Source: Pseudomonas alloputida (lineage in GTDB: Bacteria > Pseudomonadota > Gammaproteobacteria > Pseudomonadales > Pseudomonadaceae). From it: a DNA stretch of 64,000 nucleotides. The notes beneath the pieces were generated by a model that was not told where the DNA came from, made no database searches, and worked only from the letters and a program-made list of their open reading frames with translations. Within the stretch, counting starts at the first letter, position 1. Every line of letters starts with the position of its first letter. The stretch is taken from NCBI RefSeq assembly GCF_021283545.2, contig NZ_CP128540.1, forward strand, positions 2,329,501 to 2,393,500, in the 5' to 3' direction. Positions 1 to 64,000 of the stretch are shown piece after piece. The translations under genes were made by a program, and so were the position numbers.

Positions 1-2
1 TG

Positions 3-929
3 TACCGGCAGGAGAAAATCTTTGGCCGTGCCGGGCTGGCAATTGCTCGCTCGACCCTGGCGCAGTGGGTCGGACAAACCGGCGTGCGGCTTCAGCCACT
101 GGTCGATGCACTGCGTGAAGCCGTGCTGAATCAGGGCGTGATCCACGCTGATGAGACACCGGTGCAAATGCTTGCGCCAGGCGAGAAGAAAACCCACCGG
201 GCCTATGTCTGGGCGTACAGCACGACGCCGTTTTCAGGGCTCAAAGCGGTGGTTTACGACTTCAGCCCAAGCCGTGCTGGCGAACATGCGCGCAACTTCC
301 TGGGTGACTGGAACGGCAAGTTGGTCTGCGACGACTTCGCTGGCTACAAAGCCGGTTTCGAACAAGGCATCACTGAAATCGGCTGCATGGCCCACGCCCG
401 GCGCAAGTTCTTTGATTTGCACGTGGCGAACAAAAGTCAGCTGGCTGAACAGGCCCTGCACTCGATCAGCGGCTTGTACGAGGTCGAACGTCAGGCGCGG
501 GACATGAGTGATGAAGAGCGCTGGCGAATACGACAAGAATTGGCGGTGCCGATCCTCAAAAAACTGCATGACTGGATGTTGGCTCAGCGAGACCTGGTGC
601 CCAATGGATCAGCCACGGCCAAAGCCCTCGATTACAGCCTGAAACGCTGGGTAGCGCTGACGCGCTACCTGGATGATGGGGCTGTGCCCATCGACAACAA
701 CCAGGTCGAAAACCAGATACGGCCATGGGCACTCGGGCGCTCGAACTGGTTATTTGCGGGATCCCTGCGCAGCGGTAAGCGGGCTGCGGCAATCATGAGT
801 TTGATCCAGTCGGCGCGCATGAATGGGCATGATCCGTATGCCTATCTCAAAGATGTGCTGACGCGGCTGCCGACCCAACGGGCCAGTGAGATCGGACAGT
901 TGCTGCCGCATCAGTGGGTGCCGGCCTGA
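3..929 (+). CDS. tnpC: IS66-family transposase TnpC, 5' end outside window
   Basis: The reading frame is open from position 3, so the N-terminus lies before the window. The visible 308 residues hold the IS66 DDE catalytic domain: the HADETPVQ motif near the start, the CDDFAGYKAGF segment, a CMAHARRKFFDL segment, and the PIDNNQVENQIRPWALGR motif that carries the catalytic glutamate. The protein ends LLPHQWVPA. It cuts and joins IS66 ends during transposition. It differs clearly from the second IS66 transposase at 56.2 kb, so these are two distinct elements. No frameshift is visible in the part seen. Confidence 0.93.
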   Translation, partial: YRQEKIFGRAGLAIARSTLAQWVGQTGVRLQPLVDALREAVLNQGVIHADETPVQMLAPGEKKTHRAYVWAYSTTPFSGLKAVVYDFSPSRAGEHARNFLGDWNGKLVCDDFAGYKAGFEQGITEIGCMAHARRKFFDLHVANKSQLAEQALHSISGLYEVERQARDMSDEERWRIRQELAVPILKKLHDWMLAQRDLVPNGSATAKALDYSLKRWVALTRYLDDGAVPIDNNQVENQIRPWALGRSNWLFAGSLRSGKRAAAIMSLIQSARMNGHDPYAYLKDVLTRLPTQRASEIGQLLPHQWVPA

Positions 930-961
930 CTTACGCAAGGTGAGTTCGCCGGACGCTTACG
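930..961. repeat. Right terminal inverted repeat of the first IS66 element
   Basis: Immediately after the transposase stop the sequence, read inward from 961 on the minus strand, begins GTAAGCGTCCGGCGAACTCA. A GTAA start is the usual IS66 end. The partner end and the 8-bp target duplication lie outside the window, so the boundary at 961 rests on this motif alone. Confidence 0.7.
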
Positions 962-1142
962 CCGCTTCCACTAATCCGGGCGGTTGTTGCTCTCTAAGCG
1001 GCCTGCGCTTTCTGCGCGGGATTTTTTCGGCTATCAATTGGGAAACTGTACTGTTTCCTTAGCCGGTCATTCCGTCATTCCTCGAATGGTGGCTTCGAAG
1101 ATGTTGGGGAAGCCAGGGTTATCCCTCTCCCTGGCTATTTGC

Positions 1143-1469
1143 TCAGCGGTTGTCTTCCGCCATTCCGCTGTCTTCGTCCTGAATAGCTTGCGACTCATCG
1201 TCCATACCTTTCTCCCGGTCAGTTTTAATACCGGTGGAATGGCCTCCTTGGCCACCCCGTTGGGATGCACCACCGGCACGCTGAGGATCATCTTCCTGAC
1301 GGTTACTGCCGCTGCCATGCCCAGTTTGCTGATCCTCAGGTCTCCCTCCGGACATTTGACCGCCTTTCTGGCCTGCTTCAGACGCCCGTTGTGGATCATT
1401 GGCAAAATTGCCAGGGTTGTTTTGAGCGGTGCCGCCTTGCTGACCAGCTTTCTCTTGATCGTTAGCCAT
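1143..1469 (-). CDS. KGG-repeat stress-induced protein
   Basis: A 108-residue, very hydrophilic protein rich in Gly, Gln, Asp and Asn. It contains several copies of the KGG/con-10 type motif, for example ASEAGQKGGQMSGG near residues 30-41 and ASQRGGQGG near 68-76. The family (YciG/GsiB-like) is associated with general stress, stationary phase and desiccation in Gram-negative bacteria, but its molecular function is unsettled. The protein has no membrane segment and is probably disordered and cytoplasmic. A longer frame on the same strand (1067-1492) overlaps it but lacks the repeat composition. Confidence 0.85.
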   Translation of the reverse strand: MANDQEKAGQQGGTAQNNPGNFANDPQRASEAGQKGGQMSGGRPEDQQTGHGSGSNRQEDDPQRAGGASQRGGQGGHSTGIKTDREKGMDDESQAIQDEDSGMAEDNR

Positions 1470-1650
1470 GATCTCGCACCTCGTGTGTTCACACAGAGAG
1501 CCTGTGTTTTCTTCGGATGCTGGGAGAGTGCGGGATGCTCCCTTTACTTTCGTGCTAGCTGACCGGGTGCGCGAAAGATCGTAATACGCAACGTATCGTG
1601 TGATAAAGACCGTTGCAATGGCATAGCTAGGTGTGGGGATCTGAGCGCGG

Positions 1651-1857
1651 CTAACTTACTTCCAAGAGGGGCAAACGCTGCCGGATGTCGGCGATAAGCC
1701 GTCTGCCTTCTGCCTGCATCAGATCGCCATAATTGGCAGTTGCGCCACACCTTCGGCACGTGAGGATGGCCTTTTTGTTCAACTTTATTGGTGTCACAAG
1801 GTCTTGCCCACCGCATTTGAGACATCTCAGTGTGACGCTCACAGCTTTCCTCTCCAT
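1651..1857 (-). CDS. Small zinc-ribbon protein (YnfU/ECs_2282-like)
   Basis: A 68-residue protein with two CxxC pairs, LRCLKCGG at about residues 9-16 and LTCRRCGA at about 31-38, which should form one zinc ribbon. It resembles the small YnfU/ECs_2282 family, whose function is unknown. The start at MERKAVSVTL is chosen because the longer frame upstream has no family-like sequence. The remaining C-terminal half (NYGDLMQAEGRRLIADIRQR) is helical and basic. Confidence 0.65.
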   Translation of the reverse strand: MERKAVSVTLRCLKCGGQDLVTPIKLNKKAILTCRRCGATANYGDLMQAEGRRLIADIRQRLPLLEVS

Positions 1858-1983
1858 GGATGTTGATGAGTATCCTTCCGTTGCCGTGCTGTTCGCGAAA
1901 CACGGTGCGGTAGATGGAGTGGCGCGGTGTGCTAAACGTTCACTTTGACATGAGGCTAGCTTGCCCAGCCCGCTGCTGGATGA

Positions 1984-2038
1984 TGGCAAGCGGAGCGCGC
2001 CGGCCCAAGGATGGGCCAGAGCGTGAGGATGGAAGCCT
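1984..2038. repeat. Hairpin-containing direct repeat, copy 1
   Basis: This copy shares the exact core AAGCGGAGCGCGCCGGCCCA with positions 3217-3268, followed in both by a short loop, TGGGCCAGAG, and a similar GAGGA..GAAAGCC tail. GGCCCA-loop-TGGGCC makes a small hairpin. The two copies bracket the OBAP lipoprotein gene. Confidence 0.7.
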
Positions 2039-2135
2039 TAAAGGGCCGTAGCTTGGCTTTGCCAGGCTGCGGTTTACGACAGCCGTCCCAGGAGAGGCAC
2101 GCCAGGGGCATAGCTACATGCAACTGTCCCAGGTG

Positions 2136-2930
2136 CTATTGGCTGGAACGGCTGTTCGCTTTCTCAGATATCGACGTGGCGGGCCGATGCAGATGAACAC
2201 CTGTTGGATCGGTGATCTGAATAACGTTGCCGTGTTGCCAACCATCCGCCTTGGGATCAGCCGCAGGGATTTGAATGTCAGCCCGCTGAGCTTTGGTTTT
2301 TGCCGCATCCACCCCCAGACGGCGATTGCGCTGCTCGACCATCGCCGGGTCAGCCTGGCCATCCATTGTGAACCCCATCATCAACTGCGGAACGCCCACA
2401 GGAAGAGCTTTATCTTGGTCGGTGTGCCACGTGTGCCATGTCTTCCCGTAGGTATGGGCAAGCCGCTCCATCAGCGCATGCTCAGCAGTCGCGGGTATGC
2501 CTGGTGCAACCAACTGACCGGACGAGACTTCATAGCCGTGGCTGTGCCACATCGCCTTCTCGTTGGCCGGCAGACCAGCAAACAGCTTTTCGTCGATGAT
2601 GTACTCGACACCCATGATCTTCGCTTCCTTGGTATTACCGTCGAAGATGACGCACTGGATGACATCCTCATTCAGGATGGAGCAGTAGTGATGCGCTTCC
2701 ATCTGCACATCAGGATGTCCGTTGTAAAAGTGGAAGCCATCCAGGTAGGCGTTGATGGCCTCAATGGGCGGCTTGGCCTGCAAGGTCGCGGCGCCGGCTT
2801 CCAGCAACTGAGTCTTTGCGGTTTCGGGCCTGCCAGGCGTCTCCACAGGCGACTTCGTCTCAGGAGCAGAGCAAGCCCACAGAAGACTACAGGCCAGGGG
2901 AAGGGTTATAAATCTGATGAGTTGTGGCAT
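2136..2930 (-). CDS. OBAP family (DUF1264) lipoprotein
   Basis: A 264-residue protein starting MPQLIRFITLPLACSLLWAC, with a lipobox LLWAC at residues 15-19, so it should be a lipid-anchored envelope protein. The body matches the oil-body-associated protein (OBAP/DUF1264) family: the INAYLDGFHFYNGHPD, HHYCSILNEDVIQCVIFD and GVEYIIDEKLFAGLP segments, then WHSHGYEV, HTYGKTWHTWHTDQ and MMGFT. Family members occur in plants, fungi and bacteria, with no settled enzymatic role in bacteria. An internal start is preferred over 2957 because it places the signal peptide at the N-terminus. It lies between two copies of a repeat (1984-2038 and 3217-3268), suggesting acquisition or rearrangement. Confidence 0.85.
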   Translation of the reverse strand: MPQLIRFITLPLACSLLWACSAPETKSPVETPGRPETAKTQLLEAGAATLQAKPPIEAINAYLDGFHFYNGHPDVQMEAHHYCSILNEDVIQCVIFDGNTKEAKIMGVEYIIDEKLFAGLPANEKAMWHSHGYEVSSGQLVAPGIPATAEHALMERLAHTYGKTWHTWHTDQDKALPVGVPQLMMGFTMDGQADPAMVEQRNRRLGVDAAKTKAQRADIQIPAADPKADGWQHGNVIQITDPTGVHLHRPATSISEKANSRSSQ

Positions 2931-3022
2931 GAGAGTGGCTCTAGCTAGTGTCCTCAAGGGACAGCCTGGGCCTGCTGAACGGACAACTCAGAAGACAAAC
3001 GGCCGAATTCTAGGCAAAAGAA

Positions 3023-3042
3023 AGCCCGCTGCTAGGCGGGCT
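3023..3042 (-). terminator. Rho-independent terminator without an upstream gene
   Basis: AGCCCGC and GCGGGCT form a 7-bp stem with a 6-nt loop. Read on the minus strand it is followed by TTTCTTTT. The gene it served is not present upstream on that strand, which now holds only an IS66 relic, so it is probably orphaned. Confidence 0.6.
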
Positions 3043-3216
3043 AATGGGAGCTTCTATCACACGTAGGGATAGGATGAGTGTTGCCTAGGTGTCGTGAAAA
3101 TTGGGTGAAAGAAAAGTCCCTACAATGTCATCGCAGGGTTCGCCAACGCAGGGCCAGCCCATGCGCGTGATCTGCGACATATGCGACGGTTCACGTCATT
3201 GAATCTTGGTGTCAAA

Positions 3217-3268
3217 TGGTAAGCGGAGCGCGCCGGCCCAATGGGCCAGAGGCATGAGGAAAGCCCTG
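3217..3268. repeat. Hairpin-containing direct repeat, copy 2
   Basis: Second copy of the repeat at 1984-2038, same orientation, identical over the core AAGCGGAGCGCGCCGGCCCA and diverged in the loop and tail. Confidence 0.7.
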
Positions 3269-3358
3269 ATTATTCAAGGCTTTTTGCGTTTCTTAACCGA
3301 TCCACGTTCCCTTCCTGCCGCAAGGTCAGGGCTTGGTTTACCGTGGCTTCCCCGACTT

Positions 3359-3515
3359 TCACTTCCACGGCAATAGCGATTCGTAATCCTCAACCTTCGC
3401 GGCATGCGGCAAGTCCTCCAGTACGTGGCGAAGCCATGCATAGGGTTCTTGGCCGTTGGCTTTGGTGGTTCAAGCAAGCTCTCAATTGTGCGCTGACTGA
3501 AGTGACGTTCGTGGC
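3359..3515 (-). pseudogene. IS66 transposase C-terminal relic
   Basis: Read on the minus strand, one frame gives KANGQEPYAWLRHVLEDLP followed by HAAKVEDYESLLPWK and a stop. This is the end of an IS66 TnpC and is close to the equivalent segment of the intact TnpC at 56.2-57.8 kb ([19 protein letters not shown], then [10 protein letters not shown]). Upstream the similarity continues weakly (VSAQ, SLLEP) but only with a frameshift. Nothing remains of the catalytic domain. Confidence 0.75.
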
Positions 3516-3648
3516 GACTGGCCTGCGGGCCTCATCGCTCACACCTTTCAACTCTCGCTTAACGGCGAACGAGTGCTCGGGACACGCAAGGCGTCACGGG
3601 GCAGGGCGGCTGAATAAGGACGTTCCCCGTCGAGTATTTACATTCAGT

Positions 3649-3678
3649 TCGTATGATAATAAGGTTTTAATCATACGA
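3649..3678. promoter_or_regulatory. Candidate TetR-type operator upstream of the MFS gene
   Basis: TCGTATGAT and ATCATACGA form a perfect 9-bp inverted repeat separated by 12 bp, about 60 bp before the MFS start. A related GTAT-n10-ATAC arrangement lies about 50 bp before the TetR gene. By inference this is the site for the neighbouring TetR regulator. Confidence 0.5.
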
Positions 3679-3739
3679 GCTGCATGTATTTTGCCTTGAG
3701 CGTGACTGCCCAAGGGCCTTTCGATAAGGAGAGTCGAGC

Positions 3740-4948
3740 GTGTTCAGTACCTACCGCGAGTTGTTCCAGGCCAAAGGCGCCAAGGGCTTCGCCTTGGCCG
3801 GCCTGCTGGCCCGGCTGCCGTTGCCGATGACCGGTATCGGGATCATCACCATGTTGTCTCAGATCACCGGCAGTTACGGCCTGGCCGGTGCGGTGGCGGC
3901 CACCTTCGTGCTGACCTATGCACTGATGTCGCCGCAGATCTCGCGCCTGGTCGACCGCCATGGCCAGGGCCGCTTATTGCCGGCCGCCGCCGGGCTCAGC
4001 GTGCTGGGCATCCTTCTGCTGTTGGCTTGCAGCTATTGGCGGCTGGCGGACTGGACCCTATTCGTCGGGGCCGCGCTCGCCGGCTTCATGCCCAGCATGT
4101 CGGCGATGGTGCGCGCGCGCTGGACCGCGATTTACCGCGGCAAGGCGCAACTGAAGACAGCCTACTCGCTGGAAACCGTTCTTGACGAAGTCACCTTCAT
4201 TGCTGGCCCGCCGATTTCGGTGGGGCTGAGCGTGGCGGTACTTCCGCAGGCCGGTACATTGGCTGCTGCCGTGTTCCTGGCCATCGGCGTGTTCGCCTTG
4301 GCGGTGCAGGTCGGCACCGAGCCGCCAGTAGAGGCCGATGCCGCCACCGGGCAAGACAGCATGTCGGTGTTCAGGCTGGCCGACGTACGCCTGCTGACCT
4401 TGCTGATGGTCGCTATGGGCTTGATCGTCGGTACGGTCGACATCGTCAGCGTGGCATTCGCCGAGCAGATGGACATGCCGGCTGCGGCCAGCGTGGTGCT
4501 GTCCTGTTATGCCATCGGCTCCTGTGTCGCGGGGCTGGTGTTCGGTGTCCTGAAACTCGATACCCCGCTACACAAGCTGCTACTGCTGGGTGGGTTGGCG
4601 ACGGCGGCGACAACCTTGCCGCTGCTGGTGGTGGGAAACATCATCGGGCTGGCCATCGCCGTGCTGGTTGCGGGCCTGTTCTTCGCCCCGACCATGATCG
4701 TGGCGATGTCGCTGGTAGAGCGCATCGTGCCCGAAAGCAAGCTGACCGAAGGGATGACCTGGTTGCTCGCCGGTCTCAACGTTGGAGTTGCCGGCGGTGC
4801 CGCAGCATCTGGGCAGGTGGTCGATGTGTGGGGTGCCCAGGCCGGATTCAACGTGGCCTTGGCCGCCGGGGCCGCAGTGTTGTTGGTCGCGCTTTGGGGC
4901 TACCAGCGCATGCGCGACCGAGCCCGACAGGCGTCGTATTCGCTTTGA
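3740..4948 (+). CDS. MFS transporter
   Basis: A 402-residue membrane protein with about twelve hydrophobic segments, the size and pattern of a major facilitator superfamily permease. Segments include FALAGLLARLPLPMTGIGII near the N-terminus and the cytoplasmic loop ISRLVDRHGQGRLLPA, which resembles the MFS loop 2-3 signature. It starts with GTG, preceded by a good AAGGAGAG ribosome site 7-14 bases upstream. A TetR regulator follows 156 bp downstream and a palindromic operator lies upstream, an arrangement typical of drug or metabolite exporters under local repression. The substrate cannot be read from sequence. Confidence 0.85.
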   Translation: MFSTYRELFQAKGAKGFALAGLLARLPLPMTGIGIITMLSQITGSYGLAGAVAATFVLTYALMSPQISRLVDRHGQGRLLPAAAGLSVLGILLLLACSYWRLADWTLFVGAALAGFMPSMSAMVRARWTAIYRGKAQLKTAYSLETVLDEVTFIAGPPISVGLSVAVLPQAGTLAAAVFLAIGVFALAVQVGTEPPVEADAATGQDSMSVFRLADVRLLTLLMVAMGLIVGTVDIVSVAFAEQMDMPAAASVVLSCYAIGSCVAGLVFGVLKLDTPLHKLLLLGGLATAATTLPLLVVGNIIGLAIAVLVAGLFFAPTMIVAMSLVERIVPESKLTEGMTWLLAGLNVGVAGGAAASGQVVDVWGAQAGFNVALAAGAAVLLVALWGYQRMRDRARQASYSL

Positions 4949-5104
4949 TCGGATTCAGGGCTGGCCGCCAGGCTTGGGGGCTCGGTCACCGCGCGACGAT
5001 ACGACAGGCTTGTCAGTGCGCCTCGCGCCCAAGACAATGCGTGCAAGCGGTATGAATACTCGTATACGCCTACCCCATGCCGCCAGACCACAAGGAATAG
5101 CTGG

Positions 5105-5710
5105 ATGGTTCGCCGCACCCGCGCCGCAATGCAAGAAACCCGAGCCCTGTTACTGGCCACCGCCCGCCAGATGTTCAGCGAGCAGGGATTTGCGCACGCC
5201 TCGATGGATGATCTGACCGCCCGGGCGGGCTTGACGCGGGGGGCGTTGTACCACCACTTTGGCGACAAGAAGGGCTTGCTGGCAGCCGTCGTTGAGCAGC
5301 TCGACGCTGAAATGGACGAGCGCCTGCGTGCTATTACCGAGACCGCCGATAACGCTTTGGACGGCTTCCGCCAACGCTGCCACGCCTACCTGGAGATGGC
5401 GCTGGAGCCCGAGATCCAGCGTATCGTATTGCGCGACGCCAGAGCGGTGTTGGGGGGCGGCTCGCCTGAGGCCCAGCGGTATTGCATAGAGTCGCTGCGC
5501 CAGTTGATCGACAACCTGGTACTAGAGGGCGTTTTCGTCAACGCGCACGCTCAAGCGCTGGCTGCGTTGATCTACGGCAGCTTGGCTGAAGCGGCTGTGT
5601 GGATCGCGGAGGCCGAAGACGGCAATGCACGCTTGGCGCAGGCTGGCAAGGCGTTCGACCTGCTGTTGCTCGGGGTGCTAAAGCGGCCAACAGACTCTAC
5701 GGACGCGTGA
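5105..5710 (+). CDS. TetR/AcrR-family transcriptional regulator
   Basis: 201 residues. The N-terminal helix-turn-helix is clear: ALLLATARQMFSEQGFAHAS, then MDDLTARAGLTRGALYHHF at about residues 36-54, followed by GDKKGLLAAVVEQ. The C-terminal half is a variable ligand-binding and dimerisation domain. It starts at ATG with AAGGA 10 bases ahead. The gene shares orientation with the MFS gene before it and probably represses it. The start region carries GTATGAATACTCGTATAC (5049-5066), a possible autoregulatory site. Confidence 0.88.
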   Translation: MVRRTRAAMQETRALLLATARQMFSEQGFAHASMDDLTARAGLTRGALYHHFGDKKGLLAAVVEQLDAEMDERLRAITETADNALDGFRQRCHAYLEMALEPEIQRIVLRDARAVLGGGSPEAQRYCIESLRQLIDNLVLEGVFVNAHAQALAALIYGSLAEAAVWIAEAEDGNARLAQAGKAFDLLLLGVLKRPTDSTDA

Positions 5711-5811
5711 ATGCGCGCGACAGTTCCACCTTGTTGGGAGCCCCGTCCCCCTCAAGGCAGTTCCGCTACCTGACTACCCGTTAACGTCTGGCAGGGCAGG
5801 CTTGGTGCTGC

Positions 5812-7173
5812 TCAAGGTTTTTCGGTAGTGCTCGGTTGGCGAGCGGCGGGTTCTGTGGAAGAAGACGCGGCAGCATGAAGCTTGTCGGTAATCTGCTTGG
5901 CCAAGGCATGGTAAAGCGAGACCGGAGACACCCATCCAGAGATGGCCGCCGCCATCAGTGTCGCGGCCAACATGGGAATGGCCAGGTCCGGGCTGTGTGT
6001 CAGTTCAAGCACGATGACCGAGGCGGTCAGTGGCGAGCGTGTCACACCGGCCAGGTATGCGCCCATGCCAAGTAGTGCGCCTGCCTGAGGGTCAACATCG
6101 GGCAGCAAGCTCAACAGCGGCGCAAAGGCGGCGCCGATGCTCAGCGAAGGCGAAAAGAGCCCGCCTGGAATCCCGGAAAGATAGGACGCGACGTTGGCCA
6201 GAAACTTCCACAGGAGAAAGCTTGTGTCCGTGATCGGCTGCCCCTCCAGCAACGCACGCGTTTCTTCATACCCGGTGCCGAATACATGATTGCCAGAGAC
6301 GAGCCCCAAGGTGGCCAGCAGCAACCCACAGGTGGCAGCAAAGCGCACTGGATAGCGTCCGCGTAACTTACAGACCTGGCCGAGTATGCCCTTGTCGGTG
6401 GGCAGCACAAGCTTGGCGTAAAAACCACCCAGCAGCCCGCCCAGCACTGCACAGGCAGGAACGACGCTCCAGCCCCAGTCCACCGGCATCCGACCGCTGA
6501 TCTCGCCAAAGTAGGCGTAATGCCCCATCAGCCCCAGCGTCACGACTCCGCCGATCAGCACCGCAGTGAGCACCAAGCCACTGAAACGTTGCTCGAACGT
6601 GCGGCTCAATTCCTCAATGGCAAAGACTACCCCCGCTAACGGTGTATTGAAGGCTGCCGCAATACCCGCAGCGCCTCCGGCTAGCACCAGGCCAGCGATG
6701 GTGCGCCGGCCGTGCAGGCCTAAACGTCGGCCAAAGGAATAGAGCACTGCGGCGCCGATGTGGACGGTCGGGCCTTCCCGGCCAACCGAACCGCCGACCA
6801 GCAGGGCGCCCAGCGTCAGGCTCATGCGTGCTGCAGCCACAGGGAGCGAGAGTAATCGGGCGCGCAGCCGGCGAGAGGGCATTTCCAGGGCGGCGATGAC
6901 TTGGGGGATGCCGCTACCCTTGGCATTTTCAAACCATCGTTGCGTCAGATAAGCCAGGGCCGCGAAACCCAGCGGAGTGATGAGAAGAGGTGACCAGGGT
7001 GCCCATTCCAGCAAGCGCTTGAACGAAGCGAACGCCGCGTCGGCTAGCCAGGCGAAAGCCAGCGCAACGAGCCCCACCAGCAATGCCCCGATCCAGAACG
7101 CCAGTCGCTGACGCCATTCTCGCCAGCGTGAACGGCGGGGGAGTGAAGGTGCAGGTCGGGTAGGGTCGGACAT
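5812..7173 (-). CDS. ClC-family chloride channel / H+-Cl- exchanger
   Basis: A 453-residue integral membrane protein with the three ClC chloride-pathway motifs: GSGIP at residues 86-90, GREGPTVHIG from 131 (the glutamate being the gating residue) and GIPGGLFSPSL near 335. The HALAKQITDKLH tail lacks CBS domains, as in ClcA-type bacterial proteins. Such proteins move Cl- in exchange for H+ and help in acid or osmotic stress. The start is ambiguous between 7182 and 7173; neither has a strong ribosome site. It sits beside NhaA and a BCCT transporter. Confidence 0.9.
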   Translation of the reverse strand: MSDPTRPAPSLPRRSRWREWRQRLAFWIGALLVGLVALAFAWLADAAFASFKRLLEWAPWSPLLITPLGFAALAYLTQRWFENAKGSGIPQVIAALEMPSRRLRARLLSLPVAAARMSLTLGALLVGGSVGREGPTVHIGAAVLYSFGRRLGLHGRRTIAGLVLAGGAAGIAAAFNTPLAGVVFAIEELSRTFEQRFSGLVLTAVLIGGVVTLGLMGHYAYFGEISGRMPVDWGWSVVPACAVLGGLLGGFYAKLVLPTDKGILGQVCKLRGRYPVRFAATCGLLLATLGLVSGNHVFGTGYEETRALLEGQPITDTSFLLWKFLANVASYLSGIPGGLFSPSLSIGAAFAPLLSLLPDVDPQAGALLGMGAYLAGVTRSPLTASVIVLELTHSPDLAIPMLAATLMAAAISGWVSPVSLYHALAKQITDKLHAAASSSTEPAARQPSTTEKP

Positions 7174-7309
7174 TGTCCACACATGGCTGACTTGGAAAGC
7201 CGTGAGTATGGCGTGTTTTCCCGCACAGGCCTACCCGACACAGGTTGTAGCCGCACCGGGAGTGGCGATCCGCTTGCCCAACTGCAAGGGATCGCCAGTC
7301 CGGAATTGG

Positions 7310-8671
7310 CTAGGTGGGCGAACCGGCTTTGGTAGCAGACGCTGCGCTGCGCATGCTCCACACCCCCCAGGTCAACCCCAGCACGGCTGCGATCAACGAC
7401 GCGGATAGCACACCGAGTTTCGCGGCCCCAAGTGAGCCAGGGTCGACGAACGCGAGGTTGGCGATGAAGATCGACATGGTGAAACCGATGCCGGCCAGCA
7501 GCCCGACCAGCATGATGCTACGCCAGTTGACCTCGGCGGGAAGCACGCACCAGCCCAGGCGGACCATCAGCCAACTGACGCTGACGATGCCCAAGGGCTT
7601 TCCTGCAACCAGGGCGACAGCGACGGCGATCATGACCCACTGGGGGCCTTCTGCGGACAGGTCGACGCCCGAAAGGCTGACCCCGGCGTTGGCCAAGGCA
7701 AACACCGGCATGATGCCGAAGGCTACCCAGGGGTGCAGGGTGCCTTGCATGCGCACTACCGGCGGCAGCAGTTCGCGCTGGGCCAGGCGCAGTCGTTTCA
7801 ACGGGTCCATGAGGTCGCTGGCATCTTGCTCAGGCGCTTTGGCGCGCCCCAGCAATTCGCCGGTGAAGCGGGTAATGGCGTCCAGTGGGCGCTCACGCAT
7901 CGGCATTGCGGTGACAGGTGTCATCAGGCCCAGCACGACGCCTGCGAGGGTCGGGTGGGCGCCGGTCAACAAGATGCCCAGCCAGACGATCGCACCGGGA
8001 ATGACATAGGCGTAGGCTGAACCCACTCCGATCTTCTGAAGCCCGATCACCATTAGCAGGCCGATCACTGCAACGCCGAAGCCGGTGTAATCAAGGCCGC
8101 CTGAGTAGAAGAACGCGATGATCAGGACTGCGATGATGTCATCGATGATTGCCAGGGCGAGGAGGAATACACGTACGTTGGACGGGATCGACTTGCCGAG
8201 CAGGGCCAATACGCCCACCGCAAAGGCGATATCCGTCGCCGTTGGCACGGCCCAACCTTGTTGGTCTGCTGGCGCGTGACCAAAACTCAGGTAGAGGAGT
8301 GCGGGTACCGCTACGCCGCCGACAGCGGCTGCCATGGGAAGCGTGGCTTGACGCAGGCTGGACAGTGCACCTTCGTGGATCTCGCGGCGGATCTCCATGC
8401 CCACGACCAGGAAAAAGATGGTCATCAGGCCATCATTGATCCAGAAATGCAGGGACTGCGAATAGACATGCGAGCCCACGCCGAACGTCAACGGGGTATG
8501 CCAAAGGGCTTCATAACTGTCGGCAGCCGGGGAATTCGCCCAGATCAGGGCAGCGACTGCGGCAATCAACAGAACGATGCCGCTGACCGCTTCAATGTGC
8601 AAAAAGCGTTCAAGGTTGGCGAAGGCGCGCTCGGCCAGTTTCTGGGCGCGAGGTAATTCTTGTTTATGCAT
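7310..8671 (-). CDS. nhaA: Na+/H+ antiporter NhaA
   Basis: 453 residues, NhaA family. The signature TATDIAFA (residues 144-151) and the paired aspartates in [10 protein letters not shown] (177-178) correspond to the ion-binding Asp133 and Asp163/164 of E. coli Nha[24 protein letters not shown] is also characteristic. The protein exports Na+ or Li+ in exchange for protons and supports pH and salt tolerance. The start at [10 protein letters not shown] is chosen because the 44 residues upstream do not look like NhaA and a GGGAG site precedes this ATG. It is transcribed divergently from the BCCT gene. Confidence 0.93.
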
Positions 8672-8974
8672 AGGCACAGGTGCTCCCGCATGGCGGCCCG
8701 ACCTGCGCTGTTCTTTAACCTGCCTCACTGCACCGTGCAGCTGGCACCCGTGCGGTAGTCTACCGAATAACCACTCGCAGATGAACAAAAAGCGCCAAAC
8801 CATTCACTCCAATGAGGCGTCGGTTTGAGATTTTTTCCTGCAGACGTTAGGGTTTGTGGTTGTTTTCGAGCACACGGAGCTTGGCAAACGAGAGTTTATC
8901 CAGCTGCTAGCCTTGGTAAATGTCGTCGTGCCCAGGCACGCTGTGCTCATCGCCTTGCAAGGAGAACTGCCGCT
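8672..8974. other. Divergent promoter region between nhaA and the BCCT gene
   Basis: About 300 bp with no supported gene. It must contain the promoters for both divergent genes. I see no strong palindrome, terminator or repeat in it. Confidence 0.5.
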
Positions 8975-10948
8975 ATGACTGCAGCCCCCAAACCCAGGAG
9001 CACCCTCAATCCACCTGTCTTCTACACCAGTGCGATACTTGTTTTTCTGCTGGTCTTGTACGCCACGGCATTTCAGGAGCACGCCCAAACGCTGTTCGAG
9101 CAAGTCCAGCGATGGATCATCACCAATGCCAGCTGGTTCTATATTCTTGTTGTAGCGTTGGTGTTGATCAGCGTGGTGTTTCTGGCCGTCAGCCGCTATG
9201 GCGACATCAAGCTAGGCCCTGACCACAGTGAGCCGGATTACCGAAAGAGCAGTTGGTTCGCCATGCTGTTCTCGGCAGGAATGGGGATTGGCCTCATGTT
9301 CTTCGGCGTGGCCGAACCGGTCATGCATTTCTCCACGCCGCCCGTGGGCGATCCCGGCACCGTTGCCGCGGCGCGCGAAGCCATGAAAATCACCTTTTTC
9401 CACTGGGGCCTGCATGCCTGGGCGATCTATGCCATCGTCGCGCTGATCCTGGCCTACTTCAGCTTCCGCAATGGCCTTCCGTTAACCTTGCGTTCGGCAC
9501 TCTATCCGCTGATCGGTGAGCGAATCTATGGCCCTATAGGGCATGCCGTGGATGTCTTCGCCATCCTCGGCACGGTGTTTGGTGTGGCCACCTCGCTGGG
9601 TTATGGGGTATTGCAGATCAACAGCGGATTTCATCATGTGTTCGGTTTGCCGGTAAACACCACCGTGCAAGTCATCCTCATCACCGCCACCTGCGCATTG
9701 GCGACGCTTTCGGTGGCTAGCGGCCTGGATAAAGGTATTCGCATCCTGTCCGAACTCAACCTGAGCCTGGCGGTGATCCTGATGCTGTTCGTGCTGCTGC
9801 TTGGGCCTACGGTGTTCCTGCTGCAGACCTATGTACAGAATACCGGCGCCTACCTTTCGGACATCGTCAATAAAACCTTCAATCTCTACGCTTACGAGCC
9901 CACCGACTGGATCGGCGGCTGGACCTTGCTGTACTGGGGCTGGTGGTTGTCCTGGTCGCCCTTCGTGGGTTTGTTCATCGCACGTATTTCGCGAGGGCGG
10001 ACCATCCGCGAATTCGTCTGCGGCGTACTGTTCGTGCCTGCGGGTTTCACCTTGCTGTGGATGACGGTGTTCGGCGACTCGGCAATCCATATGATCCTCA
10101 ACGATGGCGTGAAGGATCTGGCTGCTGTGGTCAGTGAAGACAGTTCCCTCGCGTTGTTTGCTTTCCTGGAGCATTTTCCGTTCTCCAGCATCATTTCGCT
10201 GGTCGCGGTGCTGATGGTGGTCGTGTTCTTTGTGACCTCGGCGGACTCTGGTGCGCTGGTCGTGGATATGCTCGCCTCCTCCGGACAAGGTCACTCACCC
10301 CTGTGGCAACGGATCTTCTGGTCAGTCTGCATAGGCGCAGTCGCGATCGCGTTGCTGCTGGCGAACGGCCTCAAGGCGCTGCAGACCGCGACCATTGCGA
10401 GCGCTTTGCCGTTCGCGGTCATCCTGCTGGTTGCGATTTGGGGCTTGTTCAAGGCGCTGAGTCTTGATGCGACTCGCCGCGGGTTGCGCAATCAAGCCTT
10501 GCCGGGCCCACGCCATACCCGCCACCCACACGGCGGCTGGCAGCGGAGGCTGCGCAATATTGCATTGATGCCTCGCCGGGTTCATGTCACGCGCTTTATC
10601 GCCGAGGTGGTGAGGCCGGCCTGTGAAGAGGTCGCCCAGGAACTGCGCAAGCAAGGCTACGAGGTGAGCGTGAATGAGCGTGATGATGGGCGGGTATCTC
10701 TGGAGCTCTCCCATGCCGGTGAAGGACGTTTCCTCTACGAGGTGCGGCCACGGGCCTTCAATACGCCAAGCTTCGTCATGCGGGACACCGAAGACGGTGC
10801 CGATTCCCGCAAGTATTTCCGCGCGGAAGTGCATCTGCGAGAAGGGGGCCAGGACTACGACATCATGGGGTGGAGCCGTGACGATGTGATTGGCGACATC
10901 CTGGATCAGTACGAACGCCACCTGCATTACTTGCACGTGGTGGGCTGA
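8975..10948 (+). CDS. betT: BCCT-family choline/betaine-type transporter
   Basis: 657 residues with twelve predicted membrane segments. The BCCT signature is present around WTLLYWGWWLSWSPFVGLF, continuing IARISRGRT, and GMGIGLMFFGVAEPVMHF is also typical. After the last membrane segment there is a roughly 160-residue hydrophilic C-terminal extension, as in BetT-type choline transporters, where it senses osmolarity. The ATG at 8975 has an AAGGAGAA site 10 bases ahead. Choline is the likely substrate, but betaine or carnitine cannot be excluded, and no betBA genes are adjacent. Confidence 0.88.
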   Translation: MTAAPKPRSTLNPPVFYTSAILVFLLVLYATAFQEHAQTLFEQVQRWIITNASWFYILVVALVLISVVFLAVSRYGDIKLGPDHSEPDYRKSSWFAMLFSAGMGIGLMFFGVAEPVMHFSTPPVGDPGTVAAAREAMKITFFHWGLHAWAIYAIVALILAYFSFRNGLPLTLRSALYPLIGERIYGPIGHAVDVFAILGTVFGVATSLGYGVLQINSGFHHVFGLPVNTTVQVILITATCALATLSVASGLDKGIRILSELNLSLAVILMLFVLLLGPTVFLLQTYVQNTGAYLSDIVNKTFNLYAYEPTDWIGGWTLLYWGWWLSWSPFVGLFIARISRGRTIREFVCGVLFVPAGFTLLWMTVFGDSAIHMILNDGVKDLAAVVSEDSSLALFAFLEHFPFSSIISLVAVLMVVVFFVTSADSGALVVDMLASSGQGHSPLWQRIFWSVCIGAVAIALLLANGLKALQTATIASALPFAVILLVAIWGLFKALSLDATRRGLRNQALPGPRHTRHPHGGWQRRLRNIALMPRRVHVTRFIAEVVRPACEEVAQELRKQGYEVSVNERDDGRVSLELSHAGEGRFLYEVRPRAFNTPSFVMRDTEDGADSRKYFRAEVHLREGGQDYDIMGWSRDDVIGDILDQYERHLHYLHVVG

Positions 10949-10961
10949 AGTGGATTCGGTC

Positions 10962-10984
10962 CTGCCCTGTCGCCGTCAGGGCAG
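10962..10984. terminator. Bidirectional hairpin between convergent genes
   Basis: CTGCCCTG and CAGGGCAG form an 8-bp stem with a 7-nt loop, between the stop of the BCCT gene (10948) and the stop of the convergent DUF1850 gene (10976), overlapping the latter's last codons. No long U-run follows. Confidence 0.5.
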
Positions 10985-11392
10985 GGCGGTTCGCCTGCTG
11001 TCCAAAGGCGGATTTTCACAGGCCCAGAAGTCTACTGCAGCAATGCGTTCGCTCGGCGGTCCTAACCAATAGGACAGTGGCTGGCACCCGTCTGTCGTGC
11101 AGACCTGGTAGTCACCAGCCTCGGGCGTTCGCCCGGCGTGCAAGGGCTGCAGCGGTGGTAGATGACGACGATAGTGCCAAGTGCCGTCACGCAGTTGAGC
11201 GTCGTCCGGAATCTCCATGCCGGCCCCGCTGCCTTTGACCCGTGCCTCTACCAGTACCAGGCCCACCGGGGTCACCTGATAATCCTCTTCCCAGCGGACC
11301 TTTTCGATACTGTGCTGCCACGCAAGGGTAAAACCGTTCAGTGGCAGGCTGACCCAGACCACACCGGCCAACCCAACGCAAAGGCTGATCAT
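10976..11392 (-). CDS. DUF1850 protein of the TRAP operon
   Basis: 138 residues beginning MISLCVGLAGVVWVSLP, a signal anchor. The body, with FTLAWQHSIEKVRWEEDYQV, VEARVKGSGAGMEIPDDA and the closing VDFWACE, matches DUF1850. This family is almost always encoded with TAXI-type TRAP transporters and its role there is unknown. The start is fixed by a 4-bp ATGA overlap with the stop of the TRAP permease gene, implying translational coupling. Confidence 0.88.
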   Translation of the reverse strand: MISLCVGLAGVVWVSLPLNGFTLAWQHSIEKVRWEEDYQVTPVGLVLVEARVKGSGAGMEIPDDAQLRDGTWHYRRHLPPLQPLHAGRTPEAGDYQVCTTDGCQPLSYWLGPPSERIAAVDFWACENPPLDSRRTALP

Positions 11393-13416
11393 GCGAGGTG
11401 GCCAGAGGCCGGTCGGGTTCGCCAGTAGTGCCAACCCAGCACTGCCGCACCCAAAGCAAAACCGACCTCATCGCTGATGGGCGCGGCAAGTATCAAGGAC
11501 ACACCAGCCGCGAACGCCAACAGGCGCTCCCACCAGGGCATGGGGGCACGCAAATGCCCGATCGACGCACATCCCCAGAGGGCTACCGCGAACGCCGCCT
11601 TGATCACCATGTACAACGTGGAGCCCATGCTGTCACCTTGCATCATCAACGCCGGGTCATAGACCGCCATGAAGGGCACAACGAAACCGGCCAAGGCAAT
11701 GCGCACCGCCCAGAAGCTGATCAACAGGCCTTTTTCCTTGGCAATCGGGGCCGCTGCAAAGCACGCCAATGCCACTGGCGGCGTCAGGTCGGCCAGGATG
11801 CCGAAATAGAACACGAACATGTGCGAGACGATCAGCGGGACCCCGAGCTCCAACAGGGCGGGGGCGGCAATGGAGCTGGTGATGATGTAGTTGGGGATGG
11901 TCGGGATGCCCATACCCAGTACCAGGCAAGTGAGCATGGTCAACACCAGCGAGAGGAACAGGTTGTCCCGTCCCAGGTCAAGGATGTATCCGGCAAAGGT
12001 GGTGGCCAGGCCGGTCAGCGAGATGACTCCGATAATGACGCCGACCAGCGCACAGGCAATGCCCACCGGCACCGCATGACGGGCACCCTCCGCGAGGGCC
12101 ATGACGCATGCGTGCAGGGTCGCACGGCCGCCCTGGACAAAGCAGCACGCAATGGCCAGGCCGGCAATGACCATCAGGATCACCCCGATCCCCATGCGGA
12201 AAAAACCTGAACACAGTATCCCGAGTGCAACCCAGAAAGCCGCGCGCAGCCAGGTTTTTTGAGCGCGCAGGATGATCGCCGAGCCTAGGATGACGATGGC
12301 GGTCAGGGCCAGGCCGACCATTCCCGAGTACAAAGGTGTTCGCCCGGAAAACAACAGGGCGACCAGAACCATCAGCGGTACCAGCAGGAACCAACGTTGT
12401 CGCAACGCATCCCAGGCACTCGGGCACTGTTCGCGAGGCAAGCCGTGCAGATGGCTGCGCCGAGCCTCCAGGTGGACCATCCAGTAGACCGAGCCGAAGT
12501 ACAGCAATGCTGGGATGAGCGCGGCTTTCGCCACCTCGGCGTAGGGCACGTTGATCGTCTCGGCCATGATGAACGCCACGGCGCCCATCACCGGCGGCAT
12601 CAGCTGGCTGCCCATGCTGGAGGTCGCCTCGACGCCACCGGCAAATGCAGGTTTGTAGCCAAAACGCTTCATCAGCGGAATGGTGAACTGTCCGGTGGTG
12701 ACGACATTGGCCACCCCCGAGCCGGTAATGGTACCCATCAGTGCCGAGGAGAACACCGACACTTTGGCCGGCCCTCCGCTGCGATGGCCGAACAGCCCCA
12801 TGGCGAAATCGGTGAACAGACGAATCATGCCCGCCTGCTCGAGAAATGCGCCGAACAGGATGAACAGGTAAATGTAGGTGGCTGAGACATAGGTCGGTGT
12901 GCCATACAGCCCTTCGGTGCCGAAGGCCAACTGATTGACGATCTGATCGAGGCCGTAGCCTCGATGCGCGAGTTCGCCTGGCAAGTGTTGGCCAAGCAAC
13001 CCATAGGCCAGAAACAGGGCGCAAATGATGGGCAACGCTATGCCCATGACGCGTCGCGCGGCTTCAAAGACCAAACCAATAAGCAACAGCCCCACGATCA
13101 GGTCACTGGTGGTCAGCTCACCGGAGCGTTGAATCAGATCCCCTTCGAAGTACCACTGGTATGCAGCCGTCGCCATTCCCGCAAGGCCCAGCAGCCAGGC
13201 AAGGGGTTGCCACGGCCGACGGTGGCCAACGAATGAATAGCTCAGGTACACCACCAGCAACAGGAACCCCACGTGTATTGCACGCAGTACTTGGGTGGAA
13301 ATCAGGGGGAAGGCCGCCGTGGCGATCTGGAAAACCGAAAAGACCAATGCCACGGCAAAAAGCGCGGCAGGCCAGCGATCGGTGCTGGCGTGAAGACCTT
13401 GCGCGGTATCACTCAT
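11389..13416 (-). CDS. TRAP transporter fused 4TM/12TM permease, TAXI type
   Basis: 675 residues, highly hydrophobic. The N-terminal third corresponds to the small DctQ-like subunit and the rest to the large DctM-like subunit (GSGVANVVTTGQFTIPLMKR, MPPVMGAVAFIMAE and LGMGIPTIPNYIITSSIAAP are typical). Fused permeases of this kind pair with TAXI solute-binding proteins to import organic acids or amino acids using the Na+ gradient. The start at MSDTAQG is preferred over an ATG 12 bases upstream because GGAG stands 6 bases before it. It lies between the TAXI binding-protein gene and the DUF1850 gene in one operon. Confidence 0.92.
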   Translation of the reverse strand: MSDTAQGLHASTDRWPAALFAVALVFSVFQIATAAFPLISTQVLRAIHVGFLLLVVYLSYSFVGHRRPWQPLAWLLGLAGMATAAYQWYFEGDLIQRSGELTTSDLIVGLLLIGLVFEAARRVMGIALPIICALFLAYGLLGQHLPGELAHRGYGLDQIVNQLAFGTEGLYGTPTYVSATYIYLFILFGAFLEQAGMIRLFTDFAMGLFGHRSGGPAKVSVFSSALMGTITGSGVANVVTTGQFTIPLMKRFGYKPAFAGGVEATSSMGSQLMPPVMGAVAFIMAETINVPYAEVAKAALIPALLYFGSVYWMVHLEARRSHLHGLPREQCPSAWDALRQRWFLLVPLMVLVALLFSGRTPLYSGMVGLALTAIVILGSAIILRAQKTWLRAAFWVALGILCSGFFRMGIGVILMVIAGLAIACCFVQGGRATLHACVMALAEGARHAVPVGIACALVGVIIGVISLTGLATTFAGYILDLGRDNLFLSLVLTMLTCLVLGMGIPTIPNYIITSSIAAPALLELGVPLIVSHMFVFYFGILADLTPPVALACFAAAPIAKEKGLLISFWAVRIALAGFVVPFMAVYDPALMMQGDSMGSTLYMVIKAAFAVALWGCASIGHLRAPMPWWERLLAFAAGVSLILAAPISDEVGFALGAAVLGWHYWRTRPASGHLA

Positions 13417-13443
13417 ACGCTGCTCCATGGCTCAGGAATGTCA

Positions 13444-14394
13444 TCAGGGGAGCAGGTTTTTCTCCTTGAAGTACCTCGCTGCTCCTGGATGCAGCGGAAT
13501 GGGCAGGTTCTTGGCGGCATTTTCTGCCTGGATATCTTTCGCTGCAGCGTGGGCCGTGACCAGGCGTGGAAGGTTCTCGAATATCAGCTTGGTCATCTGA
13601 TAGGCCAGGTCATCGCCGATGTCGGCGCGGGTGACGAGGATGTTGTTGATGGCCGCCGTTGATACGTCCGCACTCTGACCATCATAGGTGTTGGCAGGAA
13701 TGGTGGCGGGTTGGTAGGCGTTGTTGCCAATGCGGGTCACGACCTCGGCAGGGATAGGCACGAACACTACCGGCAAGGTCGCGGCCAGGTCTCGGATAGC
13801 CGCTTGACCGAGCCCTGAGGATTGCAGCGTGGCGTCAAGCTGACGGTTCTTGATCAGTTCGACGGACTCCGCATAGGGCAGGTATTCAACTTTTCCCATG
13901 TCCTGGTAGGTAAGCCCCGCAGCTTTGAAGATGGCGCGGGCGTTCAGTTCTGTCCCGGACTTGGGGGCTCCAACCGAGATACGCTTGCCTTTGAGGTCTG
14001 ACAGGGATGTGATCCCAGACTCCTTGCTGGCGACGATCTGGATGTAGTTCGGGTAGGTACCTGCGATGGCACGGAGTTTCTTCAAGGGCGTTTTGAATCC
14101 AGCCTCTGCATCGCCCTTCCAGGCATCTGCCACCGAATCCCCCAGTGCGAATGCCAACTCCCCTCGACCGGCTTGCAACAGGTTGAGGTTCTCTACCGAG
14201 GCCTTGGTGGCTTGCACCGTGGTCTTGCTGCCCTCTATGCCGTGGCTGTAGATCTGTGAAATGCCTACGCCTACCGGGTAATAGACGCCACTGGTACCGC
14301 CTGTGAGGATGTTGATGAAGGTCGGTGCGGCCTGGGCAGCCGCGCTGACAGCAAACAAGGTGCTGGCCAATGCCAGGCGAAGGGCTGGGTTCAT
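13444..14394 (-). CDS. TAXI-family TRAP solute-binding protein
   Basis: 316 residues with a cleavable signal peptide (ALRLALASTLFAVSAAAQAA), so periplasmic. Family motifs include LTGGTSGVYYPVGVGISQIY near the mature N-terminus and DLKGKRISVGAPKSGTE. TAXI proteins bind the substrate and deliver it to the fused TRAP permease encoded 28 bp downstream. The substrate is unknown; relatives bind glutamate or other carboxylates. Confidence 0.92.
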   Translation of the reverse strand: MNPALRLALASTLFAVSAAAQAAPTFINILTGGTSGVYYPVGVGISQIYSHGIEGSKTTVQATKASVENLNLLQAGRGELAFALGDSVADAWKGDAEAGFKTPLKKLRAIAGTYPNYIQIVASKESGITSLSDLKGKRISVGAPKSGTELNARAIFKAAGLTYQDMGKVEYLPYAESVELIKNRQLDATLQSSGLGQAAIRDLAATLPVVFVPIPAEVVTRIGNNAYQPATIPANTYDGQSADVSTAAINNILVTRADIGDDLAYQMTKLIFENLPRLVTAHAAAKDIQAENAAKNLPIPLHPGAARYFKEKNLLP

Positions 14395-14498
14395 GGCGTC
14401 GTTCTCCGCTTGTTGTTGTTATTCCTGCGCCAGTAAACCTAGAACGAATATGCTGTCCCTGCCCAATTTTATGGCTGATTGGCTGGATGGCCTCTGCT

Positions 14499-15953
14499 CT
14501 AGAATCGCCAGAAGACTGGCGAGACCAGTACCAGTACGGTGAGGATCTCGAGCCGTCCAAGCAGCATGCCAACCGTCAGCAACCATTTCGCTGCGTCCGG
14601 CAAGGAGGCGAAATTACCTGCTGGACCGATAAGCGTCCCCAGGCCTGGACCGACGTTGCACACGGCGGTGGCCGCCCCGCTCAACGCCGTCATCCAGTCG
14701 AGTCCTATCAAAGACAGGCCCAGGGCGATGACCGCAATGGTGACGGTGAAGAAGAACGAGAACGTCAGCAGTGACCGTACGATCTCTTCATCGATGGGGT
14801 GCCCATTGTATTTCTTCGAGATCGTTGCCCGTGGATGGATCAACTGCTTCAGGCTGCTGACAAGCAAGGCCGCGGCCACCTGGAAACGGAATATTTTCAA
14901 ACCGCCGGCGGTGGAGCCCGAGCACCCGCCGACGAACGTCAGGTAAAAGAACAGCATGATGGCGAAGCTGCCCCAGAGTGTGTAATCACCCACGGCAATG
15001 CCTGTTGTGGTTACTACCGAGGTCACATTCACCGCAACGATACGAAACGCATCCCACCAGGCCAGATTGCTGTGCAGGCAGAGCCAGGTTCCGACGGTGA
15101 GCCAGACGAAGACGAGAAAACCAATGAAACCGCGAACTTGATGGTCCTTGAGCAGGATGCCTCGATGGCCACGCAGCGTGGCGACATACAATGTGAAGGG
15201 CAGGCTGCCGAGTATCATGATGACCACAGCCACCCAGTGCACCGCTGGCTGCTCCCAATGGCCCAGCGAGGCATCCGAGGTAGAGAAACCACCGGTTGAA
15301 ACCAGCGACATCGAATGATTGATGGCTTCGAACGGGGTCATGCCGGCAGCCCACAATGCCCCCGTCCCCAATGCAGTCAGGCCCAGATAGACCAGCAGGA
15401 TTATCTTGGCTGCCACATGCGAACGCGGCGTCACTTTGTCAGACCAATCCGAAGACTCGGTCTGGAACAGGCGCATGCCGCCCACGCGCAGCAGTGGCAG
15501 GATCGCCACGGCCATGCCGATAAAACCAATGCCTCCCAGCCAGTGCAGCAGCGAACGCCATATCAGCAGCCCCGGCGATGCACTGTCCAGGCCGGTCAGC
15601 ACGGTCGAGCCGGTGGTGGTGATTCCCGACATGGTTTCGAAGAACGCGTCCGTGTAACTGATGTGTCGAATGAACACCATTGGCAGCGCCGCGAATGCGC
15701 ACACGATGACCCAGCTTGCCGTCGTGAGCAGATACATGTCCCTGGTCCGCAGTTGCGGTGTGTCGGGTACGCCGCGGGCCACCATGAGCAGGCCGACACA
15801 CAGAACGATCAGGCTCGACCAGACGAATGCACCGAGGTCGTCGCTGCGGTCGTACACCAGCAGCGTCAGCATTGGAATCACCATGCTGACGGCCAACGTG
15901 ATCAGGAATACACCAATAATGAAGGCGATGAAACGCAATGCAGGAAGCGGCAT
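14499..15953 (-). CDS. trkH: TrkH-type potassium uptake protein
   Basis: 484 residues, Trk/Ktr membrane subunit. The four pore-loop filter regions can be seen: TTTGSTVLTG, SLVSTGGFSTSD, SVVTTTGIAVGD and GGCSGSTAGGLK. Together with a cytoplasmic TrkA it imports K+. No trkA is adjacent. It is encoded upstream of, and in the same direction as, the TRAP operon, 104 bp away. Confidence 0.93.
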   Translation of the reverse strand: MPLPALRFIAFIIGVFLITLAVSMVIPMLTLLVYDRSDDLGAFVWSSLIVLCVGLLMVARGVPDTPQLRTRDMYLLTTASWVIVCAFAALPMVFIRHISYTDAFFETMSGITTTGSTVLTGLDSASPGLLIWRSLLHWLGGIGFIGMAVAILPLLRVGGMRLFQTESSDWSDKVTPRSHVAAKIILLVYLGLTALGTGALWAAGMTPFEAINHSMSLVSTGGFSTSDASLGHWEQPAVHWVAVVIMILGSLPFTLYVATLRGHRGILLKDHQVRGFIGFLVFVWLTVGTWLCLHSNLAWWDAFRIVAVNVTSVVTTTGIAVGDYTLWGSFAIMLFFYLTFVGGCSGSTAGGLKIFRFQVAAALLVSSLKQLIHPRATISKKYNGHPIDEEIVRSLLTFSFFFTVTIAVIALGLSLIGLDWMTALSGAATAVCNVGPGLGTLIGPAGNFASLPDAAKWLLTVGMLLGRLEILTVLVLVSPVFWRF

Positions 15954-16166
15954 TGAGGGAGCTCGTTGGGACAGTGCCGGCAGTATTGCCTGCTTTACGG
16001 TAATGTCGAGTAAAAAAGGCGTAAAGTCGTGGCCGGCAATTTTTTACGCCGCTATCTGGCTCCCGCTCGATAGCTCATTGGGTTGACCTCTCCGAGAGTT
16101 CCATCGGCTTCGAAGCGGCTGTAAAGGTAGTCTCAAGCACCGCGTGCTCCCTGCTCGCGGCGCTTG

Positions 16167-16190
16167 TGCGGCACTATTGATTGTGCCGCA
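16167..16190 (-). terminator. Hairpin downstream of pcaJ
   Basis: TGCGGCAC and GTGCCGCA form an 8-bp perfect stem with an 8-nt loop, 31 bp beyond the pcaJ stop. There is no U-run, so it may act as an RNA-stabilising hairpin rather than a true terminator. Confidence 0.45.
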
Positions 16191-16220
16191 GAGGCATGGA
16201 AAGCCCTAAGTCTTCCTGGA

Positions 16221-16862
16221 TCACTTGATCAGCGGCACGCCACTGAGTTTCTGCAGCTCGTCAAAGTCGATGTCCGCGCAGATTTCGACCACTTTCAGCC
16301 CTTCAGGTGTCACTTCCAGTACGGCCAGGTCGGTGTAGATGCGGCTGACGCAAGCGATACCGGTCAGCGGGTAGGTGCACTCGGGCACCAGCTTGCTTTC
16401 GCCGGTCTTGGTCAGGTGGTCCATCATCACGAACACCTGGCGGGCGCCGGTGGCCAGGTCCATTGCACCGCCTACGGCCGGGATCGAGCCTTCGGCACCC
16501 GTGTGCCAGTTGGCCAGGTCGCCCTTGACCGACACCTGGAAGGCGCCCAGTACAGCGATGTCCAGGTGGCCGCCACGCATCATCGAGAACGAATCGGCAT
16601 GGTGGAAGAAGGCACCACCGGTCAGCAGGGTGACGTGCTGCTTGCCGGCGTTGATCAGGTCATCGTCTTCCTCGCCCGGCGCAGGGCTTGGGCCCATGCC
16701 CAGCAGGCCGTTCTCGCTGTGCAGGAACACTTCCTTGTCGCCCAGGTAGTTGGCCACCAGGGTCGGTGCGCCGATGCCCAGGTTTACGTACGCGCCTTCC
16801 TGGATGTCTGCGGCCACGCGTTGGGCCATCTCGGTGCGGGAGAGCTTTTTGGTGATGGTCAT
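16221..16862 (-). CDS. pcaJ: 3-oxoadipate CoA-transferase subunit B
   Basis: 213 residues, CoA-transferase beta chain. LHSENGLLGMGP holds the catalytic glutamate of the SENG motif (about residue 50), and GGAFFHHADSFSMMRGGHLD is typical. With PcaI it transfers CoA from succinyl-CoA to 3-oxoadipate, the penultimate step of the protocatechuate branch of the 3-oxoadipate pathway. It begins 8 bp after the pcaI stop, so the two are co-transcribed. Confidence 0.96.
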   Translation of the reverse strand: MTITKKLSRTEMAQRVAADIQEGAYVNLGIGAPTLVANYLGDKEVFLHSENGLLGMGPSPAPGEEDDDLINAGKQHVTLLTGGAFFHHADSFSMMRGGHLDIAVLGAFQVSVKGDLANWHTGAEGSIPAVGGAMDLATGARQVFVMMDHLTKTGESKLVPECTYPLTGIACVSRIYTDLAVLEVTPEGLKVVEICADIDFDELQKLSGVPLIK

Positions 16863-16870
16863 GGCAGGCC

Positions 16871-17566
16871 TCAGACAGCTTTGGCAATCGAAGAAGCGGC
16901 AGCACCGGTGACGGCGACCACGCGCTGGACGAAGATACCCGGGGTGATGATGTGTTCCGGGTCCAGTTCACCGAGTTCGACGACCTGGTCGACCTGGGCG
17001 ATGGCGGTCTTGGCAGCCATGGCCATGATCGGGCCGAAGTTGCGGGCGGCCTTGCGGTAGGTCAGGTTGCCCCAACGGTCACCCTTGTGCGCCTTGATCA
17101 GTGCGAAGTCGGCGTGCAGCGGCATTTCCAGCACGTACATGCGGCCATCGATCTCACGGGTTTCCTTGCCCTCGGCCAGCAGGGTGCCGTAGCCGGTTGG
17201 CGAGAAGAACGCACCAATGCCGGAGCCTGCGGCGCGGATACGCTCGGCCAGGTTGCCCTGCGGGACCACTTCCAGCTCGATCTTGCCGGCGCGGTACAGT
17301 TCGTCGAACACGTAGGAGTCGGACTGGCGCGGGAACGAGCAGACCACCTTGCGCACGCTGCCTGCCATGAGCAGGGCGGCCAGGCCGATCTCGCCGTTGC
17401 CGGCGTTGTTGCTGATGATGGTCAGGTCGCGGGCACCGGTGGCAATGAGGCCATCGATCAGCTCGGACGGCATGCCAGCCGTGCCGAAGCCACCGACCAT
17501 GATGGTCGAACCGTCGGTAATCCCTTCCACCGCGCTGGCGATGGACTCGTACGTTTTATTGATCAA
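16871..17566 (-). CDS. pcaI: 3-oxoadipate CoA-transferase subunit A
   Basis: 231 residues starting (TTG) LINKTYESIASAVEGITDGS, with the CoA-transferase glycine loop IMVGGFGTAGMPSELIDGL at about residues 22-40. The TTG start is chosen because AGGAG stands just ahead and the length matches the known P. putida subunit. It is the partner of PcaJ. A tandem PcaR-like operator lies about 150 bp upstream. Confidence 0.95.
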   Translation of the reverse strand: MINKTYESIASAVEGITDGSTIMVGGFGTAGMPSELIDGLIATGARDLTIISNNAGNGEIGLAALLMAGSVRKVVCSFPRQSDSYVFDELYRAGKIELEVVPQGNLAERIRAAGSGIGAFFSPTGYGTLLAEGKETREIDGRMYVLEMPLHADFALIKAHKGDRWGNLTYRKAARNFGPIMAMAAKTAIAQVDQVVELGELDPEHIITPGIFVQRVVAVTGAAASSIAKAV

Positions 17567-17956
17567 GGCGAGCTCCTGGTTGTTCCTGGAGTTGTGGTTG
17601 TCGGGCTGGCCGGAGCGCGTGAAGCGATGGGGCCTGTCAGCACTTGAAATGGCTTGCTGACTTTCGCTATAGCGTGCCGCAAGATAGGGCAACAGTAGAG
17701 AGGGTTTGGCTGAATTTGTGCGATTATCGAACTGTTGTGCGATCTGCGAGCAGTTCTGGAGGCTATTTGCCTCATTTCAGTTGAATGCTTAAACCGCTCA
17801 TTTTTGCCCGTGGCTGGTGCGTTCCGGGGTTGCCTGCCGGCATCTTGCACTGATGAAGTGCATCCACTCCGCGGCATCGCCGATTAATCACGCCTCCCGC
17901 CGTTGGCGTGCGACTTGCTATCAGATTGCCATTCGATGTCGCTTATGGTGAAGATA
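17567..17956. other. Divergent control region of pcaIJ and the chemoreceptor
   Basis: No gene is supported. It contains the PcaR-like tandem repeat (17718-17751) and the start-site ambiguity of the chemoreceptor gene. Confidence 0.6.
17718..17751 (-). promoter_or_regulatory. PcaR operator, two tandem 15-bp sites
   Basis: On the minus strand 17732-17718 reads GTTCGATAATCGCAC, which as I recall is the published P. putida PcaR binding sequence. A second, weaker copy (GCTCGCAGATCGCAC) lies 4 bp away at 17751-17737. PcaR activates pcaIJ with 3-oxoadipate as inducer. The position about 150 bp before the pcaI start is compatible with a long leader. Confidence 0.75.
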
Positions 17957-20122
17957 ATGTCGCTTTCCAGTGGTTCGATGCAGTTATCGTCGAGTGAAAA
18001 GGGCTGGCTGCCGTGGTTCGGCAAAACCGGCAAATTCAGCATGGGCTGGGCGTGCCGCCTTAACCGGGCCAGTTACCCGCAGGTCGAGCAAACCTTCGAA
18101 GCCATCGCCCAGACCCGAGTGCAGTTGCTGCATGAGTGGGTGCGCGAACAGTGGGAGCACCTGGCCGACCTGGCCGAGCAGGTGGCGCCCGGGCTCGCTC
18201 AAGTCGATAGCGCGATGTTGCGCAACACGCTGGCCCAGGCGGAGGACTTTTCCGAACTGTTTGTCGTCGATGTGCACGGCAGCGTCACCGCTTCGACCTG
18301 GCCCCAGCGTGGCACGCCACGTATCGAGTATTTGGCAGCTCTGGCGCAGGGGCTGAAAGCACCGTTTCTGCACGGGCCCTACAGCGACTCGCTGACCTTG
18401 CAGATCGGCCCGTCTTCCTCGCGCTTCCACGATGAAGTCACGTTGATGTTCTACCAGCCCCTCATGCACGAGGGCAAAGTGCTGGGTTGTCTGTGTGGGC
18501 GGGTGCCCAACGATGTGCTGGGTGACCTGATCCAGCGCGAGGCAGGGCACATTTACCCCGAGTCGGGCGACAACTACCTGTTCATGGCGCAATCGCGCTT
18601 CGACCCTGGCATACAGCCCGGTACCGCGTTGTCCCGCTCGCGTTTCGAGGACGCCACTTTCACCCATGGCGAAAACCTCAAGAACGGTGTGCACACGCCC
18701 TGGGCCACTGTACAGGTCCAGCGCCATACCGAGCTGGAGCTTCGTTTCACCGACCCTTCCACGCGGGAACTGCACCCTGGCGTGAGGGAGACGATCAGGC
18801 GGGGTGCCAACCTGTTCGTGACCTACCCCGGCTATTCGGACTACCGTCATGTGCCAGTGGTGGGCAAGGGCGTTACCTTCCAGTTGCCGGGCTCGCCCGA
18901 CCGCTGGGGCATGATGTGCGAGGCGGACCTGGAGGAGGTCTACCGCCGGCGTTCGCTGAGCTACGGGTTGATGAAACCCTATGTGGCGATCATGGCGGGG
19001 CTGTTCGGCTGCAATTACCTGGTGCAGCACTATGCAGGCCTGCCGCAAGGACTGACTGACGTGATCGAGGCCTTGAGCATGCTGGGCGCCACCTTGTTGT
19101 TTGGCGTGCTCGGGCCCAAGCGCCTGGCCGCGAGGTTGAATGGTATGAGCAGTGTGCTATGCACCATCGCCGAGGGTGAAGGCAACCTGCGCCAGCGCCT
19201 GGATACCAGCACCTTGGCCAATGATGAGAGCGGCGACATGGCACGCTGGATCAACAGCTTCATCGACCGCCTGGACGCGGTGGCCGGGCAGGTGGTCAAG
19301 GCCAGCCGCACGGTCGGCAGCACCAACCAGATGATGCTCGGGCGCAGCCAGGAGGCCAGCGTAAGCTCCGCCGACGTGGCCGACGCCGTGCACCAGATGA
19401 TGATCATCATGGAAGAGCAACTCGGCGAACTGCAGCAGGCCTCGGTCAGCGCCGAGCAGATGAAGCAGGCCATGGACGAAGTGGTCAGCCGCGCACGCGC
19501 GCAGTACCAGGCGGTGCAGGCGGGCACGCAGTCGATCCGCGATGTGGTGGCGCGCTCATCATCCAGCGTGCAGCGGCTCGACAGCCGCATGGTCGAGATC
19601 GACAACATCACCGGGTTGATCAGCGAAATCACCAACCAGACCAACCTGCTGGCGCTCAATGCCGCCATCGAGGCGGCGCGTGCCGGGGAGCATGGCCGTG
19701 GCTTCGCGGTGGTGGCCGACGAGGTGCGCAGCCTGGCCGCACGCACCTCGCGTGCCGCCGACGACATTCGCCACATGGTCGAGAGCCTGCAGGGCGAAAC
19801 CCGGCAGGCGGTAAGCTTCATGGAGCAGGGCGTGCAGGACGTCGACAACAGCCTGCGCCTGGCGGAGGACGCTTCTTCCGAAAATGTACAGCTGCACCAG
19901 GCGGTGGAGAGCATGTTCGCCATTATCCAGCAGCTCAACCGTCGCAGCGTGGAATACGGCAAGACGATCGAGCAGGTCAACCAGTCCTCCAGCGAGATGC
20001 GCCAGACCGCCCTGGTGCTGCAAAGCAGTGCGCAGAAGGTGAAGGTGGATGCTGGCAAGTTGCAGAAGCTGGTGGGGCAGTTCGAAGTCAGTGATGATGG
20101 CGAACGAGGCGTCGCTGCTTGA
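17957..20122 (+). CDS. Methyl-accepting chemotaxis protein
   Basis: About 721 residues. The C-terminal signalling domain is unmistakable: [20 protein letters not shown] followed by [20 protein letters not shown] and [16 protein letters not shown]. The only membrane segments are two closely spaced helices mid-protein ([17 protein letters not shown] and [18 protein letters not shown]). The roughly 330-residue N-terminal region has no membrane anchor before it, so the sensor may be cytoplasmic. Several ATGs (17936, 17945, 17957, 17978) are possible and none has a strong ribosome site. It sits between pca and nic genes, so an aromatic or pyridine signal is plausible but unproven. Confidence 0.9.
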
Positions 20123-20326
20123 GTAACGCACCTGTCCGGTAACCCGGGAGCCCGTCATGATCCGGCTGGCTGTACCTGCCAATGATCAGGTGCAAGCCAG
20201 CCCCGATGACTGCTGACTTCCAGGCCGGTAGCGGACGGAGAGCGGGTTTGCCCAGCCGAAAAAGCCGCGCAATGGCTCAATGTCTGTGGCAGTGTTGGGT
20301 ATCTGGCCAGCCCCACAGGGACCGAC

Positions 20327-20965
20327 ATGCAAACTCGCAAAACCGGTGTTCGCGCCCAGCAGGCCGACCGTACCCGGGACAATATTCTCAAGGCCGCAGT
20401 GAAGGTCTTCAGCAAGGAAGGCTTCACTGGCGGGCGCATCGAGCAGATCTCCACGCTGGCCAAGTCCAACGACCGGATGATCTATTACTACTTCGGTAGC
20501 AAGGAAAAGCTGTTCATCAGTGTGCTGGAACACATCTATGCCAGCTTCAACCAGGCCGAAGCGAAGCTGCGCCTCGACCTCGCCGACCCTGAGCAGGCCC
20601 TGCGCGAGCTGGTGGCGTTTATCTGGGACTATTATGTGCGCCACCCCGAATTCGTCACCATCCTCGCCACCGAAAACCTTCACCAGGGCTTGCACGCGCG
20701 CAAGTCGCAAAACCTCAGGGCGCTGTCCGGCGAAGCGGTCGGCGTGCTGCGGCCGATCATCGAGGCAGGACAGGCAAAGGGCCTGTTCCGTGACGATATC
20801 TGCATTACCCACGCCTACCTGATGATTGCCTCGCTCTGCTACTTCTATAACTCCAACCGCCATACGCTCAGCTCGTTCCTGGCCGTGGACCTGGCCGACA
20901 AACAGGCCAAAGCCGATTGGCTGACCTTCATCAGTGACCTTGCGCTGCGCGGCTTGCGCCGCTGA
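20327..20965 (+). CDS. nicS: TetR-type regulator of the nic genes
   Basis: 212 residues. The N-terminal helix-turn-helix is RDNILKAAVKVFSKEGFTGG followed by RIEQISTLAKSNDRMIYYYF and GSKEKLF. Position (next to nicBA, convergent, 3 bp between stop codons) and sequence match NicS of P. putida. NicS represses nicAB and is released by nicotinate or 6-hydroxynicotinate. Its operator is expected upstream of nicA, over 4 kb away. Confidence 0.9.
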   Translation: MQTRKTGVRAQQADRTRDNILKAAVKVFSKEGFTGGRIEQISTLAKSNDRMIYYYFGSKEKLFISVLEHIYASFNQAEAKLRLDLADPEQALRELVAFIWDYYVRHPEFVTILATENLHQGLHARKSQNLRALSGEAVGVLRPIIEAGQAKGLFRDDICITHAYLMIASLCYFYNSNRHTLSSFLAVDLADKQAKADWLTFISDLALRGLRR

Positions 20966-20968
20966 GCC

Positions 20969-23900
20969 TCAGTGGCTGCCAGGGTTGGCGCGTACCTGCG
21001 CAGCCTTGGACGCCAGCCCTTGCCAGGCCGGTTTGTCGGCGGCAAAACGATGGCGCAGGTAGGCCGCGAGGTCGGCTACCTGGCGGTCCGACAGGCTGTC
21101 CTTGAAACCAGGCATGTAGCCCAGGTCGCGGGTTGCCGGCGTCGGAATGCCGTGCAGCACCACGCGCAGCAGGTTGTCCGGCAGGTCGCTGTGGACGTTG
21201 CTGTTGACCGCCATCGACGGGCTGACGCCAAACAACTTCGGCCCCAGCCCATCACTGTGGCAGCCCAGGCACGCACCTTTGAATACCCGCTCGCCGTTGC
21301 TCAGCGACACGTGCGTGTCCACCTGGGGCGCGGCATTGGCGGCCAGTGCCTGCGGCTCGCCCTCCAGGGAACTGAGGTAGTGGGCGATGGCGCGCACGTC
21401 GCTTTTTGGCAGGGTGGCAAGCTCACTGACCACCGGGCCCATGGGGCCGGCCGCCACGCCGTGTTTTTCGGAGAAGCCGGTGCTGAGGTAGTTGAACAAC
21501 TCGTCTTCGCTCCACGGCGTCGATGACTTGCCCAGGGCATTCAAGGCCGGGGCCTCCCAGCCATCGACCATGCCGCCAGCAAGGTAGCTGCTACCGCCTT
21601 TTTCTGCGCCCATCAGGTTGCGCGGCGAATGGCAGGCCGTGCAGTGGCCCAGGCCGTCGACCAGGTAGGCACCGCGGTTCCACTGCGCGCTGCGCTGCGG
21701 GTCGGGCTGGTATTCGCCGCGTTGCAGAAACCGCGCATTCCAGCCGGCCATCAGCGGCCGCTGGTTGAACGGGAAGCGCATCTGGTTGGCGGGCGCTTCC
21801 TGGCGTACCGGTGTTTGCGACATCAGGTAGGCATACAGCGCTTGCATGTCGGCGTCGTTGATGTTGCGAAACGAGGTGTAGGGAAACGCCGGGTACAGGT
21901 GCCGGCCATCGCGGCTGATACCTTCGCGCATGGCCCGCTCGAAGGCGGCGAAGGACCAGCGGCCGATACCGGTTTCCGGGTCGGGGGTGATATTGGTGCT
22001 GTACAACGTGCCGAAAGGCGTATCCATTGCCAGCCCCCCGGCATTGGCCTTGCCGCCGCTGACCGTATGGCACACGGCGCAGTCGCCGGCCGCCGCCACC
22101 TGGCGCCCGCGCTCGAGCATGGCGGCGCTCCAGCTGCCGACACCAGGTGGCGTTACCGGGGCGATTTCGGCGCGCCAGGGCAAGGCGGTGGCAAGCATGC
22201 CCAATGCGGCGCCGAACACCCCGGCCAGCGAGCCGAACCACCACTTCGAACGCTTGGTTGACGGCTGCGCTGGCGCGGGCGCATCTGGCCCTTGGCCTTC
22301 GCCACCGAGCGCAGCACGCACGCGTTCGGCTGTGATCGGCAGCTCGCGAAAACGAATGCCGGTGGCGTCGAAAATGGCATTGGCGATGGCCGCTGCGCTG
22401 GGTACCGAGGCTGACTCGCCACTGCCCATTGGCGGCTCGTGCTGGCGCGGCAGCATCATCACGTCGATAGCCGGCAGCTCGGGGAAGGTCAGGATCGGGT
22501 AGCCGCCCCATTCCTTGCTCGCCACTGTCGATTCCTCGAAACTGACCTGCTCCTTGAGTACCCGGCTGGTGGACTGGATGACGTTACCGTGGATCTGGTG
22601 ACGCACACCCTCGGGGTTGACCATCATCCCGGCATCGTGGCCGATCACCACGCGGGTGACGGCCACTTCGCCCGTGCGCCGGTCCACTGCGACATCAGCC
22701 ACCCAGGCTGCCCAGGCCGCGCCGAAGCCGGGAAATTTACTGTGGATATAGCGCGCATAGGCAAAACCCCGGCCGCGCAGCACATCACCTTCGGCCTGTG
22801 TCTGCATGGGCCGGGTATGCGGCTGCCATTGCGCGCGTTCAGCAGTGGCTTTGACCAGGTCGATGGCGCGCGGGTCGGACAGGTGCTTGAGGCGATATTC
22901 GACCGGGTCGACGCCAGCGGCGAAGGCCAGTTCATCGATGTACGACTCATGGGCGAAGCTGTTGGGCATGGCCGACACACCCCGCATCCATGAGGCACGC
23001 ACCAGTGGCGTCATGTCATTGATGGTGACGCGCATGTGTTCGTAATCGTAAGGCGGGATCGACGTGCGATCGCCCATCTCGAACAGCGCCGGCACCGGTT
23101 CCACGGCACCGGTCAGCAGCAGGGCCAGGGTGGGCGCGCCATTGGACGGGTAGCTGGTCTGGAAGTCATAGGCGGCCACGCTGCCATCGGCGTTCAGGCC
23201 GCCGTCGATTTCCATCAGTTGCGCGGTGCCCTTGGGCTCCCACACGTGTTCCTGTTCGCGGGTCAGCTGCACCCGCACCGGGCGCTGCACCGCACGCGAC
23301 AGCAGCACCGCGTCGGCGCACACGTCATCGGCGCAGTTGCGGCCATAACAACCGGCTGCTTCCATGCGAATGATCTCGATGCGTGCTTCATCGCACGCCA
23401 GCAGCCAGGCCAGGTCTGCGCGCAGCAGGTGCGGGTTCTGCGTACCTGACCACACGCGGATCTGCCCTGCGGTGAAGTCGGCCAGTGCACATGATGGGCC
23501 GATCGATGCGTGCAGCTGGTAAGGCCACAGGTAGCTGCGGCTCAGGCGCTGGCTGGCATTGGCGATGCCGCCGTCGACATCGCCCTGGTCCAGCACGGTG
23601 CGCTGCACGCGCGGGTTGTCGCGGATGGCCTGGGCGACATCGCTAAGGTCGGGCAGCTTGCCTGTGAATGGCTTCCAGCTGACTTTCAGCTCATGGGCTG
23701 CACGGATGGCTTGCTCTTCGCGCTCTGCCACCACACCGACGAAGTCGCGGATGACCACCACGGCGACCACGCCGGGTAGATGGGCGATGGAAGACTCATC
23801 CACCGCCAGCAAGCTGTTGCCGACAAAGTCGCCGCTGTCATGGCCGGCATAGGGCGGGCGGATGACCCGACCGTGAAGCATGTTGGGCAGGCGCATGTCG

Positions 23901-24532
23901 TGCACATAGGTCAGCTCGCCGGTGGCCTTGCCAGGGATGTCTACTCGAGGGGCGCTGCGCCCGACCAGGCGGTAGTCCTCGATGGCCTTGAGCGGGGCGT
24001 CGTCGGCAATGTGCAGCTGGTGGTTCTTGCCTTGCACCAGTTCGGCAAAGCTCAGCGTGCTGCCGTTACTGGCGATAACCGTGCCGTCTTCAATGCGCAG
24101 CATTTCGGGCGGGCAGCCAAGGCGTAGGGCGGCCTGTTGCAACAGATAGCGTCGCGCTGTGGCTGCGGCCTTGCGCAGCGGTACCGCGGAAATCTGCAGG
24201 GTGGCGCTGGCAATGGTCGCGCCCTGGTTGGGTGCCCGCTCGGTGTCGCCCAGCACCATGTGCACCTGGTCCATGCGCAGGTCCAGCTCTTCGGCGACGA
24301 TTTGCGCCAGCGAGGTACGGATGCCAGTGCCCAGGTCGACATGACCATTGAAGGCGTAGACCATGCCGTCGTCGCTGACCGCGATGAACAGCGCCAGCTC
24401 ACGTTCCTTGACTGTAGGTGTCACGCCCTTGGCCACAGGGCCTGAGGGCGGGGTGATCTGGTCGACGATCAGCAACACGCCGGTCTTGGCCAGCAGTTGG
24501 TCGCGGCTGGGCACCTGTTGTGAGTGGTTCAT
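20969..24532 (-). CDS. nicB: Nicotinate dehydrogenase subunit B (molybdopterin plus cytochrome c)
   Basis: 1187 residues. The N-terminal two-thirds is a molybdopterin-binding hydroxylase of the isoquinoline-1-oxidoreductase/aldehyde-oxidase type. A hydrophobic helix (WWFGSLAGVFGAALGMLATA) links it to a C-terminal section with three haem-binding motifs: CAVCH, CTACH and CLGCH. With NicA it hydroxylates nicotinate to 6-hydroxynicotinate and passes electrons by cytochrome c to the membrane chain. The ATG overlaps the nicA stop (ATGA), so synthesis is coupled. Confidence 0.96.
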   Translation of the reverse strand: MNHSQQVPSRDQLLAKTGVLLIVDQITPPSGPVAKGVTPTVKERELALFIAVSDDGMVYAFNGHVDLGTGIRTSLAQIVAEELDLRMDQVHMVLGDTERAPNQGATIASATLQISAVPLRKAAATARRYLLQQAALRLGCPPEMLRIEDGTVIASNGSTLSFAELVQGKNHQLHIADDAPLKAIEDYRLVGRSAPRVDIPGKATGELTYVHDMRLPNMLHGRVIRPPYAGHDSGDFVGNSLLAVDESSIAHLPGVVAVVVIRDFVGVVAEREEQAIRAAHELKVSWKPFTGKLPDLSDVAQAIRDNPRVQRTVLDQGDVDGGIANASQRLSRSYLWPYQLHASIGPSCALADFTAGQIRVWSGTQNPHLLRADLAWLLACDEARIEIIRMEAAGCYGRNCADDVCADAVLLSRAVQRPVRVQLTREQEHVWEPKGTAQLMEIDGGLNADGSVAAYDFQTSYPSNGAPTLALLLTGAVEPVPALFEMGDRTSIPPYDYEHMRVTINDMTPLVRASWMRGVSAMPNSFAHESYIDELAFAAGVDPVEYRLKHLSDPRAIDLVKATAERAQWQPHTRPMQTQAEGDVLRGRGFAYARYIHSKFPGFGAAWAAWVADVAVDRRTGEVAVTRVVIGHDAGMMVNPEGVRHQIHGNVIQSTSRVLKEQVSFEESTVASKEWGGYPILTFPELPAIDVMMLPRQHEPPMGSGESASVPSAAAIANAIFDATGIRFRELPITAERVRAALGGEGQGPDAPAPAQPSTKRSKWWFGSLAGVFGAALGMLATALPWRAEIAPVTPPGVGSWSAAMLERGRQVAAAGDCAVCHTVSGGKANAGGLAMDTPFGTLYSTNITPDPETGIGRWSFAAFERAMREGISRDGRHLYPAFPYTSFRNINDADMQALYAYLMSQTPVRQEAPANQMRFPFNQRPLMAGWNARFLQRGEYQPDPQRSAQWNRGAYLVDGLGHCTACHSPRNLMGAEKGGSSYLAGGMVDGWEAPALNALGKSSTPWSEDELFNYLSTGFSEKHGVAAGPMGPVVSELATLPKSDVRAIAHYLSSLEGEPQALAANAAPQVDTHVSLSNGERVFKGACLGCHSDGLGPKLFGVSPSMAVNSNVHSDLPDNLLRVVLHGIPTPATRDLGYMPGFKDSLSDRQVADLAAYLRHRFAADKPAWQGLASKAAQVRANPGSH

Positions 24533-25002
24533 GGCTTTCTCCGGGTCTCGGCAGCGCGGCGCACGGCGCGCAGGATTTCGACGTGGGTGCCGCAGCGGCA
24601 CAGGTTGGCGGACAGCTCATTGCGAATCTGTTCGTCGCTGGGCTCGGGAATGCGATCGAGCAGGGCCTTGGCGGTCATGATCATGCCGTTCATGCAGTAA
24701 CCACACTGGGCCGCCTGCTCGTCGATGAACGCCTGTTGCACGGGGTGCGGTGCGGCCTTGCTGCCCAGCCCTTCGAGGGTGGTGATATTGCGGCCGGCGG
24801 CGCCGGCCAAGGGGATGACGCAGGAGCGGGCGGCCACGCCGTCGATGATCACCGTACACGCCCCGCATTCGCCCAGGCCGCAGCCGTACTTGGGGCCGTT
24901 CAGGCACAGGTCGTTGCGCAGGATCAGCAGCAGCGGGGTGTCAGGCATGGCGCTGACTTCGACGGGCTGGCCGTTGACCTGCAGGGAGATGGTTGTTTGC
25001 AT
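24529..25002 (-). CDS. nicA: Nicotinate dehydrogenase subunit A ([2Fe-2S])
   Basis: 157 residues, xanthine-oxidase-type iron-sulfur subunit. The first cluster is held by CGLGECGACTVIIDG...SC (around residues 40-62) and the second by CGYCMNGMIM and LCRCGTH. It relays electrons from the molybdenum centre to the haems of NicB. The start at MQTTISLQVNGQPVEV matches the family; the long upstream extension is not coding. It is the first gene of the nicAB operon. Confidence 0.96.
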   Translation of the reverse strand: MQTTISLQVNGQPVEVSAMPDTPLLLILRNDLCLNGPKYGCGLGECGACTVIIDGVAARSCVIPLAGAAGRNITTLEGLGSKAAPHPVQQAFIDEQAAQCGYCMNGMIMTAKALLDRIPEPSDEQIRNELSANLCRCGTHVEILRAVRRAAETRRKP

Positions 25003-25443
25003 TATTGGCTCATCTCTGGAGGTTGCTTGCGCTACCAAAGGACTCAAATGACGCGAGCGTTTCGGTAAGTACTCACTACATGAAATGAGTGAGCAAGAAG
25101 CAGGCCAGAGATGAATTTGCAGAGAACTATGATGGTGGGGCAGGGATGAAGATTGTCGGCGCCCGGGAAACCGAGCGCCGCCCGCGCGGCGCATCGCGCT
25201 GTGCCGAGCCCCCGAGTTTGTGTGTGTAGGAGCGGGTTTACCCGCGAATACGGTGGTGGCGGCAACGGTGATCGGCAGGTGGAGATTGGCCAGCAGGGCC
25301 GGCCCATTCGCGGGTGAACCCGCTCCTACGGCGGCCTGTGTCCAACCACCGATGCGTGTCCAATGTGAGCGAGCTTGCTCGCGATGCGCTTGATCTCTCA
25401 GGCCGCGTATCTGTGACGGCAATGGCGGCAGTCACAACAATCT
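25003..25443. other. nicA-nicR intergenic region with REP elements
   Basis: About 440 bp with no gene. It includes the nicA promoter side (25003 upward) and three REP-type elements between 25226 and 25390. I could not identify the NicS operator with confidence. Confidence 0.6.
25226..25328. repeat. Pair of inverted REP elements
   Basis: TAGGAGCGGGTTTACCCGCG (from 25226) and, inverted, CGCGGGTGAACCCGCTCCTA (ending 25328) are P. putida-type REP sequences in opposite orientation, forming a BIME-like unit. A different REP-like palindrome, GAGCGAGCTTGCTCGC, follows at about 25369-25384. Confidence 0.85.
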
Positions 25444-25920
25444 TCAGCCCGCGTTCTCGTCGCTGTCGATCATCTTGCGCAGCAGGTACAAAATGGCAAC
25501 GCGCTCCCCGGCATTCAGGCTGCCCATGCTCAGTTCGCTGATCTGCCGGGCGCAGGGGATCATTGCATCGAGCAAGGCCGCGCCGCTTTCGGTGAGTTCG
25601 ACGATGACCTTGCGCCGGTCGCCCGGGTCTGGCGAAAGCTGCACCAGCTCGCGCGCCTTCAGGCGCTCGACGATGCCGCGGATGGTTGCCTGGTCCACCG
25701 CGGTGGCCTTGATCAGTTCAGCCTGGGAGCTGGGGCCGTGATCGCGCAGGGCGCACAGGGTGACGAACTGAATCGAGGTAAGCTGCGGGTCGCAGGCCTG
25801 CTGCTGGAAGATCGCCGTGTGCCGTTGGTAGGCCTTGCGCAGCAAGTGCCCGACCTGTTCGGTAACGTCGTAGGGGGTGTTGTCGAGCGGGGCGCTGCTG
25901 GGGGTGGTTTTTTTCGACAT
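25444..25920 (-). CDS. nicR: MarR-type regulator of nicotinate catabolism
   Basis: 158 residues starting MSKKTTPSSAPLDNTPYDVT. The winged helix is SQAELIKATAVDQATIRGIV followed by ERLKARELVQLSPDPGDRRK, the MarR signature with its DxRxxxV wing. NicR of P. putida represses nicC and nicX operons and is relieved by 6-hydroxynicotinate. It lies 70 bp downstream of nicX in the same direction and is probably co-transcribed. Confidence 0.93.
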   Translation of the reverse strand: MSKKTTPSSAPLDNTPYDVTEQVGHLLRKAYQRHTAIFQQQACDPQLTSIQFVTLCALRDHGPSSQAELIKATAVDQATIRGIVERLKARELVQLSPDPGDRRKVIVELTESGAALLDAMIPCARQISELSMGSLNAGERVAILYLLRKMIDSDENAG

Positions 25921-25990
25921 AGGATGGCTTGGGCTGGGTGGAAAGAGGCTGGCCGGCCGCCAATAGCGGAGCGCCCGGCCAGTATAACCC

Positions 25991-27043
25991 CTATCGCGCT
26001 CGCGACTCCTCTGGTGCAACCACGTCGCCGGCCAGCACTACCGCCTTGTCATCCAGGTAGATATCGCAGTTGCGCAGCGGGATGTCCAGGTGGCACGGGG
26101 TCTTGCGCTTGCCGCCGACCTCGGTGTTGGGGCCGGTGGAGAACAGGAAGTTGCCGTAGAACGCACGGGCATCCATGCACATGCCGTCGTTGCGGTCGTG
26201 CAGGCCCATGGCCGTCCATTGCGCGCGCGGCTGCAGGCCCCAGCCTATGTGCGAGATGCCGTATACCTCGGGGTCGTTGAAGTATTTCATGTAGTCACGC
26301 AGGTACTCGGCCTCGAAGCCGCCATGTATGCCGGTGATGAAGCCTTTTTCGATTTCCAGGGTGATGCGCTCGCGGCAATAGTTCTTGAACGGCAGGATGA
26401 TGTCACCCACGTCCAGCACCAGCGTGCCCTCGGCGCTGTCCTCGTTCGGCCAGGTGAACAGAAAGCCGCTGGGCCAGTGGTCCCAGCGCCCCGGTTCGTC
26501 GGCATAGCCGTACTCAGTCACGGCCGGGTACTGGCCGAGCGGGGCGTGGAAGTCGCTACCGGCCTTGGACCGCACATGCAGGCTGCGCGCCTGTTTCAAC
26601 AGGGTTTCGGCAGCCAGCACCCGGCGTTTGTCGTCTTCGGTCGGCAGCATGCGCGCCAGCACCTCGGGTGGCTCCACGGCCAGCAGGATGCGCGTGCCGG
26701 TCTTGAGAATCTGCTCCTGCTCGGGCGAGTGCAGCAGCATCATGGTGTCGACGACCAGGTCGGCGGCTTCCAGCGCCCGCTGCGCCGCCAGGTTGCCGGT
26801 CAGCGCGGTGTCGCCGCAGTAGGCCGTCATGTCGTTGCCCATGGCGGTCGGGTGGTTGAACGCCGGCAGCTCTACCGCATACACCTTGGCCTTCAAACGC
26901 TGGGCGGCCTCCATGGCGGCGTTGACCGTGCGCGGGTCGGAGTAGTGGCTCTTGAGCACGGCCACGCTCTGCGTTTCGTCCACTCGAGACAGCTTCAGTA
27001 CGTGCTCGAACATCTGGGTCAGTTGTGCATTGCTCACCGGCAT
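25991..27043 (-). CDS. nicX: 2,5-dihydroxypyridine 5,6-dioxygenase
   Basis: 350 residues, extradiol-type dioxygenase of the NicX family. The Fe(II) ligands known for the P. putida enzyme fall at the same positions here: E177 (AVTEYGY), H318 and D320 (CHLDIPL). It opens the ring of 2,5-dihydroxypyridine to N-formylmaleamate. It is divergent from nicC, sharing a 321-bp control region. Confidence 0.96.
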   Translation of the reverse strand: MPVSNAQLTQMFEHVLKLSRVDETQSVAVLKSHYSDPRTVNAAMEAAQRLKAKVYAVELPAFNHPTAMGNDMTAYCGDTALTGNLAAQRALEAADLVVDTMMLLHSPEQEQILKTGTRILLAVEPPEVLARMLPTEDDKRRVLAAETLLKQARSLHVRSKAGSDFHAPLGQYPAVTEYGYADEPGRWDHWPSGFLFTWPNEDSAEGTLVLDVGDIILPFKNYCRERITLEIEKGFITGIHGGFEAEYLRDYMKYFNDPEVYGISHIGWGLQPRAQWTAMGLHDRNDGMCMDARAFYGNFLFSTGPNTEVGGKRKTPCHLDIPLRNCDIYLDDKAVVLAGDVVAPEESRAR

Positions 27044-29316
<2,273 letters not shown>

Positions 29317-29329
29317 CGGAGCACGAGAC

Positions 29330-30082
29330 ATGACCCAGCTATACCGCATCGGCCAGATCGTGCCGAGTTCGAACACCACCATGGAAACCGAAATTCCGGC
29401 GATGCTCAACGCACGCCAGGCGATCCGCCCCGAGCGGTTCACCTTCCATTCCAGCCGCATGCGCATGAAGCAGGTGAAGAAGGAAGAACTGGCCGCGATG
29501 GACGCCGAGTCCGACCGCTGCGCAGTCGAGCTGTCCGACGCCAAGGTCGATGTGCTGGGCTATGCCTGCCTTGTGGCGATCATGGCCATGGGGCTGGGCT
29601 ATCACCGCCAATCTGAAAAGCGCCTGCAGCAGGCCACCGCCGACAATGATGCACTGGCACCGGTGATCACCAGCGCCGGGGCGCTGGTCGAGGCCTTGCA
29701 TGTGATGAAGGCCAAGCGCATTGCCATCGTCGCGCCGTACATGAAGCCGCTGACCGAGTTGGTGGTGAACTACATCCGCGAGGAAGGCTTCGAGGTGCAG
29801 GACTGGCGCGCGCTGGAAATCCCCGACAACCTCGCCGTGGCCCGTCACGACCCGGCCAACCTGCCGGGCATCGTCGCCGGCATGGACCTTGAAGGCGTCG
29901 ATGTGGTGGTGCTGTCGGCGTGCGTGCAGATGCAATCGCTGCCGGCAGTGGCCAAGGTCGAGGCGCAAACCGGCAAGCCGGTGGTCACCGCTGCAATCGC
30001 TACCACCTACGCCATGCTCAAGGCGCTGGACCTGGAGCCGATCGTGCCGGGCGCCGGTGCCTTGCTGTCGGGCGCCTACTGA
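29330..30082 (+). CDS. nicE: Maleate cis-trans isomerase
   Basis: 250 residues, Asp/Glu racemase superfamily. The two active-site cysteines are C80 (LGYACLVAI) and C198 (VLSACVQMQS), 118 residues apart as in characterised maleate isomerases. It converts maleate to fumarate, feeding the TCA cycle. The start after GGAGCACGAGAC is 13 bp past nicD. Confidence 0.95.
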   Translation: MTQLYRIGQIVPSSNTTMETEIPAMLNARQAIRPERFTFHSSRMRMKQVKKEELAAMDAESDRCAVELSDAKVDVLGYACLVAIMAMGLGYHRQSEKRLQQATADNDALAPVITSAGALVEALHVMKAKRIAIVAPYMKPLTELVVNYIREEGFEVQDWRALEIPDNLAVARHDPANLPGIVAGMDLEGVDVVVLSACVQMQSLPAVAKVEAQTGKPVVTAAIATTYAMLKALDLEPIVPGAGALLSGAY

Positions 30083-30097
30083 AATCGGGAGACGGAC

Positions 30098-30739
30098 ATG
30101 AGCGACGCACAAAGCGCCCGTGACAACTACCAGGGTGTGTGGGGCCAGCGCATCGGCTTTGGCCGCAAGCCGGCCCTGCTGATGATCGACTTCATGCAGG
30201 GCTACACCACCCCGGGCGCACCGCTGTACGCCCCGGGCGTGGTCGCGGCAGTCGAGCAGGCCGCCGGCCTGCTGGCGCTGGCCCGCGACTGCGGTACCTT
30301 GGTGGTGCATACCAACATCCGCTACCAGCCTCCGCATTTTGCTGACGGCGGCGTGTGGGTGCGCAAGGCGCCGGTGATGAAGGACATGGTCGAAGGCAAC
30401 CCGCTGGCAGCCTTTTGCGAGGCCGTTGCGCCACAGGCAGGGGAGGTGGTGCTGAGCAAACAGTACGCCAGCGCTTTCTTCGCCACCAGCCTGGCCCCGC
30501 TGCTGCATGCACAAGGTGTGGATACCGTGGTGCTGGCTGGCTGCTCGACCAGCGGCTGCATCCGCGCCAGTGCGGTGGATGCCATGCAGCACGGGTTTCG
30601 AACCATCGTGGTGCGCGAGTGTGTCGGTGACCGCCACAGCGACCCGCACGAAGCCAACCTGTTCGACATCGACAGCAAGTACGGTGATGTCGTCACCCGG
30701 CAGGATGCCATGCAGCAACTCAGGCACCTGGCCGGCTGA
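30098..30739 (+). CDS. nicF: Maleamate amidohydrolase
   Basis: 213 residues, isochorismatase-like cysteine hydrolase. The expected catalytic residues are Asp31 (LLMIDFMQGY), Lys121 (LSKQYASAF) and Cys154 in LAGCSTSGCIRASAVDA. It hydrolyses maleamate to maleate plus ammonia. It lies 15 bp after nicE. Confidence 0.95.
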   Translation: MSDAQSARDNYQGVWGQRIGFGRKPALLMIDFMQGYTTPGAPLYAPGVVAAVEQAAGLLALARDCGTLVVHTNIRYQPPHFADGGVWVRKAPVMKDMVEGNPLAAFCEAVAPQAGEVVLSKQYASAFFATSLAPLLHAQGVDTVVLAGCSTSGCIRASAVDAMQHGFRTIVVRECVGDRHSDPHEANLFDIDSKYGDVVTRQDAMQQLRHLAG

Positions 30740-30947
30740 ACGCCGGGCAGCGCCTACCCAATAACAATCAAGGACCGGTGCGGGAAGCCCGTCCATGACC
30801 GCCTGCTGTCCGGGTGGTCGCCCCGCAGGAGCACTCGGGGTCTTCAGGCGCTGTCCAGGCCCGCCGCGTAGAATGCGCGGCGTGCCCGGCGCGTCGAAAA
30901 CTGCTGGCCTTAAAACAACCACAAAGTCGCCCGCCAGGAGACAGGAA

Positions 30948-32261
30948 ATGCCAATTGCGAATGCAACCACGGTCCACAGTGACATCGACCATGGCACGAA
31001 AGCGCTGTACAGCAAGATCACCTGGAGGCTCATCCCCTTCTTGTGTTTCTGCTACCTCGCAGCTTATCTGGACCGCATCAATGTCGGCTTCGCCAAGCTG
31101 CAGATGCTCGAAGACCTGCAGTTCAGCACAGCGGCCTATGGCCTGGGTGCAGGGCTGTTCTTCGTCGGCTACATCATCTTCGAAGTGCCGAGCAACCTGA
31201 TCCTGCAGCGCGTTGGCGCCAAGCTGTGGATCGCCCGCATCATGATCACCTGGGGCCTGCTGTCGGCCTGCACCATGTTCGTCACCAGCACCACCCAGTT
31301 CTATATCCTGCGTTTCCTGCTGGGGGCGGCCGAGGCCGGCTTCCTGCCAGGCGTGCTGTACTACCTGACCATGTGGTACCCCACCTATCGCCGCGGGCGC
31401 ATCATTGCCCTGTTCATGATCGGGCTGCCGTTGTCGAGCGTGATTGGCGGGCCGATTTCTGGCTGGATCATGGGGCATTTCGACCAGGTTCAAGGTTTGC
31501 ATGGGTGGCAGTGGCTGTTCCTGCTGGAGGCGATCCCCAGCGTTTTGCTCGGCATCCTCACGTTCTGGGCATTGCCTAACCATTTCCAGCAGGCCAAGTG
31601 GCTGTCGGCTGACGACAAGGCACAACTGGCGGCAGACCTGGCCGCCGACGATGCCGAGGGCAAGGACAGCAAACACAGCTTCCGCGATGGCTTCTTCAAC
31701 CTTAAGGTGTGGATGCTCGGTGGTATCGACTTTTCGATCCTGCTCAGCGCCTATGCGATGGGCTTCTGGATGCCGACCTTCATCCGCGATGCGGGCGTCA
31801 GCGACACCTTCCATATCGGCCTGCTCACGGCCATTCCAAGCCTGGCCGCGCTGGCCGGCATGCTCATGATCGGGGCCAGCTCCGACCGCCACCGCGAGCG
31901 CCGCTGGCACATCATCGTGCCGTTTATCATTGGTGCAATCGCCATGGCCAGCAGCACCTTGTTCAGCCAGAACCTGGTGATGACCGTGGTGCTGTTCGCC
32001 ATTGCCTCGGCGGCGATCATCGGCGCGGTGCCGGTGTTCTTCAGCCTGCCGGCGACTTTCCTCAAAGGCACCGCAGCCGCCACCGGCTTTGCCCTGGCCT
32101 GTTCGGTAGCCAACATCGCCGGCCTGGTGAGCAACTCACTGATGGGCGTGGTCACCGACCTCACCGGCACCTCGCACGCTGCGCTGTGGGTGTTTGCCGG
32201 CTGCCTGATCCTCAGCTGCTTCCTGGTCATCGCCTTGCCGGCCAAGCTGGTCAACCGCTAG
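30948..32261 (+). CDS. nicT: MFS permease for nicotinate or 6-hydroxynicotinate
   Basis: 437 residues, anion:cation symporter (ACS) branch of the MFS with twelve membrane segments. [13 protein letters not shown] after helix 1 and [20 protein letters not shown] are ACS hallmarks. By position it is NicT. The ATG at 30948 has CCAGGAGACAGGAA ahead; the upstream 208-bp gap after nicF holds no gene. Confidence 0.92.
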
Positions 32262-32287
32262 CGGCCCAGCGCTTCACGCAACGGCAG

Positions 32288-32313
32288 GGCAGGCGGGCCG
32301 GGGCCCGCCTGCC
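32288..32313. terminator. Strong GC hairpin between nicT and nicP
   Basis: GCAGGCGGGCC and GGCCCGCCTGC form an 11-bp stem with a very short loop. No U-run follows, so attenuation or mRNA stabilisation between nicT and nicP is more likely than complete termination. Confidence 0.5.
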
Positions 32314-32398
32314 GACCTCTCTCGATGCAACCCGCACGCCGGTGGCCATGCAGTGCCGCCGCGCCGGGTTGCTGTTGCCCAAATCCAGGAGTAGCCCT

Positions 32399-33691
32399 AT
32401 GCAAGGTTTCACTGCGCCGCGTTTTTCTTCGTCTGCACGCCTGGCCGGCGGTTGTATTGCCGCCGCTTTGTGTGCAGAGGCCACGGCAGAAGAGGCCGGT
32501 TTCATCGAAGGTGCCCGCGCCACGCTGCAGGCGCGCAATTACTTCTTCAGCCGCGACTATGCCGATATCAAGGGCGCCAGCACCCAGTCGCGCACCCAGG
32601 AATGGGCGCAGGGGTTTATCCTCAATGCCAGCTCCGGTTATACCCAGGGCACCCTTGGCGTGGGTGTGGATGTTACCGGCCTGCTGGGTTTCAAGCTCGA
32701 CAGCAGCCCGGAACATGCCCGGTCCGGGTTGCTGCCCAGCCTGGACAGCGGCAAGTCGGCGGACGAATACAGCCGCCTGGGTGCGGCGATCAAGTTCAAG
32801 GTGTCGCAAACCGAGCTGAAAGTGGGCGAGTTGATGCCCAACCTGCCGGTGCTGCTGTTCAGCGATTTGCGCCTGCTGCCGCCGACATACCAGGGCGCGA
32901 TGCTGGAGTCGCGCGAGTTCGCCGGGTTGACCCTGAGCGCCGGCCAGTTCCGCTCCACCAGCCTGCGCGACTCGTCCAACAGCCAGAAGATGTACGCGCT
33001 GGTCAACGACCCGATCAACCCGGCGCGGCTGGCGCGTTTTACCAGCGACCGGTTCAACTACGTGGGTGCCGACTATGCCTTCAACGACAACCGTACCAGC
33101 GTCGGTGTCTGGCAGGCGCAGTTGGAGGATATCTACCAGCAGCGCTTCTATAGCTTCAAGCATGCCGAGCCGCTGGGGAGCTGGACGCTGGGGGTCAATG
33201 CCGGCTACTTCGATGCCCGCGAGGACGGGAGCAAGGTGGCTGGCGACTACGATAACCATGCGCTGTTCAGCCTGTTCTCGGCCAAGACCGGCGGGCATAC
33301 CTTTTATGTGGGCTATCAGCAGATCGGCGGCGATGACGGCTTTATCCAGGTAGGCGCCAACACCAACCCGATGGGTAATACGCTGCCGACCTATGAGTTC
33401 TCGGCGCCGGGTGAACGCTCGTGGCAGGTGCGACATGATTACAATTTTGTCGCCTTGGGGCTTCCAGGGCTGACGTCGACCCTGCGTTATGTGAAGGGGC
33501 GGGACGTGGAGACAGGGCTGGGCTTTGAAGGGCGTGACCGCGAGCGTGACCTGGACCTGGCCTACGTCGTGCAAAGCGGGCCGTTGGCCGGGCTTGGGAT
33601 ACGGGTGCGCAATGTGATGGCGCGCTCCAACTACCGGACAGATATAGATGAGAACCGCTTGATTCTGAGTTACACGATCAAGGTGTTCTGA
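32399..33691 (+). CDS. nicP: OprD-family outer-membrane porin
   Basis: 430 residues with a signal peptide ([20 protein letters not shown] region). Family features include [10 protein letters not shown] near the mature N-terminus, [18 protein letters not shown], the alternating beta-barrel pattern, and the C-terminal [10 protein letters not shown] ending in aromatic Phe, the outer-membrane sorting signal. By position it is NicP, a specific entry channel for nicotinate. The start follows CCAGGAGTAG. Confidence 0.93.
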
Positions 33692-33726
33692 GGGGATAGG
33701 TGACCCGGCGCCAGCTCGGCTTCCGA

Positions 33727-33807
33727 AGCAACCTTATGCTGCGAAGAAGCAATAGCTGCCTAAGGCAGTCGTTTGCCTTACCGCGCTCTTCGCAGCGCAA
33801 GGTTGCT
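33727..33807. repeat. Long imperfect inverted repeat downstream of nicP
   Basis: AGCAACCTTATGCTGCGAAG (33727 on) is complementary, with two mismatches over 21 bp, to 33787-33807. The 39-bp loop contains a second dyad CTGCCTAAGGCAG. It stands 36 bp after the nicP stop and may terminate or protect the transcript. Confidence 0.7.
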
Positions 33808-33862
33808 CGTGCAAGGGGATGGGTAGGCCTGAGCTGTGGAGCATGACAATGGCTCTTGCAGG

Positions 33863-34048
33863 TCACTGCAAGGTGTCGGGCTTCAGGCTATCCGGCAGCT
33901 GCCAAATGGCCTCCTCAAGCCGCGCGATCGGGCCAGTGAGTTGATCCGCTTCCTTGTCCTTGCCTTCACCTCTTAAGCGCTCACGCTCAACGCGCAGGTT
34001 AAGCAGATTTTTCTGCAACTTCAGTGCAGAGGTTTTGAACGAGTCCAT
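33863..34048 (-). CDS. Hypothetical 61-residue coiled-coil protein
   Basis: MDSFKTSALKLQKNLLNLRV followed by ERERLRGEGKDKEADQL and a short helical tail. It is highly charged with heptad-like leucines, so a short coiled coil is likely. No membrane segment or known domain. I do not recognise a family; the amphipathic pattern and clean start support it as a real gene. Confidence 0.55.
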   Translation of the reverse strand: MDSFKTSALKLQKNLLNLRVERERLRGEGKDKEADQLTGPIARLEEAIWQLPDSLKPDTLQ

Positions 34049-34500
34049 GATTTGCTCACGCTGTAGGCTTCCGTACCGTTGTAGGAAAAATGGACCGTAG
34101 CAGCTCGAATTTGCCGGAGAAACTGATGTTTCATACAGGCAATACTCATTGCTGCGTCATTTCCTACGGAGTGCGGTAAATAATCCTACAAGTCGTGTTT
34201 CAGATCGTGTCCTCCCAAGCAAACTCAATCTACCGTATTGGCTGGGTTCGGGCGCTTTCGAGGGGCAGCGCACTCAACGCAGGTACTGCGCAAAGCTGGA
34301 GGCGTGTTTTGAAACTTCATGTATCAATTGCCGGCCCGCGAGCGACACGTGCTCAGCGTCAACCACTGCGGCTGCATCCAGCTCGGCGGCATCTGCGCAT
34401 CACATCTGATCCGCTTTTTTTCCATAAACCTGAATCTGTAACCGTATCAGCCCAAGCTCGACAATATGCCCATTCCCGCATCACAACTGTAGAGGTTCCA
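34049..34500. other. Unassigned stretch
   Basis: About 450 bp. Short open frames exist, but none has a ribosome site and a recognisable protein. GTAGGAAA (about 34081) and TTTCCTAC (about 34158) form a distant inverted pair that I cannot interpret. Confidence 0.4.
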
Positions 34501-34584
34501 ATGGGCAAGCTGGCGCTGTTCCTGGGTGGTTTTCTGCTGCTGACCATTCTGATTGGTATTCTTGGCACCATTCCGCCAAGCTGA
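34501..34584 (+). CDS. 27-residue single-pass membrane miniprotein
   Basis: MGKLALFLGGFLLLTILIGI followed by LGTIPPS. One hydrophobic helix fills almost the whole protein, with a lysine at position 3 and a polar Pro-rich end. An AGAGG site stands 7 bases before the ATG and a GC hairpin follows the stop by 25 bp, so a complete small transcription unit is visible. It could be a type I toxin or a regulatory membrane peptide; the sequence does not decide. Confidence 0.5.
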   Translation: MGKLALFLGGFLLLTILIGILGTIPPS

Positions 34585-34896
34585 GTTCAACTGCGTTTTC
34601 CCCTGCGCGGCCCGTCCACTCCAAGCGACGGGCCCAATCTATTGGCCAACAGCCGGTCATCTTTTTCATCGCACTGCTGGGTCAGCATCAGGTGCAAGTC
34701 ATTCTCAGGGCAGGCGTGGATCGAGTGGGTCAGGTTGGCCAATTCGCCTTTCTGCTTGTGCGATAAGTCGTTCTTTACGCTGGGAAATCTGTCCACAAAA
34801 AACGTGGGTAGGTCTGTGGATAAAGTGCTGCAAGCCAGACCCGCGGCGGGCTCTGTTAAATTGAGCAGAATTTGAACAGTCGTTTCATGGCTTGTT
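34585..34896. other. Gene-poor stretch with hairpin and DnaA-box-like site
   Basis: GGCCCGTC/GACGGGCC (34609-34634) is an 8-bp stem with 10-nt loop. TGTGGATAA at 34815-34823 is a perfect DnaA box on the minus strand, but it is isolated. A minus-strand open frame across the region lacks a credible start. Confidence 0.4.
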
Positions 34897-35802
34897 TCAG
34901 TGCAGCGGGCCGGCTCGGCGCAGGGCGGCCAGCAAGTCACGCACTCGCGTCGGCAACTCGCCGGCAGGGTATACAGCATGCATCTGTGGGTCCTGGCCGC
35001 TACTGGACGTCAAGCGGTACTGCGGGCACACCCGCACCAGGCGGCCGGCCTTGACCTGTGCTTCGCCGACCCAGGCGGCAAGGCGAGCGATGCCGGCGCC
35101 GGCCAGGGTGCTGTGGTACACCGCGCCTCCTGAGCCCAGGCGGAGCCTGGGCCTGGGGCGAAGGCTGGTGATCTGGTCATTGTGGCAAAAGTGCCAGGCC
35201 TTGAGGATGCGTGGCGCGGTATGCAGGATCAAGGTGTGTCCATCCAGGTCTTCCGGATGTTGCGGTGTGCCAGCCAGGGCCAGATATGCCGGGCTGGCAT
35301 ACAGGTGGCGCCGGTAGGGCCAAAGCGGGTAGCCGATCAGCTCGCTCGATTGCGGGAAGGCGCCGCGCACCACGAAGTCGAATTTACCTTGCAGCGGGTC
35401 AAGGGCTTCGTCGCTGTACTGCACGTCCAGGGTCACCTGAGGGTGGCGGCGGGAAAACTCGGCAAGCACTTGCGGTAGCACATGCTCTCCCAGCAGTTGC
35501 GGCGCGGCAAAGCGAATCCAGCCTTGGGCGTTGCCGCTGAGCGCGGCCAATTCGTCGGCTGCATCGCGTTGCACATCCAGCAAGCGTTCGGCATGCGGCA
35601 GCAAGCGCTCGCCGGCCTCGGTCAGGGTGACGGCGTTGGCGTTGCGGTTGAGCAGTTTGCTTCCCGCATTGTCTTCCAGGGTTTGTACCGCGCGCGTAAC
35701 TGCGCTGGGTGAACGCCCCAGGGCGCGGGCGGCAGCAACGAAGCTGCGCTTGTGCGCCACGCTGACGAACGCCTGAATTTCCCGCAGCATGTCCAGTGCC
35801 AT
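34897..35802 (-). CDS. LysR-family transcriptional regulator
   Basis: 301 residues. N-terminal helix-turn-helix: MLREIQAFVSVAHKRSFVAA then ARALGRSPSAVTRAVQTLED. The rest is the two-lobed effector domain. The start at MALDML has AGGAGCAGG ahead. It is divergent from the TauE/TSUP permease gene (99 bp apart) and presumably controls it. Confidence 0.92.
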   Translation of the reverse strand: MALDMLREIQAFVSVAHKRSFVAAARALGRSPSAVTRAVQTLEDNAGSKLLNRNANAVTLTEAGERLLPHAERLLDVQRDAADELAALSGNAQGWIRFAAPQLLGEHVLPQVLAEFSRRHPQVTLDVQYSDEALDPLQGKFDFVVRGAFPQSSELIGYPLWPYRRHLYASPAYLALAGTPQHPEDLDGHTLILHTAPRILKAWHFCHNDQITSLRPRPRLRLGSGGAVYHSTLAGAGIARLAAWVGEAQVKAGRLVRVCPQYRLTSSSGQDPQMHAVYPAGELPTRVRDLLAALRRAGPLH

Positions 35803-35900
35803 GGCCTGCTCCTCGTTGCAGTTATCGCAATATGGCATTTCAACACAAGTGTGCCACTTTGATTAGCCTTGCAGGCGTCTTCACTGCCTGGAACCGCATC

Positions 35901-36662
35901 ATGATGGATATTGCTGTGCTTTCTGTGTTCGCCTTCGCCGCTGGGTTGATCGACGCCGCGGTGGGTGGCGGCGGGCTGATCCAGATCCCGGCCTTGTTCA
36001 ACGTGTTGCCCTCCGCGCAACCGGCCGCCTTGCTCGGCAGCAACAAACTGGCGTCCGTGTGCGGCACGGCCTTCGCGGCCCGCTCGTTCATCCGTAAAGT
36101 GACGCTGGATTGGGGGTTGATCGTACCGGCGGCACTCAGTGCCTTTGTCATGTCGTTCGCGGGGGCCGCCACGGTGTCACTGGTACCCCCCAGCGTGATG
36201 CGTCCGGCGGTGCTGGTGCTGATCGTGCTGATGGCTGTCTACACCTTCTGCAAGAAGGACTTCGGCACCTTGCACACACCTGCCCAGGTCGGCCGCAAGG
36301 AGCAGTGCCTGGCAGTGCTGATCGGCGGTGCTATCGGCTTCTACGATGGCCTGTTCGGCCCGGGCACCGGTAGCTTCCTGATCTTCCTGTTCATCCGCTT
36401 CTTTGCCCTGGACTTCCTGCACGCCTCGGCTTCGGCCAAGGTGGTGAACATTGCCACCAACCTGGCGGCGCTGGTGTTCTTCGTGCCGACGGGCAACGTG
36501 CTGTACGCCATAGCCTTGCCCATGGCAGTGTGCAACATTCTCGGCGCGCTGACCGGTACCTGGCTGGCGGTACGCAAGGGTGCCGGGTTTGTCCGCGGGC
36601 TGTTCCTGGTGCTGTTGTGTGTGCTGATCGCCAAGCTGTCGTGGGACCTGCTGGCCGGCTAG
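35901..36662 (+). CDS. TauE/SafE (TSUP) family membrane permease
   Basis: 253 residues, about eight membrane helices. GLIDAAVGGGGLIQIPALF and GFYDGLFGPGTGSFLIF are the two glycine-rich family repeats. Members export or import sulfite, sulfonates, sulfoacetate or other organic anions. The substrate is unknown here. Divergent LysR regulator upstream. Confidence 0.9.
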   Translation: MMDIAVLSVFAFAAGLIDAAVGGGGLIQIPALFNVLPSAQPAALLGSNKLASVCGTAFAARSFIRKVTLDWGLIVPAALSAFVMSFAGAATVSLVPPSVMRPAVLVLIVLMAVYTFCKKDFGTLHTPAQVGRKEQCLAVLIGGAIGFYDGLFGPGTGSFLIFLFIRFFALDFLHASASAKVVNIATNLAALVFFVPTGNVLYAIALPMAVCNILGALTGTWLAVRKGAGFVRGLFLVLLCVLIAKLSWDLLAG

Positions 36663-36663
36663 T

Positions 36664-38073
36664 TCAGATCACCAGGCGCTGTGCTTCGGCCTGTTCGACG
36701 CGGTTGCGGCCCCGGGCCTTGGCCCGGTACAGCGCCTGGTCGGCACTGGCCAGCAGTTCGTCGAGGCTGGGGGCCGGCATGTCTGCGTCGCAGCCTGCCA
36801 CACCGATACTCACGGTAATCTGCAGGCGCTGGTCGGCCTGTGTCACGTGCAGGTCCTGTATGGCGCGGCGCAGGCGTTCGGCGGTGAAGTTGGCCCGCTC
36901 TGGCGCAAGTCCGGGCAGGATGACAACGAATTCTTCGCCACCCAGGCGTGCGATCAGCTCATCGTTGTGCAGCTGGTCCTGGAGGGTGCTGGCGAATTGG
37001 CGCAGCACCTGGTCACCGACGGCATGGCCGTGGGCATCGTTGATCGACTTGAAGTGGTCGATGTCCAGCATCATCAGGGTCAGCGGCAGCGCCTGGGCGT
37101 GCTGTTGACGGCTCTCCAGCAGCGCGTTGGCGCGGCGTGTGAAGGCGCTGCGGGTGAGCACACCGGTGAGGTGGTCGACGGTGGCCTGGTGCGCCAGGCG
37201 GGCCATGAGGCTACGGTTGGCCTGGCTGACGCAGGCCACCACCAGCGGCCCGAGCACCAGCATGGCGATGCCCAGGCGCGCCGACATCAGCGTGGTAACC
37301 CCAGGCTCGCTCTGCGGCACGCTGAAGTGCATGAGGTTTTGCGCCACAGCCACGATCAGCGTACTGCCGGCCGTGAGCGTCAGCAATGAAACCAGAAACG
37401 GTGAATAGGTCCAGGCACACCACAGTAACGCGGCAATCGGGAAGGCAATGGCCCCAGGGCCACCGAATGCGATGCTGAATGCCAGCGAGGCCAGCAGTAC
37501 CAGCAACGGCGCCAGGCGGATGGGCTGCGCGCCGCCGCGCACCAAGGCCCGCACCGAGGGCGCTGTAAGCAGCACCGGCAGCACCAGCACGCCGGTCGAG
37601 AACTGTTCGCTGAACCAGGCTAGCCAGGTGGCGCGCAACGACTGTTCGAACCAGGGTGCGGCCATTACCGCTGCCATGCTCGCGGCCACCATGGCAGCGG
37701 CGGCGCAGGCGGCGAACACGCTGAGTACGCCGTGCGGGCTGCGCATGCGCCGGTGCATGCGTGGCAAGCGCGACAGCAGCTGCCAGAGGGTGACCACCAC
37801 GCCAAGATTGCACAGGTTTAACCACAGAGCCGGTACCCAGGCGCTGCCACACAGCAGGTCGGCCCCGACCATGGCCAGCCACACCAGGCTAAAGCCCGTA
37901 AACGTGGCTTGACGGGGGTAGCGCAGCAGTACGCCGGCCAGTACGGCATTGACTGGCCAGAACAGCGACAGCGATTCGATCGGGCGTGCCAGGATACCGC
38001 CCAAGGTAAGGGCGAAGGTTACGCCAACTACAACGACATAAGGCAACACGCGCGATTGGGCTGGAAAAACCAT
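36664..38073 (-). CDS. MASE1-GGDEF diguanylate cyclase
   Basis: 469 residues. The N-terminal 280 residues form an eight-helix MASE1-like membrane sensor (GGILARPIESLSLFWPVNAV). The C-terminal GGDEF domain has DHLTGVLTRSAF, LDIDHFKSINDAHGHAVGD and the active loop RLGGEEF. No RxxD inhibitory site precedes GGEEF, so product inhibition may be absent. It should make cyclic di-GMP in response to an unknown signal. Tail-to-tail with the TSUP gene. Confidence 0.92.
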   Translation of the reverse strand: MVFPAQSRVLPYVVVVGVTFALTLGGILARPIESLSLFWPVNAVLAGVLLRYPRQATFTGFSLVWLAMVGADLLCGSAWVPALWLNLCNLGVVVTLWQLLSRLPRMHRRMRSPHGVLSVFAACAAAAMVAASMAAVMAAPWFEQSLRATWLAWFSEQFSTGVLVLPVLLTAPSVRALVRGGAQPIRLAPLLVLLASLAFSIAFGGPGAIAFPIAALLWCAWTYSPFLVSLLTLTAGSTLIVAVAQNLMHFSVPQSEPGVTTLMSARLGIAMLVLGPLVVACVSQANRSLMARLAHQATVDHLTGVLTRSAFTRRANALLESRQQHAQALPLTLMMLDIDHFKSINDAHGHAVGDQVLRQFASTLQDQLHNDELIARLGGEEFVVILPGLAPERANFTAERLRRAIQDLHVTQADQRLQITVSIGVAGCDADMPAPSLDELLASADQALYRAKARGRNRVEQAEAQRLVI

Positions 38074-38225
38074 GAACTCGACCGGCAAGCGGAAACGAAA
38101 TCCAGGACAACGCGATAGAGCACCTGGGGCAATTACCTGCAGTGTGTTGGCTCAGGGTGGTTGATGTCAATCTGCCGCGATTGGTTGCGATAATGTCAAA
38201 TTGCCTCTATTTCTGGCCACTTTCC

Positions 38226-40055
38226 TCACAGCCCGAAGAACCACGGCACCATCACGACGGTAACCAGCATCACCAGCACGGTGAACGGCACGCCAATCTT
38301 GACGAAGTCAGCGAAGCGGTATTGCCCGGGCCCAAGCACCAGCGTGTTGACCGGTGATGACACCGGCGTCATGAATGCCGCTGACGCGGCCAGTGCGACG
38401 GTCATGGCGAACGGGTAGGGCGACATGCCCAGCTGCGCCGCAGTGCTGACAGCCACCGGCGCCATCAGAACCGCGGTGGCGGTGTTGGAAATGAACAGCC
38501 CGATCACTGCGGTGACGGCGAACAGGCAGGCAAGAATGGCGCTGGGGCCGGCACCACCCAGCACGTTCACCAGCCCACCCACCGCCAGGTCGATGCCGCC
38601 GGTTTTCTGCAGCGCCTGGGCGAAGGGCAGCATGCCCACGATCAGCACCAGGCTTTGCCAGTGGATGGCGCGGTAGGCACTGTTCATGTCGATGCAACGG
38701 CCTGCGCCCATCAGCAAGCAGCCGATCAACGCTGCAATGACATTGGGTACGGCGCCGCTGACCATTAGCCCGACCATTACCGCCAGGCTAAGCAACGCTT
38801 GCGGCGCGCGAGTGCGGGCTGGTGCGACCAGGTCGATCTCGGCGGGCAAGCTCAGGACCAGGAAATCTTTGGGCTTGCTTTGCAATTGGCGTACTGCCTT
38901 CCACGGGCCGACTACCAGCAGCGTGTCGCCAAGGCGCAGCTTTTCTTCCACCAGTTGCTCTTCGATAGCGGCCTGATCGCGGCGCAGGCCGACCACGTTG
39001 AGGCCATAGCGGGTGCGAAACGCCAGTTCGAGAATACTCTTGCCGATCAACTGCGAGCCGGGCGGCAGCGAGACCTCAGCCATTCCCAAATCCTGGGACT
39101 GGTCGATGAAGTACGCGGCCTTGAAGTGCAGCGGCTCCAGGTGCATGGTTTGGCATAGGCTGCGCAGGTCGTCATGCTTGGCGAACAGATCGAGCAGCAG
39201 CACGTCGCCCTGATGCAACACGGTGCCCGAGTCGGCCGCGATCACGCGCGTTGTGAACTTGTGCTGGCGCTCGATACCGATCACGTTGGCGCCGTGTCTG
39301 GTGCGCAGTTGCAGTTCGCCAAGGTTGTGGCCGATCAGCGGCGACTGAGGGCGGATGCGCAGGCGTCGTTCACGGCCGTTGAGCTTGTAGTCCAGTACCA
39401 GGTCCAGCAAGGTGCGGCGGCTTTCCACCCGGCCGTCCTTACGCACTTCACCGTTGAGCCAGTGCCGGGTCAGCAGCATGTAGCCAATGCCCAGTACCAG
39501 CACCACCAGGCCGAACGGGGTAAAGCTGAAGAAGCTGAACCCCGCTTCGCCATGGCGGACCAGCTCGCTGTGCACCACCACGTTGGGCGGTGTAGCGACC
39601 AGGCTGAGCATGCCACTGATGAGGCCGGCAAAAGCCAGTGGCATCATCAGGCGGCTGGGTGACAGCTGCAGGCGCGCAGCGATGCTCAGCACCACCGGGA
39701 TGAAAATGGCCACCACGCCGGTGGAGCTCATTATCGATCCCAGCCCGGCCACCGCCACCATCAGCAGTACCAGCAGGCGTGCTTCGCTATTGCCGGCCCG
39801 CTCGCTCATCCATTCGCCGATGCGATAGGCAATGCCGGTGCGCACCAGGCCTTCGCCAATCACGAACAGCGCGGCGATCAGCACCACGTTGGGGTCGCTG
39901 AACCCGGCCAGGGCCTGTTCCACGGTAAGGATGCCGAGTAGTGGCAGGGCGAGAATCACCAGCAGCGCGACCACGTCCATGCGTGGGCGGTTGATGACGA
40001 ACAGGATGATCACGATGGCCAGCAGGCCGAGGACCCAGAGCAACTCATGGTTCAT
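38226..40055 (-). CDS. SLC13-family transporter with two TrkA-C domains
   Basis: 609 residues, starting [20 protein letters not shown]. Membrane halves flank two central cytosolic RCK/TrkA-C regions (around residues 200-370). Family signature [20 protein letters not shown] and [20 protein letters not shown] lie near the C-terminus. Such DASS/SLC13 proteins import sulfate, dicarboxylates or citrate with Na+. The substrate cannot be inferred. Confidence 0.9.
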
Positions 40056-40181
40056 GGGGAGGGGGTGTTCCTTCACACGGGGGCACGATAGACAGTAGCA
40101 GTCAGTGTGCCAGCTTGTAGTGAAGGGGGTGTTGATGTGCTGCAACAAAAAGGGCCGCTATGCGGCCCTCCGGTCACGGGG

Positions 40182-40574
40182 TCAGTGACGGTGGCGGTGG
40201 TGCTTCTTGCTGCCGCGGTTGTTGTCGCCCAGATGGTTGCCGAGGGCACCACCGGCCGCGCCGCCCAGGCCGGCACCCACGGTCGAACCGGTCTTGCCGC
40301 CTACTGCGCCGCCCAGCAGCGAGCCGCCGGCCGAGCCCAGGCCACCGCCGATGGCGGCTTCGGTACGGTTGCCTTTGCGCGCACCGACAGCGCTGCCGGC
40401 TGCGCCGCCAACGCCGGCACCGATGGCTGCGCCGGTCTTGCCGCCGAGCTGTTGACCAACAACGTTGCCCAGGACACCCCCCAGGCCACCGCCAATGGCG
40501 GCAGTACCGTCACCGGCGAAAGCGCCCTGGCATAGCAGCAGGCCGAGGGCAAGGGAAGGCAGAGTCAGACGCAT
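40182..40574 (-). CDS. Glycine-zipper secreted protein with His-rich tail
   Basis: 130 residues. Signal peptide (LPSLALGLLLCQGAFA), then three near-identical glycine-zipper blocks ([40 protein letters not shown] and AAIGGGLGSAGGSLLGGAVG), ending KKHHRHRH. Glycine zippers favour membrane or helix packing. The histidine tail could bind metal. Function unknown. Confidence 0.8.
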   Translation of the reverse strand: MRLTLPSLALGLLLCQGAFAGDGTAAIGGGLGGVLGNVVGQQLGGKTGAAIGAGVGGAAGSAVGARKGNRTEAAIGGGLGSAGGSLLGGAVGGKTGSTVGAGLGGAAGGALGNHLGDNNRGSKKHHRHRH

Positions 40575-40647
40575 GATACGAACCTCAAAGGAATCATCAG
40601 GATAAGTCGCCGCGCAACGGGCGGCAGGTCAGGGCTGAAAGGACGCT

Positions 40648-40833
40648 TCAGCGGTAGTAGCGGTCACCGCGGTATTGCCGATCGTCATCGTCGTCGCGGT
40701 CATGGCGGTGGTGGTGGCGATGGTCACGGTCGCGGTCACGCCAGCCGTCGTCATCATGGTAGCGATGGCTATGGCAACCTGCGGTCAGCAGGACAACAGC
40801 AACCAGAGAAAGGCTTGCAAGACGCGTGAGCAC
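40648..40833 (-). CDS. Small Asp/His/Arg-rich lipoprotein
   Basis: 61 residues from a GTG start: VLTRLASLSLVAVVLLTAGC is a lipoprotein signal with lipobox LTAGC, followed by an extremely charged tail of D, H and R repeats (HDDDGWRDRDRDHRHHHRHD). Possible metal binding. Two neighbours (glycine-zipper and RcnB-like) are likewise small envelope proteins with metal-type composition. Confidence 0.65.
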   Translation of the reverse strand: MLTRLASLSLVAVVLLTAGCHSHRYHDDDGWRDRDRDHRHHHRHDRDDDDDRQYRGDRYYR

Positions 40834-41076
40834 GATATAGGTCCTTGATCCGCATAGGTTTACGGGGCACCTTTTAAGACTGGGACCGATCGATTTGGTT
40901 TCCCGGGCGGGCAAAAAAATTATGCTTCAAGTGATCAGCGCCAAGGCGTCCGTCTGAAAGAACGGGCTGTGGCGCTGACCGGCATTGATCGTTCCAAGCG
41001 TATCAACACGTTCTGGCCATGCTTGGCCGGCGGCGAAGTGCTGTGCAATGGGTCGCCTTGGCCGGGGCGTGTCGAA

Positions 41077-41367
41077 TCAGGATGCTGGTTGAATCGCCAG
41101 CACCACGCCATTGGTGATCTGCACCAGCACATAATGCTTGCCCATGCGCACCCAATGGCTTTCCTTTTCCGGTTCGGGCAGGCCTTTGGCTTTCCAGTCC
41201 TGGATGGCCTGGTCATCGCGTTTGTACTGGTCCGGGGCCTTGTCGCCGACGTTCAGTTCACGGTTGTGGGTTTCGGGGGCTGTGATGCTTTCTTCGCTCG
41301 AGGGGGCGGCGCTGACGCTCAGGGGCAGGCAAGGCAGGGCGGCGAGTAGCAGATAGTGCAGTTTCAT
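41077..41367 (-). CDS. RcnB-family periplasmic protein
   Basis: 96 residues: signal peptide MKLHYLLLAALPCLPLSVSA, then the RcnB-type core DQYKRDDQAIQDWKAKGLPE continuing to HWVRMGKHYVLVQITNGVVL. RcnB of E. coli modulates nickel and cobalt export; many relatives have no known role. The start is chosen at the signal peptide. Confidence 0.85.
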   Translation of the reverse strand: MKLHYLLLAALPCLPLSVSAAPSSEESITAPETHNRELNVGDKAPDQYKRDDQAIQDWKAKGLPEPEKESHWVRMGKHYVLVQITNGVVLAIQPAS

Positions 41368-41484
41368 GATGGGTTCCTCGTGATGGCATGTTTTATCTGC
41401 GACAGCGGCAAGTGCGCGGCAATTCACTCGGGATGCCTGCCAGTGCTAGAGTCGCCTTCTTTTTTGCGACCCCGAGGATGGAAC

Positions 41485-41835
41485 ATGCGTGCGATTCTGC
41501 CGTTGGCTGCGGTGCTGATGCTGGCCGGTTGTGCTTCTGCGACCATGGAAACGGCGCGTGGCGGCAAGCCGACTGCGCAGCTCGACTCGCACAAGGCGCC
41601 AGAGCTGGTTGCCCAGTGCATCCAGTTCAGCTGGCAGGAAGAGAAGGTTTTCGGTGATGACGCCAGCGGCTACCTGGAGCCGCGCAAGCAGGGCGGATTC
41701 ACCGTGTTTACCCGTGAGGCCGAAGCGTTCGTGGACGTTTACCCGCAGTCGGGCGGGACGCGTGTGGATTACTACGCGAAGCAGAACGACGGCGTGGCTC
41801 TGCAGCGCCGAGCGGCTGCTGCAACCTGCCTGTAA
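41485..41835 (+). CDS. Small lipoprotein
   Basis: 116 residues. MRAILPLAAVLMLAGCASAT contains the lipobox LAGC, so the protein is lipid-anchored. The mature part (VAQCIQFSWQEEKVFGDDAS, GGTRVDYYAKQ) is a conserved Pseudomonas type without known function. ATG preceded by CCGAGGATGGAAC. Confidence 0.75.
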   Translation: MRAILPLAAVLMLAGCASATMETARGGKPTAQLDSHKAPELVAQCIQFSWQEEKVFGDDASGYLEPRKQGGFTVFTREAEAFVDVYPQSGGTRVDYYAKQNDGVALQRRAAAATCL

Positions 41836-42004
41836 CGGCTGGCGCTATCGCCGCTCCTGTAAGGGCCCGTGCATTCAGGGTACTGAGCAAGGCAGTTGTT
41901 GCCACAGCAGAGGCGCGCGGGCTTTACAGTTTTTTTCAAGGCAGTTGTGTCGCAGCGCGCGCGGTGGCGGCTAGCATAAGGTGCTTCCACGCAAGGACGA
42001 CACC

Positions 42005-42826
42005 ATGGACCGTTCACTGCAACTCAACCGTATAAGCTGGGATGAGCGTGCCCCATTGCACGCCGCTTCGAAGGACTACGAGGTCGAACGCCTGGTCCAG
42101 CAACACGGGCACTTGTCCGAAACCGTACGCTTCGACCTGCCATTGCTCGGTGACATCGACGGGCTTGATACGGTCCACTTGCAGTGCCACATCGGCACCG
42201 ACACCCTGTCGCTGGCGCGCCTTGGCGCCAAGGTTTGCGGCCTGGATTATTCCAAGGCTTCGCTGGCCGAAGCACGGGCATTGGCCGAGCGATGTGCGCT
42301 GCCCATCCAGTATGTCGAGTCTGACGTCTATGCCGCCGACAAGGTACTGCCGGCGGGTACGTTCGACCTGGTCTACACCGGTATTGGCGCGCTCTGCTGG
42401 CTGCCCCGCATCGAGCCATGGGCACGCACCGTCGCGGCACTGCTGAAACCGGGCGGGCGACTGTTCCTGCGCGACGGGCATCCGATGCTGATGGCTGTCA
42501 ACGAAGATCATCAGGACCGCCTGCAGCTCGAATATCCGTATTTCGAGCACGAAGCGCCGACGGTGTGGCACACCGACCAGACCTACGTCGAAACCGATCA
42601 ACGCCTGACCCACACCGAAACCCACGAGTGGAACCACGGCCTGGGTGAAGTGATCACCGCCTTGCTGGCTCACGGCCTGCAGCTGACAGCGCTGGTCGAG
42701 CACCAGAGCATCCCCTGGGAGGCGCTGCCAGGGCAGATGGTCAAGGGCGAAGACGGCGAATATCGCCTGCGCGAGCAGCCTGCACGCCTGCCCCTGAGTT
42801 ACACCTTGGTCGCCGTCAAAGCCTGA
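42005..42826 (+). CDS. Class I SAM-dependent methyltransferase
   Basis: 273 residues. Motif I appears as TVHLQCHIGTDTLSLARLGA (about residues 56-75), followed by VCGLDYSKASLAEAR, the acidic ribose-binding strand. LKPGGRLFLRDGHPM is motif III. The substrate is unknown. It is convergent with the SDR gene, whose stop codon directly abuts this one. Confidence 0.85.
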   Translation: MDRSLQLNRISWDERAPLHAASKDYEVERLVQQHGHLSETVRFDLPLLGDIDGLDTVHLQCHIGTDTLSLARLGAKVCGLDYSKASLAEARALAERCALPIQYVESDVYAADKVLPAGTFDLVYTGIGALCWLPRIEPWARTVAALLKPGGRLFLRDGHPMLMAVNEDHQDRLQLEYPYFEHEAPTVWHTDQTYVETDQRLTHTETHEWNHGLGEVITALLAHGLQLTALVEHQSIPWEALPGQMVKGEDGEYRLREQPARLPLSYTLVAVKA

Positions 42827-43594
42827 TCAGGACAGGAAGCCACCGTCGACATTGAGCGTGGTGCCGGTGGTGTAGCTGGAGGCATCGCTGGCCAGGTACA
42901 GCACCGCACCCGCCATTTCCTTGGGGTCGGCCACGCGTTTGAGGGGGATCTGCTGCAAGGCGGCGTTGAGGATCTCTTCGTTCTTCACCAATGCCGAAGC
43001 GAACTTGGTATCGGTCAGCCCCGGCAGTAGCGCGTTGCAGCGAATACCGAAGGGTGCACACTCTTTGGCGAACACCTTGGTCATGTTGATGACCGCCGCC
43101 TTGGTCACCGAGTAGATGCCTTGGAACAGCCCGGGTGAAACACCGTTGATCGACGCCACGTTGATGATGCTGCCGCCGCCGTTCTCGCGCATCAGCTTGC
43201 CAGCCTCCACCGACATGAAGAAGTAACCACGGATGTTCACGTCCACGGTCTTCTGGAACGCCCCTGGGTCGGTGTCCAGCACATTGCAGAATTGCGGGTT
43301 GGTGGCTGCATTGTTGACCAGCACGTCCAGTCGCCCGAACTGTTCGCGAATGCCGGCGAACACCTGCTGAATCTGTTCCAGCTCACCAATGTGGCAGGCC
43401 ACAGCCGTGGCCTTGCCGCCGGCGGCAATGATGGCGTCGGCCACCTGCTGGCACCCGTCAAGCTTGCGGCTGGAAACGATCACATGGGCCCCTTGCTGCG
43501 CGAGCAAGTGGGCGATGGCCTCGCCGATGCCACGGCTGGCGCCGGAAACAAAGGCAATCTTGCCGTCGAGGTCGAACAGGTGGGTCTTGGACAT
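42827..43594 (-). CDS. SDR-family oxidoreductase
   Basis: 255 residues. Cofactor loop GASRGIGEAIA near residues 18-28, NNAATNP, and the catalytic Ser...YSVTKAA (Tyr-x-x-x-Lys). The C-terminus is TGTTLNVDGGFLS. It is probably NAD(P)-linked. It lies 36 bp downstream of the phosphotransferase-fold gene and is likely co-transcribed, a pairing commonly seen with acyl-CoA metabolism. Confidence 0.9.
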   Translation of the reverse strand: MSKTHLFDLDGKIAFVSGASRGIGEAIAHLLAQQGAHVIVSSRKLDGCQQVADAIIAAGGKATAVACHIGELEQIQQVFAGIREQFGRLDVLVNNAATNPQFCNVLDTDPGAFQKTVDVNIRGYFFMSVEAGKLMRENGGGSIINVASINGVSPGLFQGIYSVTKAAVINMTKVFAKECAPFGIRCNALLPGLTDTKFASALVKNEEILNAALQQIPLKRVADPKEMAGAVLYLASDASSYTTGTTLNVDGGFLS

Positions 43595-43630
43595 GCTGTT
43601 TTCCTTGTTATCCGTCGTCGTGGGCTGTGC

Positions 43631-44698
43631 TCAGAGGCTGGACTTGGAAATGACCTGCAAGGTCATTTGTTCCAGCAAGCGGTTCATGTGAATGAACTGG
43701 GCGAAACGCTTGTCCTGGGTCTGGCCATGGTAGTAGCGGTAGTAGATCTGCTGAACGATGCCTGCCAGGCGGAACAGGCCATAGCAATAGTAGTAATCGA
43801 AGTTGTCCAGGCGGATGCCGGCGCGCTCGGCGTAGTAATCGACGAACTGGCGACGGCTGAGCATGCCCGGCGCGTTGCTCGGCTGGCGGCGCATCAACTG
43901 CACTGGCGTCGGGTCGCCGGCTTCGATCCAGTAGGCTAGGCAGTTGCCCAGGTCCATGAGTGGGTCGCCCAGGGTGGCCATTTCCCAGTCCAGCACACCG
44001 ATGATGCGCATGGGGTTGTCCGCGTCCAGGATGACGTTGTCGAACCGGTAGTCGTTGTGCACGATGCCTGGGCGCGGGTGGTCGGCCGGCATTTTTTCGT
44101 GCAGCCAGGCGGTTACCGTTTCCCAGCGTGGCGCATCCGGTGTCAGGGCTTTTTCATAACGGCTGGTCCAGCCCTCGATCTGGCGCTGCACGTAGCCCTC
44201 CGGCTTGCCCAGGTCGGCCAGGCCGCAGGCGGTGTAGTCCACCTGGTGCAGCTCGACCAGGCGGTCGATGAAGCTTTTGCACAGGGCTTCGGTCCGGCTG
44301 GCGTCCAGGTTCAGTTCGGCTGGGATGTCCGAGCGCAGGATGATGCCCTTGACCCGTTCCATCACATAGAACTCGCCGCCGATCAGGCCGGTGTCGGTGC
44401 AGTGTGCGTAGGCCTTGGGGCAGTAGGGGAAGCCGCTGTTCAGTTGGTTGAGGATGCGGTACTCGCGACCCATGTCGTGGGCCGATTTGGCCTTTTGACC
44501 GAAGGGTGGTCGACGCAGCACGAAGTCGCGGCCCGGGTAGCTGACCAGGTAGGTGAGGTTGGAGGCGCCGCCAGGAAACTGGCTGATGCTCGGCAGGCCG
44601 TGCAGGCCGGGGATATTGGCTTTGAAGTAAGGGTCGATGACGGCCGCGTCGAGTTCTTCGCCGGGGCGTACCTGGGTGGACTGGTCGGTGAGCGTCAT
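43631..44698 (-). CDS. Phosphotransferase-fold (APH) protein
   Basis: 355 residues. Aminoglycoside-phosphotransferase fold: GIVHNDYRFDNVILD is the catalytic loop (HxDxxxxN-like) and VLDWEMATLGDPLMDLG the metal-binding loop. Proteins of this group sit beside acyl-CoA dehydrogenases and SDRs and act on hydroxyacyl substrates rather than antibiotics. Antibiotic resistance is unlikely. Confidence 0.88.
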   Translation of the reverse strand: MTLTDQSTQVRPGEELDAAVIDPYFKANIPGLHGLPSISQFPGGASNLTYLVSYPGRDFVLRRPPFGQKAKSAHDMGREYRILNQLNSGFPYCPKAYAHCTDTGLIGGEFYVMERVKGIILRSDIPAELNLDASRTEALCKSFIDRLVELHQVDYTACGLADLGKPEGYVQRQIEGWTSRYEKALTPDAPRWETVTAWLHEKMPADHPRPGIVHNDYRFDNVILDADNPMRIIGVLDWEMATLGDPLMDLGNCLAYWIEAGDPTPVQLMRRQPSNAPGMLSRRQFVDYYAERAGIRLDNFDYYYCYGLFRLAGIVQQIYYRYYHGQTQDKRFAQFIHMNRLLEQMTLQVISKSSL

Positions 44699-44825
44699 GC
44701 GTCTTCCTTATTCTCGATAGCAAGTACTATTGGGTAATCTAATGGTCCGCCAGGGTTGGAACAATCGTCCCATGTGCCAAATAGGTGAGGGTGTTGCTGG
44801 TGGATCACTGCACCGAATGCAGGGC

Positions 44826-44858
44826 AAAAAAAACCGAAGCCGTCAGGCTTCGGTTTTT
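44826..44858 (-). terminator. Rho-independent terminator of the SCP2 gene
   Basis: AACCGAAGCC and GGCTTCGGTT form a 10-bp stem with a 4-nt loop, with A-rich and T-rich flanks on both sides, so it works on either strand. It ends the SCP2 transcript. Confidence 0.85.
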
Positions 44859-44881
44859 CGATCATCCGGTATTCCCAGCCC

Positions 44882-45199
44882 TCAGGACGGGAACAGCTCG
44901 CTGAGTTTCATCGACAGCATCATGTCGCCTTCAACCCGCAGCTTGCCACCCATGAAGGCCTGCATGCCGTCGGTTTCGCCGCTTACGATACCCTTCAGGG
45001 TTTCGGCGTCCATCACCAGGGTGCAGTTGGCATCCGGGTTTTCGCCTTCCTGCAGGTCGCAGGTGCCGTCCTTGACGATCAGCGCGTAGTGCTTGTCTTC
45101 GTCGGTGATGTTGAAGCCGAACACCAGGTCCAGGCCGGCGGCAGCGGATGGGTTGAATTTCTCTTGCATCTTTTTGACGGCATCAGCTACGGAGGTCAT
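44882..45199 (-). CDS. SCP2 sterol-carrier domain protein
   Basis: 105 residues forming a single SCP2 domain: MTSVADAVKKMQEKFNPSAA, then ANCTLVMDAETLKGIVSGET and FMGGKLRVEGDMMLSMKLSE. It binds acyl chains or acyl-CoAs in the cytoplasm. Encoded 56 bp after the histidine phosphatase gene. Confidence 0.92.
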   Translation of the reverse strand: MTSVADAVKKMQEKFNPSAAAGLDLVFGFNITDEDKHYALIVKDGTCDLQEGENPDANCTLVMDAETLKGIVSGETDGMQAFMGGKLRVEGDMMLSMKLSELFPS

Positions 45200-45255
45200 G
45201 GCGCATTCCTTATAGAGTGATTTACACGTCCCCGCAGGGACACAACAAGCCGGGC

Positions 45256-45966
45256 TTATCGGTAGGTGACAAGCTCCGGCGCCCTCAACAGCTGCACATG
45301 GGCCTGGCTGTTGAAGGAGGCCAGTGCCACGTCGCGGCCGCGAAACTTCAGCTGGCTGAGCGACGTGTTGATGATCTGCCAGTTCAGCGCGAACGCCTGG
45401 CTGGGGGTAATACCGGTAACCAGGTGGAGCAGGGCGGCAATGGTGCCACCCGAGGTGAAGATAGCAACATGATCGCCGCTGCCGGCGCTGTCCAGCACGC
45501 GTTGCAAGCCCCCTTGTACGCGTGACGTAAACGAATGCCAGGTTTCCAGGCCATTATCGGCATGCTCGCCATCGTGCCAGCGCTGCACCATCAACGCGAA
45601 CAGGCGCTGAAACTCGCTGCGATGCTGCGCAGCATTGCGCAGCACATGCAGGGCATCGGGCTCTTCCGGCAGCAGGTCGGGCAACAGGGCGCGGATCACC
45701 CCGTCGGCATCGAACTCATTGAATGCGGCGTCGGTCTCAACCGCCGGCACCGGGCAGCCGTTGGCGTGCAGCGCCTGCAGCGCCAGCCGTGCGGTATCCT
45801 GCTGGCGGCGCAGGTCGCCAGCCACGCAGCGGTCCAGCCGCACGCCCAACTGGGCCAGGTGTTCACCCAGGGCCTGGCTCTGGCGCACGCCCACGGGCGA
45901 GAGTACGTCGTAGTCATCGGCACCGAAGGAGGCTTGGCCATGTCGAATCAGGTAGAGATTGCCCAC
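45256..45966 (-). CDS. Histidine phosphatase (phosphoglycerate-mutase-like)
   Basis: 236 residues from a GTG: VGNLYLIRHGQASFGADDYD carries the catalytic RHG. FTSGGTIAALLH provides the second histidine region in altered form. The upstream in-frame extension is rejected because RHGQ normally falls within the first dozen residues. Substrate unknown. Confidence 0.85.
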   Translation of the reverse strand: MGNLYLIRHGQASFGADDYDVLSPVGVRQSQALGEHLAQLGVRLDRCVAGDLRRQQDTARLALQALHANGCPVPAVETDAAFNEFDADGVIRALLPDLLPEEPDALHVLRNAAQHRSEFQRLFALMVQRWHDGEHADNGLETWHSFTSRVQGGLQRVLDSAGSGDHVAIFTSGGTIAALLHLVTGITPSQAFALNWQIINTSLSQLKFRGRDVALASFNSQAHVQLLRAPELVTYR

Positions 45967-46163
45967 GAAAGGTTCCGGCCTGTTGGAGGTTGCTGCGAGG
46001 TTAGGATGCGGCTCACGGGCTGTCAACGAAAAAACATACAAGCGTTTGAAAAGGTTGTTTGAAAGATGTTGCCAGCGTTTACACCGGCTGGCAGCACCAC
46101 AGACGCAACGGTATGCTTGCAACAGTGACGCGCCGTAGTGGCGCAGGCATTTAAGGAGTCAAC

Positions 46164-47183
46164 GTGGAGTTTCTTGCCGAATACGCAAGCTTTCTCGCCA
46201 AAACCGCCACCCTGGTCATCGCCATCCTGGTGGTGCTGTCGGCCATCGCTGGTCTGCGTGGCAAAGGTCGGCGCAAATCGGGCGGGCAATTACAGGTCAC
46301 CCGACTGAACGATTTTTACAAGGACCTGCGTGAGCGCCTGGAGTCCGGCCTGCTCGACAAGGCCCAGCTCAAGGCCCTGCGCAAGCAGCAGGCCAAGGCG
46401 GAAAAACAGCAGAAGAAGGGCAAGGCCGAGGACAAGAGCCGGGTATTCGTACTGGACTTTGATGGCGACATCAAAGCCTCGGCCACCGAAAGCCTGCGCA
46501 ACGAAATCACCGCACTGCTGACGCTCGCTACCGCGCGTGACGAAGTGGTACTGCGCCTGGAAAGCGGCGGTGGCCTGGTGCACAGTTACGGCTTGGCTGC
46601 GTCGCAACTGGCGCGTATCCGCCAGGCGGGCATCCCGTTGACCGTGTGCATCGACAAGGTGGCTGCCAGCGGTGGGTACATGATGGCCTGCATCGGCGAG
46701 AAGATCGTCAGTGCCCCATTCGCCGTACTGGGGTCTATTGGCGTGGTGGCGCAGTTGCCCAACGTCAACCGCCTGCTGAAAAAGCACGACATCGACTTCG
46801 AAGTGCTGACTGCTGGCGAGTACAAGCGCACCCTGACCGTCTTTGGCGAAAACACCGAGAAGGGCCGGGAGAAGTTCCAGGAAGACTTGGACATCACTCA
46901 CCAGTTGTTCAAGGATTTCGTCTCCCGCTATCGTCCGCAGTTGCACATCGATGAAGTGGCCACTGGCGAAGTCTGGCTGGGCGTGGCCGCCTTGAATCGC
47001 AAGCTGGTTGACGAGTTGCAGACCAGTGACGAGTACCTGAGCGAGCGCGCGCGCAACGCCAACCTGTTCCACCTGCACTATGCCGAACGCAAGAGCCTGC
47101 AGGAGCGTATTGGCATGGCCGCCAGCGGTACTGTGGAGAACGCGGTGGTAGGCTTGTGGAGTAAACTCAGCCGCCTGCGCTAA
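46164..47183 (+). CDS. sohB: Inner-membrane S49 peptidase SohB
   Basis: 339 residues. N-terminal membrane anchor (FLAKTATLVIAILVVLSAIA), a basic linker, then the S49 domain: FVLDFDGDIKAS, CIDKVAASGGYMMACIGEKI with the catalytic serine and LTAGEYKRTLT with the lysine. It cleaves envelope proteins or signal peptides. Last gene before tRNA-Cys. Confidence 0.93.
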   Translation: MEFLAEYASFLAKTATLVIAILVVLSAIAGLRGKGRRKSGGQLQVTRLNDFYKDLRERLESGLLDKAQLKALRKQQAKAEKQQKKGKAEDKSRVFVLDFDGDIKASATESLRNEITALLTLATARDEVVLRLESGGGLVHSYGLAASQLARIRQAGIPLTVCIDKVAASGGYMMACIGEKIVSAPFAVLGSIGVVAQLPNVNRLLKKHDIDFEVLTAGEYKRTLTVFGENTEKGREKFQEDLDITHQLFKDFVSRYRPQLHIDEVATGEVWLGVAALNRKLVDELQTSDEYLSERARNANLFHLHYAERKSLQERIGMAASGTVENAVVGLWSKLSRLR

Positions 47184-47337
47184 CACCTTGAACCCGTTGA
47201 AATTTTTTTTCGTTCAGGGGGTTGCAAGGTTAAAAGAATGAAGACATAATGGCGCCCATCGAAACGCAGCAAACTTTGAAAAAGGTTCAGCGTTTCAAGG
47301 AGATAGCAAAGCGCAAGCAGCTAGATCCGACCTTTGA

Positions 47338-47411
47338 GGCCGAGTAGCAAAGTGGTTATGCTCCGGATTGCAAATCCGTCTACGCCGGTTCGATTCCGAC
47401 CTCGGCCTCCA
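47338..47411 (+). tRNA. tRNA-Cys (GCA)
   Basis: Acceptor arm GGCCGAG pairs with CTCGGCC, discriminator T and encoded CCA follow. The anticodon loop ATTGCAAAT gives anticodon GCA, and the T-arm is CCGGTTCGATTCCGA-like. U73 is typical of tRNA-Cys. It is complete and serves as the integration site of the island. Confidence 0.96.
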
Positions 47412-47455
47412 CCATTCGAAAGCCCCGCAGATTAACGTCTGCGGGGTTTTTCTTT
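47364..47455 (+). repeat. attL: 92-bp direct repeat, left copy
   Basis: Identical over 92 bp to 60124-60215. It spans the tRNA-Cys 3' half from the anticodon stem, CCA end and the downstream terminator up to TTTTTCTTT. This is the classic product of integrase-mediated insertion into a tRNA gene. Confidence 0.95.
47422..47454 (+). terminator. tRNA-Cys terminator
   Basis: CCCCGCAGA and TCTGCGGGG form a 9-bp stem followed by TTTTTCTTT, directly after the tRNA. The same hairpin is duplicated at the right end of the island (60182-60214). Confidence 0.9.
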
Positions 47456-47475
47456 GTGCGAGAAAAAGACGAAGT

Positions 47476-47506
47476 GTTCCGCAACTTTTGGCATGTGTTC
47501 CGCAAC
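47476..47506 (+). repeat. Integrase arm-type sites, left
   Basis: GTTCCGCAAC occurs at 47476-47485 and again at 47497-47506, 21 bp apart. The same decamer occurs at 60011 and, inverted, at 60073 just inside the right att. This fits arm-binding sites of a lambda-type integrase. Confidence 0.65.
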
Positions 47507-47511
47507 CTGCC

Positions 47512-47814
47512 CTATTTTGTGGGGCTGACGACCTCGCCAACGCGGCGGTAAACGCGCTTTGTAATCTCTTCCTTGGAGTGCCCCAGCAGCCTGCTGGCGT
47601 GCCCGATGTCCTCGATTTCCGACGCTGCCTTCGGCCTAATGTCACGGAACTGGAATTGCCTGACCTTCGCAGCCAGGTCGGTATTTCCATCTGCGGTGAG
47701 CTTGCGTGCAGCCTTGTCTCGTGCTTCGCTGAATCGGTTTCTCAGCATCTCCCAGCTCATGCGTAGGCCTGAGTCGTTGGTGATCAGTCGCGAATTGCGC
47801 ACCCGCCGTATCAA
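47512..47814 (-). pseudogene. Tyrosine integrase, C-terminal remnant
   Basis: About 100 residues. FQFRDIRPKAASEI is the box I region; GHASRLLGHSKEEITKRVYR holds the HxxR-like and LLGH motifs and the nucleophile Tyr. The N-terminal two-thirds are absent: upstream, near 47800, the sequence switches to a phage endolysin tail on the opposite strand. The island therefore cannot encode its own full integrase. Confidence 0.85.
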
Positions 47815-47881
47815 TGGTGGCCTGAATGGGTTGAAAGATCGCCAGGCGCTCTATAAGCGTGCGCTTGAGGTGCTGCAGTAA
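47803..47881 (+). pseudogene. Endolysin (GH19-type) C-terminal remnant
   Basis: The frame ends TRRINGGLNGLKDRQALYKR followed by ALEVLQ and TAA. RRINGG.NGL.DRQ..Y.RA is the characteristic end of phage GH19 lysozymes. The stop overlaps the Rz start (TAATG), the normal arrangement of a lysis cassette. Only about 26 codons survive before the junction with the integrase remnant. Confidence 0.7.
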
Positions 47882-48435
47882 TGCCGCTGAATTGGCGTAT
47901 CGCGCTTCTGGCAGCTGCGGTCGGACTCTATGCCGGCGGGCGTGGGGCCTGGGTCTGGCAGGCCAGCGAGTACGGAAAGCAGCTGGCTGAGCAGGCCGCA
48001 GGTTATGTCCAGCAGTTGGCGGACAGAGATCGGGTTCATGGTCGTGAACGTGAGGAGGCTGCAGCTGCAGCCTTTGAGCAGTTGGCAGAACAGAAAACTC
48101 AGCGAAAAGACCTGGAGGAACGCCTGCAGGAGCAGGGCAAAAAACACTGGAAGGAGATGAACGATGCACAACAGATTCAAGATCGCCTGCGTGACAGGCT
48201 GGCTACTGCTGACTTGCGGTTGTCAGTCCTTGTCGACGCCGGAGTCTTTGCCGCCCCGGGTTGTGACGGTGGGGTGCGAGAAGCCTCCGGCACCGGAGGC
48301 GTGGTTCATGGAGCCGTTCGCGCCGGACTTGACCCAGCGCATGCTCAACGAATTGTCGGCATCACCGACGACGGTGACCGAGGACTGATCGCACTGCAGG
48401 CCTGCCAGGCCTACGTCCGCGAAGTCACCAAATGA
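47881..48435 (+). CDS. Rz-like inner-membrane spanin
   Basis: 184 residues. N-terminal signal anchor (MPLNWRIALLAAAVGLYAGG), then a long alpha-helical coiled-coil rich in Glu, Gln and Ala, typical of Rz/i-spanin. It encloses an Rz1 gene in the +1 frame. Part of a remnant prophage lysis module; without holin and endolysin it is probably non-functional. Confidence 0.82.
   Translation: MPLNWRIALLAAAVGLYAGGRGAWVWQASEYGKQLAEQAAGYVQQLADRDRVHGREREEAAAAAFEQLAEQKTQRKDLEERLQEQGKKHWKEMNDAQQIQDRLRDRLATADLRLSVLVDAGVFAAPGCDGGVREASGTGGVVHGAVRAGLDPAHAQRIVGITDDGDRGLIALQACQAYVREVTK
48164..48388 (+). CDS. Rz1-like outer-membrane lipoprotein, nested in Rz
   Basis: 74 residues wholly inside the Rz gene in the +1 frame. 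FKIACVTGWLLLTCGCQSLS has a lipobox-type LTCGC, and the mature part is proline-rich (PESLPPR, EKPPAPEAW). The embedded arrangement is diagnostic of Rz/Rz1 spanin pairs. Confidence 0.8.
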   Translation: MHNRFKIACVTGWLLLTCGCQSLSTPESLPPRVVTVGCEKPPAPEAWFMEPFAPDLTQRMLNELSASPTTVTED

Positions 48436-48586
48436 AAAGAGGCGAGCCGGGTAGATGCGTCAACATCCAGCCCGGCCCGCCGAACCCGCAGACCCTTCCT
48501 GCAAGTCCAGCCGCAGCCTCTGCCTTGTGCACAAAGCGCGGCGAGCCTAACACCTGTTCATCCATACAGTAAAGACTTGCATACCT

Positions 48587-49381
48587 ATGACCTCTCCAAT
48601 TATTCCTTGGATGGGTGGCAAACGCCGTCTGGCCGACCGCTTGATCCCCCTCTTTCCCCCTCATGAGTGCTACGTTGAAGTCTTCGCCGGCGGTGCCGCG
48701 TTGTTCTTCATGCGTCCCCAGCCCGCCCCCGTGGAGGTGCTGAACGATCTCAACGGTGACCTGGTCACCCTCTACCGCGTTGTACAGAACCACCTGGAGG
48801 AGTTCGTGCGCCAGTTCAAATGGGCGCTCAGCTCTCGGCAGATCTTTGAGTGGCAGAAGATGACGCGCCCTGAAACCTTGACCGACATCCAGCGTGCGGC
48901 GCGGTTCTTCTACCTGCAGCAGCATGCGTTCGGCGGCAAGGTCACCGGGCAGACGTTCGGTACCGCCACCACGGGGCCGGCCATCAATCTGCTGCGCATT
49001 GAAGAGAACCTGTCCGCCGCCTGGCAGCGTCTAGCCGGTACCTACGTCGAAAACCTGTCCTGGCTCGACTGTGCCGAGCGATACGATCGAGCGCATACTT
49101 TCTTCTACATGGACCCACCTTACTGGCAAACTGCAGGCTATGGCGTGGACTTCCCGTTCGAAGAGTACAAGCGCATGGCCGACTTCATGCGGTGCTGCAA
49201 GGGCAGGGTGATGGTCAGTATTAACGATCACCCGGACATCCGGCGCGCCTTCGACGGCTTCCACTTCGAGCGCCTGGATATCCGTTACAGCAATACAAAC
49301 CAGCGGCAAGGCAAGGCCGAAGTGACGGGGGAGCTGGTGATCATGAACTGGGAGCCTTCATTTTTGGAAGGGTTGTTTTAA
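48587..49381 (+). CDS. D12-class DNA adenine methyltransferase
   Basis: 264 residues. IIPWMGGKRRLADRLIPLFP is the N-terminal GGK motif, YVEVFAGGAALFFM the SAM-binding motif I, and FFYMDPPYW (DPPY at 176-179) the catalytic motif. It methylates adenine N6, presumably as a phage-type orphan Dam protecting or modifying DNA. No cognate restriction enzyme is adjacent, although the DUF262 protein and the Vsr-like nuclease are in the same island. Confidence 0.92.
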   Translation: MTSPIIPWMGGKRRLADRLIPLFPPHECYVEVFAGGAALFFMRPQPAPVEVLNDLNGDLVTLYRVVQNHLEEFVRQFKWALSSRQIFEWQKMTRPETLTDIQRAARFFYLQQHAFGGKVTGQTFGTATTGPAINLLRIEENLSAAWQRLAGTYVENLSWLDCAERYDRAHTFFYMDPPYWQTAGYGVDFPFEEYKRMADFMRCCKGRVMVSINDHPDIRRAFDGFHFERLDIRYSNTNQRQGKAEVTGELVIMNWEPSFLEGLF

Positions 49382-49444
49382 CAGCTCTTCTTGCGTTTGG
49401 ACCATATAGAACCGTTCGCCATTCGAGCACCCGTTCACCGTTGC

Positions 49445-50356
49445 TCAACCTCCGTAGTATTGTGTAAGCGCTGTGGTCAACACTGAGGCCGCTACTTGGG
49501 AGGGGATCTCCCATGCAGGTGTGCCTGCTTTGGCGATCATGCTGCCTAACCAAGTGCGTACTTTTTTACCAAAGCCCTCGCGATTATGTTCGGAGTCGTC
49601 TGTTTTGATGGCTTGTTCAAGCTCATTTAAGTCGCTATCTGTAACATTGTGCTTTCGAAGTTCAGTCAGGAGTGAAGTTATGTCATTCTTTATTATTGAG
49701 TTGCTGCCGATGGTGGAGCTGTTTTGCTTGCCAATGGCAAGGCTTATTTGAGCGCCGTCACCAAATACTGCACCCTTGAACATGGCGTTAAGCCCTTCGA
49801 TTTTTGGTATTGGGGAGGTGATGTCTTGAGCGGAGTTTTCGGGTATGTTATCTGAGAGGGTTAAAAGAAAGTCTAAGAGTCTAGATCTTGCTTCGTTTAC
49901 GATCTGATCGAACACGCCCGCGTTAAAAATACCCCAGGCGTTGACAATGGTGTACGATGAGTCGAAGTCAGCGGTTAGAAAGCCATACAGCCGCTGGTCA
50001 ATGTTTGCCTGAAGTTCAGTTTTGTTTTTAACAAAGCCCTCGATTACGGCTATGCTTTGATCAAACCTCCTAGTGAGGAATTTTTCGCGAAATTGCTCTG
50101 GAACTCCGTAAGTCGGGAGTTTCATATTGCTGTAGCGTCGCGCAGAATTTTCGATATTTCCGTATGGGACTATTTGCGTGGTTCTGTAGCTGGGGACTTC
50201 CTCGATGTTGTCGTATCCCTGGATCTCGTTCTTCACCCACTTAGCAAACTCTGGATCTTTTAACTTGTGAGCGATGATCTGGGCTTTGATAAAAGCTCCG
50301 GCGAGTGGGACGTTTGTGTCGGAAAGTAAATTTATAGTTTCGTCTATGAGTTGCAT
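49445..50356 (-). CDS. AbiTii-domain protein (abortive infection type)
   Basis: 303 residues. The first 60 residues match the AbiTii domain (LIDETINLLSDTNVPLAGAF, AQIIAHKLKDPEFAKWVKNE then IQGY). The middle and C-terminal regions are variable; near the end VRTWLGSMIAKAGT is a short conserved type. AbiTii proteins come from plasmid and island phage-resistance systems, but the mechanism is unknown. Base composition is clearly more AT-rich than the surrounding chromosome. Confidence 0.8.
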   Translation of the reverse strand: MQLIDETINLLSDTNVPLAGAFIKAQIIAHKLKDPEFAKWVKNEIQGYDNIEEVPSYRTTQIVPYGNIENSARRYSNMKLPTYGVPEQFREKFLTRRFDQSIAVIEGFVKNKTELQANIDQRLYGFLTADFDSSYTIVNAWGIFNAGVFDQIVNEARSRLLDFLLTLSDNIPENSAQDITSPIPKIEGLNAMFKGAVFGDGAQISLAIGKQNSSTIGSNSIIKNDITSLLTELRKHNVTDSDLNELEQAIKTDDSEHNREGFGKKVRTWLGSMIAKAGTPAWEIPSQVAASVLTTALTQYYGG

Positions 50357-50554
50357 TTTTTGCGTCCTCCAATTTTTATGGGGTGTCTGGATTCGCGACT
50401 CAATCCCAACCTATGTTCGTGCACATATAGCCGGCAAAATTTAAAAGCCGCCCAAGCCATGATGCTGTTGGGTTTGGGCGACTTATTGCTTACCCTGTTG
50501 CCGCACAGTCTGGGCATGACCGCATTACAGTATCATTTAGGGTCACGCAAATCG

Positions 50555-52420
50555 TTACGGCTTTTCCCAGATTTCGAATGCGACTGCCTTGTACGCATCA
50601 GCTCGCTTGGTGATATGGTCTTTAGAGAAGTCAGGTATGCCTGAAAGGGTGATTTTTGGTTTTGCTGCCAAGTACTTAGTCAGTACAGGGTTGTGCTTGT
50701 AGTAATCTTCACAGAGTGACTGCGTGAGGATATTTTCTGCATGATATGCGTGCAATTTGTTCTTGTAAGAATTGTCTTGTAGGGATCGATTGCGGGAGCG
50801 CGGAAGTAATGCGAGGGCACCAATTCGATTGCGATATTCTGAGTAGTCCTTCGCATCAGTGAAGCCATGGTCTCCAGGAAGTGAGGTCACGTCATAAGCA
50901 TCTTTTAATAGGTGCTCAATATCGAAGGTCTTCATACCGCGATCGCGCTGCCAGTATGTTTGGAAGCCAACTTTGTTGGTGAGTGTGAGCTCGTCTTCTA
51001 AATGGCTTGCAATGCGTGCAAGGATGTAAAGCATATCGGAGCGATCGCTTTTGGTGTATGTAAATTGATCAAGTCTGTCAATGCTGTTTTGGTATTTTTG
51101 CCACTCACCTTGAATGTAAGTTAATAATTCAGGAAGTTTTTTGTCTCTAACTTCCTTTGTTAGGGTAAAGGCGATGTCTTTCAGGTTGTCGTAGTTGTTT
51201 GTTTTTCCTTCAATTGTTCTTGAGGTTAAGATCAGGTCTATGTATTTTGAGATCAAGCTGATTTTTGTTTGCCAGACGTCCGTTGTGTCATCTGGATTGA
51301 TAGCCGCCAACATTATCATGGGTTGTGAGCTGAAGCGGCGGCTTGCGTTATAGAATAAGCACTCAAATTCCGGTGTGAAACTATCTTCGCATTTTCGGAT
51401 GAAGACGTGTATCTCAATAAATTTTGTGATGAACTCTTTGGCGAATTTTGTATAGTCGTCTGCGTTGAGTAAGCCTATTCGGTTGGTGTTATCTTCAAAC
51501 CAGCGATGGTACTCATCGCCAATTATGTCGAAGTCTCCGGCTACATCTCCCTTGTTTTTGCCGCGAATAGTGTTGGCCCACTTTGCGCGGAAGAAGTTTT
51601 TGAAAAATGAAGAGTCTTCTTCTGCATCAATGTCTTTCAGTTTTCGAATCGACTCAACCCAAGCTTTGTGGCATGCATGACTGTCGTTAGTGTCTCTGAT
51701 TTTGGAAAGGATTAGCCCCTTCAGTAAGTCAATAGGGCCAAGCCGAAGTCCGCGATCATTCATCGTGACGAAGACTCGATGCGCCTCTGATTCACTTTCG
51801 ACAGAGATATCAATTAATTGAACGCGCTCTCTTACATAGTCGATAAAGTACGCAATATTTTCTTGGACTTTATCATCTAGCACGGCGTCCGTTGATCTGA
51901 GCGCTTCGATGATTTTTTTGTCGCCGTCATCAAGCTTTTGGATGTCCTCTGCTTTAACCAGTGCTTCGCTTGTTGTTATCGTTTCATCAAGATATAGGTC
52001 AAATATTTGTCTTCTGCTTTCAGAGAACTCTATAGAGTAGTCTTTTGTGCCGTAATTGACGTTGCCCAGTAAAACCCCTATGTCGGCCACCGATTTAACA
52101 TCGTTGTCTATGCGATATCGCTCTAGATAAGCTAAAAGTAGAAATGTAGATGTTAGTCGTTGCTGGCCGTCAATTAGGGGCTTTTTGCCATTTGCTTCTT
52201 TTGAAGTAATTATCGAACCGAGGAAATATGGTAAATAGTTCCCTACTTCTTGGCGGCCGTGAGTAGGGTCGAAATCTAACAGGAATGTGCTCTGAATATC
52301 GTTTAGAAGTTCAGTGAAGTGACGGCTTTCCCATTTGTATTCTCGTTGAAAATATGGCAGGGAATAATGGCTTTGGAAGCAGGTTTTAACCGTCTGGGTA
52401 GATGGATTCACATATGCCAT
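50555..52420 (-). CDS. DUF262/DUF1524 (GmrSD-like) protein
   Basis: 621 residues starting MAYVNPSTQTVKTCFQSHYS. The DUF262 N-domain shows YFQREYKW (23-30) and LIDGQQRLTS (DGQQR at 84-88), the nucleotide-binding motif. The C-terminal DUF1524-like HNH region shows FDIEHLLKDAY and RNRIGALALLPRSRNRSL. Proteins of this architecture form type IV restriction systems (GmrSD, BrxU, SspE-like) that use NTP to recognise modified or foreign DNA. Single-chain form; AT-rich; probable phage defence. Confidence 0.88.
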   Translation of the reverse strand: MAYVNPSTQTVKTCFQSHYSLPYFQREYKWESRHFTELLNDIQSTFLLDFDPTHGRQEVGNYLPYFLGSIITSKEANGKKPLIDGQQRLTSTFLLLAYLERYRIDNDVKSVADIGVLLGNVNYGTKDYSIEFSESRRQIFDLYLDETITTSEALVKAEDIQKLDDGDKKIIEALRSTDAVLDDKVQENIAYFIDYVRERVQLIDISVESESEAHRVFVTMNDRGLRLGPIDLLKGLILSKIRDTNDSHACHKAWVESIRKLKDIDAEEDSSFFKNFFRAKWANTIRGKNKGDVAGDFDIIGDEYHRWFEDNTNRIGLLNADDYTKFAKEFITKFIEIHVFIRKCEDSFTPEFECLFYNASRRFSSQPMIMLAAINPDDTTDVWQTKISLISKYIDLILTSRTIEGKTNNYDNLKDIAFTLTKEVRDKKLPELLTYIQGEWQKYQNSIDRLDQFTYTKSDRSDMLYILARIASHLEDELTLTNKVGFQTYWQRDRGMKTFDIEHLLKDAYDVTSLPGDHGFTDAKDYSEYRNRIGALALLPRSRNRSLQDNSYKNKLHAYHAENILTQSLCEDYYKHNPVLTKYLAAKPKITLSGIPDFSKDHITKRADAYKAVAFEIWEKP

Positions 52421-52564
52421 GTGGTGGCGATCCTTGTGCTGGTGGCTAGAAGCCATCAGGCTAGCACGTGAAGTCTTCTGGCAGCCATCCCTCCTGAGAC
52501 AACAAATGAGCCGCGGATTTCTCGAGTTTAAGCATACTGGTGAAGCTTCGGGGGAGCTGAAGCA

Positions 52565-52666
52565 TCACCCTTTGAAATTGAGGAAAATGACAGGCCGCCG
52601 AGGCTGGCGAAGTCCATCACGTAGGGGGACCAGTTCTCCGGCAGAGAGACTGTATTGCGAGCGCAT
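52565..52666 (-). CDS. Possible 33-residue peptide after the HTH gene
   Basis: MRSQYSLSAGELVPLRDGLR then QPRRPVIFLNFKG, starting 6 bp beyond the stop of the HTH gene, with GGA 10 bases ahead of the ATG. No homolog is recognised. Strong basic character. May be chance. Confidence 0.25.
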   Translation of the reverse strand: MRSQYSLSAGELVPLRDGLRQPRRPVIFLNFKG

Positions 52667-52672
52667 ATCTAG

Positions 52673-53038
52673 CTATTCCAGTAGGTGGTAGTCGGAGCGA
52701 CTGCGAGGGTTTTTCGTCGATCCGCGACAGTTCTCGCCTCTGAGTGGAGGATGGCCAGGGAAGAACAATAGCCCCTCTACCTCAAATGCAAATGCCACTG
52801 CCTGCATGCTGATTGAATTGAGGTTTCCCCCTGACTCAAGCCGTTGGATTGCCTGAGGAGAAACGCCGGACACTGAGCTCAGATCCTCAATGCTCCAATC
52901 CAACAGCGCGCGAGCTGGGCCGCAATGGATGGCAGCAAAACTCAATGGCTGATGATCCACGATCCACTCGACTACTTCGATCTGGTACTCGTCGAGATTG
53001 AGGCGAAGGGGTTGCCGGGTAGAAGTGTGAGAAGTCAT
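52673..53038 (-). CDS. XRE-like helix-turn-helix protein
   Basis: 121 residues. RALLDWSIEDLSSVSGVSPQ then AIQRLESGGNLNS is a Cro/CI-type helix-turn-helix, followed by AVAFAFEVEGLLFFPG, a common XRE end. The ATG at 53038 is favoured over the GTG at 53047 because AAAAGGTG precedes it. It could regulate the DUF262/AbiTii genes transcribed in the same direction behind it. Confidence 0.75.
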   Translation of the reverse strand: MTSHTSTRQPLRLNLDEYQIEVVEWIVDHQPLSFAAIHCGPARALLDWSIEDLSSVSGVSPQAIQRLESGGNLNSISMQAVAFAFEVEGLLFFPGHPPLRGENCRGSTKNPRSRSDYHLLE

Positions 53039-53177
53039 GACAGTCACCTTTTGCTGTATGAATGAACAGTATAAGGCGCGCTAATGGGTTGGGAAAGGGA
53101 GGCTTGTTTTAGGGCAAATTTAGGGCAGAACCCGGGCCGGATGAGGCCGCAATGAGCCTTCATGACCAAGGTTGGTG

Positions 53178-53236
53178 GCCGTATTTTCGGGCCTAAAGCG
53201 GCCTCCTGCGCAGAGCGGGCGGGTTCAAATCCCTAT
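53178..53236 (+). repeat. T-arm-like direct repeat, left copy
   Basis: Ends with CGGGCGGGTTCAAATCCCTA (53216 on; 21 bp identical to 57868-57888). Preceding blocks GGCCT and GCGGCCT are also shared. The GGTTCAAATCC core looks like a tRNA T-arm. The two copies enclose the reverse transcriptase, the 68-residue protein and the IS66. Confidence 0.7.
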
Positions 53237-53343
53237 TTCTCGGCGAGGAAGGATCAGTGCACGGAGTGGCGCTCCCTCCGAGGGGGAACTCAAAATAAAT
53301 AACCAATTCGCCAGTCAAAACCTACGAGCGGAGGCCTGCGTCG

Positions 53344-53384
53344 AAAAAGCGCCCAGTACCCGGAATTGTAGCTGAGCGCTTTTT
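53344..53384. terminator. Terminator downstream of the reverse transcriptase
   Basis: AAAAAGCGC and GCGCTTTTT form a 9-bp stem around a 23-nt loop, symmetric so it can act on both strands. It lies 63 bp beyond the reverse transcriptase stop. Confidence 0.65.
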
Positions 53385-53447
53385 CTTGTTCACACTGCAG
53401 GGGGCTATTAATTAAAATATGTCAGGGCAGCCATGCATTTGTAATGC

Positions 53448-55130
53448 TTATCCAAAAAGAGAAAGTGGTTTCCGCGGTGGTCGCGGCGCTAAGCATCTTT
53501 GCATCCACTGGTCGAAACTAACCGGTTGGCGCGGTTGCTGGAAAGGATTTGAAATCACGTGGCAGTATTGCTCGGCATGGCTTGATTTATCGGCAGGGTA
53601 TAAAAATGCCACATCATATTTTTTTAAAATATCGAATGTGTTCTCTGTTTGGTAAGGGTTGTCGATGTGGTTGTGTAGAAATAATTCATAAAGCAATAGC
53701 CAGTTTTGGTCCAGCTCGTAAAGGGTTGCGTTACTGATAATTCCTAGCGCATGCTCTTTGGCTTGCCCGATAGAGTTGTTGAATTTGCATAGCATTGTTA
53801 TGGCTGCGCAATCTTTTGAGTTGAGAACTTGCTTGATTTGCTCCTCGCCAGGCTCGCGGCTCAGTTGTTTGATATAGTAAAGTGCCCAGCACATTCCGTC
53901 TGATCGGCGATGTAGAGCGTTTGCCGTGATGATTTTGTTAAGTTTCTCCTGTGTCGCATCTACATCGTATTGATCTGATCTGGCGTCAATTTTCTCGAGT
54001 AATGGAAGTAGAGCAGGGAAATGCCAGGCAAGGTTTAAGGTGTAGTTGAAGACGGCAACCGCGGTTTCATCAATTGCTCGAGGAGCAATAGTGCTAATAG
54101 CATATCTGAGCACGCTTCCGTCTGGTGTTTCTTTGTTTAGTCGGACTGCAAAGTCAAGAAAATTGATGGCCTCGCTTGTGCTTAGGGAAAGAGCTCCGTC
54201 GCTACTTGTGCGTTTGGGTAACGCATTGTTTAGGATAGATGTCCATGGGTCTTGCAAGGGTTCGGGTAGTTCTTTTATGGTCGTTTTGTTTAAATTGAGA
54301 GATAGCCTGTAGCTCGCAAGTTCATGTCCTAAGATTCGAATGAAGTCTTGCGCCTCGTCATGGGATTCGCAGTATGCGGTGTAGTCATCGATGTATCGTG
54401 TGAAGATGAAGTTTTGTTTTTCAAGTATCTTGTCGATTTTGCATAGTATTATTTCTACGGCAATATTAGATGCTGCTGGTCCTATAGGGAGTCCAGAGGT
54501 TTCGTTTCTTTTCGTGTTTCTGAAAGCGGTGTCAAGAATACTACTCCAGTGTTTGGGTTTCGCAAAAAGGTTCTTCTTTGCTTCGTCATATCCTTGGATA
54601 GCCCATTCTAGAGAGTGGGTGTAGACTGATCCGAAGCAGTTTGATATGTCGGTGTGGGCGCGAAATCGTTTTCCAAAAGTGTCTTCAAGTGCGGCGCTGG
54701 TTCGAGCTTCATGACTCTCATAGTTCATGATGATCATGCGTCCGTCGATATGCTCTTCTATTTTGATCGCGCTTTGATTGCTGGAGGTTAAATTTGATAT
54801 CTCCTCATGGTTTTCCATGAGTCTCGCATGCAGTCTTGCGTAGGCAAGCGGATGTAATAGGCTCAGTGTCCGAGATACATTGTTGTATCGTGTTACGCGA
54901 TATTCAACGAGATCGAACCAGTGTTGCTTACGAGGATCCTGGACAGCCATTTTTGATAGTTCGACGGCAATTTCCGGCGTGAAGCGTCTTGTTGTGAAGC
55001 ACGGAGGAAGTTCGCTTGCCGAATCTTTTTGATTGGGGAAGTAATTCCATCTCGTCAAAGCTTCGGAGAAATGTCGCTCAGAGGATAGAGCTAATGGGAT
55101 ATTAGAGAAGGGACTGGTGAATTCTTTCAA
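53448..55130 (-). CDS. Defence-associated (DRT/UG-type) reverse transcriptase
   Basis: 560 residues. RT motifs in order: motif A TDISNCFGSVYTHSLEWA (160-177, metal-binding Asp161), motif B GLPIGPAASN (213-222), motif C FTRYIDDYTAYC (YIDD at 246-249), then SLNLNKTTIKELP. The YTHS...WA extension of motif A is a feature of the unknown-group/Abi-type RTs rather than group II introns, which show DI..AFD and maturase domains absent here. Residues 350-560 form an all-helical C-terminal extension, as in DRT proteins that bind a non-coding RNA. The TTG start is chosen because AAGGAAA stands 6-7 bases ahead. AT-rich. I cannot assign a DRT subtype from sequence alone. Confidence 0.88.
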   Translation of the reverse strand: MKEFTSPFSNIPLALSSERHFSEALTRWNYFPNQKDSASELPPCFTTRRFTPEIAVELSKMAVQDPRKQHWFDLVEYRVTRYNNVSRTLSLLHPLAYARLHARLMENHEEISNLTSSNQSAIKIEEHIDGRMIIMNYESHEARTSAALEDTFGKRFRAHTDISNCFGSVYTHSLEWAIQGYDEAKKNLFAKPKHWSSILDTAFRNTKRNETSGLPIGPAASNIAVEIILCKIDKILEKQNFIFTRYIDDYTAYCESHDEAQDFIRILGHELASYRLSLNLNKTTIKELPEPLQDPWTSILNNALPKRTSSDGALSLSTSEAINFLDFAVRLNKETPDGSVLRYAISTIAPRAIDETAVAVFNYTLNLAWHFPALLPLLEKIDARSDQYDVDATQEKLNKIITANALHRRSDGMCWALYYIKQLSREPGEEQIKQVLNSKDCAAITMLCKFNNSIGQAKEHALGIISNATLYELDQNWLLLYELFLHNHIDNPYQTENTFDILKKYDVAFLYPADKSSHAEQYCHVISNPFQQPRQPVSFDQWMQRCLAPRPPRKPLSLFG

Positions 55131-55417
55131 TTAAATTTCCTTATTTACCCGCTTCGCTATTCGTTAATAACAACGGAGATAGAGAGTGGTACTCTGCTAC
55201 AGGATCGTCTTGTTGTCGAGTCGCGCACAACGCTGAATCAGCATCATCCCCCAAGCTGTCGGGCGCATTTTCTTCAGATTTGCTAGGAGCGGGTGAGGCC
55301 ATAAAAAATATAAGGCGATGACAAGCAGCACAGCGCAAGCGATGGTTGGTACAAATTTGGTACGAGCAGATTGGTTTTGGCCTAGAGGCCTTTTAGATTA
55401 AGGCTTTGTGAAAAAGC
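55131..55417 (-). ncRNA. Candidate structured leader / template RNA of the RT
   Basis: Upstream of the RT and bounded by a terminator at 55418-55440, this 287-bp stretch must carry the RT promoter and leader. It holds an AT-rich TATATT box (about 55305-55310), dyads GGCCTAGAGGCC and AGGCTTT...AAAGCCT, and a 53-codon open frame (55302-55141) that stops 10 bp before the RT. In characterised DRT systems a non-coding template RNA lies directly upstream of the RT. Whether this is such an RNA or a small protein gene is undecided. Confidence 0.35.
55141..55302 (-). CDS. Possible 53-residue protein upstream of the RT
   Basis: ATG frame MASPAPSKSEENAPDSLGDD then ADSALCATRQQDDPVAEYHS and LSPLLLTNSEAGK. 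Acidic N-terminal half. It ends 10 bp before the RT TTG start, so co-transcription is likely if it is expressed. No ribosome site is seen, and the frame may be part of a structured RNA instead. Confidence 0.3.
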   Translation of the reverse strand: MASPAPSKSEENAPDSLGDDADSALCATRQQDDPVAEYHSLSPLLLTNSEAGK

Positions 55418-55440
55418 CTGCCCAATCCATCATCGGGCAG
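55418..55440 (-). terminator. Terminator of the 68-residue gene
   Basis: On the minus strand CTGCCC-GATGATGGATT-GGGCAG is followed by GCTTTTTC. It lies 43 bp after the stop at 55484 and separates that gene from the RT transcript. Confidence 0.6.
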
Positions 55441-55483
55441 CCGTCGCGCTGCAGCTGTTGGCTGGGTCGAGAGGGTAGCAGAT

Positions 55484-55690
55484 TCAGGACCTTAGGCGCT
55501 CGATCCCAACCGAGATCGCCTCCGCATGCAAGTCCAGTGCCGTCAGGGCCATCATGACGTTGTCATGGATATGAATCGAACCACGCTGACTAACCCAGAG
55601 CGACAGCTCTTCAAGGGCTGCTCTGATGGCTGTTTGATTCATTAGCAGCAATTCCATGGTGTCTGCTGCGATCGCTGCTTTCTCGTCCAT
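55484..55690 (-). CDS. Hypothetical 68-residue protein
   Basis: MDEKAAIAADTMELLLMNQT then AIRAALEELSLWVSQRGSIH and MMALTALDLHAEAISVGIER. Helical, soluble, no known domain; the type recurs on Pseudomonas mobile DNA as far as I can recall. The ATG has AGGAGC 8 bases ahead, so the upstream extension is rejected. The IS66 insertion begins 81 bp upstream and may have removed its promoter. Confidence 0.65.
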   Translation of the reverse strand: MDEKAAIAADTMELLLMNQTAIRAALEELSLWVSQRGSIHIHDNVMMALTALDLHAEAISVGIERLRS

Positions 55691-55855
55691 AAGCGGGCTC
55701 CTGGCATCGTAGGTTAAGGGAAAATCGACAAATCCTGGGGGCGGTTGAGAGCGTAATAGGCCATTTGATTGTAAGGGATCCATCATCCCCACATTCCAAC
55801 CGTCCACCTGATTCCCGATGCTGTGCTCCCGATTTCTTTCTGGAGCCAGCCCGCC

Positions 55856-56215
55856 ATGATGCGCCCCGACAGCAAAGTCGAAAAAGTCTACCTCTACCCC
55901 AAGCCCGTGGACTTTCGAAAGTCCATCGACGGCCTCACTGCCCTGGTCGAACTGGACATCAAGGTCGCCGTGTTCGACCCGGTACTTTTCGTCTTCCTCA
56001 ATAAAGCCCGTAACCGCATCAAGGTGTTGTATTGGGAGCGCAACGGCTTCTGCCTTTGGCTCAAGCGCCTCGAAGCCGAGCGTTTCAAAACTTCACCCGA
56101 CGCGACCGACGAAGCTATCGTACTGACCGTCCAGGAACTGAATTGGCTACTCGACGGTTTCGATCTCTGGCGCAACCGTCCGCATCAGGTTTTGACTCCT
56201 CGTTTCGTCGCCTGA
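55856..56215 (+). CDS. tnpB: IS66 accessory protein TnpB
   Basis: 119 residues. MMRPDSKVEKVYLYPKPVDF then RKSIDGLTALVELD and VLFVFLNKARNRIKVLYWER are the TnpB (Orf2) signature. It is needed for IS66 transposition, mechanism unclear. The ATG at 55856 has TGGAGCC ahead; a longer frame from 55823 runs into the terminal repeat and is rejected. Confidence 0.95.
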   Translation: MMRPDSKVEKVYLYPKPVDFRKSIDGLTALVELDIKVAVFDPVLFVFLNKARNRIKVLYWERNGFCLWLKRLEAERFKTSPDATDEAIVLTVQELNWLLDGFDLWRNRPHQVLTPRFVA

Positions 56216-56233
56216 CCGGGTATAATCCGGGCC

Positions 56234-57766
56234 ATGATTTCAGTGCCCGATAACCTTCCTGACGACCCTGCCGCGCTCAAACTACTGCTTGCGCAGTTGT
56301 TGGCCGAGCGCACGGTCGACAAAGGTCAGATCGTCGACCTTAAAGAACAGGTCAAGCTGCTGCGTGACCGATTATTCAATCGCAAGTCCGAGCAAACCGT
56401 CGAGTCCAACACGCCCCAACTGGCGTTGTTCAATGAACCCGAAAGTCAGTGGGTACCTACCGCTGATGATGCCGACGAAGAAGTTGTTGCGCCAAGCAAG
56501 CAGCGCGGCAAACGCAAGCCACTGTCGGCTGACCTGCCACGCATTGAAGTCATTCATGACTTGCCCGAGCACGAACTGACTTGCGCCTGTGGTTGCCGCA
56601 AACACGTGGTTGGCGAGCAAACCAGCGAACAACTCGACATCGTGCCGATGCAGATCCGTGTGCTTAAACACGTACGCAAAATCTATGGCTGCCGTGGCTG
56701 CGAAACCGCGCCGGTCACCGCTGACAAGCCGGCCCAATTGATTGAAAAGAGCATGGCCAGTCCCAGCGTGCTGGCGATGTTGCTAACCACCAAGTACGTC
56801 GATGGCCTGCCGCTGCACCGCTTCGAAACGGTGCTGAACCGACATGGTATCGAGATCCCCCGGCAAACCCTGGCCCGCTGGGTCATCCAGTGCAGCGAAC
56901 ACTTTCAGCCACTGCTGAACCTGATGCGTGACCGCCTGCTGGAAAGCCCGGTGATCCATTGCGATGAAACTCGCGTGCAGGTGCTCAAAGAGCCGGATCG
57001 TGATCCGACCAGTCAATCCTGGATGTGGGTGCAGGCCAGTGGCCCGCCTGATCGACAAGTCGTGCTGTTCGATTACACCACCAGCCGCGCGCAGGAGGTG
57101 CCGCTGCGCCTGCTGGAGGGCTATCGCGGTTACGTGATGACCGATGATTACGCCGGTTACAACGCGTTGGCGCTACAGCCGGGCGTTGAACGACTGGCGT
57201 GCATGGCGCATGTCCGGCGTAAATTCGTCGAAGCGCAGAAGGTGCAGCCTAAGGGCAAGAGCGGTCGCGCCGATGTTGCGCTGACGATGATCAACAAACT
57301 GTATGGCATCGAACGCGACCTCAAGGATGCCAGCGATGAACAGCGATTCATCGGTCGTCAGGAACGAAGCCTGCCGATCCTTGAGCAGTTGAAAAGTTGG
57401 CTCGACAAGACGCACTCACAGGTGACACCGCAAAGCGTACTGGGCAAGGCGGTGCTTTACCTGGCAAACAACTGGAACCGCCTGGAGCGGTATGTCGAGG
57501 CGGGCCACCTGCCGATCGACAACAACCTGGCAGAGCGGGCCATAAAGCCGTTTGTGATCGGGCGCAAAGCTTGGCTGTTCAGTGACACGCCCAAGGGAGC
57601 CACGGCTAGCGCGCAGATCTACAGCTTGGTCGAAACCGCCAAGGTCAACGGCCAAGAGCCCTATACGTGGCTGCGCCACGTCCTGGAGCGACTGCCGCAC
57701 GCCTCATCGGTAGCAGACTACGAAGCGCTGCTGCCATGGAACTGTTCGCCAGAGATGCCACGGTAA
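56234..57766 (+). CDS. tnpC: IS66 transposase TnpC
   Basis: 510 residues, full length. N-terminal leucine-zipper-like segment ([20 protein letters not shown]), zinc-finger region ([23 protein letters not shown]), then the DDE domain: [34 protein letters not shown] and [19 protein letters not shown]. It performs IS66 transposition. It lies 18 bp after tnpB. Confidence 0.96.
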
Positions 57767-57829
57767 CTTTGGCTTCCACCTTGTGGTAGGTGGGGTTCAT
57801 GGATCGGTTACATTTGATTAGGCGAGGAT

Positions 57830-57888
57830 ACCCGTTTTCCTGGCCTCTGGCGGCCTGGCGAGCAAGCCGGGCGGGTTCAAATCCCTAT
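57830..57888 (+). repeat. T-arm-like direct repeat, right copy
   Basis: Second copy of the repeat at 53178-53236, same orientation: TTTTC, GGCCT, GCGGCCT and the 21-bp block ending in TTCAAATCCCTAT are conserved. Confidence 0.7.
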
Positions 57889-57952
57889 CCATGACTGCCA
57901 ACGTGTCTATAGTGGTAGCGGAGGCAATAGATGATGAGAAGGCATAGAGTCC

Positions 57953-58075
57953 ATGATCATGCCGGGTGGTCCGTTGGTACTTGAGGCTGCGGAGGCGGTA
58001 AGTCGATACCACGTGGCCCAAGCTGCAGGAAGTCCGGCCCAGGAAGTGGAGCGTTGTCGACTTTTGGATCGGTAG
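57953..58075 (+). CDS. Short paralog of the 66-residue island protein
   Basis: 40 residues: MIMPGGPLVLEAAEAVSRYH then VAQAAGSPAQEVERCRLLDR. It aligns with the first 40 residues of the protein at 59634-59834 (GEPLIQKAIDALREYHQAQD, then APADEVERLQL) and stops early, so it may be a truncated copy. Family unknown. Confidence 0.5.
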   Translation: MIMPGGPLVLEAAEAVSRYHVAQAAGSPAQEVERCRLLDR

Positions 58076-58421
58076 AGGGCAGTCGCGATCGTCAGCTATC
58101 GACCCATTATAGCGGACGCTCACAGCCAGCTATTATGGGCTGATCTCGGTCGATAGAACATCTAGCCATTAAGATGTTGGTTTATGTCAAGCCGAGCTTT
58201 AGATTGTTAAGTCTAAGTTGGATTAAAATTAAGGAAAAGCGTTGGCAGTGCTGAAGACTTTCTCTGTGGAATGCAGTATATTCAAGCAGGGCGCGTTGCA
58301 ATTGTTATCTTGCATGGCGCAAACTCGATTCTGATTAGCGAGGTTAATCTAGCCAAAGTCATTGTTAGTTGGGAGGATTTTGTTATTTTGGCCACCCTTC
58401 TGGATTGAGTTGTAGCTAAAT
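58076..58421. other. AT-rich stretch downstream of the nuclease candidate
   Basis: No gene is supported. A motif CAGCTATCGACCCATTATAG at 58093 is the inverse of a similar one at 59509 (see findings). The remainder is AT-rich without visible structure. Confidence 0.45.
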
Positions 58422-59288
58422 CTAACCTGCCTCGTTGAGTCTATATTCGATAGCTCTGTACAAGGGGACTGAGCCAATGCCCAAGCAAAGTTTGCATGTG
58501 GAGTTTTGCGAAGAACATAAATTGCAGTCTATCGTTTCGAAGTCTTCGATATTCACGCTCGCAGCTAAAGACGCTTTTACTCGCCCAACGCCATGACATA
58601 TGCTACAGAACTCCCCAGCTAGAACACAGCATCCATTACAAATCGGGCAGACTACATTATCCCCACCCTTGAGCAACTGCTTTGGATTGGAGGCCTTCAA
58701 TACAGCCCGCTGAAGTTTTTCAGCGTCAGAAATCCTCCTGTCGAGATATTTTTTTATATGCTTTATAAAATACTCAGGATCTTTTTTCCACTCATCCGGC
58801 GCGATTCGGATTACTTGTATACCTTCACTGGATGCTATGTTCATATCTCTTTTGTAAGCTAGCTTCACTCCGCTTTCTATGAAGTGAGAAGGATACCCGT
58901 CGTACTCTATGCCGACTGCAGCAATTCTCAATTTGTCCTCGCCGACTGACCGGAATAGCTCTAACAATAAATCTATTGACCAAGCACGTGTTTTGGGCTT
59001 TTCATTCTGTACTTTAAATTGCGGACTGATCTTGACCGTATGTCCAAGTCCTCTTTTCCCTGAAAGTATTACTTTTCTAGGTGAATCTTGATGTTCAATT
59101 ATCTCGATTGGTGAGAATTGCTTTATTATCTGTGCAATTACAGCAATTTCCGCTTGGGATGTTTCGCTTTCGCCCTGCAAGCTTATGAGGGCAACTGATG
59201 GTTCATCACCAATCATAAGCTTAATTTTTTCATACAGTGCGCGCTGATTTTTGCTAAATCTATTTTTTATATATTCAAATTTACTCAT
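58422..59288 (-). CDS. Putative Vsr-like nuclease with DnaJ-type zinc fingers
   Basis: 288 residues, AT-rich. Middle region: IAAVGIEYDGYPSHF...KRDMNIASSEGIQVIRIAPDEW, which follows the E-x-DG-x-x-H ... D-x-x ... L/S-x-x-G-x-x-V-x-R-I pattern of Vsr/DUF559-like PD-(D/E)XK nucleases. The C-terminal 80 residues carry CxxCxGxx repeats: CPICNGCC, CSICHGVG, CNLCSSQ and CKLCLGIG, as in the DnaJ zinc centre. The N-terminal 100 residues are unassigned. The combination suggests a DNA- or protein-guided nuclease in a defence island; activity is inferred only. Confidence 0.6.
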   Translation of the reverse strand: MSKFEYIKNRFSKNQRALYEKIKLMIGDEPSVALISLQGESETSQAEIAVIAQIIKQFSPIEIIEHQDSPRKVILSGKRGLGHTVKISPQFKVQNEKPKTRAWSIDLLLELFRSVGEDKLRIAAVGIEYDGYPSHFIESGVKLAYKRDMNIASSEGIQVIRIAPDEWKKDPEYFIKHIKKYLDRRISDAEKLQRAVLKASNPKQLLKGGDNVVCPICNGCCVLAGEFCSICHGVGRVKASLAASVNIEDFETIDCNLCSSQNSTCKLCLGIGSVPLYRAIEYRLNEAG

Positions 59289-59633
59289 GGCGATAAAATT
59301 AATCTTCGCAAATTAGTATTTATGATTGCATCCAAACTTTTGCTGATTCTTTTGTGTAAGCGTTCGCGCTTAGAAAACACACCCCAAATAACTAGCACAT
59401 ATAGATTATTATTGCAATTTGAAAATTATCTCTCAAGGGAGCAGTCGGCCGCCCCTGATTCTGCAGGTCCTCAGTGGCAGCTACTGGCCGTAAGCTGCTT
59501 GTGGTAAAGGACCGCTATGGGTCGTTAGCAGTCGTTGAGAGATCGTCAATCAGTCCGCTGCCAGCTGTTCGCACCCTACACTTGTTGTTTTACTGCTCTG
59601 GACTGGATAGTGCACAAGCGGACTTTAATTGGG
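59289..59633. other. Promoter region of the nuclease candidate and adjacent sequence
   Basis: 345 bp, AT-rich near 59300-59430 where the nuclease promoter must lie. It contains the motif copy ACCGCTATGGGTCGTTAGCA at 59511. No gene is supported. Confidence 0.45.
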
Positions 59634-59834
59634 ATGGTTGAGGCTGGCGAGCCTCTCATTCAGAAAGCTATCGACGCCTTGCGTGAGTATCATCAGGCGC
59701 AAGATAGAGGCGCACCGGCCGATGAAGTTGAGCGTCTGCAGCTGCGTGCCGAGTCGCTTTTCCAGGCTGTGGCCGGCTACCAGCTTCGGGTGATAGCCAA
59801 AGCTCTTGGAACCGAATTGCCGAAGCTGCATTAA
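59634..59834 (+). CDS. Hypothetical 66-residue island protein
   Basis: MVEAGEPLIQKAIDALREYH then QAQDRGAPADEVERLQLRAE and SLFQAVAGYQLRVIAKALGT. All-helical, soluble. A shortened paralog lies at 57953-58075. No recognised domain; small proteins of this kind are common cargo of Pseudomonas prophages. The ribosome site (TTGGG) is weak. Confidence 0.6.
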   Translation: MVEAGEPLIQKAIDALREYHQAQDRGAPADEVERLQLRAESLFQAVAGYQLRVIAKALGTELPKLH

Positions 59835-60010
59835 GTGACCCACGAGGATGGGGGCTCCTTGAGGGATGGGGAGTACGCTGATTCTGTCGCTTTTGGGCTG
59901 CGCGGGGAGGCGCAGCTCAGTGCTCAACCAAGCAGTAGGCAGGCTATTCGGCAGGGCGCCAGTGGGGGGCGTTTATAACGGTGAAAGCTACAATACTTGG
60001 TGAAAAATCA

Positions 60011-60082
60011 GTTCCGCAACTGTCTAGAGGTCCCTTGATTTCAAGGGACTGCAGACCTACTAGAAATGATTCGTTGCGGAAC
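60011..60082. repeat. Integrase arm-type sites, right
   Basis: GTTCCGCAAC at 60011-60020 and its inverse GTTGCGGAAC at 60073-60082 match the two copies inside the left end (47476, 47497). In an excised circle these would flank the 92-bp core, giving a complete attP. Confidence 0.65.
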
Positions 60083-60123
60083 CAAAGTAGCTCTAACATA
60101 TTGAAAATAAATAAAAAATCCTT

Positions 60124-60215
60124 CGGATTGCAAATCCGTCTACGCCGGTTCGATTCCGACCTCGGCCTCCACCATTCGAAAGCCCCGCAGATTAACGTCT
60201 GCGGGGTTTTTCTTT
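60124..60215 (+). repeat. attR: 92-bp direct repeat, right copy
   Basis: Identical to 47364-47455, including the tRNA-Cys 3' half, CCA and terminator hairpin. The preceding bases are not tRNA, so this is a partial tRNA only. Confidence 0.95.
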
Positions 60216-60236
60216 ATGGGTCGAAAAAAGGCAAGA

Positions 60237-60268
60237 GTTCCGAAACTTTCGGGGTGGAGTTCTGAAAC
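60237..60268 (+). repeat. Diverged arm-type sites beyond attR
   Basis: GTTCCGAAAC (60237-60246) and GTTCTGAAAC (60259-60268), 22 bp apart, mirror the pair GTTCCGCAAC at the same distance inside attL. They belong to an older element at the same tRNA. Confidence 0.55.
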
Positions 60269-60271
60269 TTC

Positions 60272-60387
60272 AGCCTTTCGAGGGCTTTGCGATCTCCCTC
60301 TTTCGAGTGGCCCGGCAGTACGCTTGCCTCGCTAAGGTCGTAGATCTCTTATGCGGCCTTCGGTTGGATATCGCGGAGCTGGATGAA
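60272..60387 (-). pseudogene. Second integrase C-terminal relic
   Basis: Minus-strand reading FIQLRDIQPKAA-stop-EIYDLSEASVLPGHSKEGDR aligns with FQFRDIRPKAASEIEDIGHA of the left integrase remnant and its SRLLGHSKEE. An in-frame TAA lies at 60349-60351. It is the same position relative to att as the left remnant, so it derives from a related element inserted earlier. Confidence 0.75.
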
Positions 60388-60693
60388 GCACAGCGAAAGG
60401 TGCTGGCTGGTGTGTCGCGTAACCTTATCGAGCAGCAGGCTTAGGTTGTTGCTCACTCCGTTCGTTTCCAGGACGATCCTCAGTCGCTGCCGGTCTTACC
60501 CCGAGGTTTCGATCAGTGATTGGGTGGTTGCTGAGCGTGGTGAGGCGGCAGAAGCCCTGTCGTTCTCCTACGTCAGCGGCCCTTACCAGTCCCGGCGCCT
60601 GGCCAACATTGAGTTGCGCCGCCGGCTCGGTGGAATACTGCCCGCAACGAGACCGATTGTCTTAGAACTTGAAGCCATCATGAGAAAACGAGT
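60388..60693. other. Degenerate stretch between att and the LuxR gene
   Basis: Contains an open frame on the plus strand reading ISDWVVAERGEAAEALSFSY then VSGPYQSRRLANIELRRRLG, possibly the end of a decayed mobile-element gene. No start or family can be assigned. Confidence 0.35.
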
Positions 60694-61491
60694 TCAGTTC
60701 TGTGCGTTCAAAAATAATGAGAACAGCTCGGACTGAGATTTAATGCCGAGTTTGCTGTACATGTGCTTGCGATGGACCTTCACAGTCTCTGCGGAAATCG
60801 CCAGCTTGCGCGCGATCTCCTTGTTCGAGCAGCCGCTAAGCATAAGCCGGCCAACTTCCAGTTCACGGGCGGAAAGCGGCGTATCCAACTGCTGGTCAGT
60901 AGAGTCCAGCCAGCTCTGCCAGCTGGGTGCCGGCGACGTGTTCTGCTCCAGCGCTTCCCGCTCGAATGCCATGCGCTGACGCATCAGGGCGGCAACCCAG
61001 GACTGGATGAGAGTGAGTAGGGCGGTCTGCTCTGCATTGAAGAGACACTCACTTCCCAGCGAGAGGCTGAGGGTGCGCTCCGTGTCGAGCTGGACGTTGA
61101 TATGTGCTTCGTCGGCAACGACATTGAGGCGGAAGTAGCGTTGGTAATAGTCGGTTTGCTCGAAGCACTCCGGCGCCACGTCGGCTAGCCAAAACAAACC
61201 GCTCTGCGGTGCTTCCCGGTTGGCGAGATAAAAAGGGTCGAGCAAATACAGGCCTTTGAGGTAGTCCTGAAAGAGCGGATCTGGCCCGCCATCCTTGCCT
61301 GGGCATTCAGCGAGCACCTGCGGGCGACCACTGCTGAATATCAGCACGACCCAACTGTCCACCGGAATGTATCTATCCAGTTGACGCACCAAGGCCAGCC
61401 AGAAATTAGGGCGGTCAAGTGCCTCGATTAGTCTGCCGATGGCCTGGTGCCAAGCCATGTCCTGCAGTGTAATGCTCCCGTTTCTACCCAT
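60694..61491 (-). CDS. LuxR-type transcriptional regulator
   Basis: 265 residues. C-terminal LuxR helix-turn-helix: LSARELEVGRLMLSGCSNKE followed by IARKLAISAETVKVHRKHMY and SKLGIKSQ. The N-terminal 190 residues do not contain an obvious autoinducer-binding signature. Divergent from the nitrilase gene, with two perfect dyads in between, so it probably controls that operon. Confidence 0.9.
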   Translation of the reverse strand: MGRNGSITLQDMAWHQAIGRLIEALDRPNFWLALVRQLDRYIPVDSWVVLIFSSGRPQVLAECPGKDGGPDPLFQDYLKGLYLLDPFYLANREAPQSGLFWLADVAPECFEQTDYYQRYFRLNVVADEAHINVQLDTERTLSLSLGSECLFNAEQTALLTLIQSWVAALMRQRMAFEREALEQNTSPAPSWQSWLDSTDQQLDTPLSARELEVGRLMLSGCSNKEIARKLAISAETVKVHRKHMYSKLGIKSQSELFSLFLNAQN

Positions 61492-61493
61492 AC

Positions 61494-61521
61494 GGGGTTA
61501 CCCCATCGAAGTAATTACTTT
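61494..61521. promoter_or_regulatory. Two perfect dyads in the LuxR-nitrilase intergenic region
   Basis: GGGGTTACCCC (61494-61504) and GAAGTAATTACTTC (61508-61521) are perfect inverted repeats right upstream of the LuxR gene and about 90 bp before the nitrilase. Likely operators for the LuxR-type protein. Confidence 0.55.
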
Positions 61522-61611
61522 CCGTTTTACGGCTCTCCATACTTCGTTTCAGCCCTGGCGGGTGCTGTTCAGTTTGGCGATTGAGCCAACATACACGTGA
61601 AAGGATCACCG

Positions 61612-62427
61612 ATGAAGATTGAACTTGTACAACTCTCCGGTCGCGATGGCGATACCGCTTATAACCTGGAACGTACATTGCAGGCCATCGCTACCTGCGC
61701 CGTGGATACCGATCTGCTGATTTTCCCAGAGACCCAGCTGATGGGATTTGCCAGCGCCCAACAGCTCGCCGAAATCGCCGAGCCCGTTAACGGGCCGAGT
61801 GTGCAGGCCGTGCAACGCGCCGTACACGAACGAAACGTCTCAGCGGTGATTGGTCTGGCTGAGAACGACTCCGGCACCGTTTACAACACCTCCTTGCTGG
61901 TCACCCCGCAAGGGATCGCATTGAGTTATCGTAAGACTCACCTTTGGCCGTCGGAGCGCGGATTGTTCCAACAAGGAGACCGCTATGTCACCGCACTGTG
62001 GAAGGGCATCCGTGTCGGTATCCTGATTTGCTACGACATTGAGTTTCCGGAAAGTGCTCGGGCGCTCGGCCAACTCGGCGCCGAGCTCATATTGGTCACT
62101 AACGGTAACATGGATCCTTACGGCCCTGTCCACCGCACTGCAATAATGGCTCGCGCTCAGGAAAACCAGGCATTCGCGGTGATGGTCAATCGGGTGGGCG
62201 ACGGCGACGAAGGGCTCGTTTTTGCCGGCGGCAGCGCCGCTGTCGATCCCTTCGGGCGCACGCTATTCGAAGCGGGCCGCGCAGAGTGTCGGCAGGTGGT
62301 GGAATTAGATCTCGACCTGCTGCGCACCGCCCGCCACGAATATGACTACCTCGGTGACCGCCGCCTGTTCCTGACCGGCGATCAGAGTGAGCACGATGAT
62401 GGTCGACGTGAGCTCCTGATCCCCTGA
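61612..62427 (+). CDS. Nitrilase-superfamily amidohydrolase
   Basis: 271 residues with the catalytic triad: Glu40 (LLIFPETQLMGF), Lys108 (SYRKTHLW) and Cys140 (GILICYDIEFPES). It hydrolyses a C-N bond in an amide or carbamoyl compound. The ATG at 61612 has AAAGGATC ahead. Grouped with a polyamine-type binding protein and a DmpA peptidase, so an amine or peptide amide is a reasonable substrate class. Confidence 0.9.
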   Translation: MKIELVQLSGRDGDTAYNLERTLQAIATCAVDTDLLIFPETQLMGFASAQQLAEIAEPVNGPSVQAVQRAVHERNVSAVIGLAENDSGTVYNTSLLVTPQGIALSYRKTHLWPSERGLFQQGDRYVTALWKGIRVGILICYDIEFPESARALGQLGAELILVTNGNMDPYGPVHRTAIMARAQENQAFAVMVNRVGDGDEGLVFAGGSAAVDPFGRTLFEAGRAECRQVVELDLDLLRTARHEYDYLGDRRLFLTGDQSEHDDGRRELLIP

Positions 62428-62567
62428 ATCAGTTGTGGGGCGCAACAGCAACACAACGATTGTTCCGTCTTAACGGCTGTTTCGACCCTGCCACAACAGT
62501 AATTCACAAACTAGTAGGAGCAGTGCTCGTGTCTCTGGACTCAGCGCTAACGCTCCGGAGCATCCCC

Positions 62568-63677
62568 ATGAAACGGATTCGTTACATGCAATTCGCGCTG
62601 GTCTCTCTGTTCAGTTTTGGCGTGGTTTGCGCCGAGGCCGGTGACGCTCAAAAGCCAAGTGTCCATATCTACAACTGGTATGACTACATTGCCCCGAACA
62701 CCGTGAAAGACTTCCAGAAAGAAGCAGGCGTCAGCGTGGTGTACGACGTGTTCGACAACAGTGAGGTCATGCAAAGCAAACTGATGGCTGGCCGCAGTGG
62801 TTATGACGTTGTGGTTGCCAGTGCCGACCTGCTACCGAACCTGATCAAAGCCGGTGTGCTGAAACGACTGGATCGCTCCAAGTTACCCAACTGGTCCCAT
62901 CTCGATCCCGACGTCCTCGCCAAGTTGCAGAGCAATGATCCCGGAAACAGCTACGCGGCCCCTTATTTGTGGGGGACCACTGGCATCGGCTATGACGCGG
63001 ACAAGGTTAAGTCATTACTCGGCCCCGATGCGCCAGTCAATTCCTGGGACTTGATTTTCAAGGAAGAAAATCTAGCCAAACTCCGTCAATGCGGTGTGGC
63101 CATGCTGGACGCGCCTGGCGAGGTTATTCCCATCGCACTGCACTACCTTGGACTGCCATACAACAGCCATAACCCGGACGATTACAAAAAAGCTCAGGAA
63201 CTGCTGCTGAAGCTACGCCCCCATATTGCCTACTTCGATTCTTCCAGGTTCATCTCTGATCTCGCCAATGGCAACGTCTGCGTCGTGCTGGGCTGGGCGG
63301 GCGGTGTCTCCGACGCGCAGAAAGCCTCCGAGCTGGCTGGCAACCATCGAAACCTTGTCTACAGCATTCCACGCGAAGGTGCCCCGGTGTGGGTGGAAAG
63401 TATGGTGCAGCTCAACGATGCGCCGAACCCGGAGCAAGGGTTGGCCTTCATCAACTACATGTTGCGCCCCGAAGTCATTGCTGAGTCATCCAACTACCTG
63501 AGCTATCCGAACGCGAACAAGGATGCCACTGCGCTTGTAGAGAAGAAGATCCGCGACAATCCTGGGGTATATCCGTCCAAGGATGTGCTGTCCACGCTTT
63601 TCCCCCTGGAGCCACTGCCGCTGAAGCTGGAGCGCATTCGGACCCGTGCGTGGAACACGGTCAAGACCGGCAATTAA
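62568..63677 (+). CDS. PotF/SpuD-type polyamine-binding periplasmic protein
   Basis: 369 residues. Signal peptide MKRIRYMQFALVSLFSFGVV then CAEA. Mature start KPSVHIYNWYDYIAPNTVKD matches the PotF/SpuD family, as do GRSGYDVVVASADLL, PYLWGTTGIGYD and SYPNANKDA. It should bind putrescine, spermidine or a related amine for ABC import. No permease or ATPase gene is seen within the window. The upstream 45 codons are excluded because the signal peptide starts at this ATG. Confidence 0.92.
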   Translation: MKRIRYMQFALVSLFSFGVVCAEAGDAQKPSVHIYNWYDYIAPNTVKDFQKEAGVSVVYDVFDNSEVMQSKLMAGRSGYDVVVASADLLPNLIKAGVLKRLDRSKLPNWSHLDPDVLAKLQSNDPGNSYAAPYLWGTTGIGYDADKVKSLLGPDAPVNSWDLIFKEENLAKLRQCGVAMLDAPGEVIPIALHYLGLPYNSHNPDDYKKAQELLLKLRPHIAYFDSSRFISDLANGNVCVVLGWAGGVSDAQKASELAGNHRNLVYSIPREGAPVWVESMVQLNDAPNPEQGLAFINYMLRPEVIAESSNYLSYPNANKDATALVEKKIRDNPGVYPSKDVLSTLFPLEPLPLKLERIRTRAWNTVKTGN

Positions 63678-63750
63678 TTGGCAGACCCGGTTCTGCTGAT
63701 GATTGACCAAACCCCAGTCATGAAACAAACCAAAACAAGAGCGAGAGATC

Positions 63751-64000
63751 ATGAAAGACACGATGAAGCCACGTGCCCGCGACCTGAATATTCAGTTCGG
63801 CCAACTGCAACCCGGTCCCCTCAATGCCATCACCGATGTGCCGGGCGTTCGGGTCGGTCACAGCAATGTGCGAGGACGCACCGCCAACGGCCGCGACATC
63901 CTGACTGGGGTAACAATCATCGAGCCGCGTGTCGGTTCCACCAGCCAGCAACCGTGCTTTGCCGGCGTCCATGTGTTGAATGGCAACGGCGACGCAACCG
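63751..64000 (+). CDS. DmpA/P1-family aminopeptidase, 3' end outside window
   Basis: The visible 83 residues read MKDTMKPRARDLNIQFGQLQ, then PGPLNAITDVPGVRVGHSNV and GVTIIEPRVGST. PGPLNAITDVPGVRVGH is the N-terminal signature of DmpA/beta-peptidyl aminopeptidases (Ntn-hydrolases that self-process). GCGAGAG precedes the ATG. Confidence 0.9.
   Translation, partial: MKDTMKPRARDLNIQFGQLQPGPLNAITDVPGVRVGHSNVRGRTANGRDILTGVTIIEPRVGSTSQQPCFAGVHVLNGNGDAT

Follow-up and report, generated by a model that had tools for sequence, protein, structure and literature searches.

The 560-residue reverse transcriptase (RT) encoded in the 64,000-nucleotide stretch of DNA that we analyzed (the window) is almost certainly the product of an intact DRT4 (UG15) antiphage gene, which is carried as cargo of a prophage-derived island and would act by the mechanism published for DRT4. 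By its sequence profiles, its place in a tree and its predicted structure, the RT is a member of DRT4/UG15, an already characterized family, and not of an undescribed subtype. This analysis shows to which family the RT belongs, what fold is predicted for it, that its catalytic residues are conserved and where its gene lies. The original prediction had found no named subtype for the RT and had ranked it first in the window as a possible new system; with the match to DRT4 this candidate turns out to be of a known kind and the lead is closed. The region supposed to hold a template RNA looks in part like the scar of a mobile element.

The drt4 gene lies at 53448..55130 on the reverse strand. Its frame encodes 560 residues from a TTG start, which an AAGGA element precedes, and has no internal stops, and the choice of the TTG start is supported by several relatives of 83-89% identity and equal length (560 aa). 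The RT domain spans residues ~75-290, within which Pfam RVT_1 matched residues 146-286 with 50.1 bits (cut-off 29.6), and the part from ~318 to 547 is mostly helical in the predicted model. The protein is thus as originally described, with the YTHS..WA extension found as YTHSLEWA at residues 170-177, the YIDD center at 246-249 and a helical C-terminus of about 200 residues. In an alignment of 132 rows, which excluded the window's own entry (P0001) and proteins outside 501-619 residues and included duplicates (e.g., L023 is the same as P0117), D161, D248 and D249 were identical in all 132 rows. Among the candidate priming tyrosines, Y137, Y170 and Y481 were kept in 132/132 rows and Y30 in 130/132. 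A likely transcription terminator of drt4 was read by eye at 53342..53384 on the reverse strand (stem AAAAAGCGC..CAG / CTGGGCGCTTTTT); a terminator scan found only a shorter stem overlapping it there, and the four terminator-like matches in the scanned region were near shuffle level (mean 2.5).

The best PADLOC model for the RT was Drt4 (746.2 bits), and the NCBIfam Drt4 equivalog model scored 631.8 bits against a curated cut-off of 450. The RT was far below the cut-offs of the NCBIfam Drt2, Drt3a, Drt3b and Drt5 models. The group II maturase model TIGR04416 gave 46 bits against a cut-off of 300 and the retron RT model NF038233 gave 34.7 bits against 235; in addition, an Rfam scan of 52000-58500 returned no family at E <= 1, so the earlier statement that the gene belongs to neither an intron nor a retron holds as far as these checks reach. 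A search for homologues gave 525 matches; among the 120 that were listed, 27 carried an NCBI name by hand count, and 21 of the 27 were named antiviral reverse transcriptase Drt4. The nearest among the homologues listed was Drt4 of Pseudomonas sichuanensis (P0002, 560 aa, 89% identity); Drt4 of P. halotolerans (P0004, 560 aa) was 83% identical. Both aligned with the window RT without gaps and differ from it by substitutions alone. In mobile DNA, all nine records in a phage collection were below 60% identity and none covered 80% of the query, and 2 of 210 matching plasmid records covered 80% of the query (best 43.7% identical).

In a tree of 42 rows, the window RT fell into starred sets with its nearest relatives, nested among the DRT4 rows. 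Outside DRT4 fell four group II intron RTs with 382-419 bits on TIGR04416 (L003, L004, L005 and, encoded in the window's own genome, L042), a UG17 RT, the Drt6 rows (L036, L037) and AbiP2 RTs. Node support for the main DRT4 group (30 rows) was moderate (84/89), with a warning from the tool of long branches meeting. Three distant rows (L034, L035 and L039) fell outside this group; a PADLOC scan of L034 and L039 named both Drt4, and L034 and L035 were below the NCBIfam Drt4 cut-off. A 522-aa RT was found at ten places in the same genome with equal scores; one of these copies, L042, was scanned and identified as a group II intron RT.

The predicted model of the window RT has the RT joined to a helical C-terminal domain, which is the DRT4 fold, and structures titled DRT4/UG15 (9l9s, 9vdo and 9vdv) share this fold and the YIDD active site. 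Sequence matches to the DRT4/UG15 entries 9ltm, 9luj and 21ou were near full-length, with the alignments to DRT4 structure sequences ending at residues 543-546 of 560, and DRT4 structures were 40-43% identical to the window RT. Taken together, profiles, tree and structure agree with the original view of a stand-alone UG/DRT-type RT, and profile search and tree placement, which had been proposed as a check, both led to DRT4, with the RT nested among DRT4 rows and group II intron RTs outside.

The gap between drt4 and the next gene upstream is 353 bp (55131-55483). The original prediction had taken 55131-55417 as a leader with a template RNA; a 287-nt leader is indeed there, while folding, the presence of an element end and little conservation leave the RNA unsupported. 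The leader fold had a z of +0.34, and 127 of 200 shuffles equaled or exceeded its stability. The part next to the gene (55131..55343, 213 bp, reverse strand), in which promoter and ribosome-binding site are inferred, is without sign of a conserved RNA: at E <= 1, BLAST matched it in 1 of 20 distinct other DRT4 loci (21 loci, with L014 and L033, alike in identity and leader end, counted once; start codons assigned by script). This locus belongs to the nearest relative compared (L025, 84% protein identity) and matched over 34 bp at the start codon and over 33 bp at about -92 to -60. The 33-bp stretch looks promoter-like from its sequence; a sigma-70-like consensus scan found no promoter upstream of drt4, and its two candidates in the region were both downstream of the RT (shuffle mean 3.0). 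When the 353-bp gap was searched in 398 genomes of the genus, it matched seven besides its own, and none of the seven was among the nine (own included) of the 398 with a Drt4 match at E <= 1e-100. A plasmid search with the leader gave nothing in favor of a template RNA. On folding, Rfam, conservation at DRT4 loci and the genus-wide DNA and plasmid searches, a template RNA in the upstream region is not supported. A 53-aa ORF in the leader (55302-55141) was set aside, as none of the ORFs in the leader of the 84% identical relative corresponds to it.

The distal part of the leader (55344..55437, reverse strand) looks like the end of a dusA-targeting integrative element displaced from dusA. It holds the core CCGATGATGGATTGG at 55422-55436 and the GTACCAAATTTGTACCAACC arm at 55344-55363; aligned with the intact dusA, which lies elsewhere in the genome at 4.33 Mb and is identified by NCBIfam as encoding DusA (530 bits, cut-off 269), the core is followed ~60 bases further by a GTACCA...TTTGTACCA arm. 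The core was recognized against the genome's own dusA. Five of the seven genomes matched by the gap, all without a DRT4 match, share this stretch at 71-77%; in L057 and L059, the open frame across it resembles the beginning of the genome's own DusA and stops soon after MMDW. Published work (PMC4482086) reports that islands and prophages use attachment sequences of 21 bp to integrate into dusA at its 5' end, and this, together with the dusA alignment and the matches in genomes without DRT4, is why we read this part of the leader as an element end. Among the 20 distinct other DRT4 loci, L025, L052 and L053 contained the 12-base core ATGATGGAYTGG, a count of three made without a shuffled control. 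The stretch also overlaps a terminator-like hairpin (55440-55418). We read the upstream region as a dusA-type element end and, nearer the gene, what is probably the promoter region of drt4 itself. This serves as a warning that an empty stretch in front of a DRT gene may be an attachment site and not a non-coding RNA.

The island has a tRNA-Cys(GCA) gene (47338..47411, forward strand, ARAGORN) at one of its ends. A 110-bp direct repeat overlaps the 3' part of this tRNA gene (47358..47467) and recurs, 94% identical, 12,760 bp away at 60118..60227, the probable far end; these are its two matches in the whole genome. Inside the tRNA end are, on the forward strand, a phage lysis gene for an Rz-like spanin (47881..48435; phrog_2466, 3.5e-48) and a phage-type D12 adenine methyltransferase gene (48587..49381; PF02086; phrog_56, 2.4e-99). 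An ORF at 47512-47814, tried as an integrase fragment on a resemblance seen by eye, was named by no profile library and was rejected. On the reverse strand follow genes for an AbiTii-domain protein (49445..50356; PF18864, 3.8e-32), a GmrSD-type protein with N- and C-terminal domains (50555..52456; PF03235, 1.1e-32; PF07510, 7.4e-10) and an HTH_3 regulator (52673..53047; PF01381, 4.2e-6); the AbiTii-domain and GmrSD-type genes (49445-52456) adjoin each other, both within the island of DRT4. On the other side of drt4 are the genes of an IS66-type insertion sequence (55823..57766, forward strand), consisting of a TnpB-like part (55823-56215), which matches annotated IS66 TnpB in plasmids, and a 510-aa ORF (56234-57766), presumably the IS66 transposase. 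Another direct repeat, 53184-53236 / 57836-57888, is 77% identical over 53 bp with the last 20 bp identical, has only these two copies in the genome and flanks DRT4, the attachment scar and the IS66-type element. We take it to resemble a tRNA T-arm (CGGGTTCAAATCCC), and it is possibly a nested attachment site. A 288-aa protein encoded at 58422-59288 has no Pfam family; in PADLOC, its C-terminal part weakly matched PDC-M01B (1.3e-9).

Eleven island proteins were searched by tblastn (E <= 1e-4) against 21 DRT4 loci, which represent 20 distinct loci, several with short flanks. The HTH, GmrSD and AbiTii proteins matched in 0 of 21 loci within these flanks, which fits a system of one gene that travels as cargo. 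The sole matches were the methyltransferase and Rz in the viral contig L053 and a 99-aa protein (at 59535 in the window) in L026. In L053, the dusA core, DRT4, the methyltransferase (89% identical) and Rz (50%) have the order and relative orientation seen in the window.

Other readings of the gene were weighed against an intact DRT4. That the RT is a divergent or undescribed DRT subtype using an upstream template RNA is suggested by its stand-alone position below a 353-bp gap and by the use of non-coding RNAs by DRT2, DRT3 and DRT9, as stated in PMC13213688. This is highly improbable, since family profile, tree and fold all indicate DRT4, and the leader, unremarkable in fold and without an Rfam match, has its 5' part in genomes without a DRT4 match and shares the rest with one of 20 distinct other DRT4 loci in two short stretches. 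A DRT6-like or AbiK-like class 1 RT has a probability close to negligible: the Drt6 and AbiK models also match the window RT, Drt6 being the best other family in PADLOC, and the overall fold is alike, but their scores (301.8 and 145 bits) are much weaker than that of Drt4, the fold comparison gave Z values of 26.0 for DRT6 and 19.6 for AbiK against 35.4 for DRT4, DRT6 (9wy8) and AbiK (7r06, 7z0z) are each 20% identical to the window RT, and the Drt6 rows branch elsewhere in the tree.

The scars of the island, namely the IS66-type element, the displaced attachment site and the direct repeats, would also suit a DRT4 gene that is no longer functional and was left behind in a prophage remnant. We consider such decay unlikely, because the frame is full-length and free of stops, the catalytic residues are kept and relatives of 83-89% identity have the same length.

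For an intact DRT4 in the window, hexamer, priming, product, trigger and defense are proposed by analogy with published DRT4 work. Two reviews (PMC13213688 and PMC13314766) describe DRT4 as a single-gene system that synthesizes random ssDNA without a template, primed by a conserved tyrosine, and that turns toxic once the phage protein ORF55 shields 3' ends. A DRT3 preprint (PMC13174585) characterizes class 1 UG RTs as enzymes that need no template and have an alpha-repeat domain, and it names DRT4 among the hexameric assemblies. By homology, six copies of the window RT would assemble into a hexamer. DNA synthesis would be primed by a conserved tyrosine, and ssDNA of random sequence would be made without a template or non-coding RNA. 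In an infected cell, a DNA-binding protein of the phage, similar to ORF55, may protect the 3' ends, so that toxic ssDNA would build up and growth would stop. Product and trigger could differ from those of the solved DRT4s, since the identity to them is only ~40-43%.

We tentatively suggest, with more doubt than confidence, that defense genes in the genus recurrently occupy a slot on the inner side of dusA-type ends and that DRT4 moves between prophages through it. In the window and in L025, DRT4 is preceded at a distance of ~300 bp by the core and the GTACCA arm, and in the viral contigs L052 and L053 it is preceded by the core at 2-3 kb. Outside DRT4 loci, PADLOC matched a gene on the inner side of three of five dusA-type ends, namely a Shosta ShosA-like gene in L060, a SIR2-like gene in L056 and a DUF2971 / PDC-S31 gene in L057; of the other two, L058 has only ~110 bp on that side, and in L059 the two ORFs scanned gave no PADLOC match, which makes a slot less likely. 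The suggestion thus draws on DRT4 in the window, in L025 and, loosely, in L052/L053, plus three other loci, a small and uncontrolled set. By titles and the starts of abstracts, one literature search on dusA with reverse transcriptase, defense and prophage found nothing on the subject. If confirmed in more genomes with a control, the slot would be a handle for finding further defense genes. In L025, a GmrSD_N gene (best PADLOC match NsnA, then PD-T4-2_A) and a HEPN-domain gene were found at 6891-8577, just outside the attachment scar.
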